Shown here piece after piece: positions 1-54,108 of a DNA stretch of 54,108 nt. The first letter of the stretch is position 1. The number at the start of each line of letters is the position of its first letter. Made by a program: the position numbers and the translations under genes. This stretch comes from an uncultured Alphaproteobacteria bacterium (lineage in GTDB: Bacteria > Pseudomonadota > Alphaproteobacteria > Micropepsales > Micropepsaceae): positions 1 to 54,108 of the forward strand of contig CAILUV010000052.1 in NCBI GenBank assembly GCA_903837555.1. Direction: 5' to 3'. Below the pieces are notes generated by a model that was not told the DNA's origin, ran no database searches, and worked only from the letters and a program-made list of their open reading frames with translations.

Positions 1-190
1 CGTTCTGCCACAGGATGTCGGACTTCCCGTCGCCGTTGAAGTCGCCTGAGCCTTTGATTTTCCAACTTGTGCCAGGGTTGCCATCAACCAGACCACCGCT
101 TGATACGGTGGTACCGTTCATCAGCCATATCGCGGCCTGACCGCTGTCGTTCTGCCACAGGATGTCGGACTTCCCGTCGCCGTTGAAGTC
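1..190 (-). repeat. FG-GAP/VCBS coding repeat (two units)
   Basis: The 43 bases at 1-43 recur exactly at 148-190, a period of 147 bases (49 codons). On the minus strand each copy encodes DFNGDGKSDILWQN, the calcium-binding core of an FG-GAP/VCBS propeller blade. The stretch between them encodes a WLMNGT-type linker. The array probably continues past the window edge. Confidence 0.9.
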
Positions 191-895
191 AGTAGTGCGA
201 CTGGGAGGGTAGACTACTACACTAAACGAATAATTTCCTATTGAATAGAAGGAGTTTGAAGAAATAATTAAATCGTAAGTGCCCGTACTTGTGGGCGTAA
301 AATAATAAACTCCACTGGATCCAACTATATTACCCAGGGATTGGTGATTTGATAAACTTTTAACGTTAAAAAATATATCTGAAATCGACGTAGTGATGTC
401 TAACCTATATGTGCGTCCCGCTTGTGCACCAAACCAAAAATGATCTGTGTCGCTCGTATAATCAAGCGCAGCAGAATAAGATCCACCCGCCGCAATGACT
501 TCGCCGACACCGTTAGCTTCTGTGATTGAATTGTTTCCAAGGCGTAGTCCATAGTAGCCGGCCCCAGATGATGACGTACCAACATAGTATAAACTGTCAG
601 TTGCCGTGAAAGTGAGGCCGTAATAACTGCCATAGCTTATCGCTCCATTCAGAAGAGCCCCGCTCCGACTATACAAACCAAATTCTGTATTAGTTCCACC
701 ACCCCACGGGGTATCGTTACTGGATATTATGGTATAGGTGCTTCCTATATCTAACTTTAGGAAATACGCGTCCGCATCTGCGGATGAGCTGCTAAATCCA
801 TATGCATTATCGCCGATAGAAAGGTGAAAATTTGTCGAAATACTAGCCGGAGCGTCGACACTAAATCCGGTTTCTGCTTCATCAATACTTGACAT
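1..895 (-). CDS. Secreted PPC-like / FG-GAP repeat protein, N-terminal part
   Basis: This open frame runs off the left edge; 298 codons are visible. ATG at 895 is preceded by GAGGGTAAC, a good ribosome site, and the protein begins MSSIDEAETGF with no Sec signal. About residues 10-120 and 130-235 form two PPC-like (pre-peptidase C-terminal) beta domains: each has a D-A/H-Y/F-F segment (DADAYFLKLDIGSTYT; TDHFWFGAQAGRTYRLDI) and the second ends in a FTPTSTGTYDLII strand. FG-GAP/VCBS repeats follow. Such architecture is typical of large extracellular proteins; the missing Sec signal and Asp/Gly-rich repeats would suit type I secretion, but the C-terminus that would show this is outside the window. 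Bases 200-960 are visibly AT-richer than the rest (22 GC in the 60 bases 241-300), fitting acquired DNA next to the integrase remnant. Catalytic domains, if any, are not visible. Confidence 0.8.
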   Translation of the reverse strand, partial: MSSIDEAETGFSVDAPASISTNFHLSIGDNAYGFSSSSADADAYFLKLDIGSTYTIISSNDTPWGGGTNTEFGLYSRSGALLNGAISYGSYYGLTFTATDSLYYVGTSSSGAGYYGLRLGNNSITEANGVGEVIAAGGSYSAALDYTSDTDHFWFGAQAGRTYRLDITTSISDIFFNVKSLSNHQSLGNIVGSSGVYYFTPTSTGTYDLIISSNSFYSIGNYSFSVVVYPPSRTTDFNGDGKSDILWQNDSGQAAIWLMNGTTVSSGGLVDGNPGTSWKIKGSGDFNGDGKSDILWQN

Positions 896-1049
896 GTTAC
901 CCTCATTAATTTTTTGCTGAAGTAGCCACGGGTGACCGGGAACAAATTCTAACCATAGTTTAAGGGTGTCACTACATCCACTTTTTTTTAAAAGCCCTCT
1001 GATCTGGCGGCCAGACTGCGGCCTGCGGTGCCGGTGGTCAGTCTCACTC

Positions 1050-1237
1050 AAAACCATTCAGGCCCGTATCGCTGAGCTTCAGAAGAAGGCCAAAGCGCTT
1101 GAGACCAAGGTCAAGCCTGGTGTTGATAAGGTCGTAGCCCTGATCAAGAAGCGCAAACTGACACTCGCTGACCTGAAGGATGCCTTTTCAGGCAAGGCCG
1201 GTCGTCCTGCCAAAGGCGCCAAGAAGACCAAGCGCGT
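1050..1237 (+). pseudogene. H-NS family protein remnant (N-terminal oligomerisation part)
   Basis: The forward frame encodes IQARIAELQKKAKALE, then KVVALIKKRKLTLADLKDAF and a GRPAKGAKKTK linker. This matches the coiled-coil half and linker of H-NS/MvaT-like nucleoid proteins. The C-terminal DNA-binding half (the GRGxxPxW region) is absent: at about 1237 the homology stops and the sequence becomes the reverse complement of an integrase start. Upstream of the coiled coil the frame encodes nothing recognisable and no credible start is seen. I read it as a truncated relic rather than an intact 166-residue gene. Confidence 0.65.
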
Positions 1238-1330
1238 CTGCACCCAAAGCTGCAAGCCGCCACCGTCCGACAGCTTTCGCCGCCTTGGTCCAGGCTTCGC
1301 ACTTCTGCAAACTGCGTCGGTCAAGGCCAT
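1238..1330 (-). pseudogene. P4-type tyrosine integrase remnant (N-terminal DUF4102 arm-binding domain)
   Basis: Reading from 1330 on the minus strand gives MALTDAVCRSAKPGPRRRKL followed by SDGGGLQLWVQ, the diagnostic start of the Arm DNA-binding domain (DUF4102) of P4-like tyrosine integrases. After about 31 residues homology ends at the junction with the H-NS remnant; the core-binding and catalytic domains (R...HxxR...Y) are missing. It lies about 190 bases from the 3' end of tRNA-Leu, where such integrases normally sit, so it marks a decayed island boundary. Confidence 0.75.
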
Positions 1331-1522
1331 TGAACGCCCCACGAACGAAACGCGATTTTTGGGTGAGAACAGTCAGAACGCGCGTTCTTCCGTACCAACA
1401 AAATACCAACAATCCGCACGGGTAGGCCAGCACACGGGCGAACACCGGCGAACAGTAAGCTGCTAATTTTGCTGATTATTTTGATTTGGGCGACCTTCGG
1501 CGAACATCGCCGAAAGTGCCAT
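1331..1522. other. Putative attachment-site region with arm-like direct repeats
   Basis: No gene is seen between the integrase remnant and tRNA-Leu. It holds two copies of TACCAACA (1393-1400, 1404-1411), 11 bases apart, and three copies of GGCGAACA (1437-1444, 1447-1454, 1499-1506). Short tandem repeats between an integrase start and a tRNA 3' end are what arm-type integrase binding sites look like. Role inferred. Confidence 0.45.
1496..1514 (-). terminator. Hairpin just downstream of tRNA-Leu
   Basis: A perfect 7-bp stem (TTCGGCG / CGCCGAA) with a 5-base loop begins 8 bases past the tRNA-Leu CCA end. There is no T run, so it may be a weak terminator or a processing signal; one GGCGAACA repeat overlaps it. 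Confidence 0.4.
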
Positions 1523-1608
<86 letters not shown>

Positions 1609-1797
1609 CATCGGGCAGCCTGTGTTTGGCAAAGGCCGCCCGAGCAAGGGCGCGATGTTTAGGGGCGGCTTCGCCCCAAGTCAATTGCCGGATTTTCCGG
1701 GGAAAAAGCCGGGTTTTTGCGCCTGGCGGGGCATCCCAGAATTGCCTCTTGGGGCGCCAGACTTCATATAGGAGCCCTGATTTGGGATGCTTGGCGC

Positions 1798-2766
1798 ATG
1801 AGCACGAATTTGGTCACGATTTTCGGCGGTTCCGGCTTTCTGGGCCGTCATACGGTGCGGGCGTTGGCCCGTGCCGGCTGGCGCATCCGGGTGGCGACCC
1901 GCAATCCGGGGCGGGGCTTTTTCCTGCGTCCGCTGGGCACGGTCGGCCAGATCGATTTCGTGAAATGCGATGTCGCCGACGCTGACAGCGTGGCCACGGC
2001 GGTCAAGGGCTCGAACGCCGTCATCAACCTGACCGGCATCCTGTTCCAGAAGGGCCAGACCTTTGAAGACGTGCAGGCGGAAGGCGCTGCCAATATCGCG
2101 CGCGCCGCCGCCGATGCGGGCGCCACCGTGCTGGTGCATGTCTCGGCCATCGGCGCCGATGCCCAGAGCGAATCCGAATATGCGACCACCAAGGCGCAGG
2201 GCGAACAGGCAGTGCGCGAAAGCTTCCCCCAGGCGGTGATCCTGCGCCCCTCGATCATCTTCGGACCCGAAGACGGCTTCTTCAACAAATTCGCCGCCAT
2301 GGCGCGGTACCTGCCGGTGCTGCCGCTGGTGGGCGGCGGCCACACCCGTTTCCAGCCGGTCTTCGTCGGCGATGTCGCGGCAGCCATCGTCAAGGCGCTG
2401 TCGTCCGAGGAAGCGCGCGGCCGCACCTTCGAGTTGGGTGGCCCCAGCATCTATTCGTTCAAGGAACTGCTGCAGCTCATCCTGCGCGAGACGGGGCGCA
2501 AGCGCATTCTGGCGCCCCTGCCCTTCGGCATCGCGACGGTGCAGGCCGCGTTCCTGCAGATCCTGCCCAATCCGATCCTGACCATGGATCAGGTCAAGCT
2601 GCTGAAGAAAGACAATGTGGTCGCGCCGACAGCCGCGGGCCTCGCGGACCTGGGCATCACGCCCACCTCGGTGGAAGCGGTGATCCCGTCTTACCTGTGG
2701 CGTTTCCGGGCCAAGGGCGAGTATGCCGCCGATGTCCAGAACATCACCGGCTTAAGCCAGCCCTAG
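1798..2766 (+). CDS. NDUFA9-like NAD(P)-binding protein (complex I-associated SDR)
   Basis: 322 residues. It starts MSTNLVTIFGGSGFLG, a Rossmann GGSGFLGR dinucleotide-binding loop at about residues 9-16, followed by VINLTGILF and the YATTKAQGE segment (an atypical-SDR Tyr-x3-Lys). This is the family related to the mitochondrial complex I accessory subunit NDUFA9, which binds NADPH and is common in Alphaproteobacteria. An exact enzymatic role is not established for the bacterial members. The ATG at 1798 is chosen because the Rossmann strand begins right after it; the frame is open further upstream but encodes nothing family-like. Its last 15 bases overlap the end of the convergent uppP. Confidence 0.88.
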   Translation: MSTNLVTIFGGSGFLGRHTVRALARAGWRIRVATRNPGRGFFLRPLGTVGQIDFVKCDVADADSVATAVKGSNAVINLTGILFQKGQTFEDVQAEGAANIARAAADAGATVLVHVSAIGADAQSESEYATTKAQGEQAVRESFPQAVILRPSIIFGPEDGFFNKFAAMARYLPVLPLVGGGHTRFQPVFVGDVAAAIVKALSSEEARGRTFELGGPSIYSFKELLQLILRETGRKRILAPLPFGIATVQAAFLQILPNPILTMDQVKLLKKDNVVAPTAAGLADLGITPTSVEAVIPSYLWRFRAKGEYAADVQNITGLSQP

Positions 2767-3558
2767 ATAGGCGAACAGCGCCAGCCCGGCGGCAATCCGG
2801 TACCAGCCGAACGGCGCCAGGCCGTACCGGCTGATAAAGCCGATAAAGCCCTTCACCACGATCAGCGCCACCACGAACGACACGACGAAGCCGATGGCGA
2901 TGTCATTCCAGGCGGCCGCCGCCAGCGCATCGCGGCTTTTGTAGATGTCCAGCACCGTGGCGCCCAACATGGTGGGCACCGCCAGATAAAACGTGAAAAG
3001 CGCCGCGGCCGGGCGCGAAATGCCCAGAAGTTCGCCGCCCAGAATGGTGGCGCCAGACCGCGACACGCCCGGAAAGATCGCCAGCACCTGACACAGGCCG
3101 ATCTGGAACGCCTTGATGTAGGGCAGCCGGTCGCCGTCGGTGTAGCGGGGCGCCGGACGCATCCGCTCCAGCACCAGGATCAATATGCCGCCCGCCACCA
3201 GCGAAAAGGCGATCACCGGCACCGCAACGGCAGGCGAGAACAGCACCTGCTTGATGAAGCCGTGCAGCAACAGGCCCGCCACCACCGACGGCGCGAAGGC
3301 GATCAGGATGGTCAGGGTGAAATGCTGGGCGTCGCGCGACGTGGGCAGGCCCACCAGAACTTCCAGGAATTTGCGCCAATGCACCGCGACCACCGCCAGG
3401 ATGGCGCCGAACTGGATCACGACGGGAAAGACCTGGCCGGGGGCATGAAAGCCCAGCATCTGCTCGGCAATCAGCAGGTGGGCGGTGGAGGAGACCGGCA
3501 GGAATTCGGTCAGCCCTTCGATGATGCCCAGGATGACGGCCAGAAACGAATTGCTCAT
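2752..3558 (-). CDS. uppP: Undecaprenyl-diphosphatase UppP (BacA family)
   Basis: 268 residues of a polytopic membrane protein that dephosphorylates undecaprenyl diphosphate, recycling the lipid carrier of peptidoglycan and other surface polymers. The (E/Q)xxxE motif and serine-rich loop are seen as EGLTEFLPVSSTAH (residues 14-27), and the second conserved motif as PGVSRSGAT (about 163-171). Length matches the family. The start at 3558 (MSNSFLAVILGIIEG) is chosen over an upstream Met because it immediately precedes helix 1. It is divergent from mtgA, another cell-wall gene, sharing an 88-base intergenic region, and overlaps the preceding convergent gene by 15 bases. Confidence 0.96.
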   Translation of the reverse strand: MSNSFLAVILGIIEGLTEFLPVSSTAHLLIAEQMLGFHAPGQVFPVVIQFGAILAVVAVHWRKFLEVLVGLPTSRDAQHFTLTILIAFAPSVVAGLLLHGFIKQVLFSPAVAVPVIAFSLVAGGILILVLERMRPAPRYTDGDRLPYIKAFQIGLCQVLAIFPGVSRSGATILGGELLGISRPAAALFTFYLAVPTMLGATVLDIYKSRDALAAAAWNDIAIGFVVSFVVALIVVKGFIGFISRYGLAPFGWYRIAAGLALFAYLGLA

Positions 3559-3646
3559 GCAGGACCCCGAAAACCGAACCGACACCTATCATTCCGGCGG
3601 CGGCGAAGCCATCGGCGCGGCGCGCGACTTTTGCTATGCTGCCCCC

Positions 3647-4354
3647 ATGGGGTGGGGAAGATTCGCGCGAATCTGGACCGGACGCGGCTGGCTATGGCGG
3701 GCCTGCGTCATCATCTTCACGCTGCTGGTTCCGGCGCCCATCATCCTGCTGCTGATCTTCCGGTTCGTGCCGATCCCCGGCACCCCCGACATGCTGCGCG
3801 CTTTGGTGACCGGCAAAGGCGTGCATTATTCCTGGTCCAGCAACATCTCCCCCCGGCTGGAACGGGCGGTGATCGCGGCGGAAGACCAGAATTTCTGCCG
3901 CCATAACGGCTTTGACTGGGACGCCATCCAGAAGGCCATGAAGGACCATGAGCGCACGGGCAAGCGGCTGCGTGGCGCAAGCACCATTTCCCAGCAGACG
4001 GCGCGCACCCTGTTCCTGGTTCCGATGCGAAGCTGGATCCGCAAGGGACTGGAAACCTATCTGACGGTGTTGATCGAGGCCTTGTGGCCCAAGCAGCGCA
4101 TCCTCGACGCCTATCTCAATCTGGTGGACTGGGGCGACGGCATCTTCGGGGCGCAGGCCGCCGCCGAAGCCTATTTCGGAACCGACGCATCGGCGCTGAC
4201 CGGCGCCCAGGCCGCCCGGCTGGCCGCCATCCTGCCCAACCCGCACCGCTGGCGCGCCGCCCGGCCTGGCCGCTATGTCGCCAGGCGAGCCGCCGCGCTG
4301 CAGGGTCGCAGCGCCATGGTGGTGCGCGACGGGCTGAATTTTTGCGTTAAGTAA
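3647..4354 (+). CDS. mtgA: Monofunctional peptidoglycan glycosyltransferase MtgA (GT51)
   Basis: 235 residues, the usual size for the family. It polymerises lipid II into glycan strands at the outer face of the inner membrane. One N-terminal membrane helix lies at about residues 18-40. GT51 motifs follow in order: AAEDQNFCRHNGFD with the catalytic Glu at residue 79, GASTISQQTARTLFL (about 110-124), and ILDAYLNLVDWGDGIFGAQ (about 152-170), with no transpeptidase domain. Start at 3647 (MGWGRFARIW) places a short basic tail before the helix; the longer open frame upstream overlaps uppP on the other strand. Confidence 0.94.
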   Translation: MGWGRFARIWTGRGWLWRACVIIFTLLVPAPIILLLIFRFVPIPGTPDMLRALVTGKGVHYSWSSNISPRLERAVIAAEDQNFCRHNGFDWDAIQKAMKDHERTGKRLRGASTISQQTARTLFLVPMRSWIRKGLETYLTVLIEALWPKQRILDAYLNLVDWGDGIFGAQAAAEAYFGTDASALTGAQAARLAAILPNPHRWRAARPGRYVARRAAALQGRSAMVVRDGLNFCVK

Positions 4355-4378
4355 CGGCCTCGCTTACAACCTGCCGCC

Positions 4379-5023
4379 ATGCGCCGCCTGATTCATCTGA
4401 TGCTGTCGCCAAGTTGCCGCCTCGCCCGCTTGATGGTCGGGGAAAAGCGCGTCACCTGCGATCCCAAGCTGTCGGAAGACCCCAAAAATCCCATGCCGGT
4501 CTTTGTCGACATGGATGGAACTTCAGTCGAAGGCGTGTGGGCCATTCTGGATCATCTGGAACATCACTATCCCGACCATCCGCTCGCCCCGGCCGATGAC
4601 GCCGCACGGCGCAGCGCCCTGCGCTGGGTGGACTGGGCGATGGGGCCGTTCCACGAACAGGTCACGCAGCGCATCGTCTATGAGAAAGCCGCGCCCAAAT
4701 ATACCGGCGCGGGATTTTCACGCGCGCCCGACATGAATGTGATCCGCGCCGGGCGGGAGGAACTGAAGATCGCGCTGGCCGCCATCGGCAAGGCAGCAGA
4801 GACCAATGGCAATCTGGCCTGCCGCGAACCCACGCTGGGCGACCTGGCCGTGGCGGCGCACCTGTCGTCGCTGGATTATTTCGGGGAAGTGCCGTGGCAT
4901 GATTTTGCCGCGGCCAACGAATGGTATGTGCGGATGAAATCGCGCCCCGCCTTCCGCTCCATCTTGTCGGACCGGGTGCCGGGCCAGCCTCCGGTTTCCC
5001 ATTATGCCGAACTCGATTTCTGA
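4379..5023 (+). CDS. Glutathione S-transferase-like protein
   Basis: 214 residues. The N-terminal part ([19 protein letters not shown], then [13 protein letters not shown] and [14 protein letters not shown]) is a thioredoxin-like GST fold with the cis-Pro region; about residues 85-205 form the alpha-helical C-terminal domain ([21 protein letters not shown]). GSTs conjugate or reduce substrates using glutathione; the substrate cannot be told. It overlaps the start of queG by 20 bases in another frame, so the two are very likely co-transcribed. Note Ser-Cys in the active-site loop, which would suit a Cys- or Ser-type GST. Confidence 0.85.
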
Positions 5024-6119
5024 TCAGATAAAAGAACGCGCGCGGGTGGAAGGCTTCGACCTTGTGCGGTTCGTTGCCGCGACGGCTGATCCGCGCAATG
5101 CGCAGCGCCTGGGCCAATTCCTCGAAGCCGGCCATCATGGCGACATGGACTGGATGGCGGACCGCGCCACCTGGCGCGCCGATCCGCAAAGCATGTGGCC
5201 TGAAGCCAGAAGCGTGATCATGCTGGGCGTCAATTACGGGCCCGATGCCGACCCGTTGGCGGTCTTGGCGCAGAAAGACAAAGCCGCGATCTCGGTCTAT
5301 GCCCAGGGCGATGACTATCACGATGTGGTCAAGAAGAAGCTGAAAGCGCTGGCAGGCCACATCTTTCAAACCTTTGGCGCCGAGGTGAAAGTGTTCGTCG
5401 ATACCGCGCCGGTGATGGAAAAGCCTCTGGCGCAGCGCGCCGGCCTGGGATGGCAGGGCAAGCACACCAATCTTGTGTCGCGCGAATTCGGCTCCTGGTT
5501 GTTCCTGGGCAGCATCTTCACGACCCTCGAACTGCCGCCGGATGCGGCGGAAGACGATCATTGCGGCAACTGCCGCGCCTGCCTGGACGCCTGCCCCACC
5601 GATGCCTTTCCCGCGCCCTACCAACTGGATGCGCGGCGCTGCATTTCCTATCTCACGATCGAGAATAAAGGCCCGATTCCGCGCGCGTTTCGCGCGAAGA
5701 TGGGCAATCGCATCTATGGCTGCGACGATTGCCTGGCCGCCTGCCCCTGGAACAAGTTCGCCAGCGCCGCCGCCGAGATGAAATTGTCGGCGCGTCAGGA
5801 ACTGCGCGCACCCGGCCTGGCCGAACTGGCGGCGCTGGACGATGCGGGCTTTCGCGCCCTGTTCCGAAAATCGCCGGTCAAGCGCATCGGCCGCGACCGC
5901 TTCGCGCGCAATGTGATGATTGCCATCGGCAACAGCAAAGACGCATCGCTGATTGCGGCGGCGCGTGACGCGCTGTCAGAGAAGTCGCCGCTGGTGCGCG
6001 GGGCGGCGGTGTGGGCGCTGTCGCAGCTTTTGCCGGCCGATGAATTTTCCGCGCTGGCAAGCGCCATGCATGAAAGCGACGACAGCGTGCGCCAGGAATG
6101 GGGCGCCGCTAAGGCTTGA
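5004..6119 (+). CDS. queG: Epoxyqueuosine reductase QueG
   Basis: 371 residues. QueG performs the last step of queuosine synthesis in tRNA, reducing epoxyqueuosine to queuosine with a cobalamin and two [4Fe-4S] clusters. The two ferredoxin-like cysteine motifs are visible as [13 protein letters not shown] (about residue 187) and [10 protein letters not shown] (about 240). The upstream catalytic region includes [20 protein letters not shown] with the conserved Asp. A HEAT-like C-terminal tail (about 300-371) follows. Its end overlaps the convergent TPR gene by 11 bases. Confidence 0.95.
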
Positions 6120-6852
6120 GCGTTTCCAGATTGACTTTGGCTTCCGCCACGGCTTCGGGCGATCCGCTTTTCAGTGCCGCCTGAAAATCGCGCCGCGCTC
6201 CGCCCAGGTCGCCGAGCTGCTGGCGCAGCAAGCCGCGCTCCACCAAGGCCTCGCCATCGCCGGGCTTGAGCTTGAGCGCGGCCTCGATATCGACGCGCGC
6301 ATCCGCGTAACGCTTGAGGGCGCGGCGCGCGCTGGCCCGCAGAACCAGAAGATCTGCGCGGCGCGGCGCGAGCTGCAACGCGCTTCCCAGACGCTGATCG
6401 GCTTCCTGCCAGCTTCTGCGCATGGCATGGGCGCGGGCGAGGTCGGCATACAAATCCGCGTCACCCGGCGACAGCGCTAGCGCGGCGGAAAGACTTTGCA
6501 CCGCCTTCGCGCCATTGCCCGCCAGCAGCCAGGCATTCCCCGCCTGGGTGAACAGCACGGCGCGGAAAGCAAGATCGGGGACCTTGGAATCGGCGGCGGC
6601 GCGGTCCAGCCGCGCGCCTGCATCGCCATAGCGCTTGAGCTGGATCAGCGACAACGCCGCACAGTGCAAAGCCGGCGCGCCGCCACCAGCCTTGGTCCAG
6701 CCCTCGGCATCGTTCAACGCTGCCTGCGGCTTGATGCTGACGACCGCCAGGCAATCGCGGTATCGCGCCGAGTCCTGCGGCGCTTGCGCCATTGCGGACA
6801 GTGACAACAGGCATGTTGCCAGCGTGATGGCGAGAGTGTGCTTAGCGGACAT
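6109..6852 (-). CDS. Exported TPR-repeat protein
   Basis: 247 residues with a Sec signal peptide (about 1-22, ending AMA-QA) and several tetratricopeptide units from about residue 70 to the end (for example [20 protein letters not shown] and [20 protein letters not shown]). TPR proteins are protein-interaction scaffolds, so this is probably a periplasmic partner of unknown complexes. It is divergent from the M48 protease gene, with 72 bases between them that should carry both promoters. No specific function can be assigned. Confidence 0.82.
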
Positions 6853-6924
6853 GACCGCAGTTTAGAGCATTAAGCGCTTGGGATGTCATGAAATCCTGTT
6901 AGGCTGGCGGCAAGGGAACGCTTC

Positions 6925-8289
6925 ATGTCCTTTGCACGGATCGCCGCAGTGGCGCTGCTTTTCATGGCTTTTGCGCTGCCGCTGGCGGCGCAGCCTGCGG
7001 TGGAATCCTTGCCGCAATTGCCGCCGCGCGCAGCCCCGACCGCCGACATCCAGGTCGGCGCATTGCCGGTGATGGATACCACCCCGGCCTTCGATCCCCA
7101 GGCCGCATCGAAAGCCTATCTCGCCAAGATCAGCGGCGAAGCCCGCGCCAGCTCCGACACCTATTACGAAGGCGGCTATGCGCTCCAGCTTGTGGACCTG
7201 ATCTATGCGCTGGCGATCGCGGGGTTGCTGTTGTGGTTGCAGATTTCCACCCGCATCCGTGACTGGGCGGAAGAGCGCACCCACAGCCGCACCTACCAGG
7301 TGATGCTCTATATCGGCGTCTATCTGGTGCTGACCACAGCTGCGACCCTGCCGCTTGCGCTGTATGAAGGCTATATCCGCGAACATGCCTATGGCCTCTC
7401 GAACCAGAGCATCGGCGCGTGGCTGACGGAATTCGGCATCCAGTTCGCCATCACGCTGGCCATCGCGCTTCTGGTCCTGCCGGTTCTGTATGCGGTAATA
7501 CGGCGCGCGCGGGAGACGTGGTGGCTGTGGGGCGCGGGCCTGGCCATCGCGCTGCAGGTGGTAATGCTGGTGATCTATCCCGTCTTCATCGCGCCGCTAT
7601 TCAACCAGTATGATCCCCTGCCCGACGGCGCGCTGAAGATACGCATCCTGTCGCTGGCCCGCGCCAATGACGTGCCGGTGGAAAATGTCTGGGTGATGGA
7701 TGCGTCCAAGCAGTCCAACCGCATTTCGGCCAACGTCTCCGGCTTTCTGGGCACAACCCGCATCTCCCTCACCGACAACCTGCTCCAGCAGGGCAGCGAC
7801 GATGAAGTGCTGGCAGTGATCGGCCATGAGATCGGCCATTACACCATGGGCCATACCGTGCGCCTGTTGCTGCTGATGGGCCTGGTGACGATCGTGGGCT
7901 TCGCCTTTGTCAATTGGGGCTTCCTGATCGCCTGCGAGATTTTCGGCGGCCAGTGGCAGGTGCGGCGGGTCAGCGATGTGGCGGGACTGCCGTTGCTGGC
8001 GGCGCTGTCGGCGCTGTTCTTTTTCCTCGCCACGCCCCTGACCAATTCGATTTCGCGCACAACCGAATTTCAGGCCGACCTGTTTGGCCTGAACGCGGTG
8101 CGCAAGCCCGACGCCTTTGCCAGCGTGATGCTGAAACTGTCCACCTATCGCAAGCTCGAACCGGGACACTGGGAAGAGATCATCTTCTTCACGCATCCTT
8201 CGGGCCGCACCCGCATCGAAACCGCGATGCGCTGGAAGAAGGAGCATATCGCCGACGCCGACATACGCGGCTCGGCGAAGCTGCCCTGA
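6925..8289 (+). CDS. M48 family (Ste24-like) membrane zinc metallopeptidase
   Basis: 454 residues. A signal-like segment (1-22), several membrane helices (about 85-105, 123-147, 168-190, 202-223, 312-335, 350-372), then the zinc motif HEIGH at residues 301-305 inside VIGHEIGHYTMGH and the third-ligand region TEFQADLFGL (about 380). This is the CAAX prenyl protease 1/Ste24 architecture; in bacteria such enzymes take part in membrane-protein quality control or peptide maturation, and the substrate here is unknown. The TPR-GT41 gene begins one base after its stop, so the two form an operon. Confidence 0.92.
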   Translation: MSFARIAAVALLFMAFALPLAAQPAVESLPQLPPRAAPTADIQVGALPVMDTTPAFDPQAASKAYLAKISGEARASSDTYYEGGYALQLVDLIYALAIAGLLLWLQISTRIRDWAEERTHSRTYQVMLYIGVYLVLTTAATLPLALYEGYIREHAYGLSNQSIGAWLTEFGIQFAITLAIALLVLPVLYAVIRRARETWWLWGAGLAIALQVVMLVIYPVFIAPLFNQYDPLPDGALKIRILSLARANDVPVENVWVMDASKQSNRISANVSGFLGTTRISLTDNLLQQGSDDEVLAVIGHEIGHYTMGHTVRLLLLMGLVTIVGFAFVNWGFLIACEIFGGQWQVRRVSDVAGLPLLAALSALFFFLATPLTNSISRTTEFQADLFGLNAVRKPDAFASVMLKLSTYRKLEPGHWEEIIFFTHPSGRTRIETAMRWKKEHIADADIRGSAKLP

Positions 8290-8290
8290 C

Positions 8291-10321
8291 GTGAATCCGA
8301 AAGACCTGTTCCAGCAAGCCCTCGCCGCCCACCAGGCCGGCAACCTCGCGCAAGCAGAAAGTCTGTATGCGCGGCTGCTGGCTGACAGGCCCGGGCACCC
8401 GCAGGTCACATATTTGATGGGCGCGTTGCGGGCTGCCCAAGGCCACAGCGCCGAAGCGGTAACCTTGCTGGAAACCGCGCTGGCCGCGCAGCCCGCCAAT
8501 CCGGCCGTGCTGCTGCATCTGGGAAATGCCCTGCAGGACCAGAGGCGATATGCGGACGCGGTGACGCGCTATGACCAGGCGCTAACGCACAAGCCGGAAT
8601 ATGCCGACGCGCTGAACAATCGCGGCAACGCGCTCGCAGCGCTGGACCGCTTCGACGAGGCCGTGGCCAGCTTCGATGCCGCGCTGGCGCTTCAGCCCGG
8701 CGATGCCAGCACTTGGTACAATCGCGGACTGGCGCTGCAACGGGCTAACCGGTTGGAAGAGGCCATCGCCTCCTTCGACAAGGCGCTTGCGATCCGCCCC
8801 GATCTTGGCGAGGCGTGGAACAATAAGGGCGGGGCGTTGCTGGCGCTCAAGCGTCCCCAGGACGCGCTGGCCAGTTTCGACCGGGCCTTGGCGCTGCAGC
8901 CGCAGAATGTGCAGGGTCTTATGAATCGCGGCACCACGCTGCAGACCCTCAAGCGGCATGCCGAGGCGTTGGCCGATTACGACCGGATTTTCGCGCTGGC
9001 GCCCGATTTTCCCGATGCCTGGGGAGAAGCGGCCAAGGCGGCGCTGTTTGCATGCGACTGGCCGCGCATGGCCAGGATCGCCGCGGACGCGCCGGCGCTG
9101 ATAGCGCGCGGCGCCAAGATCGATCCCTGGGTATTGCTCAGCTACAGCAATGACGGCGCGCTTCAGCGCGAATGCGCCGCGCGCGCTGTCCATAGTAGCG
9201 TCCTGCCGCAAATGCCCCAGCCGCTGTGGCGCGGCGAGAAATACGCGCATGCGAAAATCCGGCTGGCTTATCTGTCGTATGACTTTCGTGCTCACCCGGT
9301 CGGATATCAAGTTGCGCCGCTGCTCGAACAGCACGACCGCTCGCGCTTCGAGGTGATCGGAATTTCCACGGGACCGGATGACGATAGCGATGTTCGCCGC
9401 CGCATCCAGGCGGCCTGCGACCAGTTCCATCAGACCGACTATGCCGATCCCACCGGCACTGCCGAACTGTTGCGCAAGCTGGAAGTGGATGTCGCGATCG
9501 AACTGGGTGGGTTTACCGAAGGTCCGGGGTTGAATATTTTGGCTCATCGTCCAGCGCCGGTCCAGGTAAGCTGGCTGGGCTATGCGGGCACCACCGGCGC
9601 GGATTTCATCGACGCCGTTCTGGCCGACGCCATTGCCGTGCCATCGTCGCAGCAGGCGTTCTATGCCGAACGGATCGTCCACCTGCCAGACAGTTTTTTC
9701 CCCATGGACGGCGCGCGCCTGATCGCACCGCCACCCAGCCGCGCCGAAGCAGGCCTGCCAGAAGAGGCTTTCGTATTTTGCGCCTTCAACAACAATTTCA
9801 AGATCACCGCGCCGGTGTTCGACATCTGGATGCGGCTGTTGCAGCACGTGCCCGGCAGCGTACTGTGGCTGCGTGAAGGCGTGAACGAGACGCTGCGCCG
9901 CGAAGCGGTGGCACGGGGCGTGGCCCCCGAACGCCTGGTGTTCGCCGCGCATGTGCCACTGGAGGTGCACCACGCCCGCCATCAACTGGCCGACCTGCTC
10001 CTCGACACCCTGCCGTACAATGCCCATGCCACGGCGGCAGACGCGCTGTGGGCGGGCCTTCCGGTGCTTACGCGTTTGGGCGAAACCTACCCCGGGCGCG
10101 TCGCAGCCAGCCTGGTCACGGCAGCGGGCCTGCCGGAACTGGTGACACAGTCCGCCGAAGAGTATGAATCACTGGCGCTGGCATTGGCCCGCGATCCAGC
10201 CCGGCTCAAGGCGTTGCGGGAGAAGCTGGCGGCGAACCGCGCCACCGCGCCCCTGTTCGATACCCCACGGCTGGCGCGCAATATCGAAGCTGCCTATCTG
10301 GAATTGCTGAAAAAGGCCTAA
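8291..10321 (+). CDS. TPR-GT41 glycosyltransferase (SPINDLY/OGT-like)
   Basis: 676 residues. Roughly residues 1-250 are tetratricopeptide units (NPAVLLHLGNALQDQRRYAD, ALNNRGNALAALDRFDEAV and others). From about residue 315 the O-GlcNAc-transferase/SPINDLY catalytic region begins (KIRLAYLSYDFRAHPVGY), continuing through HRPAPVQVSWLGYAGTTGA and the C-terminal LLLDTLPYNAHATAADALWA. Eukaryotic members modify Ser/Thr of cytosolic proteins; bacterial targets are mostly unknown. The start is GTG at 8291, one base after the protease stop, indicating translational coupling. Its end overlaps the convergent hisG by 4 bases. Confidence 0.92.
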   Translation: MNPKDLFQQALAAHQAGNLAQAESLYARLLADRPGHPQVTYLMGALRAAQGHSAEAVTLLETALAAQPANPAVLLHLGNALQDQRRYADAVTRYDQALTHKPEYADALNNRGNALAALDRFDEAVASFDAALALQPGDASTWYNRGLALQRANRLEEAIASFDKALAIRPDLGEAWNNKGGALLALKRPQDALASFDRALALQPQNVQGLMNRGTTLQTLKRHAEALADYDRIFALAPDFPDAWGEAAKAALFACDWPRMARIAADAPALIARGAKIDPWVLLSYSNDGALQRECAARAVHSSVLPQMPQPLWRGEKYAHAKIRLAYLSYDFRAHPVGYQVAPLLEQHDRSRFEVIGISTGPDDDSDVRRRIQAACDQFHQTDYADPTGTAELLRKLEVDVAIELGGFTEGPGLNILAHRPAPVQVSWLGYAGTTGADFIDAVLADAIAVPSSQQAFYAERIVHLPDSFFPMDGARLIAPPPSRAEAGLPEEAFVFCAFNNNFKITAPVFDIWMRLLQHVPGSVLWLREGVNETLRREAVARGVAPERLVFAAHVPLEVHHARHQLADLLLDTLPYNAHATAADALWAGLPVLTRLGETYPGRVAASLVTAAGLPELVTQSAEEYESLALALARDPARLKALREKLAANRATAPLFDTPRLARNIEAAYLELLKKA

Positions 10322-11049
10322 GCCAGATCGGCGGAAAGCTTGCCCTGCAAACCGCCTGAAGGATCCAATCGGCTGAGTAGAATTTTACAGGCGGCCTTCG
10401 CCTCATCCGTCCAGTCGGCGGTGAGCGACGCCGCCAGATTGGCATAGCTGTCCAGGATCAATCCGTCGGCCAAAATCTTCAGGCCATTGCCCTTCAGCGT
10501 CGCGCCGGTGGTGGTGATGTCCACGATCACTTCGGCCGTACCCGCCGCGGGCGCGCCTTCGGTCGCACCCGCGCTGGGCACGATGCGGTAATCGGAAATG
10601 CGGTTCTGGGCGAAGAACTGGCGCGTCAGACGAGCATATTTGGTCGCCACCCGCAGGCGGCGGCGATGCGTGGCCGCATAGGCGGCGCAGACATCGTCCA
10701 GGTCCGCCATTGTTTCGACATCGATCCAGTATTCGGACACCGCCACCACGACGCGGGCATTGCCGAAGCCCAGCGATTTGAGCAGCGACACGCGACCCGT
10801 CAGTTCGGGCGCTTCCTCGCGCAGCAGGTCTTCACCGGTGATGCCCAGATGTACGTCGCCGCTGACCAGCGAAGAGGCGATTTCGCTGGCCGACAACAGC
10901 ATGATTTCGACATCGCCAATGTCCGGGAACGCGGCGCGATAGCCCCGCGCGCTGGTCTGCTGCATCGACAGGCCGGCGGTGACGAAGAATTCGTCGCACT
11001 TTTCTTTCAGGCGGCCCTTGGATGGGATCGCAAGCGTCAGAGCCGCCAT
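10318..11049 (-). CDS. hisG: ATP phosphoribosyltransferase catalytic subunit, short form
   Basis: 243 residues. HisG condenses ATP and PRPP in the first step of histidine synthesis. This is the short form that lacks the C-terminal regulatory domain and works only with HisZ, whose gene is immediately upstream. Visible motifs: LAIPSKGRLKEKC at the N-terminus, LGITGEDLL, and the PRPP loop EVIVDITTTGATLKGNGL (about 172-190). ATG at 11049 overlaps the hisZ stop as TGATG; a GTG three bases upstream is an alternative start. Confidence 0.95.
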   Translation of the reverse strand: MAALTLAIPSKGRLKEKCDEFFVTAGLSMQQTSARGYRAAFPDIGDVEIMLLSASEIASSLVSGDVHLGITGEDLLREEAPELTGRVSLLKSLGFGNARVVVAVSEYWIDVETMADLDDVCAAYAATHRRRLRVATKYARLTRQFFAQNRISDYRIVPSAGATEGAPAAGTAEVIVDITTTGATLKGNGLKILADGLILDSYANLAASLTADWTDEAKAACKILLSRLDPSGGLQGKLSADLA

Positions 11050-12182
11050 CACGCGCCTCCCGCGAAATTCTTGACCGCCAGCAGGCGTTCGGTGCGCAGG
11101 GCGCAGCCGATGGCGCTGACGGGCTGTTTGGCGCCCAGCATTTCCATCATCGAGTCATAACGGCCGCCGCCTGCGATCTGGACGGGACCTTCCTTGTCCC
11201 GCGCCCACAACTCGAACACGAAGCCGGTGTAATATTCCATGTTGCGGCCAAAGTGCGCAGTGAACTGCACCTGCGCCGGATCGACGCCCAGAGACTTCAA
11301 CGCCGCCAGCCGCGCGTCCATCGCCGCAAGCTGGGGGTCGAGGTTGATGCCCGCCGTCTTCAGCAAGGCGCGGGCCTGCGCCAGCGCCGTTTCGGCCGGC
11401 CCCGAAATGTCCAGCAGCTTGGCGATGGCATCGGCCACCTTGGCATCCAGTTTCAGCGCGGCGGCGTCGGCGGCACGGTCCATCGTGCGCGCGATGATTT
11501 CCTCGCGGGTGCGGCCCGCCAGCGGCGCGTCGGCATGGGTATCCAACAAAGCTTCGATCTCGGCCCGGCTGCCGGGCAGCGCGGCCTTGCGATCGCCATG
11601 ACCCAGCCAATAGAGCAGCGATTCCACATATCCGGCGCGCCAGAAGTGACGCTTGAGGCGCGCGCGCCATTGCACCGGCAACGCCAGCGCATCGACCAGC
11701 GCGCCGAACAGCGCTAGATCGCCGATACGCAGCGAAAAGTCCTTGAGGCCAGCAACCCGCAACGCCTCGATGGTCAGCGACAGGATTTCGGTTTCGCCCG
11801 CGGCGCGGTCATCCAGCCCCAACAGTTCGACGCCTGCCTGGAAAAACTGGGTGGCGCGGTGCGGCTCGCCCGGCTGGTGGCGAAAAACCAGGCCGTTATA
11901 GGCGATGCGGGCGGGAAAGCTGCGCCCCTGCTGCACTGCTTCACGGCAGATCGGAATAGTCAGATCCGGGCGCAGGCACAGTTCGCGGCCCGAGGGGTCC
12001 ATCAGCGTGAAGGTACGGCGGCGGATTTCTTCCCCTGAACGGTCGAGGAAGATTTCCGCCGGCTGCAATACCGCCGGCTCCTCGCGCACATAACCACGCT
12101 GCGCAAACAGATTCAGCAACGCCACCGCCTGGCCGTTCAGCGCATCGATGGCAGGATTATCGTAATAGGGAAATGCGGCCAT
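11049..12182 (-). CDS. hisZ: ATP phosphoribosyltransferase regulatory subunit HisZ
   Basis: 377 residues, a class II aminoacyl-tRNA synthetase core without the anticodon-binding domain. Motif-2-like LCLRPDLTIPICREAV and the HisA-like AGGGRYDSMMEML are visible. It is a HisRS paralogue that forms a hetero-octamer with short HisG and gives feedback control by histidine. ATG at 12182 ([11 protein letters not shown]) overlaps the hisS stop as TGATG. Having hisS next to hisZ puts the synthetase and its descendant in one operon. Confidence 0.93.
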   Translation of the reverse strand: MAAFPYYDNPAIDALNGQAVALLNLFAQRGYVREEPAVLQPAEIFLDRSGEEIRRRTFTLMDPSGRELCLRPDLTIPICREAVQQGRSFPARIAYNGLVFRHQPGEPHRATQFFQAGVELLGLDDRAAGETEILSLTIEALRVAGLKDFSLRIGDLALFGALVDALALPVQWRARLKRHFWRAGYVESLLYWLGHGDRKAALPGSRAEIEALLDTHADAPLAGRTREEIIARTMDRAADAAALKLDAKVADAIAKLLDISGPAETALAQARALLKTAGINLDPQLAAMDARLAALKSLGVDPAQVQFTAHFGRNMEYYTGFVFELWARDKEGPVQIAGGGRYDSMMEMLGAKQPVSAIGCALRTERLLAVKNFAGGA

Positions 12183-13660
12183 CAGGCCCTGCCCTTCAAC
12201 ATCGCCTTGATCTCGGCCACCAGATCGGCACGCCGGACGCTCTTCTGCGCCTCCCGATTGGCAACCCATTCGGCGCGGCTTTCCACCGACTTGGCCAGTT
12301 CGGCGCCCAGCGCGAGATCCTTCAGCGTGACTTCACCCCGGGTGCGTTCGTCGCCACCCTCGATCACCGCGATGGCGGCGCCGCGCTTGTCAGCATACTT
12401 GAACTGGTCGCCCATCTTGCCGCCCCCGACATAGGCTTCGGCGCGAATGCCTGCGGCGCGCAATTCCTGCACCATGGCGAAGCTGGCGGCGGCGTCGTTC
12501 TTGTCGAACACCGTCACCACCACAAGCGGCGCTTTCGCGGCCGCCATCAACCCGCGCGACGACAAAGCCGACATCAGGCGCGAAACGCCGATCGACACAC
12601 CGGTCGCCGGAACCTGCTGACCGGTGAAGCGCGCCACCAGATCGTCATAACGACCACCGCCCGCGACCGAGCCGAACACGACTTCCTCGCCGTCCTCATT
12701 CTTGACGGGGAAAGTGAGCTGCGCCTCGAACACCGCGCCGGTATAGTAATCCAGCCCGCGCACCACACCGGTGTCGAACATGATGCGGTCCGGACCGTAA
12801 CCACAGGCCGACAGCAATTTCACGATCTGCTCGAGTTCGTTCAGGCCCGCCGCGCCGATGGCGCTGCTGCCGACCAACGTCCCGATCTGCCGCAGATGGG
12901 CTTCTTCATCTTCCGCATCGGGCGCGACGAAGGCGAGAATGCGATGCGCCTGGTCGGCGGACAGCCCGGCACCCTTGGTGAAGTCGCCGGAGTCATCCTT
13001 GCGGCCCGCGCCCAGCAGTGCCGACACGCCCTCCACGCCCAGCCGGTCGATCTTGTCGATCGCCCGTAGCACAATACCGCGGCGCACGCGGTCATCCAGC
13101 GCCACGCCGCTTGCTTCCAGCACGCCATCCAGCAGCTTGCGGTTGTTCAGCTTGACGATGTAATCGCCGCGCTTCAGGCCCAGCGCTTCCATCGTGTCCG
13201 ACAGCATCATCAGCAGCTCGGCATCGGCCGAGGCGCTGGCGCTGCCCACCGTATCGGCGTCGAACTGGGTGAATTCGCGGTAGCGGCCCGGACCTGGCTT
13301 TTCGTTACGCCACACGCTGCCGGTCTGATAGCGGCGGAAGGGCTTGGTCAAATTCTGGAAATTGGCGGCGACATGGCGGGCCAGGGGCGCGGTCAGGTCA
13401 TAACGCAGGCTCATCCACTGATCGTCATCGTCCTTGAGCGAGAAGACGCCCTCATTGGGACGATCGACGTCAGGCAAAAACTTGCCCAGGGCATCGGTAT
13501 ATTCGAAGGCGGGGGTTTCCAGCGGATCGAAGCCATAGCTCTCGTAAACCGCCCGAATAGTCGCGAGCATCTTCTGCTCGGCCATGATCTCGGTCGCGCC
13601 ACGGTCGCGAAAACCGCGCGGCAGCCGGGCTTTGGGTTTGGATTGCTTGGGCGACGACAT
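12182..13660 (-). CDS. hisS: Histidyl-tRNA synthetase, alphaproteobacterial type
   Basis: 492 residues. It charges tRNA-His. The motif-2 region reads [14 protein letters not shown] (from residue 85) where most bacterial enzymes have an RPEGTAG-type sequence; RYDLTxPxAR is the form of eukaryotic and archaeal-like HisRS and of a clade of Alphaproteobacteria. [29 protein letters not shown] (HisA) and [11 protein letters not shown] (HisB) are also present, and the C-terminal 100 residues are the anticodon-binding domain. Start at 13660 ([20 protein letters not shown]) rather than the upstream open frame, since the conserved region begins right there. First gene of hisS-hisZ-hisG; a 161-base intergenic region separates it from the divergent CoA-transferase genes. 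The matching unusual tRNA-His is at 20098-20174. Confidence 0.95.
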
Positions 13661-13821
13661 GGAATCCGGATCAATCTTGGAAAGTGCGCGGTTTGTACCG
13701 GCCCCCCGCCATGGCGGCAAGGAACTGTCATAACATATTAGATATCAATAGCTTACAAACGCACCAGCCTGGCTCTTGCCAGCCCCCATGTTGCGGTGCG
13801 AATAAAACCCAACCAACAAGG

Positions 13822-14547
13822 ATGCCGCGCTTGGCCCAGAGCAAAGTCTATCCCGATGCCGCCTCGGCGCTGAAGGGACTTACCTTCGATGGCATGACGG
13901 TGATGTCCGGGGGCTTCGGCCTGTCCGGCAACCCGGAAAACCTGATCACCGCGCTGAAGGAAGACGGCACCAAGAACATCACGCTCATCGCCAACAATTG
14001 CGGCGCCGACGGGCTGGGCCTGTGGGTGCTGCTAAACAACGGCCAGATCAAAAAAATGATCTCGTCCTATGTCGGCGAGAACAAGCTGTTCGAGGAACTC
14101 TATCTCACCGGCAAGCTGGAGCTGGAACTGACGCCGCAGGGCACGCTGGCCGAACGCATCAGCGCCGGCGGCGCGGGCATTCCCGCCTTCTACACCCGCA
14201 CCGGCGTCGGCACGGTGGTGGCGGAGGGCAAGCCCACCGAGGACTTTGATGGGCTTACCTATGTGCGCGAACGCTGGCTGCGCGCCGATGTGGCGCTGGT
14301 GAAGGCTTGGAAGGGCGACACCGAAGGCAATCTGATCTATCGCAAGACCGCGCGGAACTTCAATCCGATGATGGCGACCGCCGGCAAGGTCACCATTGCG
14401 GAAGTGGAAGAATTGGTCGAACCGGGCGAACTGGATCCCGACAAGATTCACACCCCTGGCATCTTCGTGCAGCGCATCCTGCAGGGGCGCGACTACAAGA
14501 AACATATCGAGCGCGTAACCACCCGCCCCCGCCCGGAGAATGCGTAA
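13822..14547 (+). CDS. scoA: 3-oxoacid CoA-transferase subunit A
   Basis: 241 residues. Alpha subunit of the succinyl-CoA:3-ketoacid (acetoacetate) CoA-transferase that activates acetoacetate with succinyl-CoA. Family features are [20 protein letters not shown], the CoA-binding [13 protein letters not shown] (about residue 34) and [14 protein letters not shown] at 13822 directly abuts an AAGG sequence; a TTG at 13831 (spacing about 9 from AAGGA) is the better-spaced alternative. Subunit B follows with a TAATG overlap. Confidence 0.93.
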
Positions 14548-15188
14548 TGGCCTGGACCCGCGAACAAGTCGCCGCCCGCGCCGCCCGCGAATTGCAGGAC
14601 GGCTTCTACGTCAATCTCGGCATCGGAATTCCCACCTTGGTGGCGAACTATATTCCGGATGGCATGAAAGTGACGCTGCAAAGCGAGAACGGCATGCTGG
14701 GCATGGGGCCCTTCCCCTACCCGGGCGATGAAGACCCCGACCTGATCAATGCCGGCAAGCAGACCATCTCCGAACTGCCGATCACCAGCTATTTTTCCTC
14801 CTCCGACAGCTTCGCCATGATCCGCGGCGGTCACATTGATCTTTCCGTGCTGGGCGCGATGGAAGTGTCGGAAGACGGCGACATCGCCAACTGGATGATC
14901 CCGGGCAAGATGGTCAAGGGCATGGGCGGTGCCATGGATCTGGTGGCGGGCGTGAAAAAGATCGTGGTGGTAATGGAACACACCAACAAGGCGCACGAGT
15001 CCAAGATTCTGAAAGAATGCGACCTGCCGCTGACGGGCAAACAGTGCGTCGACATGATCATCACCGACCTGTGCGTCTTCACGTTGGAGCGCGGCAAGCG
15101 CGGCCTGACCCTGGTCGAGCTGGCGCCCAGCGTGACGCTTGACGAGGTCAAGGCCAAGACCCAGGCTGCGTTCGTCTCGGCCCTGTAA
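14547..15188 (+). CDS. scoB: 3-oxoacid CoA-transferase subunit B
   Basis: 213 residues, beta subunit. The catalytic glutamate that forms the acyl-glutamyl-CoA intermediate is Glu47 in [13 protein letters not shown], after the [16 protein letters not shown] segment. MKVTL...[19 protein letters not shown] and the tail match the family throughout. The ATG shares its A with the stop of scoA, so equal expression of both subunits is expected. It converges with the NHL gene with a 6-base gap. Confidence 0.94.
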
Positions 15189-15194
15189 CGCCCG

Positions 15195-16631
15195 TTACTT
15201 CAGCAAGCCGCCGATGGTGGGCGAGCCGGTGCCGCTGCACCCGCTGGCGCCATAGCGCAGAAACTTCTGGATGCGCTTACCGTTATCGACTTCGGCGGTA
15301 TAGATGTTGCCCTTGGTGTCCAGGCTGACCTGGTGCAGCCAGTGGAATTCGCCGGCCATGCGACCCGCGCGCCCCAGACGCCCCAGCTCCTGCAGGTTGC
15401 TGCGGTTCACCACATAGATCGCCATGTTGGTGTTGTCGCCAATGTACAGGCAGCTCTGCGCCTTGTCGGTCGAGAAGTTCATCGACACCGCGCTGCCCGG
15501 CAGCACCGTATCGGTCTTCTCGCTCACCAGCGTCTCGGAGACAAAGCCGCACTTGCCCGCAATGCCGGTGGGATTGCTGCAGGGCTTGCCCAGCTCTGCA
15601 CTGTTGCGGTCGAACACCTGGACGCGGTTGTTGCCGCGGTCGCAGACATAGATCTTGCCGTCGGCGGCGACTTTCACGCAGTGGACCGGATTGCGGAAGA
15701 AGGCCGGCTTCTTGTTGCCCTTCCGGTAATCGTCCATCCAGCGGCCACCGGCAGCGGCGGCTTTGTCGTCGATCGGATTGGCGCCATAGGCGCCGAAATG
15801 GCCGACATACTTTCCGGTCTCGGCATCGACGATCAGGATACGGCGGTTTCCGTAGCCGTCGGCGACATAAAGACGGTTGGTGGTGGGATCGACCACCATG
15901 TCGGCGGGCAAGAACATCAGCGGCGTGCCGTTCCAGCCGCCATTGGTGTCGTTGCTGTCGGGACCGGTCGGGGTGCCGCCGATACGCAGCTTGAAATTGC
16001 CATCGCGGTCGAACTTCAGCACAAAGCCGTCGGCACCCTGCCTGTGGGTGGTCCAGGCGGAATTGGCGTTCACCGGCTGGCGGCCATTGCCCGCGATATA
16101 GACGTTGTCGTTATGGTCGACATAGATGCCGTGCTCGCTGTTGGGCCAGATGCACCCCGCTTCGACCTTGCACTTCTTTTCCAGCCAGCCCGGATCGGCC
16201 GGGCCACCCCAGGCGCGCAGCAGCTTACCGCTGGAATCGAACTGCATCACCGACGGCGCGGCATTGCAGCAATCGGCCAGCGGACCATTGGCACGGTCAA
16301 AGCCCAGCCCGTTCTTGCCACCGACCATGCCAGCAGTATCCAGCGCCGCTTCGTCATTGGTCATGGTGCGCGGGCGGTTGGAAATCCAGACCGTGTCGTG
16401 GCGGTCGACATACAGACCCGCGACCTGACCCAGCAGCCAGTTGTTGGGCAGATGCTGCGGCCAGGCCGGATCGGCCACGAAGCTGGGCACGGTCGCGCCG
16501 GAACCCTTGTTGTAGACGCCCGTCTGCTTCACCAGCCGGTCCATCACACCCTGCTTGAGGACATCGCTGCCTTGCGCCAGCGCGGCGCCCGAAACCATCG
16601 TCACGGCCAGCATCAACAGAATCTTGCGCAT
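15195..16631 (-). CDS. Secreted NHL-repeat beta-propeller protein
   Basis: 478 residues with a clear signal peptide (MRKILLMLAVTMVSGAALAQ). The mature part is a series of NHL-type blades: GLYVDRHDTVWISNR, GIYVDHNDNVYIAGN, DMVVDPTTNRLYVADGYGNR, CVKVAADGKIYVCDRGNNR and VSLDTKGNIYTAEVDNGKRI. Six cysteines or more suggest disulfides (CCNAAP, KKCKVEAGC). Such propellers act as extracellular binding scaffolds or enzymes of the peptidylglycine-lyase/SMP-30 class; no catalytic assignment can be made. It is divergent from the beta-helix gene. Confidence 0.88.
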   Translation of the reverse strand: MRKILLMLAVTMVSGAALAQGSDVLKQGVMDRLVKQTGVYNKGSGATVPSFVADPAWPQHLPNNWLLGQVAGLYVDRHDTVWISNRPRTMTNDEAALDTAGMVGGKNGLGFDRANGPLADCCNAAPSVMQFDSSGKLLRAWGGPADPGWLEKKCKVEAGCIWPNSEHGIYVDHNDNVYIAGNGRQPVNANSAWTTHRQGADGFVLKFDRDGNFKLRIGGTPTGPDSNDTNGGWNGTPLMFLPADMVVDPTTNRLYVADGYGNRRILIVDAETGKYVGHFGAYGANPIDDKAAAAGGRWMDDYRKGNKKPAFFRNPVHCVKVAADGKIYVCDRGNNRVQVFDRNSAELGKPCSNPTGIAGKCGFVSETLVSEKTDTVLPGSAVSMNFSTDKAQSCLYIGDNTNMAIYVVNRSNLQELGRLGRAGRMAGEFHWLHQVSLDTKGNIYTAEVDNGKRIQKFLRYGASGCSGTGSPTIGGLLK

Positions 16632-16792
16632 ACGACTCCCCGCCTTTTCTCCTTCTTAACCCAAGGATGGCGAACGAACCAGCAAGGACCGCGCGCCACC
16701 TTATGGTGCGGTGCGCAATTTTATTAGTGCAGAAGCCCTATTGACGAAAAAGTCCGGATGCCGCTGCATGGCGAAAAACTGGGGAGACGCAC

Positions 16793-18748
16793 ATGCCGTA
16801 CGCCGCTGGACGCATTGCAATGATAACCGCCGCACTTGCCGCCCTCGCCTGGAGCATTGCGGCAATGCCCGTGATGGCACAGTCCGGCAAGACGGCGGGC
16901 ACCACGGCAGGCCGTTTCACGGTCGAAAACCCCACCCTGGAAAATCTCGGTTTTGAATGGGCGATCACCGGCGACGCCAATCGCAATGCCTCTGTCGCAG
17001 TCGAATTTCGCCGCGTGGGCGATGCGGCCTGGCGCAAGGGTTTGCCGCTGGTGCGCATCGGCGGCGAACGCATCTTCCGTGATGTCGAGAATCTCAGCTA
17101 TTTCGTTCCGGACGGATTCGCCGGCAGCATCTTGGGCCTTTCGCCCGGCACGGAATATGAAGCCCGCTTCACGCTGAGCGATCCCGACGGCGTGTCAGGG
17201 CAAGCGACCCAGACCGCAAAAGTGAAAACGCGCGGTGAACCCCAGCCTTATGCCGGTGGCCGCACGCTTCACGTCTATCCCGTCGGCTACAAGGGCGAGA
17301 AGAAACAGCCTGCCTTCAACAGCCTTCTGCAGGCCTACTATGGCGCCGGTCTTGGCGACTGGAGCGTGGTGTGGGAACGCAAGGCCCAGCCCGGCGACAC
17401 TATCCTGATGCATGCCGGCATTTACCGGAACGAACGCCTCAACTATGTGGATCCGATGGTGACGCCGTTCGACGGTACCATGTGGCTGACCCTGAAGGGC
17501 ACCGCGGAAAAGCCCATTACCATCAAGGCTGCCGGTGACGGCGAGGTCATCATCGACGGCGCGGGCAATGGCAGACTGTTCGACGTGCAGGCGTCTGCGC
17601 ACCACATTTTCGACGGACTGACCTTTCGCGATACCGACGTCGCGATCTTCGCCGGGATGAAGGAAGTGGGTGGTGCAGTCGGCCTGACCGTCAAGAACTC
17701 CCGCTTCGAGAATATCGGCTTCGGGGTGTGGACCGAGTATGCCGGATCGAGCGACTTCTATATTGCCGACAATATCTTTCTGGGCCGCCCAGAAGCGCGC
17801 AACCTGCTTCTGGGCTGGAACCGCCAGTTCCGCGCGCCGGACGACATGTCCGGCGTTTACGGCTCCCACGAAATGCGCAGCTATTACGCCATCAAGGTTT
17901 ATGGTCCCGGGCATGTGATCGCGCACAACTCCATCGCCTATTTCCATGACGGTATCGGCATCTCGACCTATGGCACGCCGCCCAGCGATCCGCACCGCCG
18001 CGCCTCGTCGATCGACATTTACGGCAACGACATTCACCTGTCGGGCGACGACTTTGTGGAAACCGACGGCGGCGTTCACAATATCCGTGTCTACAAGAAC
18101 CGCGGCGTGAACGCGCCGCACAGCGGCTACAGCGCACAGCCGGTTTTTGGCGGTCCGGTCTATTTCATCCGCAACCTGTCCTACAACGTGCCGAACGCGT
18201 TCAAGATCAACGCCAATCCCGCCGGGCTGTTCATGTGGCACAACACGCTGATCGGCGAACAGACGGGTGGCGCGGCGTCGAACATGCATTACCGCAACAA
18301 CCTGTTCATCGGCAGGGGCGCGGCGCAGGGCGTGATGCGGTGGGTGAACGCAAATTCCGTTTACAGTTCCGACTATAACGGCTACCGTCCCAACCCGGGT
18401 GCCACCGAGCAGTATCGCTGGCAGACGCCCGGCGGCACGGCGAACTTCTCGACGCTCAAAGCCTTCAGTGCCGCGACCGGCCAGGAGCGGAATGGTGTCG
18501 AGCTCGATGTCGATACGTTCGAGAAAATGACGCTGCCCGACCCGGCCAAGCGCCACCAGGTTCTGCATGCGATGGACGTCAACTTCCAACTCAAGCCGGG
18601 TAGCAAGGCGGTGGATGCCGGCGAGGTCATCCCGACGGTGAATGACGGATTTGTCGGAAAGGCACCAGACCTGGGCGCGCTCGAAGTCGGACAGGCTCCG
18701 CCACACTATGGACCGCGCTGGTTGACGGCCCAGCCTTTCTATCGCTGA
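16793..18748 (+). CDS. Secreted right-handed beta-helix protein, polysaccharide-lyase-like
   Basis: 651 residues with a signal peptide (cleavage near AMPVMA-QS). About residues 40-140 look like a fibronectin-III-like domain (SVAVEFRRVGDAAWRKGLPL ... YEARFTLSDPDG). A PQPYAGGRTLHVYP linker leads into a long right-handed parallel beta-helix (for example FDGLTFRDTDVAIFAG, LTVKNSRFENIGFGVW, FVETDGGVHNIRVYKNRG). This architecture is found in pectate-lyase-like, chondroitinase B-like and related polysaccharide-degrading or epimerising enzymes; the specific activity is unknown. GGGGAG 8 bases before the ATG is a strong ribosome site. Confidence 0.85.
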   Translation: MPYAAGRIAMITAALAALAWSIAAMPVMAQSGKTAGTTAGRFTVENPTLENLGFEWAITGDANRNASVAVEFRRVGDAAWRKGLPLVRIGGERIFRDVENLSYFVPDGFAGSILGLSPGTEYEARFTLSDPDGVSGQATQTAKVKTRGEPQPYAGGRTLHVYPVGYKGEKKQPAFNSLLQAYYGAGLGDWSVVWERKAQPGDTILMHAGIYRNERLNYVDPMVTPFDGTMWLTLKGTAEKPITIKAAGDGEVIIDGAGNGRLFDVQASAHHIFDGLTFRDTDVAIFAGMKEVGGAVGLTVKNSRFENIGFGVWTEYAGSSDFYIADNIFLGRPEARNLLLGWNRQFRAPDDMSGVYGSHEMRSYYAIKVYGPGHVIAHNSIAYFHDGIGISTYGTPPSDPHRRASSIDIYGNDIHLSGDDFVETDGGVHNIRVYKNRGVNAPHSGYSAQPVFGGPVYFIRNLSYNVPNAFKINANPAGLFMWHNTLIGEQTGGAASNMHYRNNLFIGRGAAQGVMRWVNANSVYSSDYNGYRPNPGATEQYRWQTPGGTANFSTLKAFSAATGQERNGVELDVDTFEKMTLPDPAKRHQVLHAMDVNFQLKPGSKAVDAGEVIPTVNDGFVGKAPDLGALEVGQAPPHYGPRWLTAQPFYR

Positions 18749-18752
18749 CAGC

Positions 18753-18935
18753 TCAGCGACCGTTGCGGGCTTTGTCCTGATCTTCCTTGGTGCGTTGCAC
18801 CAGCGGGATCACATTGCCTTCGCCGTCCTGCTCCAGTCCCGGCGCAGCCTCTTTTCGCGGAGCCATCTTTTTGTGGCTCTGCGGCATGGGCGCGGGATTT
18901 TCCGCTTCATGGTCGGGATTCTTGATGTCGCTCAT
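18753..18935 (-). CDS. Small hydrophilic protein, unknown function
   Basis: 60 residues, highly charged and Pro/Gln-rich with no predicted membrane segment (MSDIKNPDHEAENPAPMPQ at the start). A GAGG ribosome site lies 7 bases before the ATG, and the gene starts one base after the stop of the small membrane protein upstream, which supports it being real. It ends 4 bases from the convergent beta-helix gene. Family not recognised. Confidence 0.6.
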   Translation of the reverse strand: MSDIKNPDHEAENPAPMPQSHKKMAPRKEAAPGLEQDGEGNVIPLVQRTKEDQDKARNGR

Positions 18936-18936
18936 G

Positions 18937-19125
18937 TCAGTGCCTCGCTGTTACCGCGCCCAGCAACGAGCCCTGATGCCGCCTGAGCAGAAATATTCCA
19001 GCTTCCAGCGCAAGCGCCGCCAGGAAGGGTGAGATGGCAACCGCCACCCCGTCCTCTTCCTCCTCGGCTTTCCACAATGCGCCCGCGACGCACAGTCCAA
19101 GCCCGATCAACAGCAATTTGCGCAT
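18937..19125 (-). CDS. Small membrane protein, unknown function
   Basis: 62 residues: an N-terminal hydrophobic segment (MRKLLLIGLGLCVAGALW), a short acidic stretch KAEEEEDG, a second hydrophobic segment (VAVAISPFLAALALEAGIFL) and a basic tail. GGAGTGACC before the ATG supports the start at 19125. It is coupled to the downstream 60-residue gene by a one-base gap, and lies 49 bases after the glycosyltransferase stop on the same strand. Confidence 0.6.
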   Translation of the reverse strand: MRKLLLIGLGLCVAGALWKAEEEEDGVAVAISPFLAALALEAGIFLLRRHQGSLLGAVTARH

Positions 19126-19174
19126 GGTCACTCCGTCTCCCCGCAGCAACGTGCGAGACGGCGGCAAGGTTCCG

Positions 19175-20080
19175 TCAAATTGCCATAAGGCCCATTTCAA
19201 CCAGTTGGCGGCTGCTCTGCAGCCGCGCGGAGTTCTGGTCGCGCAGGGTCAGCGCCGGGTTCTGCGCCAGCAACTGGGCGTAGATCTTGTATTCCAAGCC
19301 GTCGGCATAGTGCTCGCCGCGCGCCGCTTCCACCTGCACCCGCTGGTAGAAATCGTCGAGAAATTTGAAATGCAGCAACACCCCTGTCATCTGCGCCATT
19401 TGCATCGGGCTCACCGCATGGGTGCAGTTGGTGAACTGCATGCCGCGCGTCCATTTCACCAGCGGCACTTTACTGATGGTGGGCGGATGCGGCGCAGGCG
19501 ATCCAGAAAAATGGAAGATGCGCTCGCGCACCCCGCCATAGATCTGGATGTGGGGGAACGCATGCACCTGAACCGTGCGATAGGGCGCCGGATCGAACCA
19601 GGGACAGGCCGCCAGCAGCGAATCGCCGGCGCGGTAGCCGACATCATTCAATGGCCGGTCGGCATACATGTCGAGCAGCATGCAGAACATGCCCTGCGCG
19701 CCCAGATGATCGAGATGTGTGCAGACGCGCGTCAGCGGCACGGTCTCGATGCCGGGATAGATCAGCAGCTCGTCGGCATCAACCGTCAGTGTCCAGTGGC
19801 CGCACCCATATTCGTCCAGCAACTGATTCATCCAGGCCATGCCGAAGCCGCTGGCCGCGAAGCTCTGGTCCGCCCTGAAAAGATGCACGTCGGGCTGGGC
19901 CAGCAGGAATTCCAGTGTGCCGTCGACCGAGCCGTTATCGGCCACGAAGAAACGTGACACGCCCAGCCCGCGGTGATGATTCAGATTGTCGGGCAACCGC
20001 AGCGCTTCATTCCGCACCGGCAGGAAGGCGCGAATTTCACCGGGGGTGGACGGGATAGGCCGGCTGTCGAGGCGTCTCAT
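19175..20080 (-). CDS. Glycosyltransferase family 2/92-like
   Basis: 301 residues. The N-terminal part reads IRAFLPVRNEALRLPDNLNH, then FFVADNGSVDGTLEFL and HWTLTVDADELLIYPG: a GT-A fold of the Glyco_tranf_2_4 kind with a nucleotide-binding VDADE motif (about residue 105). No membrane helix is seen. The first Met after the tRNA is at 20080, only 17 bases past the tRNA-His CCA end; this leader has no Shine-Dalgarno. The mRNA start may therefore be made by tRNA 3' processing. Acceptor and donor are unknown. Confidence 0.82.
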   Translation of the reverse strand: MRRLDSRPIPSTPGEIRAFLPVRNEALRLPDNLNHHRGLGVSRFFVADNGSVDGTLEFLLAQPDVHLFRADQSFAASGFGMAWMNQLLDEYGCGHWTLTVDADELLIYPGIETVPLTRVCTHLDHLGAQGMFCMLLDMYADRPLNDVGYRAGDSLLAACPWFDPAPYRTVQVHAFPHIQIYGGVRERIFHFSGSPAPHPPTISKVPLVKWTRGMQFTNCTHAVSPMQMAQMTGVLLHFKFLDDFYQRVQVEAARGEHYADGLEYKIYAQLLAQNPALTLRDQNSARLQSSRQLVEMGLMAI

Positions 20081-20097
20081 CGGCAGTGTCTGGCGAA

Positions 20098-20174
20098 TGG
20101 TACAGTTGGGTGGGCTCGAACCACCGACCTCCGGTTCCACAAACCGGCGCTCTAACCAACTGAGCTACAACTGC
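20098..20174 (-). tRNA. tRNA-His (anticodon GTG), CCA encoded, no G-1
   Basis: 77 nt on the minus strand. Anticodon stem-loop CCGGT-TTGTGGA-ACCGG gives GTG. Acceptor GCAGTTG pairs with CAACTGT, so pair 1-72 is G-U and position 73 is A. The genomic base at -1 is C, so the G-1 that marks nearly all other tRNA-His is not encoded. A73 without G-1 is the known alphaproteobacterial variant and matches the HisRS type at 12182-13660. Confidence 0.96.
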
Positions 20175-20248
20175 GCACTACAGAGGTTCGGCTTCTATGG
20201 TTCGGCCGTAGCAAAAGCAAGGCTTTAGGCAGCCGTATCCGGCAGAAA

Positions 20249-20263
20249 TTAACCTTTCGTTAA
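20249..20263 (+). promoter_or_regulatory. CtrA-type box TTAA-N7-TTAA
   Basis: TTAACCTTTCGTTAAC starts at 20249: two TTAA half-sites separated by exactly 7 bases, the full CtrA consensus, with the usual CC and C extensions. It lies about 40 bases before the ATG of the outer-membrane barrel gene in a 130-base intergenic region, a position able to activate or block its promoter. It is the only TTAA-N7-TTAA I found by eye in the window. Confidence 0.6.
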
Positions 20264-20304
20264 CCATCTGGGGCGTCTTGGACTTGTATTTCGAGGGGCT
20301 TGCC

Positions 20305-21057
20305 ATGGCTGTGTCCAAGACACTGATCGCGGGTGTTTTTCTGCTGTCCGCGGCTGCCGCCGGCGCTCAGCCCATCGACGCGGATCCCAACTGGCGTCCC
20401 CAGCCCGAACCCATGCCGCAGCAGCCTTATTATGCCGAAGGCGGCGGGCCGAGCTGGAACTCCGGTCTGCAGGGCTATGCCGGCCTGCGCGGCAGCCTGG
20501 CGCTGAACAACAACACCGTTACCACCTACGCCCCGACCAGCCCGCCCACCGCCATCCGGGCATCTTACGCCACGGGCGGCGGCGGCTCGGTCTATCTGGG
20601 TACACGCCTGCCCCTGAACCTGCGCGTGGAGCTGGAAGGCCTCTACCGGTGGCAGCCCTTGTCCATGACCACCGTCGGCGGTGTCCCCGTGGGCGGTTCG
20701 GGCAACACCAAGACCGCCGCGGGCATGGTCAATCTGCTGTGGGACATTCCGATGCCCGCCGACGCCTATCTGCAGCCCTTTGTCGGCATGGGCGTGGGCG
20801 CGGCCTATAGCGAGACCAGCGCCTTTGGTGGCGGCAACACCTATCTGAGCGGCAACCGCTGGGATCTGGCCTACAGCTTCATGGGCGGCGTGGCGATGCC
20901 GCTGAGCGACACCACGCGCGTCACCGCCATGTACCGCTGGATGCAGGTGCGCGACGCCAAGCACAAATGCGCCGCCACCGGCACGGTGCAGAGCGCCTGC
21001 CTGAAGAACAACGTCAATTCGCTGGCGGTCGATCTGGGCCTCGAAATGGACCTGTAA
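20305..21057 (+). CDS. Outer-membrane beta-barrel protein
   Basis: 250 residues. Signal peptide MAVSKTLIAGVFLLSAAAAGAQ, then alternating amphipathic strands (SVYLGTRLPLNLRVELEGLY, AYLQPFVGMGVGAAYSET, LAYSFMGGVAMPLS, TRVTAMYRWMQV) and a C-terminal strand NSLAVDLGLEMDL, as in 8-stranded OmpA/OmpW/Opa-like barrels. A cysteine pair near the end may form a loop disulfide. GAGGGG before the ATG at 20305 supports the start. It follows a CtrA-type box, so cell-cycle-linked expression is plausible. The ligand or role is unknown. Confidence 0.85.
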   Translation: MAVSKTLIAGVFLLSAAAAGAQPIDADPNWRPQPEPMPQQPYYAEGGGPSWNSGLQGYAGLRGSLALNNNTVTTYAPTSPPTAIRASYATGGGGSVYLGTRLPLNLRVELEGLYRWQPLSMTTVGGVPVGGSGNTKTAAGMVNLLWDIPMPADAYLQPFVGMGVGAAYSETSAFGGGNTYLSGNRWDLAYSFMGGVAMPLSDTTRVTAMYRWMQVRDAKHKCAATGTVQSACLKNNVNSLAVDLGLEMDL

Positions 21058-21118
21058 TTCTCTGAGCCGGTCAGGCTAGTCTGCCTTGAGCGGCAGCGGC
21101 CGCCTGACCGAAAGAGAG
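21058..21118 (+). promoter_or_regulatory. Nested hairpin in the leader of the transporter operon
   Basis: CGGTCAGGC (21068-21076) pairs perfectly with GCCTGACCG (21102-21110), and inside it CTGCC (21081-21085) pairs with GGCAG (21092-21096). CTCT at 21060-21063 can further pair with AGAG at 21113-21116, beside the ribosome site of the gene starting at 21121. No T run follows. It could be an attenuator, a translational control element or an mRNA processing barrier. Confidence 0.45.
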
Positions 21119-21120
21119 TT

Positions 21121-22200
21121 ATGCGGCGTTCCCTGCTTCTCGTCATTGCCGGTGTCCTGATCGCGGCCGTTGCAGGGCTGTACTGGTTCTCGCGCCCCCT
21201 TCCCACCCTGACCGTGACCACCTGGGCCGGGCCCTATGGCCGCGCCCAGACATCGGCCCAGATACACCCCTATGGCGCGGAGAAATCCGTCAACGTCCGC
21301 GTGACGCAGTGGGACGGGGATATGGCGGAACTGGAACGCGCCGTTTCCAGCCGCAAGTTCGACGGCGATGTGATCGACTTTGAACTTCCGCGCGCCGTCG
21401 AAGCCTGTGAAAAAGGCCTGCTGGAAAAAATCGATGCCGGATCGCTACCCCCCGGCGCGGACGGCGCGCCCGCCAGCGCCGATTTCATCCCCGGCGCGAT
21501 TGGTCCATGCTGGGTGGGCAGCGTGGTCTATTCCCAGGTGATGATTTACTCGCCCCGGCTGAAGCGCACGCCCGCAACGCTGGCGGATTTCTTCGACACC
21601 AGGCGCTTTGCGGGCCGCCGGGCGATGAGCCGCGCCTCGCCCAAATACAATCTGGAAATGGCGCTGCTGGCCGATGGCGTGGCGCCGGGTGAAGTGTACC
21701 GCACGCTGGAAACCCCGGAAGGCCTCGATCGCGCCTATAACAAGCTCGCTGCGCTGCGCCCCATCTGGGCGCATGACAGTGTCGGTGCAATCCGCTGGCT
21801 GATGAATGGCCAGGCGGTGATGGCGACGGCGCTCAATGGCGATGTCTTCGACATGCGCAAGGAATTCACGCCCGGCATCATATGGGATCATCAACTTTAC
21901 GAGTTCGACGTCTTCGCCATCCCCTTCGGCAATCCCAACAAGCGCCGGGCGCTGGATTTCATTTCCTATGCCACCGGCAGCGGGCCGCTGGCAGGAGTGG
22001 CGAGCTGGGTGCCCTATGGCCCGGCGCGGCGTTCTGCACTGGCGCTGGTGAAGGACAATCCCGACCTGAAAATCCCGATGCGGCCCTGGCTGCCCACTGC
22101 GCCGGAGAATTTCCGCAATGCGTTCCCGGTGAACGACGCCTGGTGGCGGCAACATGAAGCGGGGCTCGTCTCGCGCTGGCGGGAGTTTGTCAGCCGATGA
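21121..22200 (+). CDS. PotD-like ABC transporter substrate-binding protein
   Basis: 359 residues. A signal/anchor segment (1-24) precedes TLTVTTWAGPYGRAQTSAQ, the typical start of the PotD/SBP_bac_8 (spermidine/putrescine or iron class) fold; VIDFELPRAVEACEKGLLEKID and WAHDSVGAIRWLMNGQAVMA agree with this. It overlaps oppB by ATGA and heads an operon whose permeases are of the peptide (Opp/Dpp) class, an uncommon pairing. The ligand is probably a small cation or short oligomer and cannot be named. Confidence 0.82.
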   Translation: MRRSLLLVIAGVLIAAVAGLYWFSRPLPTLTVTTWAGPYGRAQTSAQIHPYGAEKSVNVRVTQWDGDMAELERAVSSRKFDGDVIDFELPRAVEACEKGLLEKIDAGSLPPGADGAPASADFIPGAIGPCWVGSVVYSQVMIYSPRLKRTPATLADFFDTRRFAGRRAMSRASPKYNLEMALLADGVAPGEVYRTLETPEGLDRAYNKLAALRPIWAHDSVGAIRWLMNGQAVMATALNGDVFDMRKEFTPGIIWDHQLYEFDVFAIPFGNPNKRRALDFISYATGSGPLAGVASWVPYGPARRSALALVKDNPDLKIPMRPWLPTAPENFRNAFPVNDAWWRQHEAGLVSRWREFVSR

Positions 22201-23141
22201 CCGCATATGCGATCCGCCGCCTGCTCGGCGCCATCCCCACTTTGTTCGTGATCATCACGCTGGCCTTCTTCATGATGCGGGCCGCGCCTGGTGGGCCGTT
22301 CGACATGGAGCGGCGCCTGCCGCCGGAGATCGAAGCCAATCTGAAGGCGGCCTATGACCTCGACAAGCCGCTGATCCAGCAATATGCGATCTATCTGTCC
22401 AAGGCGGTGCAGGGCGACTTTGGCCCGTCCTTCAAGAACAAGGATTTCACCGTCGCAGAGCTGATCGGCAACGGCCTGCCGGTCAGCGCCAAGCTGGGCC
22501 TGTGGGCAATGGGGCTCGCGCTGCTGATCGGCATCAGCCTTGGGATATGGGCGGCGCTGCGCCAGAACCACTGGCAGGATTATTCGGTGATGACGGTGGC
22601 CATGCTGGGCATCACCATTCCCACCTTCGTCACGGCGCCGCTTCTGACCCTGGCGCTGGGCATGTACGGCATCACGCTCTTTGGCCTGGAATTCACGCTG
22701 CCGGTGGGCGGCTGGAACGGCGGCGCCTGGCGCAACATGGTCCTGCCAGTGACGGTGCTGGCCCTGCCGCAGATCGCGATCATCGCGCGGCTGATGCGCG
22801 GCGCGATGGTGGAAGTGCTGCGCGCCAACTACATCCGCACCGCCCGCGCCAAGGGCCTGTCCGCCGGGCGCATCGTGCTGGCGCATGCCCTGCGCGCCGC
22901 CGCGTTGCCGCTGATCAGCTATCTGGGACCGGGACTGGCCGCCCTGCTGACCGGCTCGCTGGTGGTGGAGCAGATTTTCGGCCTGCCCGGCATCGGGCGC
23001 TACTTCGTGCAGGGCGCACTGAACCGCGACTATACCTTGGTGATGGGCGTGGTGATCTGTTACGCCAGCCTGATCATCGTGCTGAATTTCCTGGCCGACA
23101 TCGCCTATGCGATCCTTGATCCGCGGGTGCGCCTGAAATGA
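22197..23141 (+). CDS. oppB: Peptide-type ABC transporter permease, OppB class
   Basis: 314 residues. N-terminal AYAIRRLLGAIPTLFVIITL and the MRAAPGGPF motif are diagnostic for OppB/DppB permeases, followed by about six membrane helices and the EAA loop near RTARAKGLSAGRIVLAHALR. It forms the inner-membrane channel with OppC. ATGA overlap with the binding-protein gene before it and with oppC after it. GGPFD at the periplasmic loop and LPPEIEANLKAAYDLDKPL match the murein-peptide/oligopeptide subgroup (YejB-like is an alternative). Confidence 0.92.
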   Translation: MTAYAIRRLLGAIPTLFVIITLAFFMMRAAPGGPFDMERRLPPEIEANLKAAYDLDKPLIQQYAIYLSKAVQGDFGPSFKNKDFTVAELIGNGLPVSAKLGLWAMGLALLIGISLGIWAALRQNHWQDYSVMTVAMLGITIPTFVTAPLLTLALGMYGITLFGLEFTLPVGGWNGGAWRNMVLPVTVLALPQIAIIARLMRGAMVEVLRANYIRTARAKGLSAGRIVLAHALRAAALPLISYLGPGLAALLTGSLVVEQIFGLPGIGRYFVQGALNRDYTLVMGVVICYASLIIVLNFLADIAYAILDPRVRLK

Positions 23142-24046
23142 GCCAGAACCTCTCCGCCGCCCTGCCCGAACTCAAAGGCCGCAGCCAGTGGGTGGATGCA
23201 CGTGCCCGGCTGCTGCGCAACCGCGCCGCCATGGCCAGCATCGTCATTCTGGGGATCATCGTGTTTCTGGCGATGTTCGCGCCGCTACTGTCGCCGTACG
23301 CCTATGACGAGGTCAATTATGACCTGATAAGCTGCGCGCCCGGCTGGTGGCCGTTCGAAGCGATGTGCACCGCCCCCGGAAACATCTTCGGCACAGACGC
23401 CATCGGCCGCGACATCTTCGTGCGCGTTTTGTACGGCGCGCGCGTCAGCCTGGCGGTGGGGCTGGTGGCGACCATCGTATCGCTGGTGATCGGGGTGCTT
23501 TACGGCGCAACCGCCGGCTATCTGGGCGGGCGCATCGACGACCTGATGATGCGGGTGGTGGACGTGCTCTATTCCCTGCCCTTCATCTTCTTCGTCATCA
23601 TCCTGATGGTGGTGTTCGACCGCAACTTCATCCTGCTGTTCGTCGCCATCGGCGCAGTGGAGTGGCTGACCATGGCGCGGATTGTGCGTGGCCAGACCCT
23701 GTCCATCAAGCAGAAGGAATTCATCGAAGCCGCGCGCGCCGCCGGTGTTGGCCCCTTCAGCATCATCACCCGCCATGTCATTCCCAACGTGGTGGGGCCG
23801 GTGGTGGTCTATGTCACGCTCACCGTGCCCACCGTGATCCTGATGGAAAGCTTCCTGTCGTTCCTGGGGCTGGGCATTCAGGAACCGCTGACAAGCTGGG
23901 GCGTGCTGATTTCCGACGGTGCCGACCAGATGGAGACCGCGCCCTGGATGCTGCTGTTCCCGGCGCTGTTTATGGCGGTGACGCTGTTCTGCTTCAATTT
24001 CATCGGCGACGGCTTGCGCGACGCCATGGACCCGAAAGACCGATGA
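23138..24046 (+). CDS. oppC: Peptide-type ABC transporter permease, OppC class
   Basis: 302 residues. A cytosolic N-terminus precedes the first helix (ASIVILGIIVFLAMFAPLLS), then FGTDAIGRDIFVRVLYGARVSLAVG, the OppC/DppC hallmark, and the EAA-type loop with EAARAAGVGPFSIITRHVIPN contacting the ATPase. Overlaps oppB and the ATPase gene by ATGA at both ends. Standard length for the family. Confidence 0.93.
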   Translation: MSQNLSAALPELKGRSQWVDARARLLRNRAAMASIVILGIIVFLAMFAPLLSPYAYDEVNYDLISCAPGWWPFEAMCTAPGNIFGTDAIGRDIFVRVLYGARVSLAVGLVATIVSLVIGVLYGATAGYLGGRIDDLMMRVVDVLYSLPFIFFVIILMVVFDRNFILLFVAIGAVEWLTMARIVRGQTLSIKQKEFIEAARAAGVGPFSIITRHVIPNVVGPVVVYVTLTVPTVILMESFLSFLGLGIQEPLTSWGVLISDGADQMETAPWMLLFPALFMAVTLFCFNFIGDGLRDAMDPKDR

Positions 24047-25809
24047 GCGCGCTGCTGGAAATCACGGACCTGAACGTGCATTTCGCAACGCCCGATGGCG
24101 ATGTGCATGCGGTGAAGAATGCCAGCCTCAGCATCAGCGAAAGCGAATGCCTGGGCATCGTGGGCGAAAGCGGGTCTGGCAAGAGCCAGTTGTTCCTGGC
24201 GGCTTTCGGCCTTCTGGCCGGCAATGGCCGGGCCAGCGGCAGCGTGAAATATCGCGGCAGGGAAATCCTGGGCGCACCCACGCCGCAGCTCAACACCCTG
24301 CGCGGCAGCGCGGTGACCATGATCTTCCAGGACCCGCTGACCTCTTTGACGCCGCACATGAAAATCGGTGCCCAGATCATGGAAGCGCTGGTGCTGCATC
24401 GCAACGTGTCGCGCGAGGAAGCCCGCATACGCGCCCGCGAGATGCTGGACTATGTGCGCATCCCGGAAAGCGCCCAGCGGATGCGCCAGTATCCGCATGA
24501 ACTGTCCGGCGGCATGCGCCAGCGCGTGATGATTGCCATGGCCACCATCACCGGCCCGGACCTGATCATCGCTGACGAGCCCACCACCGCGCTGGACGTC
24601 ACGGTGCAGGCGCAGATACTGGAAATCCTGCGCAGTCTGAAGCAGGACCGCAAGACCGCCATCGCCCTGGTCAGCCACGATATGGGCGTGATCGCGGGCC
24701 TGGCCGACCGGGTGCAGGTGATGCGGTATGGCGAAATCGTGGAAAGCGGCCCGGTGGACGACGTCTTTTACGCGCCGCGCCACGACTATACCCGCATGCT
24801 GCTGGACGCCATTCCCAAGGCCGGCGAAATGCCCGCGCCGGTCACAGCGGTCGGCGCGCCATTGCTGACGGTGGACGACCTGCAGGTCAGCTTTCCGGTT
24901 AAGGAAAAGGGCCTGTTCGGCAAGACACGCACCCTGCGCGCGGTGGACGGCATCAGCTTCACGCTTCATCAGGGCGAAACGCTGGGTGTGGTGGGCGAAT
25001 CCGGTTGCGGCAAGTCCACACTGGCGCGCGCGGTTCTGCAATTGCTGCCCAAGACCGGCGGGCGGGTGGTGTGGCTGGGCCGCGATCTGGACACGGCCAC
25101 GCAGAACGACATCCGCAAGCTGCGGCAGGATTTCCAGATCGTGTTCCAGGATCCGCTGGCAAGCCTGGACCCGCGCATGCCGGTGGGCGTTTCCATCGCC
25201 GAGCCATTGAAGGCGCTGGAGCCGCATCTGACCGGCGAGACGGTGCGGGAGCGCGCACGCGGCATCATGCAGCGCGTCGGCCTCGATCCGGCCTGGATCA
25301 ATCGCTATCCTCACGAATTGTCCGGCGGGCAGAACCAGCGCGTCGGTCTGGCCCGCGCCATGATCGTGAACCCGCAAATGCTGGTGTGCGACGAAGCGGT
25401 GAGCGCGCTGGACGTGTCCATCCAGGCGCAGATCGTCGCGTTGATCCGCGACCTGCAGGCAGAGACCCGCATGTCGCTGATTTTCATCAGCCATGACCTG
25501 TCGGTGGTGCGCCGCCTGTCACACCGGGTGATGGTGCTGTATCTGGGCCGGGTGGTGGAAATGGCGCCCAGCGAGGCGCTCTACGCCGATCCGCGCCATC
25601 CCTATACGCGCGCGCTGCTATCGGCGGTGCTGACGCCCGATCCGCGCGCCGAACGGGCGCGCAAGCGCGAGCTGCTCACCGGCGACCTGCCCTCACCACT
25701 CGACCCCAAGGCCCAGCTCAGCTTCCTGGCATCAAAACTGGACCAGCCCGGCTATCGCCCCAAGCTGATCGAAGTGGCGCCGGGCCACTTCGCCGCCGAG
25801 CACGATTAG
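24043..25809 (+). CDS. Fused OppD-OppF ABC transporter ATPase
   Basis: 588 residues with two complete ABC domains. Domain 1: Walker A GESGSGKS (41-48), signature LSGGMRQRV (about 155), Walker B LIIADEPTT. Domain 2: Walker A GESGCGKS (about 318), signature LSGGQNQRV (about 426), Walker B MLVCDEAVSALDV. Each half ends with an oligopeptide-transporter C-terminal segment (HDYTRMLLDAIP; HPYTRALLSAVL). It powers the OppBC channel. One fused polypeptide replaces separate OppD and OppF, as in YejF-type systems. Start at 24043 overlaps the oppC stop; the frame is open upstream only as an antiphase shadow of oppC. Confidence 0.94.
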   Translation: MSALLEITDLNVHFATPDGDVHAVKNASLSISESECLGIVGESGSGKSQLFLAAFGLLAGNGRASGSVKYRGREILGAPTPQLNTLRGSAVTMIFQDPLTSLTPHMKIGAQIMEALVLHRNVSREEARIRAREMLDYVRIPESAQRMRQYPHELSGGMRQRVMIAMATITGPDLIIADEPTTALDVTVQAQILEILRSLKQDRKTAIALVSHDMGVIAGLADRVQVMRYGEIVESGPVDDVFYAPRHDYTRMLLDAIPKAGEMPAPVTAVGAPLLTVDDLQVSFPVKEKGLFGKTRTLRAVDGISFTLHQGETLGVVGESGCGKSTLARAVLQLLPKTGGRVVWLGRDLDTATQNDIRKLRQDFQIVFQDPLASLDPRMPVGVSIAEPLKALEPHLTGETVRERARGIMQRVGLDPAWINRYPHELSGGQNQRVGLARAMIVNPQMLVCDEAVSALDVSIQAQIVALIRDLQAETRMSLIFISHDLSVVRRLSHRVMVLYLGRVVEMAPSEALYADPRHPYTRALLSAVLTPDPRAERARKRELLTGDLPSPLDPKAQLSFLASKLDQPGYRPKLIEVAPGHFAAEHD

Positions 25810-25812
25810 ACG

Positions 25813-26382
25813 CTATTTGATGCGCTTGACCTTGTAGGCCCGGTTTTCGTCGCCAACCACCAGGTTGAACGATCCCATCGCGCCCTGGGTGATGCTGACG
25901 CGCATGGCCTTGGCAGGTTCGCGCCAGCGCACCGGGCGCTTGGCGGCATCTTCCGGCGTCTGCTGCCAGACCTGGCCATCATTCAGGGTTACCGTGAAGG
26001 CGCCGCCATTGATGTCATAGGACTGCAACGGCACGTTGCTTGCCAGTTCATCGCCGCTGAAGAGCGCGAAAATGCTGGAGCGCTTGGGCATCGGCGGCGG
26101 GCCGGTGCGTACCGCGGCGCGGGTCACGGTCGAGGGCAACGCGGCCGTGCCGGCGCGCGGCAGGCTTTCCAGCAGCTTGATCTGCGCCTGCGGCGCGGGC
26201 GACAGGCCGAGCTGGGCGCGCAGCGGCTGGGCGGCGCCATAGTAACAATCCAGCCACTGGCGGTCGTCGCTCAGGGCGGCGCAGCGCGTCACGCCGGCGA
26301 TCACATCTTCGCGCGCATCCGCCAGCGCCGCGCATGGCGCCAGCGCCGCGCCTGCGGCCATCGCAATCACCAACTTACGCAT
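25813..26382 (-). CDS. Exported protein of unknown function
   Basis: 189 residues. Signal peptide MRKLVIAMAAGAALAPCAALA at the start, GGGGAGAAGACGG before the ATG at 26382 as ribosome site. The mature part includes VIAGVTRCAALSDDRQWLDC, a low-complexity Pro/Arg linker, and a C-terminal beta-rich stretch FTVTLNDGQVWQQTPEDAA ... SFNLVVGDENRAYKVKRIK, which resembles a small SH3-like or OB-like periplasmic domain seen in alphaproteobacterial proteins. It interrupts the transport cluster on the opposite strand, 3 bases after the ATPase stop, and is divergent from the first OppA gene with 87 bases between. Confidence 0.75.
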   Translation of the reverse strand: MRKLVIAMAAGAALAPCAALADAREDVIAGVTRCAALSDDRQWLDCYYGAAQPLRAQLGLSPAPQAQIKLLESLPRAGTAALPSTVTRAAVRTGPPPMPKRSSIFALFSGDELASNVPLQSYDINGGAFTVTLNDGQVWQQTPEDAAKRPVRWREPAKAMRVSITQGAMGSFNLVVGDENRAYKVKRIK

Positions 26383-26469
26383 CCGTCTTCTCCCCATGTC
26401 CCGAAAGGCATTGAATAATCCGCCGTAAACCCGGCAAATATTTGGCTGAAGGCATGGTAGAAGGTCTCT

Positions 26470-28131
26470 ATGGCATCGGGCAAGACATGGAACCGCCGCA
26501 TCGCGCTGGCCGGTGGCGCGGCGCTGGCCGCCACGGGCGGCTATTTCGCGCTGCGAGGCCCTTCCGGCAGCCGCGCGCCGCGTAAGGTTACTGACGCCCG
26601 CACCCTGCTGCGGGGCAATGCGGCGGAGCCCGAGACGCTGGACCCGACGCAATCATCCGGCACCCAGGAAAGCGAGATCATGGGCGATCTGATGATCGGC
26701 CTGACGACTCATGATCCTGCGTGCAAGGCCATCCCGGGCATGGCCACCCATTGGGAGACATCGGGCGACGGCCTGATCTGGACGTTTCATCTGCGCGAAG
26801 CGCTGTGGTCGGATGGCGTGCCGGTGACCGCCGGGGATTTCGTGTTTTCCTGGCAGCGGCTGGTCGATCCGGCTTCGGCGTCCAGCTACGCGTATTTTTT
26901 GCACCTGATAAAGAACGGCGTGGCGATCAGTGCGGGTAAAATGCCGCCCTCGGCGCTGGGGGCCAGGGCCATCGACGCGCGCACCCTGCGCGTGGAGCTG
27001 GAACATCCCGCGCCCTATCTGCTGGAATTGTTCACCCATGGCACGACGTATCCCCTGCCGCGTCATGTGGTAACGGCCAAGGGCAAGGCCTGGGCGCGGC
27101 CCGGCAACTACGTCAGCAACGGCCCCTTCACGCTGAAGCAGTGGATCCCCAACGACTATGTGTTGCTGGAAAAGAATCCGCGCTTCTACGACGCCGCGAA
27201 TGTGGCGCTGGAGCAGGTCTATTTTTACCCCACCAGCGACTATGGCGCGGCGCTGCGGCGCTTCCAGGTCGGCGAGCTTGATTTTCAAGACCGCTACCCC
27301 ACCCAGAAGGTCGACTGGATCCGCAAAAATCTTCCGCAGACCATTGATCCGGTGCCGTCGCTGATCACCGAGATCGTCGGCGTCAATCACAAGCGCGAAC
27401 CGTTCAGCGATGTGCGGGTGCGCGAAGCGATCAACCTGGCGCTGAATCGCGAAGTCATCACCCAGCGCATCCTGCGCAATGGCGAGGTGCCGGCCTATAA
27501 CGTGGTGCCGCCGGGCATCGCCAACTATCAGGGCGGGCTGGCCTATGACTTCAAGGCGCTGAATTACGCCCAGCGCATCGAAAAGGCGCAAAGCCTGATG
27601 CGGGCCGCAGGCTTTGGCGAAAGCAAACGCCTGCGCACCACCTATATGATCCGCAGCACCGCGCCAACCGTGGGCCGGGCCATCGCCGCCGCCATCCAGC
27701 AGATGCTGGCGCAGGTCTATATCGACATCACCATCACTCCCAACGACATGCAGGTCTTCTATCCCGCCATCCAGGAACACAACTTCGACATCGCCCAGGC
27801 GGGATGGGCGGCGGATTTCAGCGACGCGTCCAATTTTCTCGACCTGTTCCGTACCGGCGGCGGCAACAACTGGGGCGAATACAGCAATCCGGCCTTCGAC
27901 GCGGCGCTGGACGGGGCCCAGCGCGAGGCCGATGTGAACCGCCGCAGCGAAAAACTGGCACAGGCCGAAAGCATCTTCCTGAAGGACCATGCCGCCATGC
28001 CGCTGTGGTTCTGGGTCAGCCTCAATCTCACCTGGCCCTATGTGAAGGGCTTGGAAGCCAACGCGCTGGACTATCACCGCTCGCGCTGGATCAGCATCGA
28101 CCAGGCGGCAAGAATCCAGCAGTTCGCATGA
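26470..28131 (+). CDS. oppA: Peptide-type substrate-binding protein (SBP_bac_5), first copy
   Basis: 553 residues. The N-terminus WNRRIALAGGAALAATGGYF has an Arg pair before a hydrophobic core, so Sec, Tat or a membrane anchor are all possible. The mature protein has the SBP_bac_5 hallmarks: GNAAEPETLDPTQSSGTQES, WTFHLREALWSDGVPVTAGD, YVSNGPFTLKQWIPND and KNPRFYD. These proteins capture oligopeptides in the periplasm for Opp permeases. Ribosome site GAAGG before ATG. The next gene is a shorter paralogue joined by ATGA. Confidence 0.92.
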   Translation: MASGKTWNRRIALAGGAALAATGGYFALRGPSGSRAPRKVTDARTLLRGNAAEPETLDPTQSSGTQESEIMGDLMIGLTTHDPACKAIPGMATHWETSGDGLIWTFHLREALWSDGVPVTAGDFVFSWQRLVDPASASSYAYFLHLIKNGVAISAGKMPPSALGARAIDARTLRVELEHPAPYLLELFTHGTTYPLPRHVVTAKGKAWARPGNYVSNGPFTLKQWIPNDYVLLEKNPRFYDAANVALEQVYFYPTSDYGAALRRFQVGELDFQDRYPTQKVDWIRKNLPQTIDPVPSLITEIVGVNHKREPFSDVRVREAINLALNREVITQRILRNGEVPAYNVVPPGIANYQGGLAYDFKALNYAQRIEKAQSLMRAAGFGESKRLRTTYMIRSTAPTVGRAIAAAIQQMLAQVYIDITITPNDMQVFYPAIQEHNFDIAQAGWAADFSDASNFLDLFRTGGGNNWGEYSNPAFDAALDGAQREADVNRRSEKLAQAESIFLKDHAAMPLWFWVSLNLTWPYVKGLEANALDYHRSRWISIDQAARIQQFA

Positions 28132-29639
28132 AGGCCGCGCTTGTTGCCTTTCTTCTGCTGGCACTGCCCGCATCGGCGCAGACGGTGCTCAATCGCGGAA
28201 ACGGACCGGAGCCTGATTCGCTCGATCCCGCCGTCGCCGGCAGCTATGCGGAAACCAACATTCTGGGCGACCTGATGGTCGGCCTGACCACGCTGGACGC
28301 GCGCGGCAAGCCGATTCCTGGTATCGCCGAGCGCTGGGATATTTCCAAAGACGGCATCACCTGGACCTTCCATCTGCGCCAGGCGCAATGGTCCGACGGC
28401 GCGCCCGTGACGGCGCAGGATTTCGTGTCCGGCTGGCGGCGGCTGCTGGACCCCAAGACCGCCTCGCGCACCGCCGCCATGCTGTGGATTCTCAAGAACG
28501 CCCGCGCCGTCAGCACCGGAACGCTGCCGCCCTCGGCGCTGGACGTCAAAGCGGCCAATGCGCGGACGCTGGTGGTGCGGCTGGAAAATCCCGCGCCCTA
28601 TCTGCCAGAGCTGCTCGCCCATCCCAGCGGATCGCCCCTGCCACGCAAAGGTTCTTACAACGGGCCTTATACGCTCAAAAGCTGGACCCCCAACGACCGC
28701 GTCACGCTGGTCAAAAATCCGCGCTTCTACGACGCCAAGTCCGTGAAGATCGACACGGTGCATTACTTTTCGACCCCAGACACGCTGGCAGCGCTGCGGC
28801 GTCTGCGGGCGGGCGAGCTGGACACACAGACCCCCCTGCCGTCCACGCAAGTCGAATGGCTGCGCCAGAACATGCCCAGGGCGCTGAACATCATTCCTGG
28901 CCTGACGCTGAGCTATCTGGCCATGAATGTCCGCGATCCGGCGCTGGCCGACATCCGCGTGCGCCGCGCCATCAACCTTGTCTATGACCGCGAGGCGGTG
29001 GCGCACAAGGTGATGAAGCTGAACGAAATCCCTGCCTATTCCTACGTGCCGCCGCACACCAGCGGCTATCGTGGCGGCCCGGCGCTGGATTTCAAGGCCA
29101 TGCCCTATCCCGCACGCCTGGCAGCGGCCAGACGGCTGATGCAGGACGCGGGCTTTGGCCCCTTCAACAAGCTGCACCTGAGCTATGCGGTGGCGGGCAC
29201 CCCGGACAGCCGGCGGCTGGCCGCGGTGTTTCAGGCGATGGCGCGGCAGATCCATCTCGATGTCGACATCCAGGCATCCGATTTCCAGATCGTGTTGCGC
29301 AACATGCGGATGGGGCAATATCAACTGGCCTATACCGACTGGCTGGCGGATTACAACGACGCCAGCACGTTTCTCGACCTTTTGCGCAAGGGCAATCCGC
29401 GCAACTATGCCGGTTACAACAATCCGAGATTCGATGCCGCCATGACCGCTGCCGAGCGAGAGCCCGACACCGCCAAACGCATGCATCTGATGCAGACAGC
29501 GGAAAGGATCGCGCTGGCGGACATGCCGTGGGTACCGATCCGCTATCGCGCCCTGACCGTGGCGGTGGGACCGCGCGTCGGCGGCTTCATCCCCAATCCC
29601 GGCAATGCCAATCGCAGCCGCTGGCTGTGGCTTCGATAG
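28128..29639 (+). CDS. oppA: Peptide-type substrate-binding protein (SBP_bac_5), second copy
   Basis: 503 residues with a Sec signal peptide (MKAALVAFLLLALPASAQ). It is a paralogue of the gene before it along its whole length (for example WTFHLRQAQWSDGAPVTAQD, GPYTLKSWTPNDRVTLVKNP, DWLADYNDASTFLDLL), but it lacks the stretch between LP and the substrate-closing GPYTL, making it about 50 residues shorter. Start overlaps the previous stop (ATGA). Tandem OppA genes usually widen the range of ligands of one transporter. It converges with the fucosyltransferase-like gene with a 3-base gap. Confidence 0.92.
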   Translation: MKAALVAFLLLALPASAQTVLNRGNGPEPDSLDPAVAGSYAETNILGDLMVGLTTLDARGKPIPGIAERWDISKDGITWTFHLRQAQWSDGAPVTAQDFVSGWRRLLDPKTASRTAAMLWILKNARAVSTGTLPPSALDVKAANARTLVVRLENPAPYLPELLAHPSGSPLPRKGSYNGPYTLKSWTPNDRVTLVKNPRFYDAKSVKIDTVHYFSTPDTLAALRRLRAGELDTQTPLPSTQVEWLRQNMPRALNIIPGLTLSYLAMNVRDPALADIRVRRAINLVYDREAVAHKVMKLNEIPAYSYVPPHTSGYRGGPALDFKAMPYPARLAAARRLMQDAGFGPFNKLHLSYAVAGTPDSRRLAAVFQAMARQIHLDVDIQASDFQIVLRNMRMGQYQLAYTDWLADYNDASTFLDLLRKGNPRNYAGYNNPRFDAAMTAAEREPDTAKRMHLMQTAERIALADMPWVPIRYRALTVAVGPRVGGFIPNPGNANRSRWLWLR

Positions 29640-29642
29640 CCG

Positions 29643-30662
29643 CTAGCCCGGCAGCAGCACGTCCGCATTCCAAGGATCGAATGGCACCAAGGCCTGCGAG
29701 GCGCGATCGGGCCGCATGAAGCTGCCGGCCTTTTCATTCAGCATCGCGGCAGTGAATGAGAACGTGCTGTTGGAAATCGCCAGGTGATCGGCCTGCGACA
29801 GCACATGATGATCAAGACAGAAATCCAGCCGGCCTGCGCCCACCATCACGGCGTCCATCGGATCAAATTCTGAAAAGGCCGCCGTCACGCCCGGATCATC
29901 GCTGGCGACATACAGCACCGGCGCATCCAGTTCGCGCCAGATGGTTTTGAGCCAGCGCGCATACCATTCCACCGGCGCGATCCAGAACCGGCCCTGCCCG
30001 AAATCGCCGCGCCGGATATGCACCGCCACCAGCGTGCGCCCCCGCGCCGTGATCGCCGTCATGGCGGGGCGCAACCAGTCCTGCACCACGGGACGGTGCC
30101 GGAACAGCGCGCGAAAATCCGCGGCGCGGCCCTGCCATGCAGACGTGTGACGACAGAAATAGCCGCTGAGATCACGGTTGGCATAGACCGGCGCATCGCC
30201 GTTCAGCGACGCGAACAGGTCGGCCTGGCTTTCATCCAGCGGCGGATAGGCCGCCGGCGGGAACGGCTCGTCGCAGCCGAACAGGTCACGTCCGATCCAG
30301 TCGAAGCTCTGGGCTTCCAGGCCATGCTGGCGGGCATAGAGTTTCAGGAACGCATATTGCAGCAACTGGTTTGCGAACCGGCCATTGGCGCCCAGCGTGC
30401 GCATCGAGACCGCCGGGCTCGATGTTGCGGGCCTTGGGTTTGGCGGCGCACCGAAGCGCAGACGCGCCGATGCGATGGCTTGCAGGGAAAACGGAATGCC
30501 GTGGCCAGGAACCAGCGCCCCGGCCCGGTCGGCGACGCTCAGCGCTTCGTCAAGCCTGCCGCCATGCAGCAGCATCTGGCCCAACTGCACCAACGCGGCG
30601 AAGTCATTCGGATTCGCGGCCAGCCTGCGCCGCAGTTCCCGCTCCATCGCCTCCTGGCTCAT
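29643..30662 (-). CDS. TPR plus GT11 (alpha-1,2-fucosyltransferase-like) protein
   Basis: 339 residues. Residues about 1-60 are TPR-like helices (LRRRLAANPNDFAALVQLGQ). From about 85 the GT11 fold starts (MRTLGANGRFANQLLQYAF), with the GDP-fucose-binding HIRRGDF motif (about 217-223) and the C-terminal LAISNSTFSFTAAML. GT11 enzymes transfer L-fucose from GDP-fucose to galactose; a GDP-fucose synthase gene lies at 44415-45374. The gene begins 17 bases after the tRNA-Arg CCA end, with GGGGAATGG as ribosome site inside that short leader. Confidence 0.82.
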   Translation of the reverse strand: MSQEAMERELRRRLAANPNDFAALVQLGQMLLHGGRLDEALSVADRAGALVPGHGIPFSLQAIASARLRFGAPPNPRPATSSPAVSMRTLGANGRFANQLLQYAFLKLYARQHGLEAQSFDWIGRDLFGCDEPFPPAAYPPLDESQADLFASLNGDAPVYANRDLSGYFCRHTSAWQGRAADFRALFRHRPVVQDWLRPAMTAITARGRTLVAVHIRRGDFGQGRFWIAPVEWYARWLKTIWRELDAPVLYVASDDPGVTAAFSEFDPMDAVMVGAGRLDFCLDHHVLSQADHLAISNSTFSFTAAMLNEKAGSFMRPDRASQALVPFDPWNADVLLPG

Positions 30663-30679
30663 CCATTCCCCTGCAGCGA

Positions 30680-30756
30680 TGGTGACCCCGGGAGGACTCG
30701 AACCACCGGCCTACGGTTTAGGAAACCGCCGCTCTATCCTGCTGAGCTACGGGGTC
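30680..30756 (-). tRNA. tRNA-Arg (anticodon CCT), CCA encoded
   Basis: 77 nt on the minus strand. Acceptor GACCCCG pairs with CGGGGTC, A73, CCA encoded. Anticodon stem-loop GCGGT-TTCCTAA-ACCGT gives CCT (reads AGG). D and T arms are normal (AGCTCAGCAGGATAGAGC; GGTTCGAGTCC). The GT11-like gene follows 17 bases downstream, the same spacing as at tRNA-His. Confidence 0.95.
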
Positions 30757-30911
30757 ACGCGGAACCTTTTTGCGCATTTGGGTCCGCATTTCCAGATCGA
30801 AACCGTCTTATTTCGCGTCAGGATGGAGCCTTTCGGCGGTCCTGCGCCTTTCCAAAAGCAAGGGGACCAACCCATTGGCGGATCTTTCGTCCGCTATTCA
30901 GGAGAACTTCG

Positions 30912-31307
30912 ATGAAAACCACCCTCAACAATGCCTGCATCTCTGCGCTTCTGTGCGGCGCCGTGATCTTCGCAGCGCCCGCCATCGCCCAGCAGGGTGC
31001 TGCGGGCGTGAGCGGCTCGGCTGGCGCCACCGCCACGGGCGCTGTCAATCCGGCTGCCAGCGCGGGTATCAGCGGTTCGGTGAACTCGCCCGCTGGCGCG
31101 GTCACAGGAGGCGTCAATACGCAGGCGCATGGCGGCCTGAACACCGACACCACCACCAGCATGAGCACCAGCACGCAGACGCCCGCGGCCCGCATGTCGA
31201 GCCGCGCCCGCGCTGCCGCCGACGCTTCGGAAGCCGAGGCCACCCGCCAGCTCAACAGCCAAGCCACGGTGAACGCGCGCGGCACCACCGGCGCGACCAT
31301 TCAGTAG
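30912..31307 (+). CDS. Small Ala/Gly/Thr/Ser-rich exported protein
   Basis: 131 residues. Signal peptide up to APAIAQ (residue about 27), then a low-complexity stretch with repeated G-A-V-N and G-I-S-G-S-V-N like units (for example GAVNPAASAGISGSVNSPAG), a Thr/Ser run (NTDTTTSMSTSTQT) and a basic/acidic helix (ARMSSRARAAADASEAEATR). GGAG 7 bases before ATG supports the start. A strong terminator follows directly. Function unknown; such proteins are common in Alphaproteobacteria as cell-surface or periplasmic components. Bases 30757-30911 contain no gene. Confidence 0.78.
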   Translation: MKTTLNNACISALLCGAVIFAAPAIAQQGAAGVSGSAGATATGAVNPAASAGISGSVNSPAGAVTGGVNTQAHGGLNTDTTTSMSTSTQTPAARMSSRARAAADASEAEATRQLNSQATVNARGTTGATIQ

Positions 31308-31324
31308 TTCGACACAATTTTGAC

Positions 31325-31363
31325 AAAAGGGCCGGTCGCGAAAGCGTCCGGCCCTTTTTGTTG
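31325..31363 (+). terminator. Rho-independent terminator
   Basis: AAAAGGGCCGG (31325-31335) pairs with CCGGCCCTTTTT (31348-31359), a GC-rich stem followed by a T run, 17 bases after the stop of the small exported protein. Its symmetry (A run before, T run after) would also stop transcription from the other side. Confidence 0.9.
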
Positions 31364-31432
31364 TGCGCTTGCACAATGGCGGGCGGCGCAATGGCAGAGT
31401 AAGAATCGCTATTCTCAAAACGGATTGTCGCC

Positions 31433-33235
31433 ATGCCCATTTATCGCGCCCCGGTCGAAGACTATCGCTTCCTGCTGCACGAAGTGCTCGAGCTGGAAAA
31501 GCATCGCGACCTGCCGGGCTTCGCCGATCTGGATGCGGGACTGGTGGACGATATTCTCGGCAATGCCGGCAAGTTCTGCGAGGAAGTGCTTCAGCCTCTC
31601 AACCAGTCGGGGGACGAAGAAGGCTGTCACTTCCAGAACGGCGCTGTGACCACGCCCAAGGGTTTCAAGGAAGCTTACCAGGCCTATTGCGAAGCAGGCT
31701 GGGGCGGATTGGGCGCGCCGGAATCGGCCGGTGGCGCGGGCATGCCGCACATCATCACCATGGCGGTCAGCGAAATGGGGATGAGCGCCAACCAGTCACT
31801 GGCCATGTATCCCATGCTGACGGCGGGCGCTTATGGCGCGCTGCTGGCGACGGGTGCGGAGTGGATGAAGGAGTCAATCGCGCCCAAAATGGTGTCGGGC
31901 GAATGGGCCGGAACCATGTGCCTGACCGAGCCGCATTGCGGCACCGACCTGCGGCTGATGAAGACCAAGGCGGTCGAGCAGCCCGACGGCACCTACAAGA
32001 TGAAGGGCACCAAGATTTTCATCTCGGGCGGCGACCAGGATCTGACCGGCAACATCATCCACATGGTGATCGCCAAGATCCCGGACGAGAACGGCCAGAT
32101 TCACGACGATCTTTCGACCGTGAATTTCTTCATGGTGCCGAAATTCCTGGTCAATGAAGACGGTACGATGGGCGCGCGCAACGGCGTCAACACCGGCGGC
32201 ATCGAACACAAGATGGGCATCAAGGGCCAGGCGACCTGCGTGCTGAATTTCGACGACGCGATTGCCTGGCGTCTGGGCCCCAAGCCCGAAGCGCCCAAGC
32301 CCGGCGAGAAGCGTTCGTCCTCCGCCGGCATGGCCGGGATGTTCGGCATGATGAATGCGGCACGGCTGGGCGTCGGCATTCAGGGCATCGGGCTGGGCGA
32401 AGTCGCCTACCAGAACGGCTATGCCTATGCCCATGAGCGCCAGGTGGGCCGCGCCCTCACGGGCCCCAAGGAACCCGACAAGCCTGCCGATCTGGAAATC
32501 GTGCATCCCGACGTCAAGAAGATGCTGCTGCAGGCGCGTTCGTTCGTGGAAGGCGCGCGCGCGCTTGCCGCCTGGACCACCCTGCAGATGAGCATCGCGC
32601 AATCCCAGCGGCCGCAGGCGGAAACCGCCGGTATGCTGGCCGACCTGATGACGCCTGTGATCAAGGCCTTCGGCACCGACATGGGTTTCGAAGCGGCCAA
32701 CCTAGGCATGCAGTGCTATGGCGGCCATGGCTATATCCGCGACAATGGCGTGGAGCAGTTCGTGCGCGATGCCCGCATCAACATGGTCTATGAGGGCGCC
32801 AACGGCGTGCAGGCCATGGACCTGGTGGGCCGCAAGCTGGGCCGCAAGGGCGGCGCGGCGCCGATGGCACTGTTCGCGCTGCTGACCGGCTGGATAAGCG
32901 AAAATGAAAAAGAAGAATCCATGAAGCCGTTCGTGGCGGGGGTGAAGCGCGGCACGGAAAACCTGCAGGCCGCCACCATGTGGCTGGCGGCGAACGGCAT
33001 GAAGAATCCCAACGATGCTGGCGCCGGCGCCACCGAGTATCTGCGCATCATGGGCATCACCATGACCGCGCTGATGTGGGGCATGATGGCAAAGGCCAGC
33101 CTTGGAAAAAGTGATCCCCTGCACAAGGACAAGCTGATGTGCGCCCGTTTCTGGATGGAGCGCATGGTGCCGGAATGTCCCATGCTGCTGGAACGCATCC
33201 AGGCCGGCAGCGCCACGATCATGGAACTGGACTAG
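31433..33235 (+). CDS. Acyl-CoA dehydrogenase, DmdC-type
   Basis: 600 residues, the long acyl-CoA dehydrogenase class. Visible features: AGWGGLGAPESAGGAGMP, the FAD/substrate-contact GTMCLTEPHCGTDLRLMKTKA (about 158-178), and the C-terminal CYGGHGYIRDNGVEQFVRDARI followed by MVYEGANGVQAMDLVGRKLG, where the catalytic Glu is expected. This family includes 3-methylmercaptopropionyl-CoA dehydrogenase (DMSP demethylation pathway), but many members oxidise other acyl-CoAs, so the substrate is not certain. The next gene starts at the very next base. Confidence 0.9.
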   Translation: MPIYRAPVEDYRFLLHEVLELEKHRDLPGFADLDAGLVDDILGNAGKFCEEVLQPLNQSGDEEGCHFQNGAVTTPKGFKEAYQAYCEAGWGGLGAPESAGGAGMPHIITMAVSEMGMSANQSLAMYPMLTAGAYGALLATGAEWMKESIAPKMVSGEWAGTMCLTEPHCGTDLRLMKTKAVEQPDGTYKMKGTKIFISGGDQDLTGNIIHMVIAKIPDENGQIHDDLSTVNFFMVPKFLVNEDGTMGARNGVNTGGIEHKMGIKGQATCVLNFDDAIAWRLGPKPEAPKPGEKRSSSAGMAGMFGMMNAARLGVGIQGIGLGEVAYQNGYAYAHERQVGRALTGPKEPDKPADLEIVHPDVKKMLLQARSFVEGARALAAWTTLQMSIAQSQRPQAETAGMLADLMTPVIKAFGTDMGFEAANLGMQCYGGHGYIRDNGVEQFVRDARINMVYEGANGVQAMDLVGRKLGRKGGAAPMALFALLTGWISENEKEESMKPFVAGVKRGTENLQAATMWLAANGMKNPNDAGAGATEYLRIMGITMTALMWGMMAKASLGKSDPLHKDKLMCARFWMERMVPECPMLLERIQAGSATIMELD

Positions 33236-33967
33236 GTGAACCACGACCCCAGGCCGCATCCGGACGATGACGGAAAAGGCCCGCGCCTTGGCCTGTATCT
33301 GTGGCTGGGGGCGCTGGCCGGCATCGCGCTGCTGGTCTTTGTTCTGGTGCGCGCCTTTCCGGATGAGAACCACTTCAGCAATCCCGACCTGATCCGGATT
33401 CTGGGCGTGCTGGCGCTGGTTTCCAGCAGTCTTCTGTTCGTGCGCCAGTTCAAAGTCAAAGAGGTTGTCCGCAACGTCCTGTTGTGGCTGGGCGTGGCGG
33501 CGGTTCTGATGCTGGCTTTTTCCTATCAGGACGAACTGGCCAGCATCGGACAGCGGCTGCGCGCCGACCTGATCCCCGGCACCCCGCGCCAGACAGCGGC
33601 GGGCGAGATGGAGATTTCCGCCAGCGAGGGCGGCGGCTTTCACGCCAATGGCACGGTGAACGGCACAGCGGTGCGCTTCCTGGTCGATACCGGCGCCAGC
33701 TCGATCGTGCTCAGCCCGCAGGATGCCAAACGCCTGGGCATCGATCTGGACAGCCTGGTCTTCAACCGCGCTTATGAGACGGCCAACGGCATCGGTTATG
33801 GCGCGTCCGCCACGGTCGATGAACTAACCCTGGGCCATATCCGGCTGACCAATGTGCCGGTTTCCATCAATCAGGCCCCGATGCGATCGTCGCTGCTGGG
33901 CATGACCTTCCTCAACCGGATGAAGTCCTTCAACATCAGCGGCCGAAAACTGGTGCTGCGCTACTAG
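33236..33967 (+). CDS. Membrane-anchored retropepsin-like aspartic protease (TIGR02281 family)
   Basis: 243 residues, GTG start directly after the dehydrogenase stop. Three hydrophobic segments near the N-terminus (about 19-41, 54-68, 81-95) precede a periplasmic domain with FLVDTGASSIVLSP (catalytic Asp-Thr-Gly, about residue 155) and the flap-to-end region SSLLGMTFLNRMKSFNISG. Clan AA proteases of this type are retropepsin-like and act as dimers; substrates are mostly unknown. The zero-base gap implies translational coupling with an enzyme of unrelated function. Confidence 0.88.
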   Translation: MNHDPRPHPDDDGKGPRLGLYLWLGALAGIALLVFVLVRAFPDENHFSNPDLIRILGVLALVSSSLLFVRQFKVKEVVRNVLLWLGVAAVLMLAFSYQDELASIGQRLRADLIPGTPRQTAAGEMEISASEGGGFHANGTVNGTAVRFLVDTGASSIVLSPQDAKRLGIDLDSLVFNRAYETANGIGYGASATVDELTLGHIRLTNVPVSINQAPMRSSLLGMTFLNRMKSFNISGRKLVLRY

Positions 33968-33978
33968 GGCATGGGTGC

Positions 33979-35490
33979 ATGAAGCAGATGCTCAAAGGCG
34001 CGGCGCTGGCCGCCCTGCTCGCTTGGCCCGCCACCGCCCAGGAACCGCCCCGCGCCCGCGTCGCGCAAGGCGAACTGTCCGGCACGCGCGAGCGGGGCGT
34101 CGATGCCTTCCTCAATGTGCCTTTCGCCGCCGTGCCGGTGAGCGCGCTGCGCTGGAAAGCCGCGCAGACACCACCCGCCTGGCAGGGGGTGCGCGACGCC
34201 AGCAAGCTTGGCCCCGCCTGCCTGCAGGGCGACGCCAAGCCGCTGGGCCCGTGGTCGATGGAGTATCTGGCCAGTCCGCCTTACAGCGAGGACTGCCTGA
34301 ACCTGAATGTCTGGACCACGGCCAAACCGGGCGCGGGCCAGGCGGTGGTGCTGTTCGTGCCGGGTGGCGGCTTCAATGCGGGCGGCGGCGACGTGCCGAT
34401 CTACAACGGCGCCAACATGGCGCGTCAGGGCGTCGTGGTGGTGACCATGAACTACCGGCTGACCGCAGCTGGCTTTTTGACCCACCCGGAACTGACCAGG
34501 GAAGCGGGTCATTCCGGCAATTACGGTTTGACGGACGTGATCGCGGCGCTGTCATGGATCAAGGCCAACATCGCAGCCTTTGGCGGCGATCCCGCCAAGG
34601 TGACGGTGATGGGCCAGTCGGCGGGCGCGGGGGCGATCAATGCTCTGCTGCGCTCACCGCTGGCCAAGGATCTGTTTCGCGCCGCCATCCTGAACAGCGG
34701 CATGCGGCTGGGCACGGCCTGGCAGCCAAGCGCCGAGCGCGAGGCCGCCGGGGTGGAATGGGCCCAGAGCAAGGGCGCCACGACCCTGGCGCAGCTTCGC
34801 GCCCTGCCCGCCTCTGCGTTGGTGCCGACCGACCCGGCGTCTTTCCGTTTTCGTCCCACTGCCGACGGGCATGTCGTGCCGTCCGCGAAAGCACCGATCC
34901 TGCACGACGTTCCGGTGCTGACGGGATGGAATCTGGGGGAAGGCGCGCTGCCCCCCGGCAAGCTGATGAACCAGCCTGTCACACGCGCGGAATTTGAATC
35001 TTGGGCCAACACGCAACTGGGCAGCGATGGCAAGGAGTTGCTGGCGCTCTATCCCTCCGGCGACGATGCCCGCGCGGCAATGCATGCCGCCGGGCATGAC
35101 AGCCTGATCATGAACAGCCAGGGATGGGCGGCGGCGCGCGGCGGCCGCACGCCACTCTACTTCTTCGACTTCGAACATGTGATGCCCGGCGCGCAGGCGC
35201 TGACCCATGGCAGCTATCACACCTCGGAACTTCCTTACGTGTTCGATACGCTGCACGCCCTGCCCCGCCCCTGGACCGACACCGACCACAAGGTGGCCGC
35301 GACGATGCAGGCCTACTTTGTGAACTTCATCAAGACGGGAGATCCCAATGGCGGCAACCTGCCGCGCTGGCAGGCCTTCGATGCCGCCAAGAGCGACGTG
35401 ATGACGCTGGGCGCCGCGCCCGGCATGCGGCCGGCGGTGGATGCGGCCAAGGCCGGCTTCTTCCGGCGGGTCAACGCCAAGGCCAACTGA
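33979..35490 (+). CDS. Secreted type-B carboxylesterase
   Basis: 503 residues. Signal peptide ending near PATA-QE. Carboxylesterase type B motifs: SEDCLNLNVW (about residue 104), FVPGGGFNAGG where HGGGF is usual (oxyanion hole), nucleophile elbow VTVMGQSAGAGA (Ser about residue 214), and GSYHTSELPYVFDTL carrying the catalytic His. It hydrolyses esters of unknown nature outside the inner membrane. The change of the conserved His to Pro before GGGF is a mild departure that may affect specificity. Confidence 0.9.
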   Translation: MKQMLKGAALAALLAWPATAQEPPRARVAQGELSGTRERGVDAFLNVPFAAVPVSALRWKAAQTPPAWQGVRDASKLGPACLQGDAKPLGPWSMEYLASPPYSEDCLNLNVWTTAKPGAGQAVVLFVPGGGFNAGGGDVPIYNGANMARQGVVVVTMNYRLTAAGFLTHPELTREAGHSGNYGLTDVIAALSWIKANIAAFGGDPAKVTVMGQSAGAGAINALLRSPLAKDLFRAAILNSGMRLGTAWQPSAEREAAGVEWAQSKGATTLAQLRALPASALVPTDPASFRFRPTADGHVVPSAKAPILHDVPVLTGWNLGEGALPPGKLMNQPVTRAEFESWANTQLGSDGKELLALYPSGDDARAAMHAAGHDSLIMNSQGWAAARGGRTPLYFFDFEHVMPGAQALTHGSYHTSELPYVFDTLHALPRPWTDTDHKVAATMQAYFVNFIKTGDPNGGNLPRWQAFDAAKSDVMTLGAAPGMRPAVDAAKAGFFRRVNAKAN

Positions 35491-35498
35491 AAACGCAC

Positions 35499-35526
35499 AC
35501 GGCGCGCGGGTTGCCCGGCGCGCCGT
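35499..35526. terminator. Hairpin between convergent genes
   Basis: ACGGCGCGC (35499-35507) pairs with GCGCGCCGT (35518-35526) around a 10-base loop, between the esterase stop and the end of the small convergent gene. No T run, so a bidirectional Rho-dependent-type pause is more likely than an intrinsic terminator. Confidence 0.5.
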
Positions 35527-35549
35527 TCGTGATCTCAAATTCAACCGTC

Positions 35550-35798
35550 TTACGGGTTGGTGTTCGTGGTCGACGGCGTGCTCTTGCCGTCGCCCTGCGT
35601 GGTCGAGGCGATGGCGGCAATGGCGCCGGCCACAACCAGGATGCCCACCACCAGCAGCACGCCGCCGGTTTCGATCTGGGCCTGCTTCACGCCGGCAGGC
35701 TTGCCGGGCGTCAAAAGGCCAGCCGTCGGGGCTTCCGCCGCAATGGCGCTGGAAAAAGTCATGGTCGCGGCCAGAACCGCAGCACAAATCGCACGCAT
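35550..35798 (-). CDS. Small exported or membrane protein, unknown function
   Basis: 82 residues: signal peptide MRAICAAVLAATMTFSSAIA, a short spacer (PTAGLLTPGKPAGVKQAQI), a hydrophobic segment GGVLLVVGILVVAGAIAAIA and a Thr/Asn/Ser-rich tail. GGAG 9 bases before the ATG. Similar short proteins of unknown function occur widely in Alphaproteobacteria. It is convergent with the esterase and separated from the end of mfd by about 105 bases. Confidence 0.68.
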   Translation of the reverse strand: MRAICAAVLAATMTFSSAIAAEAPTAGLLTPGKPAGVKQAQIETGGVLLVVGILVVAGAIAAIASTTQGDGKSTPSTTNTNP

Positions 35799-35878
35799 CT
35801 TTAAGTCTCCGAATTCGATGACCCGATTGTGCGCTGAGGAACCTTAACAAAAGCCTAGAGAGGCCGGGTTTCCTCTAC

Positions 35879-35905
35879 GAAAAGTCGCTGTTTTGCGGAC
35901 TTTTC
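35879..35905 (-). terminator. Terminator of the sdhE-mfd operon
   Basis: On the minus strand GAAAAGTCCGC AAAACA GCGACTTTTC folds into a stem (GAAAAGT/ACTTTTC and CGC/GCG, one bulged C) immediately after the mfd stop codon. The 3' arm ends in a T-rich stretch. Confidence 0.6.
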
Positions 35906-38900
35906 TAGGCAACCGCCAGCTTGGCCAACTGTCCCAGCAACGCCTTGGCGCCTTTCAGACGGTCATCTGGGGTTGGCCAGTCGCGGCTAACCACCACCTT
36001 CTGGTCGGGCCGCACCCTCATGGTGCCGCTGTGCTGACTGATGAACTGGATCAGCTTCAGCGGATTGGCGAAGGCGTTGCCCCGGAAGGCGACCGTGCCG
36101 CCCTTGGGACCGGCATCGATCTTTTCCACGCCGGCCTGCTTGGCAAGCTGCTTGATGGTGACGATTTCCAGCAGGTGCTTCACTTCGTCCGGAAGCGGCC
36201 CGAAGCGGTCGATCAGTTCGGCGGCGAAGCGGTCGATGTCCGTGGCCGTCTCGATCGACGCCAGGCGGCGATAGAGCGACATGCGAACATTGAGGTCGGC
36301 GACATAGCTTTCGGGGATCAGCACCGAAGCTCCCACATTGATGGTGGGCGACCACTGGTCGGTAACCTCGGAACCGCCGCCCTCCTTCAGGCCCGACACA
36401 GCTTCTTCCAGCATCTCCTGATACAGTTCGATGCCGACTTCGCGCACATGGCCCGACTGTTCCTCGCCCAGAAGATTGCCGGCGCCGCGGATATCCATGT
36501 CATGGCTGGCGACGGAGAAACCGGCGCCGAGCTGGTCGAGCGATTGCAGCACTTCCAGGCGGCGGGTGGCGGTTTCGGTCAGCTTCTTTTCGGCGGGCGT
36601 GGTCAGATAGGCATAGGCCCGCTGCTTGGAGCGGCCGATGCGGCCACGCAGCTGATAGAGCTGCGACAGGCCGAACATGTCCGCCCGCTGTACAATGAGC
36701 GTGTTGGCGGTGGGAATATCCAGGCCGGATTCCACGATGTTGGTGGAGACCAGCACATCCACCTTGCGCTCGTAAAAGGCGGTCATCACCTCTTCCAGCA
36801 CGGTGGGAGACATCTGGCCATGGGCCAGCGCCGCTTTCACTTCCGGCACCACTTCCTTGAGGAATATTTCCGCCTCGCGCAGATCGGCGATGCGGGGCGC
36901 GACGAAGAAGGACTGGCCGCCGCGATAATGCTCGCGAAGCAAGGCTTCGCGCACCACCAGCGGGTCGAACGGCGTCACGAAGGTGCGCACCGCCAGACGG
37001 TCGATGGGCGGGGTGGTGATCAGCGACAGGTCGCGCACGCCCGATAGCGCCAGTTGCAGGGTGCGCGGAATGGGCGTGGCCGTCAGGGTCAGCACATGAA
37101 CATCGGCCTTCAGGTTCTTCAACCGCTCCTTGTGCACGACGCCGAAATGCTGCTCCTCGTCCACGATCACCAGGCCCAGCCGCTTGAACTTGATGCTTTC
37201 GGCCAGCAGGGCGTGGGTGCCGACCACGATGTCGACCGTGCCTTCGTCCAGCGCCGCCTTGGTTTCCGCCGCGTCCTTCGGCGTCACGAAACGCGACAAC
37301 TGGCGCACCTTGAGCGGGAAGCCGGCAAAGCGTTCGGCGAAGCTGCGGAAATGCTGGCGCGCCAGCAAAGTCGTCGGCACCACCACCGCCACCTGCTCGC
37401 CTGCCATGGCTGCGACGAAAGCGGCGCGCATCGCCACTTCGGTCTTGCCGAAGCCGACATCGCCGCACACCAGCCGATCCATCGGCCGGCCGGCGGCCAG
37501 ATCGCCCACCACTTCGCCGATGGCGCGTTCCTGGTCTTCGGTTTCCTGATAGGGGAAACGCGCCGCGAATTCGTCATACAGCCCGCTGGGCGGTTCGACC
37601 GGCGGCAGGGATTTGAGCTGGCGGGCGGCGGCGATCTTGATCAGCTCGGCGGCGATGGCGCGCACCCGCTCCTTCATCTTCGCCTTGCGCAACTGCCAGC
37701 CCGCGCCGCCCAGGCGGTCAAGCTGGGCACCCTCGTCCGAACCGTAGCGCGTCAGCAGCTCGACATTCTCGACCGGCAGGAACAGCTTGCCGCCGTCATA
37801 CTGCAATTCCAGGCAGTCATGCGGCGCGCCCAGCGCGTCGATCGCTTTGAGGCCCAGATAGCGGGCCACGCCGTGCTCGATATGGGTGACCAGATCGCCC
37901 GGCGTCAGAGAAGAGGCTTCGGCGATGAAGTTCTGCGCCCGGCGCGCGCGCGAGGCGGCGCGCACCATGCGGTCGCCCAGCACATCCTGTTCGCTGAGGA
38001 CGGCGAAACCCGGCGCTTCAAAGCCGCGCTCGATGCCAAGGCAGGCAATGGCGAAGGCCGCGCTGTCCAGCTTCAGCGCGTCAGGCCAGTTACCCACCTT
38101 GCGGATCGGCGTCAGGCCATGATCGGACATTACCCCGCCCATGCGCTCGGCCGAACCATCGGTCCAGCTCGCCACCAGCACGCGCTTGCCGCCTGCCTGC
38201 TGCGCCTTGAGATGATCGGCCGCGGCCTGAAAGACGTTCACGCTGCCGCGCTGCTGCGCTTCCTGCTGGCGCTCCGGCGCGAAATCGCGGCCCTGCTTGC
38301 CGCCGGCATCGACGCTGTTGGTGTTTTCCGGCGCCTGGAAAGGCGTGAGGTCGCGCACGATGTTTTTGGACAACGCCGCTTTCCAGTCGGCGTCTGACAG
38401 ATACAGCGTTTCCGGCTTCAGCGGTTTGTAGGGCGGGCCCTTGATGGCATGCTTTTCGTCCTTGGCGTGCCGGAACTGCTCGCGGGTTTCGTAATAGTCG
38501 CGCACCAGTTCCAGCCGCGCAGCCTTGGATTCTTCGGCCTGATGCCCCAGCAGCACCAGGCAGCGCGGCAGGTAATCGAACAGTGTGTCGAGATGGTCGT
38601 AGAACAGCGGCAGCCAGTGTTCCATGCCTTGGGTCTTGCGGCCGGCACTGACCGATTCATATAGCGGGTCGTCGCCCGCCGCGCCGAACGCCGCCACGTA
38701 ACCACTGCGGAACCGGCTGATAGCCTCGGCGTTCAAAGGCGCTTCGCTGGCCGGCAACAACGCGACCTCGGCAACCGCCGACTTGTCGGACAATTGCGTC
38801 TCGGCATCGAAGCGGCGAATGGCGTCCAGCGTCGAGCCGAAGAAGTCCAGCCGCAGCGGCTGTTCCTCGCCCGGCGGCCACAAATCGACGATGCCGCCGC

Positions 38901-39393
38901 GCAGCGCGAAGTCGCCCGGCTCGCGTACCGTGCCGGCGCGGACATAGCCATTGCCGGACAGGAAGGCGACAAGCGCGTCGCGGTCCACCTCCGCTCCGTT
39001 CTTGGCCGCGAAGCTGGCGTTTGCAATGGCGTCCCTGGGCGGCACCCGCTGCAGCAGCGCGTTGACCGTAGTGACGATGACGCAGACTTGATCAGGCTTG
39101 CGCGTCAACGCCGCCAGGGTGGCAAGACGGCGGCTCTCGATATCCGGCTTGGGTGACACCCGGTCGTAGGGCAGACAGTCCCAGGCGGGAAAATCCAGCA
39201 CCGTCATCGACGGCGCGAAGAAGGCGATGCCTCGCGCCAGCGCATCGGCCTGGATATCGTCCTGCGCCACGAACAGCACGGGGCCGCCGCGCCGCTTTGC
39301 GGCTTCCGCCGCGAGGTATGCGTCATAACCCTGTGGCGTGCCTGAAACCGTCAGGCGGCCCTGCTGCTTGGCGATGTAATCCAGGCGATCCAT
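35905..39393 (-). CDS. mfd: Transcription-repair coupling factor Mfd
   Basis: 1162 residues. Mfd removes RNA polymerase stalled at DNA lesions and recruits UvrA. The UvrB-like N-terminal domains (FALRGGIVDLWPPGEEQPLRL), the RNA polymerase interaction domain (THIEHGVARYLGLKAID, about 500) and the RecG-like helicase (Walker [61 protein letters not shown]) are all in order, followed by the C-terminal D7 region. ATG at 39393 overlaps the sdhE stop as TGATG, so this start is preferred to a Met 11 codons upstream. Confidence 0.97.
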   Translation of the reverse strand: MDRLDYIAKQQGRLTVSGTPQGYDAYLAAEAAKRRGGPVLFVAQDDIQADALARGIAFFAPSMTVLDFPAWDCLPYDRVSPKPDIESRRLATLAALTRKPDQVCVIVTTVNALLQRVPPRDAIANASFAAKNGAEVDRDALVAFLSGNGYVRAGTVREPGDFALRGGIVDLWPPGEEQPLRLDFFGSTLDAIRRFDAETQLSDKSAVAEVALLPASEAPLNAEAISRFRSGYVAAFGAAGDDPLYESVSAGRKTQGMEHWLPLFYDHLDTLFDYLPRCLVLLGHQAEESKAARLELVRDYYETREQFRHAKDEKHAIKGPPYKPLKPETLYLSDADWKAALSKNIVRDLTPFQAPENTNSVDAGGKQGRDFAPERQQEAQQRGSVNVFQAAADHLKAQQAGGKRVLVASWTDGSAERMGGVMSDHGLTPIRKVGNWPDALKLDSAAFAIACLGIERGFEAPGFAVLSEQDVLGDRMVRAASRARRAQNFIAEASSLTPGDLVTHIEHGVARYLGLKAIDALGAPHDCLELQYDGGKLFLPVENVELLTRYGSDEGAQLDRLGGAGWQLRKAKMKERVRAIAAELIKIAAARQLKSLPPVEPPSGLYDEFAARFPYQETEDQERAIGEVVGDLAAGRPMDRLVCGDVGFGKTEVAMRAAFVAAMAGEQVAVVVPTTLLARQHFRSFAERFAGFPLKVRQLSRFVTPKDAAETKAALDEGTVDIVVGTHALLAESIKFKRLGLVIVDEEQHFGVVHKERLKNLKADVHVLTLTATPIPRTLQLALSGVRDLSLITTPPIDRLAVRTFVTPFDPLVVREALLREHYRGGQSFFVAPRIADLREAEIFLKEVVPEVKAALAHGQMSPTVLEEVMTAFYERKVDVLVSTNIVESGLDIPTANTLIVQRADMFGLSQLYQLRGRIGRSKQRAYAYLTTPAEKKLTETATRRLEVLQSLDQLGAGFSVASHDMDIRGAGNLLGEEQSGHVREVGIELYQEMLEEAVSGLKEGGGSEVTDQWSPTINVGASVLIPESYVADLNVRMSLYRRLASIETATDIDRFAAELIDRFGPLPDEVKHLLEIVTIKQLAKQAGVEKIDAGPKGGTVAFRGNAFANPLKLIQFISQHSGTMRVRPDQKVVVSRDWPTPDDRLKGAKALLGQLAKLAVA

Positions 39394-39689
39394 CAGGCGC
39401 CCCAGCGCGGGTTCTTCTGTTCGCAAACGGCCTTGAGACCCGCAAACACCGGATTGTCATATTCGGCCGGGACATCCACTGCGCCGCGCAGCCAGGCATA
39501 GACCTCCTGATCCGGCGCGGTGAGCAACGCTTCAAACTGGTCGAGACCCAATTCATCCAGGCGGGCCAGATGGCTGTCGGCATAGGCGCCGAAGATCAGG
39601 TCGACCTCCTTGAAGCCGCGCCGCTGGGCCCGAAACAAAAGCCGTTTCCGGCGGTTCTCCGAAGAGCCACCCTGTTCCACGTCATCCAT
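39393..39689 (-). CDS. sdhE: SdhE, FAD assembly factor (succinate dehydrogenase)
   Basis: 98 residues. RRGFKEVDLIFGAYADSHLA contains the RGxxE signature of SdhE/Sdh5, which promotes covalent flavinylation of SdhA. Length and helical pattern (LDQFEALLTAPDQEVYAWL) match. It is co-transcribed with mfd (TGATG overlap) and divergent from recG with 63 bases between them. sdhE next to mfd and recG is a familiar alphaproteobacterial neighbourhood. Confidence 0.93.
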   Translation of the reverse strand: MDDVEQGGSSENRRKRLLFRAQRRGFKEVDLIFGAYADSHLARLDELGLDQFEALLTAPDQEVYAWLRGAVDVPAEYDNPVFAGLKAVCEQKNPRWGA

Positions 39690-39752
39690 GGGGCGGGATA
39701 TAGCCAGTGCCCGCTTTCAGAACAACCGGTTCCCCCTATTATCGTCCCTGCC

Positions 39753-41846
39753 ATGCGGCCCGCGATTCTGTTCCCCCTGTTTGCCGACATCCGCACCCTG
39801 TCCGGGGTGGGACCGAAGCTGGAAAAGCTGATCGCCAAGGTGGCTGGTCCCAAGCTGGCGGACCTGGCTTTCGACCTGCCGGTAGGGGTCGTGGACCGTT
39901 CCTATCGCCCCAAACTGGCCAGTGCGGAACCCGGTCGCATCGCCACTGTGGAGGTAAGCGTGCTGGATCACCTGCCGCCACGGATCAAAAGCCAGCCTTA
40001 CAAAGTGCGGGTATCGGACGATAGCGCTGTGATGGAGCTGGTGTTCTTCCGCGCGCATCATGGTTCCATGGCCGATTATCTCGCGGCACAATTGCCGGTG
40101 GGTCAGCGCCGGGTGATTTCCGGCCGGATCGAGAAGTTCAAGGACCGTCTGCAGATGGCGCACCCCGATTATATCGTGGCGCCGCAGGACATCGCGTCTT
40201 TCCCGCTGCACGAGCCGGTGTATGGCCTGACCGAAGGCCTGACGGCTCGTCCCATGGCCAAGGCGGTGCGCGGCGCAGTCGATAAAGTGCCGGACATGGC
40301 CGAGTGGCAGGATCCGGCTTTCCTGAAACAGCGCAAATGGGACGGCTTTCGCGCCGCGCTGGAACAGGCGCATGCGCCCGCCCATGATGGCGACCTGTCG
40401 CCTGAAACACCTGCACGCCAGCGCCTGGCCTATGACGAGCTCTTGGCCAACCAGCTCGCGCTGCTGCTGATCCGTGGTTCGATGCGTGGCAACAAAGGCC
40501 GTGCCGTCTTCAGCACCGGAAAGCTGAAGGCGCAAGCAATTGCCGCCCTGCCGTTTGCCCTCACCGATCCCCAGCTCGAAGCGCTGGCGGAAATCGAACA
40601 GGACATGGCATCCGAAAGGCGCATGCTCAGGCTGCTGCAGGGTGATGTCGGTTCGGGCAAGACCATCGTGTCGCTGCTGGCCATGCTGGGCGCGGTGGAA
40701 GCGGGCCTGCAGGCCGCACTGATGGCCCCAACCGAACTTCTGGTGCGCCAGCATCTGGCTTCGTTGGAACCCTATGCCAAGGCGGCGGGGGCGCGGCTGG
40801 GTTGCCTGACAGGGCGGGAAAAGGGCGCAGGGCGTGATGCCATATTGGCGAAACTGGCGGCGGGCGAGATCGACATACTGATCGGCACCCATGCGCTGTT
40901 TTCCGACGATGTGGCGTTCAAGGAACTGGGCCTGGCGGTGGTGGACGAGCAGCACCGCTTTGGCGTGCATCAGCGCATGCAGCTGCAATCCAAGGGTAAG
41001 CCGGCCGATGTGCTGGTGATGACGGCGACGCCCATTCCCCGCACCCTGGCGCTGACCGCCTATGGCGACATGGATGTGTCGCGCATTACCGGCCGCCCGC
41101 CCGGCCGCAAACCGGTGGAGACCCGCGTGATAGGCGCCGACCGCATGGGTGACCTGATCGCCCATCTTCGCGTTGCATTGGATCGCGGCGCCCGCGCCTA
41201 TTGGGTGTGCCCGCTGGTGGAAGAATCCGAGAAGATCGATCTAGCCGCCGCCCAGGACCGCGCCGTGATGCTGCGTCAGGCATTGGGGCTCGATGTCGGT
41301 CTGGTGCATGGCAAGCTGAAAGCGGCAGAGCGGGACGCGGCCATGGAGGCCTTTAAGGCCGGACAGACCCAGTTACTTGTGGCCACCACAGTCATCGAAG
41401 TAGGCGTCGACGTACCGGAGGCCACCATCATGGTAGTGGAGCATGCTGAACGCTTTGGCCTGGCCCAGCTACATCAACTTCGCGGACGAGTGGGGCGGGG
41501 AAAAGAAAAATCGTCTTGCATCTTGCTGTGGCACCAGCCTATTGGGCAAACCGCCCGGGCGCGGCTGAAAACTATGCGAGAAACCGATGATGGGTTTGTC
41601 ATCGCCGAAGAAGATCTTCGCCTGCGAGGGCCCGGCGAAGTATTGGGCCGCCGACAGAGTGGATTGCTAGAATTTCGCATGGCGGACCCGGCCATACACG
41701 CAGAATTTCTCGATATAGCACATGACGATGCGCGCCTTATCCTGAGGCGCGATCCAGGCCTGAAGTCTTCACGCGGCGAGGCGCTGCGCACTCTTCTTTA
41801 TCTGTTTGGCCGCGACGACGCCGTGCGATGTATGAGGGCGGGATGA
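39753..41846 (+). CDS. recG: ATP-dependent DNA helicase RecG
   Basis: 697 residues. RecG reverses stalled replication forks and branch-migrates Holliday junctions. N-terminal wedge domain ([22 protein letters not shown]-fold), then helicase motifs: Walker [60 protein letters not shown] and [13 protein letters not shown]. Start at 39753 follows from the family N-terminus; upstream the frame is open only as an antiphase shadow of sdhE and mfd. Codon use changes sharply from about base 41370 (CTA, TTA, CGA, GGA appear) to the end, although the protein stays normal. It overlaps the next gene by ATGA. Confidence 0.97.
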
Positions 41847-42949
41847 GCGAAGAATTTTCGACAGATGCCGTTGTCATCGGCGCGGGCGCCGTGGGCCTGG
41901 CGGTGTCGCGCGCCTTAACACTGACGGGGCGCAACGTCGTCATTTTAGAAAAAAACAAAAATATGGGCATGGAGACCAGCGCACGCAACAGCGAGGTTAT
42001 CCATGCCGGGATTTATTACCCGCGAGGTTCGCTGAAGGCAAAATTATGCATCCGCGGAAAAGAACTACTCTACGACTTTTGTGCCAGCCACGGCGTGCCG
42101 CACAAAAAGATCGGCAAGCTGATCGTGGGGCATACAGGCCAGGAAGATCAGCTGGCGGATATCATGCGTGCCACCGCCGACAATGGCGTCACGGACCTTC
42201 GGCCGCTGTCGTCTAGTGAAATGACAAAACTAGAGCCGGCCATCACGGCCAACCAGGGGCTCTTCTCGCCCTCCACTGGCATCATCGACAGTCATCAATA
42301 CATGCTGGCGCTGCTGGGTGACATGACACTAGTGCGCAACGCGGGCGTGAGCCGTATTGCGCGGGTCGGCAATGGCTGGACACTCTCAGTGACTAGCGAC
42401 GGCGAAGACATCGCGCTGGAAACAAACCTACTGGTCAATGCAGCGGGCCTGTGGGCACAGAGTGTGGCGGGACTTACCGAGGGACTAACACATATCCCCC
42501 CCCTTCACCTAGCCAAGGGAAATTATGCCGCCCTATCAGGGAAGTCGCCATTCCATCATCTAGTCTACCCCGTGCCCGAGCCCGGCGGACTGGGCGTGCA
42601 CGTGACGCTCGACATGGGTGGGCGGGCCCGGTTTGGGCCGGATGTGGAGTGGTTGGAGGGCAACGACCCCGCAGCAATCGACTACGCCGTGTCGCCCGGC
42701 GTGACTGCAAAATTTACGCCCCTCATCGAACGCTGGTGGCCAGGCATACGCCAAGACATGCTCACTACGGACTATGCCGGCGTGCGACCAAAGCTTTGCG
42801 GAAAATCTGAACCCAATGCTGATTTTCGTATTGATGGCCCCGCGGTCCACGGCCTGCCCGGATTGGTGAACTTATTTGGCATTGAATCGCCGGGTCTAAC
42901 CGCGTCACTCGCACTGGGCGAATATGTGTCAGGCCTGCTCCAAAATTAA
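41843..42949 (+). CDS. lhgO: L-2-hydroxyglutarate oxidase/dehydrogenase-like FAD enzyme
   Basis: 368 residues. N-terminal VVIGAGAVGLAVSRALTLTG is the FAD-binding GxGxxG loop; ETSARNSEVIHAGIYYPRGS, CIRGKELLYDFCASHGVPHK and the closing PGLVNLFGIESPGLTASLAL match LhgO/YgaF. These oxidise L-2-hydroxyglutarate to 2-oxoglutarate, passing electrons to the membrane quinone pool. Start at 41843 is preferred (GAGG 6 bases upstream and ATGA overlap with recG); an in-frame ATG at 41828 is possible. It carries the AT-richer codon use of the tract. Confidence 0.87.
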   Translation: MSEEFSTDAVVIGAGAVGLAVSRALTLTGRNVVILEKNKNMGMETSARNSEVIHAGIYYPRGSLKAKLCIRGKELLYDFCASHGVPHKKIGKLIVGHTGQEDQLADIMRATADNGVTDLRPLSSSEMTKLEPAITANQGLFSPSTGIIDSHQYMLALLGDMTLVRNAGVSRIARVGNGWTLSVTSDGEDIALETNLLVNAAGLWAQSVAGLTEGLTHIPPLHLAKGNYAALSGKSPFHHLVYPVPEPGGLGVHVTLDMGGRARFGPDVEWLEGNDPAAIDYAVSPGVTAKFTPLIERWWPGIRQDMLTTDYAGVRPKLCGKSEPNADFRIDGPAVHGLPGLVNLFGIESPGLTASLALGEYVSGLLQN

Positions 42950-43014
42950 GCGGCGCTCAGCCAATCAACCCCGCGCCCAACACACCCAGCCAATCTACAA
43001 ATTTCTATCGCCGC

Positions 43015-43028
43015 GGTTATTTATAACC
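43015..43028. promoter_or_regulatory. Palindrome upstream of ugd
   Basis: GGTTAT-TT-ATAACC is a perfect inverted repeat in the 170-base AT-rich gap before ugd, 92 bases from its ATG. It could be an operator. No other gene is seen in the gap; GGGGGA before the ATG is the ribosome site. Confidence 0.35.
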
Positions 43029-43119
43029 CTCTGTTATCGTACGAAAGATTACAGTAAATACCGTCCCTTGAATTCGTGCCCTTTTCACGGCAGAACAAAG
43101 CACTTATCTGGGGGACTGT

Positions 43120-44415
43120 ATGCGGATTGCGATGATCGGGACGGGCTATGTCGGACTTGTTTCCGGGGCCTGCCTGTCAGAATTTGGTCACGAGGTCATT
43201 TGCGTGGACAAAGATCCCGCCAAGATCGCGACCCTCAGGCAGGGCGGCATTCCGATCTACGAACCCGGCCTAGATGAGATTGTCGCGGCCAACGTAAGGT
43301 CTGGAAGACTGTCCTTCACAACAGACCTGAAAGAGGCTGTTTCAAACGCTGAGGTGATTTTCATCGGCGTGGGCACACCCAGCCGCCGCGGGGATGGCCA
43401 CGCCGATCTCACTTACGTCTACGCGGCCGCCGAAGAAATCGCGAAGGCACTGACCGGCTACACCGTCATAGTAACTAAGTCGACAGTGCCAGTTGGCACC
43501 AGCCGCGCGATTGAAAAAATCATCAAGGCGACACGGCCAAGCGCCCAGTTCGACATGGCCTCCAATCCAGAGTTTTTGCGCGAAGGCTCTGCGATCGAAG
43601 ATTTCCGTAGGCCGGACCGAGTAGTCGTCGGCTGCGACACAGAGCGCGCCCGCGACGTTATGCGTGAAGTCTACCGCCCACTCTTCCTTAACGAGACCCC
43701 GATACTATTTACGAGCCGCGAGACCAGCGAGCTTATCAAGTACGCCGCCAATGCCTTCCTCGCCACCAAGATTACCTTCATTAATGAGATGGCAGATATC
43801 TGCGAGAAAGTCGGCGGGAACGTGCAGGATGTCGCGCGCGGCATCGGCCTGGATGGGCGCATCGGAAAGAAGTTTCTTAATGCCGGCCCCGGATACGGGG
43901 GCAGCTGCTTTCCCAAAGATACACTCGCACTCATCAGGACTGCCAGCGAGCTGGGCGCGCCGTCCCGCATCGTCGAAGCCGTGGTAGCCGTCAATGAGAG
44001 ACGAAAACTGGACATGGCTAAAAAGATTGAGGCGGCATTTGGCGGGGTAAAAGGCAAGACCATCGCAGTTCTGGGCCTGACTTTTAAACCAAACACTGAC
44101 GACATGCGCGATGCCCCCAGCCTGGTCATCTTGCCCTACCTGCAAGAAGCCGGCGCCACGATCCGCGCCTTTGACCCTGAGGGACACAAGGAGGCGGCCA
44201 AGCACCTAACCCTCACCTACTGCAGCAATGCCTATGAGGCGCTTACAGGCGCTGATGGAGTTGTCCTTCTGACGGAATGGAACGAGTTTCGTGCACTAGA
44301 TCTTCCACGCGTAAAGGCGGCCCTCAAATTCCCCGTGATGGTAGATTTGCGCAATATCTACAAGCCCACGCAAATGGCAGAGGCTGGATTTCACTATGTG
44401 AGCGTTGGGCGGTAA
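43120..44415 (+). CDS. ugd: UDP-glucose 6-dehydrogenase
   Basis: 431 residues. It oxidises UDP-glucose twice to UDP-glucuronate using NAD. N-terminal RIAMIGTGYVGLVSGACLSE is the NAD loop, VTKSTVPVGTS and SNPEFLREGSAIEDF are family signatures, the catalytic cysteine is Cys263 in GPGYGGSCFPKD, and VLGLTFKPNTDDMRDAPS marks the C-terminal domain. It is translationally coupled to fcl (TAATG). It feeds the epimerase at 45491 with UDP-GlcA. Confidence 0.95.
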   Translation: MRIAMIGTGYVGLVSGACLSEFGHEVICVDKDPAKIATLRQGGIPIYEPGLDEIVAANVRSGRLSFTTDLKEAVSNAEVIFIGVGTPSRRGDGHADLTYVYAAAEEIAKALTGYTVIVTKSTVPVGTSRAIEKIIKATRPSAQFDMASNPEFLREGSAIEDFRRPDRVVVGCDTERARDVMREVYRPLFLNETPILFTSRETSELIKYAANAFLATKITFINEMADICEKVGGNVQDVARGIGLDGRIGKKFLNAGPGYGGSCFPKDTLALIRTASELGAPSRIVEAVVAVNERRKLDMAKKIEAAFGGVKGKTIAVLGLTFKPNTDDMRDAPSLVILPYLQEAGATIRAFDPEGHKEAAKHLTLTYCSNAYEALTGADGVVLLTEWNEFRALDLPRVKAALKFPVMVDLRNIYKPTQMAEAGFHYVSVGR

Positions 44416-45374
44416 TGAGCGGCCCCATTTTCTCACTTTCCGGAAAACGGGTCTGGGTGGCTGGTCATCGCGGCATGGTCGGAAGCGCGCTAGTACGACG
44501 GCTGCAATCCGAAAACTGTGAAATACTTGTAATCAGCCGCGCGGAATTAGATCTGCGCCGTCAAGAACCAGTGGAAGAATGGCTGTCAGCTAACAGGCCA
44601 GACGCAATTTTTCTGGCGGCTGCAAAAGTTGGCGGAATTTTTGCAAACGAATCCTACCCGGCAGAATTTATCCACGACAATCTATCGATTGAAGTCAACA
44701 TCATCGAGGCGGCACGCAAGTTTGGTGTATCAAAAGTTCAGTTTCTTGGCTCGGTATGCATCTACCCCAAGTTGGCACCGCAACCTGTAAAAGAAGAAGC
44801 ACTACTCAGCGGTTTCCTGGAGCCAACAAACCAGTGGTATGCGGTCGCAAAGATCGCAGGGCTAAAAATGGCTCAGGCCTATCGCCGCGAATATGGATGC
44901 GATTTTATATCTGCAATGCCCGCAAACCTTTATGGCCCCGGCGACAATTTCAATCTCGCGGGAGGCCATGTACTGCCAGCACTCCTACGAAAAGCGCATG
45001 AGGCCAAGACAGCCGGCGCCCAGGAAATAGGTATCTGGGGAAGTGGAAAGCCACGCCGAGAATTCCTACACGTAGATGACTGCGCCGATGCGCTTGTCTA
45101 CCTGATGAAGAACTATTCTGGCGAAGACCATATTAATGTCGGCGTCGGCGAAGACATCACAATCCAGGATCTGACCCGTATGGTTTGCGAGACGGTTGGC
45201 TTTAAGGGTGCCATCCGCAACGACACCTCCAAGCCAGACGGCACCCCAGCCAGGCTCATGTCGAACGAAAAACTGATAAGCTTGGGCTGGCAATCCAAGA
45301 TTGGCCTCAGGGAAGGAATTTCGGACACTTATCGCTGGTATCTAGACAATATCAACAATGTGCGGGGCGCCTGA
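44415..45374 (+). CDS. fcl: GDP-L-fucose synthase
   Basis: 319 residues. Converts GDP-4-keto-6-deoxymannose to GDP-L-fucose (epimerase/reductase). VWVAGHRGMVGSALVRRL is the NADP loop. The catalytic set is Ser113 and Cys115 in GSVCIYPK, Tyr142 and Lys146 in NQWYAVAKIAG; the second serine of the usual GSSCIYP is Val here. The enzyme needs GDP-mannose 4,6-dehydratase, whose gene is not in the window. The product suits the GT11-like gene at 29643. ATG overlaps the ugd stop. Confidence 0.93.
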   Translation: MSGPIFSLSGKRVWVAGHRGMVGSALVRRLQSENCEILVISRAELDLRRQEPVEEWLSANRPDAIFLAAAKVGGIFANESYPAEFIHDNLSIEVNIIEAARKFGVSKVQFLGSVCIYPKLAPQPVKEEALLSGFLEPTNQWYAVAKIAGLKMAQAYRREYGCDFISAMPANLYGPGDNFNLAGGHVLPALLRKAHEAKTAGAQEIGIWGSGKPRREFLHVDDCADALVYLMKNYSGEDHINVGVGEDITIQDLTRMVCETVGFKGAIRNDTSKPDGTPARLMSNEKLISLGWQSKIGLREGISDTYRWYLDNINNVRGA

Positions 45375-45490
45375 CGCTTCTTTAGCAACACCTTTGCTAC
45401 CCAAGTTCAGCCTTCGGCCTGCATAAAATCAGTAGTTGACCCCAACATTACCCCAAGCGATCTTCGCTCTGAAGTATTTGAGACGTTTTC

Positions 45491-46462
45491 ATGGGCTTAA
45501 TCCTGGTAACCGGTTCGGCTGGCTTTATTGGCGCCGCTGTCGCCCACGCCCTCTTGGCGCGTGGCGACACCGTTATCGGCGTGGACAATCTGTCAAACTA
45601 TTATGATGTCGCGATGAAGCAGGCCCGCCTGGCTCAACTGACACCACAATCCAATTTTCATTTCCACCAGATCGACATTTCTGACCGCAATGAGATGCTA
45701 AAACTGGGGTCGGACGTCCCCGGCATCGATGGCATCGTGCATTTAGCAGCACAGCCTGGTGTGCGTTACAGCCTCGAAAATCCGTACGCCTATGTCACTG
45801 CCAACGTCATGGGCCAGGTAGTCATGCTGGAGCTGGCGCGGACACTGAGCACGCTAAAGCATTTTGTCTATGCCAGTTCATCATCAGTCTATGGTGCCAA
45901 CACAAAGACACCCTTTACGGTGGGCGATGCGGTGGATCATCCAAACTCGCTCTACGCCGCGACCAAGCGGGCCGATGAACTATTCAGTCATACCTACGCA
46001 CACCTTTATGGCGTCCCATCCACAGGCCTGAGATTTTTTACAGTCTACGGCCCCTGGGGCCGACCCGACATGGCGCCCATCTTGTTTGCCAAAGCAATAT
46101 CAGCAGGCAAACCAATTCAAGTCTTCAATCACGGCGAGATGTGGCGCGACTTCACTTTTATCGACGACATCGTGGACGGCGTTCTGCGCGCCCTGGATAG
46201 ACCAGCAGCCGGAAGTCCCCCGCATGCGATTTACAATCTAGGAAACCATAAATCCGAAAAACTCACCACCTTCATCGCTGAAATTGAAAAGGCCCTTAAT
46301 AAGAAGGCCGTGCTTGAGATGGCGCCGATGCAGCCCGGCGATGTGACCACGACCTACGCCGACATCGCCGCCGCCACACGCGACCTAGGCTTTGATCCCA
46401 AGACACCGATTAGCGTGGGCATCCCAAAATTTGTGGACTGGTTTAGGCAGTACTACTGCTGA
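45491..46462 (+). CDS. UDP-glucuronate 4-epimerase-like SDR
   Basis: 323 residues. LVTGSAGFIGAAVAHALLARGD (NAD loop), GVDNLSNYYDVAMKQARL, VHLAAQPGVRYSLENPYAYV, SSSSVYGANTKTPF, and Tyr-x3-Lys in YAATKRAD are the marks of UDP-glucuronate epimerases (GAE/LpsL group), which make UDP-galacturonate. A neighbouring ugd supplies the substrate. The 116 bases before it hold only a weak TTGACC box at 45436. A decarboxylating or different-sugar epimerase is a less likely alternative. Confidence 0.86.
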   Translation: MGLILVTGSAGFIGAAVAHALLARGDTVIGVDNLSNYYDVAMKQARLAQLTPQSNFHFHQIDISDRNEMLKLGSDVPGIDGIVHLAAQPGVRYSLENPYAYVTANVMGQVVMLELARTLSTLKHFVYASSSSVYGANTKTPFTVGDAVDHPNSLYAATKRADELFSHTYAHLYGVPSTGLRFFTVYGPWGRPDMAPILFAKAISAGKPIQVFNHGEMWRDFTFIDDIVDGVLRALDRPAAGSPPHAIYNLGNHKSEKLTTFIAEIEKALNKKAVLEMAPMQPGDVTTTYADIAAATRDLGFDPKTPISVGIPKFVDWFRQYYC

Positions 46463-46534
46463 AGGCACCTACTGGGCGTAACTCAGTAAGAAAATGGGGC
46501 CTAAACGGCATCCACAGATCAGTTGACTTTCAAC

Positions 46535-47209
46535 TTACCGGTTAAGGTCTGCCAGAAGAATTGAGGCCTGGGGCCAATCGCGCGCAACGCGCGCAGCACC
46601 CGCCGACATGAGCCGGACGCCCATCGCCTCGTCGGCGTGGCCTCCGCCCAAAAATCCCCACACCGTCATGCCCGCGGCTAGTGCTGCGGCGACACCGTGA
46701 ATACTGTCCTCAATTACCAAGCAATTTTCTGGATCCACACGCAGCGCCTTCGCCGCATACAAGAAAATATCAGGTGCGGGCTTGGCCTCCCGCACATGGT
46801 CGGCGGAATAAATGTGCGGCGCGAATAGGTCCCACAGACCAGTGCGGGTCAATTTACGCCGCAGTCCCTCCAGTGAGCCGGAGCTGGCTATAGCTTTAGG
46901 CAGCGTGACCGCCGCAACGGCCTGGGTAGTTCCAGGCACCTGGGTCAGACGCGTGGCCATCTCCTGGCGCAGTCTATCGGACTGGCGGATGACAGCAGAC
47001 ACAGGCCGGCCGAGCTGTTTTCGTCCTTCTGCGTCTATGGCCGCGTGATAGGCGTCTGTGGAAAGTCCCATAAAGCGAGTGAGATAGTCATCACGCTCAA
47101 AGACAAGGCCCAGCTCGCCCAGCATGGCTATCTCAACCTCAAGAGAAATCACTTCGCTGTCGACCAGGACGCCGTCGCAATCAAACAGGACGGCATTGAT
47201 CGTTTTCAT
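46535..47209 (-). CDS. HAD-superfamily phosphatase, beta-phosphoglucomutase-like
   Basis: 224 residues. HAD motif I LFDCDGVLVDSE with nucleophile Asp, motif II IASSGSLEGLRRKL, motif III Lys in REAKPAPDIFLYAAKALRV, and motif IV ENCLVIEDSIHGVAAALAAG. Members dephosphorylate sugar phosphates or other small metabolites, or isomerise beta-glucose 1-phosphate. Specificity is unknown. It lies 29 bases after the aminotransferase on the same strand and converges with the epimerase gene. Confidence 0.9.
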   Translation of the reverse strand: MKTINAVLFDCDGVLVDSEVISLEVEIAMLGELGLVFERDDYLTRFMGLSTDAYHAAIDAEGRKQLGRPVSAVIRQSDRLRQEMATRLTQVPGTTQAVAAVTLPKAIASSGSLEGLRRKLTRTGLWDLFAPHIYSADHVREAKPAPDIFLYAAKALRVDPENCLVIEDSIHGVAAALAAGMTVWGFLGGGHADEAMGVRLMSAGAARVARDWPQASILLADLNR

Positions 47210-47238
47210 TTTAGTCTCTCCGGCGCTCGCCTAGGCTC

Positions 47239-48417
47239 CTAGCCCGCCTTGCGAGATGCCAAGAAGTCACCCATGCGGCCAAGCGCCTTGAGAATATTTT
47301 CGGTCGAGTTGGCGTAGGAGAGGCGGATATAGCCTTCACCCATAATGCCAAAGTCTGGCCCACCGATCAGCGCCACACCGGTCTCGTCCAAAAGGGCATT
47401 GGCCAGCGGCTTGGCAGTCCAGCCCGTGTTCTTCACGTTTGTAAATGCATAGAAGGCGCCCGCCGGAATTATGCAAGAAACCCCAGGCAGTTTGTTCAAT
47501 TCCTCAACGACCACCTTGCGGCGCTTGTCGAACTCAGTGCGCATGTGGGCGACTACATCTTGCGGGCCAGTGAGTGCGGCGAGGCCGGCATATTGGGTCG
47601 GCGCGTTGACGCAGGAGTGCAGGTTCACCGACAGCTTACGGGCATAATTGTAGAGCTTACCCGGCCACACTGCGTAGCCAAGCCGCCAGCCGGTCATCGC
47701 ATAGGTCTTGGACCAGCCATTCAGCAGGATCAGGCGGTCGCGGATCGAGGGGTACTTCAGCAGCGTGACATGCTCCTGCCCGTCATAGATCAGCTGATCG
47801 TATATCTCATCCGACATGATCGCGACCTCGGGCCACTTGTCCATGCCAGCGACGAACTTGTCGACTTCAGCCTTTGGCGTGACGCCGCCAGTTGGATTGG
47901 CTGGCGAGTTAATGATGATCAAGCGGGTTTTATCGCTGATCAGGCCTAACGTTTCCTGCGCAGAGAAGGCAAAGCCATTTTCTTCGCGGATCGGGATCGG
48001 AACGGGCGTGGCGCCGGTATATTCGATCATGGAGCGGTAGATGGGAAAACCAGGATCTGGATACATAATCTCAACGCCCGGCTGTCCGAACATCAGGATC
48101 GACATGAACATGGTGGGCTTACCGCCCGGCATGATCATCACAGTTTCAGGGGAGACTTCCACGCCGTATCGTTTGTGCAAGTCGGCGCTGACCGCCTCAC
48201 GCAGAACCAGAATGCCGTTGGCCGCTGTATAGCCATGGTGGCCGTCCTTGATCGCCTGGATCGCGGCCTCAGAGATATGCTCGGGCGTTCGAAAATCAGG
48301 CTGGCCAATTCCCAGATTAATGATGTCCCTGCCCTGGGCTGCCAATGCATTGGCGCGGGCCAAAACGGCAAAGGCATTTTCCTCGCCGATGCGGTCAAAA
48401 TTGTCGATAGTCTTCAT
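47239..48417 (-). CDS. Class I PLP-dependent aminotransferase
   Basis: 392 residues. ARANALAAQGRDIINLGIGQ near the start, SPANPTGGVTP, the cofactor Asp-Tyr region SDEIYDQLIYDG, and the Schiff-base Lys in NGWSKTYAMTGWRLGY place it in fold type I class I (aspartate/alanine/aromatic group). The GQPDF N-terminus is of the AspC/AlaT-like type in Alphaproteobacteria. Substrate cannot be settled from motifs alone. The 101 bases to cysNC contain no gene. Confidence 0.92.
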   Translation of the reverse strand: MKTIDNFDRIGEENAFAVLARANALAAQGRDIINLGIGQPDFRTPEHISEAAIQAIKDGHHGYTAANGILVLREAVSADLHKRYGVEVSPETVMIMPGGKPTMFMSILMFGQPGVEIMYPDPGFPIYRSMIEYTGATPVPIPIREENGFAFSAQETLGLISDKTRLIIINSPANPTGGVTPKAEVDKFVAGMDKWPEVAIMSDEIYDQLIYDGQEHVTLLKYPSIRDRLILLNGWSKTYAMTGWRLGYAVWPGKLYNYARKLSVNLHSCVNAPTQYAGLAALTGPQDVVAHMRTEFDKRRKVVVEELNKLPGVSCIIPAGAFYAFTNVKNTGWTAKPLANALLDETGVALIGGPDFGIMGEGYIRLSYANSTENILKALGRMGDFLASRKAG

Positions 48418-48518
48418 GGGGTGTGTTCCGGCGGCATTGTCAGAGATGCCAATATAAAGCCATACGCCCTACAAGGCCACAACCCAAAACCCCCAAGCTC
48501 TGGAAGGAAAGCCCGTCC

Positions 48519-50405
48519 TCAGCCCAGATATCCATGCGCGCGCAGATACGCCACGATTGCCTGGGCATGAACTTCCGGGGTGGCCTCCGCCGCCTTAATA
48601 ACCAGATCCGGTTCCTCCGGAGCCTCGTAGGGACTATCCACACCGGTGAAGTTCTTGATCGAACCCGCGCGGGCCTTTTCGTAGAGGCCCTTGGGGTCGC
48701 GCTGCATACAGATTTCAATGGGGGTATCGATAAATACCTCTATGAACTCATCACTGCCAACCAGCTCTCGCGCCATACGGCGCTCGGAGCGGAAGGGTGA
48801 GATGAAGGCAGTCAGGACAATCAGTCCGGCATCTACAAACAATTTTGCTGCCTCGCCCACGCGGCGGATATTTTCTACCCGGTCAGCATTGGTAAAGCCT
48901 AAGTCCTTGTTCAGGCCGTGGCGGACATTGTCACCATCCAGCAAATAGGTGTGCTTGCCCTCTGAGGTGAGCTGCTTTTCCACGAGATTAGCAATGGTGG
49001 ATTTTCCAGAGCCAGATAATCCAGTGAACCACAGGATGACGGGCTTCTGGCCCTTCATCGCGGCCCGGGCCTGCTTGTTCACGTCCAGCGCCTGCCAGTG
49101 AACATTGGTGGCGCGCATCAGCGAAAAATCTATCATACCTGCGCCGACCGTGGCGTTGGTGAAGCGGTCGATCAGGATGAAACCGCCGGTGTCGCGGCTG
49201 TCGCGATAGGGATCGAAAGCCAGCGGCTGGGCCAGCGCGAAATTGCCATAGCCGACTTCATTCAGGGCGAGCGTCTTGCCCGCCAGGTGATCCAGGCTGT
49301 TGACGTCGATCTTGTGCTTCAGGGAGGACATCTGCACCGGAACGGTGGCGGTGCCCAGTTTCAAAAGATACTGCCGGCCCGGCAGCAATTCCTCGTCCGC
49401 CATCCAGAGCAGATGCGCCGCGAACTGGTCAGATACCGCCGGCCGCGCCTGCGGGTCTGCCAGCACGTCGCCGCGCGAGATGTCGACTTCATCGGCCAGG
49501 GTCAAAGTAATGGCGTCGCCGGCCACCGCTTCGTCGCGGTCGCCGTCCATGGTGACGATGCGCGAAACCGTGCTGGTCTTGCCGGACTTAGCGACAGCAA
49601 CCGTGTCGCCCGGCTTGACGCGCCCGCCGGCGATGGTGCCGGAGAAGCCGCGAAAATCCAGGTCGGGACGGTTGACCCATTGCACCGGCAGGCGAAAAGG
49701 GGTGTCCGCCAGCGCCGTATCCACATCCACCGTTTCCAGATGGGCGAGCAGCGCCGAGCCTCTGTACCAGGGGGTTTCCGCGCTTTTCTCAGTCACATTG
49801 ACGCCAAAGCGCGCTGAGATCGGAATGGCAACCTGGGTGGAGAAATTGAGACCGGCGGCGAAGACCTGGAAGTCGGCCACGATCTCATCGAACACCTTTT
49901 GGGAATAATCCATCAGGTCGATCTTGTTCACTGCCAGCACGATGTGCCGGATGCCCAGCAGCGAGGCGATATAGGCGTGGCGGCGGGTCTGGATCAGAAC
50001 GCCCTTGCGCGCATCGATCAGGATGACGGCCAGATCACTGTTCGACGCGCCCGTCGCCATGTTGCGGGTATATTGTTCATGGCCGGGCGTGTCGGCGACG
50101 ATGAATTTACGTTTGTCGGTGGCAAAGAAGCGATAGGCGACATCGATGGTGATGCCCTGCTCGCGTTCCGCTTCCAGTCCGTCCACTAGCAGGGCGAAGT
50201 CAATATCCTCGCCGGTGGTGCCGAACTTCTTGGAATCCTTTTCCAGGCTGGCGAGCGTGTCCTCAAACAGCAATTTCGTGTCGTACAACAAGCGTCCAAT
50301 TAGCGTGGACTTGCCGTCATCGACACTCCCGCAGGTGAGAAAGCGCAGTAGGGATTTCTTTTCCTGCGCGGCGAGAAACTTCTGAAGATCGGTAGGAGCG
50401 TTCAC
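48519..50405 (-). CDS. cysNC: Bifunctional sulfate adenylyltransferase subunit 1 / APS kinase
   Basis: 628 residues, a CysN-CysC fusion (NodQ-like). CysN GTPase part: P-loop [10 protein letters not shown] (25-34), [25 protein letters not shown]. CysC part from about residue 450: [13 protein letters not shown]-loop and [15 protein letters not shown]. With CysD it makes APS at the cost of GTP, then phosphorylates it to PAPS. It starts with GTG sharing a base with the cysD stop (TAGTG). Codon use is AT-richer in the CysC part. PAPS serves sulfate assimilation or sulfation of surface glycans. Confidence 0.96.
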
Positions 50406-51319
50406 TAGAAGTACCCCTCCTTCTTCTTCTTCTCCATCGAGGCCTTTTCGTCGCTGTCGATCAGGCGGCCCTGGCGCTCGCTGGTGCGAGCGGTTAACAT
50501 CTCGGTGACAATGTCTTCCAGGCTGTCGGCATCGCTTTCGATGGCGCCGGTCAGCGGATAGCAGCCCAATGTCCGAAACCGCACCAGGCGGTCTTCGACC
50601 TTTTCGCCCGGCTTCAGTTTCATGCGCTCGTCATCGCGCATGATCAGCGTGCCGTCGCGCTCCACCACCGGGCGTTTTTTGGCAAAATAGAGCGGCACGA
50701 TGGGGATGTTCTCGGCCAGGATGTATTGCCAGATATCCAGCTCGGTCCAGTTGGACAGCGGAAAAACGCGGATGCTCTCACCCTTATTGATGCGCGTATT
50801 GTAGACGCGCCAGAGCTCGGGCCGCTGGCTCTTGGGGTCCCAGGCATGCGTGGCGGTGCGGAAGGAAAAGATGCGCTCCTTGGCGCGGCTCTTTTCCTCG
50901 TCACGGCGCGCGCCACCGAAGGCGGCGTCAAAGCCGTATTTGCCGAGCGCCTGCTTCAACGCCTCGGTCTTCATCACCTGCGTGTGCAGCGACGAGCCGG
51001 AATCGAACGGGTTGATGCCGCGGTCCACGCCGTCCTGGTTGATGTATTCGATGAAATCCAGGCCCAGCCTTTTGATGGTTTCGTCGCGGAACTGGATCAT
51101 CTCCTTGAACTTCCACGTCGTGTTGACGTGCATCAGGGGAAATGGCGGCTTGGAGGGATAGAACGCCTTCATCGCCAGGTGCAGCATGACGGCGGAATCC
51201 TTGCCCACCGAATAGAGCATCACCGGGTTGGCGAACTCGGCCGCCACCTCGCGCATGATATGGATGCTCTCGGCTTCCAGGCGCCGCAGATGTGATATAA
51301 CAGTCTTATTGATGGACAA
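50405..51319 (-). CDS. cysD: Sulfate adenylyltransferase subunit 2
   Basis: 304 residues from a TTG start at 51319, close to the 302 of E. coli CysD. The ATP-pyrophosphatase loop is [17 protein letters not shown] (SVGKDS at about 37-42), followed by [39 protein letters not shown] and [18 protein letters not shown]. No ATG fits: the frame is open further upstream into the preceding DUF2914 gene, and the first Met is inside the conserved region. GGGA lies 9 bases before the TTG. It makes APS with CysN; coupled to cysNC. Confidence 0.93.
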
Positions 51320-51398
51320 TTCTGGGTATCCCAAATCTGGGCTGTGAAATAGTCCGAAGCTGGTTCGGATGCAATGGCACGAGACGCGCCCCTGCCTG

Positions 51399-52490
51399 TT
51401 ATTTGAGGATTTTGGTGGTGGTAGCGGGGGGAACCGCCTGTTCCTTGACGGCAAAGCGCACCCGGCCGATTGAGCGGCCGTCAAGGGTGTTGATCCGCAC
51501 CAGCCATTCACCGGGCCTGGGGTCGGTCTTGATCGTGTAATAACGAAAGCCCTCCTCGCGGCCTCCCACAATGGGCACCGCTATGCGCTGCTGCGTCACC
51601 CAGCCCCGCTTCGGGTCCAGCAGCTGCCACTCATGCACAATGCGGGTTTTCAAACCGCGCGGCGCAAATATCGCATTATAAAGATAGAGCTTGGCGCCCG
51701 GCTGGATATGCATGATGGGCTTACTGCCGAACAGCGCCTGCCATTCCGGCGGCTCGTCCTCCTCCATCACCTGGAAATTGCCGTTGACGCGCTTGGCGCC
51801 GTGGTAAATGCCGGCATCGGTGAGCACCAGAGGCAGAGGCGGCAGGATACGCAAGAAATAGGCTGCGTTGAGCGCTATGGTGATCAGCACCATGCCAGCC
51901 AACACCTGCATGCGCGCGCCGCGATAGCGTTCATGCCCCAGCCGCGCCAGGGCACGCATATAGACAAAGAAAACCCCCACCGCGAACATGCCGCTGAGCA
52001 GGAAAGGCACCGGGCCGATTTGCCCGATCACCAGCGGCACCAGCAAGATAGCGTAGGAATAGATAGAGAAAAACAGCAGCAGCGCCGCGAACACCAGTCT
52101 GGTGTGATAGCGGCTCAAATACTCGCTGCCGATGAGGATCGCCGCCATCGCCAGTAGGAACGGCCATGACGAGATGAGCGATGCGCTGCGGATATAGAAG
52201 ACACAGAAACCCGACAGCAGTGCGCCCAAAGCGAACTGGGTCATGAAGATCAGGATGGCGCGGGTCTTGTCGGAAGGTTTGCGATCCTCGGCGCGCGATT
52301 CCAGGCCGTGCAGGATGGCGATCGTGATGCCCGCCACCAGCAGGTAGACGATGAACACCGCCTGGGTCTCGGGCCGGTCGATGCGGCCGAAGCCCCAGCT
52401 GTCAAAGGCAAAGCCGCCCGCCAGCCAGACACCGGTGAGATGCCGGTCGCGCCGTTTCGCCCAGGAAAGGATGCCGTTGAAGGCCTGCAT
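51399..52490 (-). CDS. DUF2914 membrane protein
   Basis: 363 residues. Seven or so membrane helices in the first 230 residues (for example [59 protein letters not shown]), then a C-terminal extracytoplasmic DUF2914 domain: [40 protein letters not shown] and [20 protein letters not shown]. Function unknown. It is on the same strand as, and upstream of, cysD with an 79-base gap, and follows galE by 58 bases, so it may share their transcript. Confidence 0.85.
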
Positions 52491-52548
52491 GGCGGTCTAA
52501 TGTATTGCCCGCCGTCAGATAACAAGCCCGGACAGCAAGAATAAGGCG

Positions 52549-53526
52549 TCAGGCGTTAAACCGGCGCTCCCACGCGATGGCCGACCGGATGATCTCGTCT
52601 AGGTCGTCGTGCCGAGGTTCCCACCCAAGCTCCCGCTTGATGCGCCGGGGATCGGAAATCAGGGTCGGGGGATCGCCGGGACGGCGCGGGCCCTCTTTCA
52701 CGGTCAGGCCATGGCCGATCACGCGCTCAACACCCGCGATCACCTCGCGCACCGACAGGCCCCTGCCATAGCCGCAATTGTAGACCTTGGAGGGCGTGCC
52801 GCTGCTGAGCGCATCCAGCGCCAGAAGATGGGCGGCCGCGAGATCGGTGACATGGATGTAGTCGCGCACGCCGGTGCCGTCCGGTGTCGGATAATCGGTG
52901 CCGCATATGTCGATATGGGGCACGCGCGCCAGCGCGACCTGAGCGGCGCGCTTTATCAGATGGGTGGCCTTGGGTGTGGACTGTCCGGTTCGGCCCGCGG
53001 CATCCGCGCCTGCGACGTTGAAATAGCGCAGCACAATGTGGCGAAAATCATGTGCGCGCGCCACATCCTCCAGCATCCACTCGGTCATCAGCTTGGAGCG
53101 CGCATACGGACTTATGGGGCCTTTGCGTTCATCCTCTGCCAGGGGCTGCACCGCGTCCTCGGCATACACCGTGGAGGTCGAGGAAAAAATAAACTGCCTC
53201 ACGTCCGCTTCGATACAGGACTGGACTAGGGCGCGCGACTTCACGACGTTGTTCTCGTAATAACCCAGCGGATCGGCGACTGAGTCCGCCACGACCATCG
53301 AGCCGGCGAAATGGATCACGGCGTCGACCTTGTGCTCTGAGAGGGTCTTCTTGACGAGCGCGGTGTCGGCAATATCACCCTGGACAAAGGCGGCCTTCTC
53401 GCCCACCTGCGCCCGCACGCCGGTCGAAAGATTGTCCAGAACCACGACCGTGTCGCCGCGATCCAGCAGCGCATACACCGTATGGCTGCCGATATATCCG
53501 GCGCCGCCAGTTACTAAAATACTCAT
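52549..53526 (-). CDS. galE: UDP-glucose 4-epimerase
   Basis: 325 residues. SILVTGGAGYIGSHTVYALL (NAD loop), IHFAGSMVVADSV, catalytic SSTSTVYA and Tyr-x3-Lys in YARSKLMTEW, and VRDYIHVTDLAAAHLLAL define GalE. It interconverts UDP-glucose and UDP-galactose. Divergent from galU across a 256-base region, so UDP-glucose synthesis and its epimerisation may share control. Confidence 0.93.
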   Translation of the reverse strand: MSILVTGGAGYIGSHTVYALLDRGDTVVVLDNLSTGVRAQVGEKAAFVQGDIADTALVKKTLSEHKVDAVIHFAGSMVVADSVADPLGYYENNVVKSRALVQSCIEADVRQFIFSSTSTVYAEDAVQPLAEDERKGPISPYARSKLMTEWMLEDVARAHDFRHIVLRYFNVAGADAAGRTGQSTPKATHLIKRAAQVALARVPHIDICGTDYPTPDGTGVRDYIHVTDLAAAHLLALDALSSGTPSKVYNCGYGRGLSVREVIAGVERVIGHGLTVKEGPRRPGDPPTLISDPRRIKRELGWEPRHDDLDEIIRSAIAWERRFNA

Positions 53527-53782
53527 AAATTCAATGCCTTATAACAAGAAATTAAAGTTTTAGATTAACACGCAGGCCAGGGCAAAACTCTGGGGCAGCA
53601 GAGCAGTCTCGGACACAAGTATCAACGGCTTAGGTGCCGGCGACACCCAGCAAAGGAGAGTTAAAATTTGACTGAGAAAGTAGTTTATGAAAACTACCTA
53701 CTCCGTTGAAAAGATGGACAATTGTACAAATCACATGGCATGACTGGCGGAGCATTTCAACGCACAGCAGAGACCTGCATAC
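53527..53782. promoter_or_regulatory. Divergent galE/galU promoter region
   Basis: 256 AT-rich bases with no gene. GTAGTTT (53680-53686) and AAACTAC (53691-53697) form a perfect 7-bp inverted repeat with a 4-base centre, right next to a TTGACT (-35-like) at 53668-53673, 86 bases before galU. This arrangement suits a repressor or activator site. Confidence 0.45.
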
Positions 53783-54108
53783 ATGGCCACTATTAAGCCC
53801 GTCCGCAAAGCGGTCTTCCCCGTCGCCGGGATGGGCACGCGCTTTCTCCCCGCCACCAAGGCGGTGCCCAAGGAGATGCTTCCCGTCGTCGACAAGCCAG
53901 TCATCCAGTACGCAGTCGAGGAAGCCCGCGAGGCCGGGATCGAGCAGTTCGTCTTCATCACGGGCCGCGGCAAGCACGTCATCGCCGACCACTTTGACCA
54001 CGCCTATGAGCTGGAGGCCCTCCTCACCAAGCGAGATAAGACGTCCGAACTGAGCAGCCTCCTGGAGATGCTCCCCGCCACTGGCTCGGTGGGCTTCATC
54101 CGCCAGCA
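53783..54108 (+). CDS. galU: UTP-glucose-1-phosphate uridylyltransferase, N-terminal part
   Basis: 108 codons visible; the gene runs off the right edge. [20 protein letters not shown] is the nucleotidyltransferase signature with the G-x-G-T-R-x3-P-x-T-K motif (about residues 15-26), then [18 protein letters not shown] and [17 protein letters not shown]. It makes UDP-glucose, the substrate for galE and ugd in this cluster. No strong Shine-Dalgarno precedes the ATG at 53783. Confidence 0.94.

Follow-up and report, generated by a model that had tools for sequence, protein, structure and literature searches.

Why do two glycosyltransferase genes of different families both start exactly 17 bases behind a tRNA gene in one stretch of bacterial DNA? 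The window, i.e. the whole stretch of DNA that was analysed, is contig C52 of 54,108 bases from a genome (G000) of 2.46 Mb in 101 contigs, and it was compared with a set of 69 genomes of its genus. The initial annotation had explained the repeated layout either by repeated insertion at tRNA 3' ends or by a tRNA-mRNA co-transcript that is preferred for glycosyltransferases. The layout itself could be verified for both pairs, in the case of tRNA-Arg(CCU) by ARAGORN and by an open reading frame that was called as coding; genes were predicted with a home-made, hexamer-based caller for which the present genome served as training set, so starts and small genes are approximate. The features concerned are as follows.

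19175 to 20080, minus strand: GT2 gene (PF13704) of 301 aa with a Pfam E value of 1.2e-26, its ATG 17 bases 3' of tRNA-His
20098 to 20174, minus strand: tRNA-His(GUG) of the first pair, from the tRNA search
28128 to 29639, plus strand: OppA-like binding protein, a recurrent neighbour of tRNA-Arg; convergent with the GT11 gene, the two stops 3 bases apart
29643 to 30662, minus strand: TPR and GT11-like gene (predicted fucosyltransferase fold) of 339 aa, ATG start, called as coding
29724 to 30137, minus strand: match to Pfam Glyco_transf_11 over aa 176-313, which includes His-Ile-Arg-Arg-Gly-Asp at residues 215-220
30501 to 30650, minus strand: TPR-like region (aa 5-54) of the GT11 protein, from Pfam-type and structure-profile matches
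30663 to 30679, minus strand: spacer of 17 bases between tRNA-Arg and the GT11 gene, minus-strand reading TCGCTGCAGGGGAATGG
30680 to 30756, minus strand: tRNA-Arg(CCU), from ARAGORN, CCA encoded
30912 to 31307, plus strand: conserved small gene (cluster c10), separated from the GT11 gene by tRNA-Arg

This tRNA-Arg is the single CCU one found among the 39 tRNAs of the genome, and an oligopeptide-transporter operon encoding OppB, OppC, a fused OppDF and two OppA proteins lies between it and tRNA-His. The ribosome site quoted for the Arg/GT11 spacer, GGGGAATGG, is indeed present within the 17 bases, where AGGGGA (30667-30672) represents a weak Shine-Dalgarno-like run; no such run was visible on inspection of the tRNA-His/GT2 spacer.

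The identical spacing, which had made the two pairs conspicuous, turned out to carry no meaning beyond chance. Among the orthologous loci, the Arg/GT11 spacers comprise 17 (G000), 12 (G036), 22 (G015) and 22 (G064) bases, with AAGGA before the ATG in the latter three genomes, and the His/GT2 spacers comprise 17, 30 and 37 bases in the genomes with an intact pair. Furthermore, the present genome contains six tRNA-gene pairs with a gap of at most 30 bases, and six draws from the pooled close gaps include at least one equal pair in approximately 52% of cases. Because the spacers vary in orthologues and about every second draw holds an equal gap, we regard the shared value of 17 as a coincidence and rejected it as a signal.

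A GT11 orthologue (72-80% identity) was found in four of the 69 genomes of the genus (G000, G036, G015 and G064), and in all four it is located directly 3' of tRNA-Arg(CCU), at a distance of 12-22 bases. A tree built for 14 genomes from four Opp proteins unites these four in one clade with a support of 100. G016, G018 and G079, which appear as its sister group with a support of only 74 for that grouping, are without the GT11 gene, and the tRNA-Arg site holds content other than GT11 in the other genomes viewed. The GT11 gene is under purifying selection, with dN/dS values of 0.15-0.22 (0.17-0.21 for the GT2 gene) at dS values of 0.7-1.2 among the four genomes with the pair. GT2 orthologues of about 74% identity exist in three of 37 genus genomes searched, the own genome included, and additionally in G064. 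In G036, the GT2 gene is found approximately 1.7 kb from tRNA-His with a predicted gene of 233 codons in between. Hence, the loss of synteny in close relatives, which the initial annotation had named as evidence against its proposal, applies to the His/GT2 pair in one of four genomes, but the Arg/GT11 pair is intact in four of four. The tRNA-His/GT2 pair looks like another such case that arose independently, i.e. a clade-limited gain.

Homologues of the GT11 protein outside this clade were found in other surroundings. For the weaker ones within the genus (47% identity in G071, 36% in G005), the loci contain no tRNA. Five more distant homologues on named contigs (47-50% identity) likewise showed no tRNA in front, with upstream DNA of up to 10 kb in three of them; for L128 (146 bases in front of the match) and L129 (none), a tRNA in front is possible. 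The pairing appears, as far as visible, to be a trait of the locus and not of the enzyme family. One of the five distant homologues has a tRNA-Ala 1.8 kb 3' of the gene.

The GT11-like label given to the protein proved correct, since its PF01531 match reaches 36.1 bits against a curated Pfam cut-off of 23.9, accompanied by TPR-like matches at the N-terminus. It contains His-x-Arg-Arg-x-Asp, which we take to be the GT11 motif, and the residues H215, R217 and D220 are invariant between the window protein and five GT11 domains encoded by other genomes within the class; D220 is replaced by Asn in G071, one of nine closer GT11 homologues. The structure model of the protein (pLDDT 81.6, low at residues 219-227 and 321-339) resembles most closely FUT8 (best Z 16.3; 4.0 Å over 236 residues), followed by NodZ (Z 15.3; 3.3 Å over 224 residues) and POFUT1 (Z 15.0). 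The likeness to these three folds spans aa 76-329 with Z values of 14-16, and profile matches to solved structures assign the N-terminus to TPR proteins and the C-terminus to FUT8. According to these predictions, the window protein is a TPR-fucosyltransferase-type protein and would be a GDP-sugar-dependent enzyme of the fucosyltransferase type, which may act on a cell-surface or secreted glycan.

How could such a gene have reached its place behind tRNA-Arg? A comparison of the two flanks of tRNA genes bears on this question for the genus in general. When the first neighbours of at least 80 aa were compared at 30 loci each, 98 of 435 genome pairs shared a homologous gene 5' of tRNA-Arg, and 10 of 406 pairs shared one on the 3' side; for tRNA-His, the corresponding values are 108 of 435 and 4 of 325. 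The same trend was obtained with all anticodons from seven genomes, with a homologous 5' neighbour in 318 of 782 and a homologous 3' neighbour in 116 of 724 comparisons. Counted per anticodon, 31 favour conservation of the 5' side, 6 favour the 3' side and 6 show no difference (sign test, p = 4e-5). A better-conserved 3' side is mostly found for anticodons with housekeeping partners, e.g. Trp, Tyr, Gly(UCC), Leu(UAG) and Pro(UGG), and the conservation of the 5' side could partly result from tRNAs that trail conserved operons.

Moreover, the 1476 genes near tRNAs include 12 distinct tyrosine integrase-like genes. They correspond to 13 rows, since L387 and L403 represent one gene; these two rows and L436 are weak matches (E about 1e-6 to 7e-6). 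Eleven of the 12 are situated 3' of a tRNA within at most 400 bases, nine in the same orientation as the tRNA, in a search that is biased toward the 3'-end kind because both query integrases came from tRNA 3' ends. In the present genome, a tyrosine integrase gene (L012:47-1336) is found 161 bases 3' of tRNA-Gly(GCC), and a related integrase occurs 3' of tRNA-Gly(GCC) in G036 (L179). Approximately 90 bases downstream of tRNA-Arg in G025 (L078), 25 bases of its 3' end occur again as an exact copy, which resembles the scar of an attachment site. The faster turnover of the 3' side and the mostly 3' location of integrases, together with this repeat, mark tRNA 3' ends as places of gene turnover in the genus.

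Against this background, we consider it fairly probable that the Arg/GT11 pair arose when a single gene was captured at the tRNA-Arg(CCU) 3' end, and that this gene was kept and is expressed by read-through. In such a scenario, a gene for a TPR-fucosyltransferase-like protein would have arrived directly 3' of tRNA-Arg in the common ancestor of the four sampled species. Accessory genes of this genus usually arrive on the 3' side of tRNAs, in general probably via tRNA-targeting integrases. The captured GT11 gene would then have been retained, most likely without an own promoter.

The locus itself has kept no trace of such an event, which counts against an insertion. With at most one mismatch allowed, the tRNA itself is the sole match of the tRNA-Arg 3' end CCGGGGTCACCA in the window, and no direct repeat of this end was found within 1.5 kb at the locus. 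No integrase was detected with the two query integrases at tRNA-Arg(CCU) or tRNA-His, in loci reaching approximately 1.5-2 kb to each side, and the base composition in 2-kb windows shows no break at the GT11 gene, which likewise argues against a foreign insertion. Repeated insertion at tRNA 3' ends, as proposed by the initial annotation, is thus backed as a general trait of the genus by the 3' turnover and the integrases, but neither of the two tRNAs is accompanied by a repeat or an integrase. The G+C content is approximately 0.64 over most of the window and falls to 0.52-0.59 at about positions 42000-50000 and 1-2000.

Two further candidates for insertion marks were examined and dropped. For tRNA-His, two imperfect 13-base matches (30580 and 35924) are located on the other strand at least 10 kb off; three matches, the tRNA itself included, were reached in two of 100 shuffles, and we took them as chance. 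An integrase-type swap of the tRNA 3' half as source of the two tRNA-Arg sequence classes within the GT11 clade was set aside because the differences include base 7 near the 5' end and one in the 3' acceptor stem. These two changes would presumably pair with each other, as with ordinary drift.

Among the alternatives, a local rearrangement survives best, even if we consider it rather unlikely. It assumes that an inversion of tRNA-Arg placed its 3' end against a gene that already existed between OppA and the tRNA, so that no insertion would be needed. By eye from the maps (loci L130-L145 and L256-L275), at least one OppA is found on one side of tRNA-Arg in 27 of the 39 genomes viewed, and the orientation of the tRNA relative to the backbone is readable in 34 of the 39. 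In 27 of these 34, the tRNA faces away from the Opp side (seven of the 27 have no remaining OppA and were oriented by other backbone genes), and it is flipped in the remaining seven, namely in all four GT11 genomes and in G079, G080 and G072. Because the tRNA is flipped in the same clade that carries GT11, the inversion may indeed have made the adjacency, and over approximately 45 bases, the 5' flank is similar by eye in the GT11 clade and G079. In all seven flipped genomes, the slot between OppA and the tRNA 3' end holds at least one predicted gene, which is GT11 in four of them. However, no genome viewed with a forward tRNA carries GT11 between OppA and the tRNA, and other flipped genomes hold different genes in the slot, a GMC oxidoreductase in G079 and, in G080, a protein of 277 aa whose PEP-CTERM match stays below the threshold. 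The flipped tRNA-Arg thus occurs in more than one lineage, with slot genes that differ between lineages. Exceptions from the general picture are G080 with a further gene 5' of the tRNA, and the forward genomes G013, G014, G022 and G023 with a gene between OppA and the tRNA 5' end.

A second alternative starts from the glycosyltransferases themselves, whose genes might be specifically favoured 3' of tRNAs since the coupling to tRNA transcription would give growth-linked expression. We surveyed 302 tRNAs from seven genomes, of which nine had no downstream gene that could be read and 17 had a further tRNA next to them on that side; a same-strand gene starts 3' within at most 30 bases in 23 cases and within at most 60 bases in 33. 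These 33 close genes were typed by Pfam, except for the G036 GT11 gene (BLASTP). Five of them, four being distinct, encode glycosyltransferases. Three are the GT11 and GT2 genes of the present genome and the counterpart of this GT11 gene in G036; the other two belong to PF00535 and follow tRNA-Phe (G070) and tRNA-Cys (G016), with uncertain starts (7 or 46 bases and 35 to 53 bases, respectively). As control served 909 other genes in tRNA loci, five of which are GT2-like and none GT11-like (phmmer/HMM). The five control genes (L034:1859-2581, L196:171-998, L434:92-799, L423:3138-3800 and L250:3-551) are 64-87% identical and all located upstream of tRNA-Ser(GGA) in five genomes, so the control covers a single family. 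The comparison of three GT2 genes among 33 with five among 909 yields a Fisher p of 0.002, and 0.014 without the discovery genome (2/26 vs. 4/782), with control searches that were home-made, restricted to GT2 and GT11 and less sensitive than the Pfam typing of the tight set. Pfam applied to 150 of the 909 control genes showed no glycosyltransferase among the 25 commonest of 161 families, while families with one or two members may hide some. On the enzyme side, with 41 PF01531 or PF13704 loci from 190 genomes of the class (for PF13704 the best 30 loci), one of the 39 loci beyond the two pairs of the window starts 3' of a tRNA on the same strand. This is L294 (G202) from another family of the class, where a two-domain gene for GT2 and a methyltransferase begins 29 bases 3' of tRNA-Met.

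These numbers give a hint of a glycosyltransferase excess 3' of tRNAs, and a specific preference nevertheless appears improbable to us. The counts are tiny and partly post hoc, the detection differs between the tight set and the control, and the start codons in G070 and G016 are uncertain. Moreover, 28 of the 33 close genes belong to other classes, among them SecE (5), PALP (4), trigger factor (3), EF-hand (2), NDUS4 (2), EF-Tu and an integrase; nine further ones show family matches or transporter folds, and two without a Pfam match were counted separately. An EF-hand gene starts 17-22 bases 3' of tRNA-Val(UAC) in the present genome (L010:932-1423) and in G036 (L186:2250-2750). In addition, GT11 homologues elsewhere have no tRNA in front where upstream DNA is present, and accessory genes in general could yield an equal excess. 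The scan for enrichment that the initial annotation had suggested returned a small, nominal excess (p about 0.014 without the discovery genome), but a preferred tRNA-glycosyltransferase co-transcript could not be established. Judged by titles and abstract openings, searches of the literature gave no report on glycosyltransferases preferred 3' of tRNAs. The plain reading is that glycosyltransferases represent common accessory cargo. A farther-reaching version, in which tRNA genes of this genus act as ready-made promoters for new glycosyltransferase genes, so that those arriving within tens of bases of a tRNA 3' end are used at once, by read-through and tRNA processing, and kept more often than other genes, with the repeated flip of tRNA-Arg as part of the process, seems quite improbable. 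Finally, a pure chance adjacency without any hot spot would profit from the fact that close genes are common (the 23 of 302 tRNAs mentioned above), but it is very improbable given the much higher turnover on the 3' side compared with the 5' side and the fact that the pair was kept in four of four genomes at dS values of 0.7-1.2.

The Arg/GT11 locus displays the layout of a tRNA-mRNA dicistron, i.e. the same strand, a short spacer and no terminator-like site between the two genes; no terminator-like site was found in the entire region 29500-31000, and a consensus scan of this region found no promoter-like site either, also none for the tRNA. Because a spacer of 12-22 bases that includes a ribosome site and lacks a terminator leaves little room for a separate promoter, the mRNA most likely stems from read-through combined with processing of the tRNA 3' end. 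Judged from the sequence, the GT11 gene is thus likely expressed by read-through from the tRNA promoter, and the processing of the tRNA 3' end would release a free mRNA with a 12-22-base leader that carries the ribosome site. In the secG-leuU study, mRNA-tRNA transcripts were reportedly processed by RNase P. The gene orders tRNA-Gly/EF-Tu and tRNA-Trp/SecE were also seen in the surveyed genomes. In E. coli, RNase E processes tRNA precursors, as stated in excerpts of PMC3985628.

Taken together, the Arg/GT11 pair is real and tidy, and it probably has an ordinary explanation as a fresh example of an already known phenomenon. It provides a clade-dated case of how an accessory gene that settles at the end of a tRNA may come to be expressed although it brought no promoter along. 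The measure of 3' turnover versus 5' stability and the hint on glycosyltransferases together offer a test that can be scaled up; if the excess were true, tRNA read-through would be one way of renewing surface chemistry.

Regarding known systems, the window protein has PF01531, the His-x-Arg-Arg-x-Asp sequence and a fucosyltransferase-like fold in common with GT11 and the alpha-fucosyltransferases FUT8, NodZ and POFUT1, whereas it carries N-terminal TPR repeats and is a putative fucosyltransferase as to sugar donor and acceptor. Integration hot spots and genomic islands at tRNA 3' ends are treated in a review (PMC2704930, in excerpt), and in Methylophilaceae, tRNAs such as tRNA-Arg(cct) mark the borders of islands (PMC10872708, in excerpt). 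Compared with islands as described in these excerpts, the present locus consists of a single gene with no flanking repeat, no integrase at the tRNA and no break in composition, but it shares with them a clade-restricted accessory gene 3' of a tRNA, and integrases occur at other tRNA 3' ends of the genus. In layout, the locus also resembles bacterial transcripts that combine tRNA and mRNA, such as secG-leuU or the orders tRNA-Gly/EF-Tu and tRNA-Trp/SecE, with which the Arg/GT11 pair agrees in strand, short spacer and absence of a terminator-like site. In contrast to these, an accessory glycosyltransferase takes the place of the housekeeping gene in the Arg/GT11 pair, for which co-transcription is a prediction.
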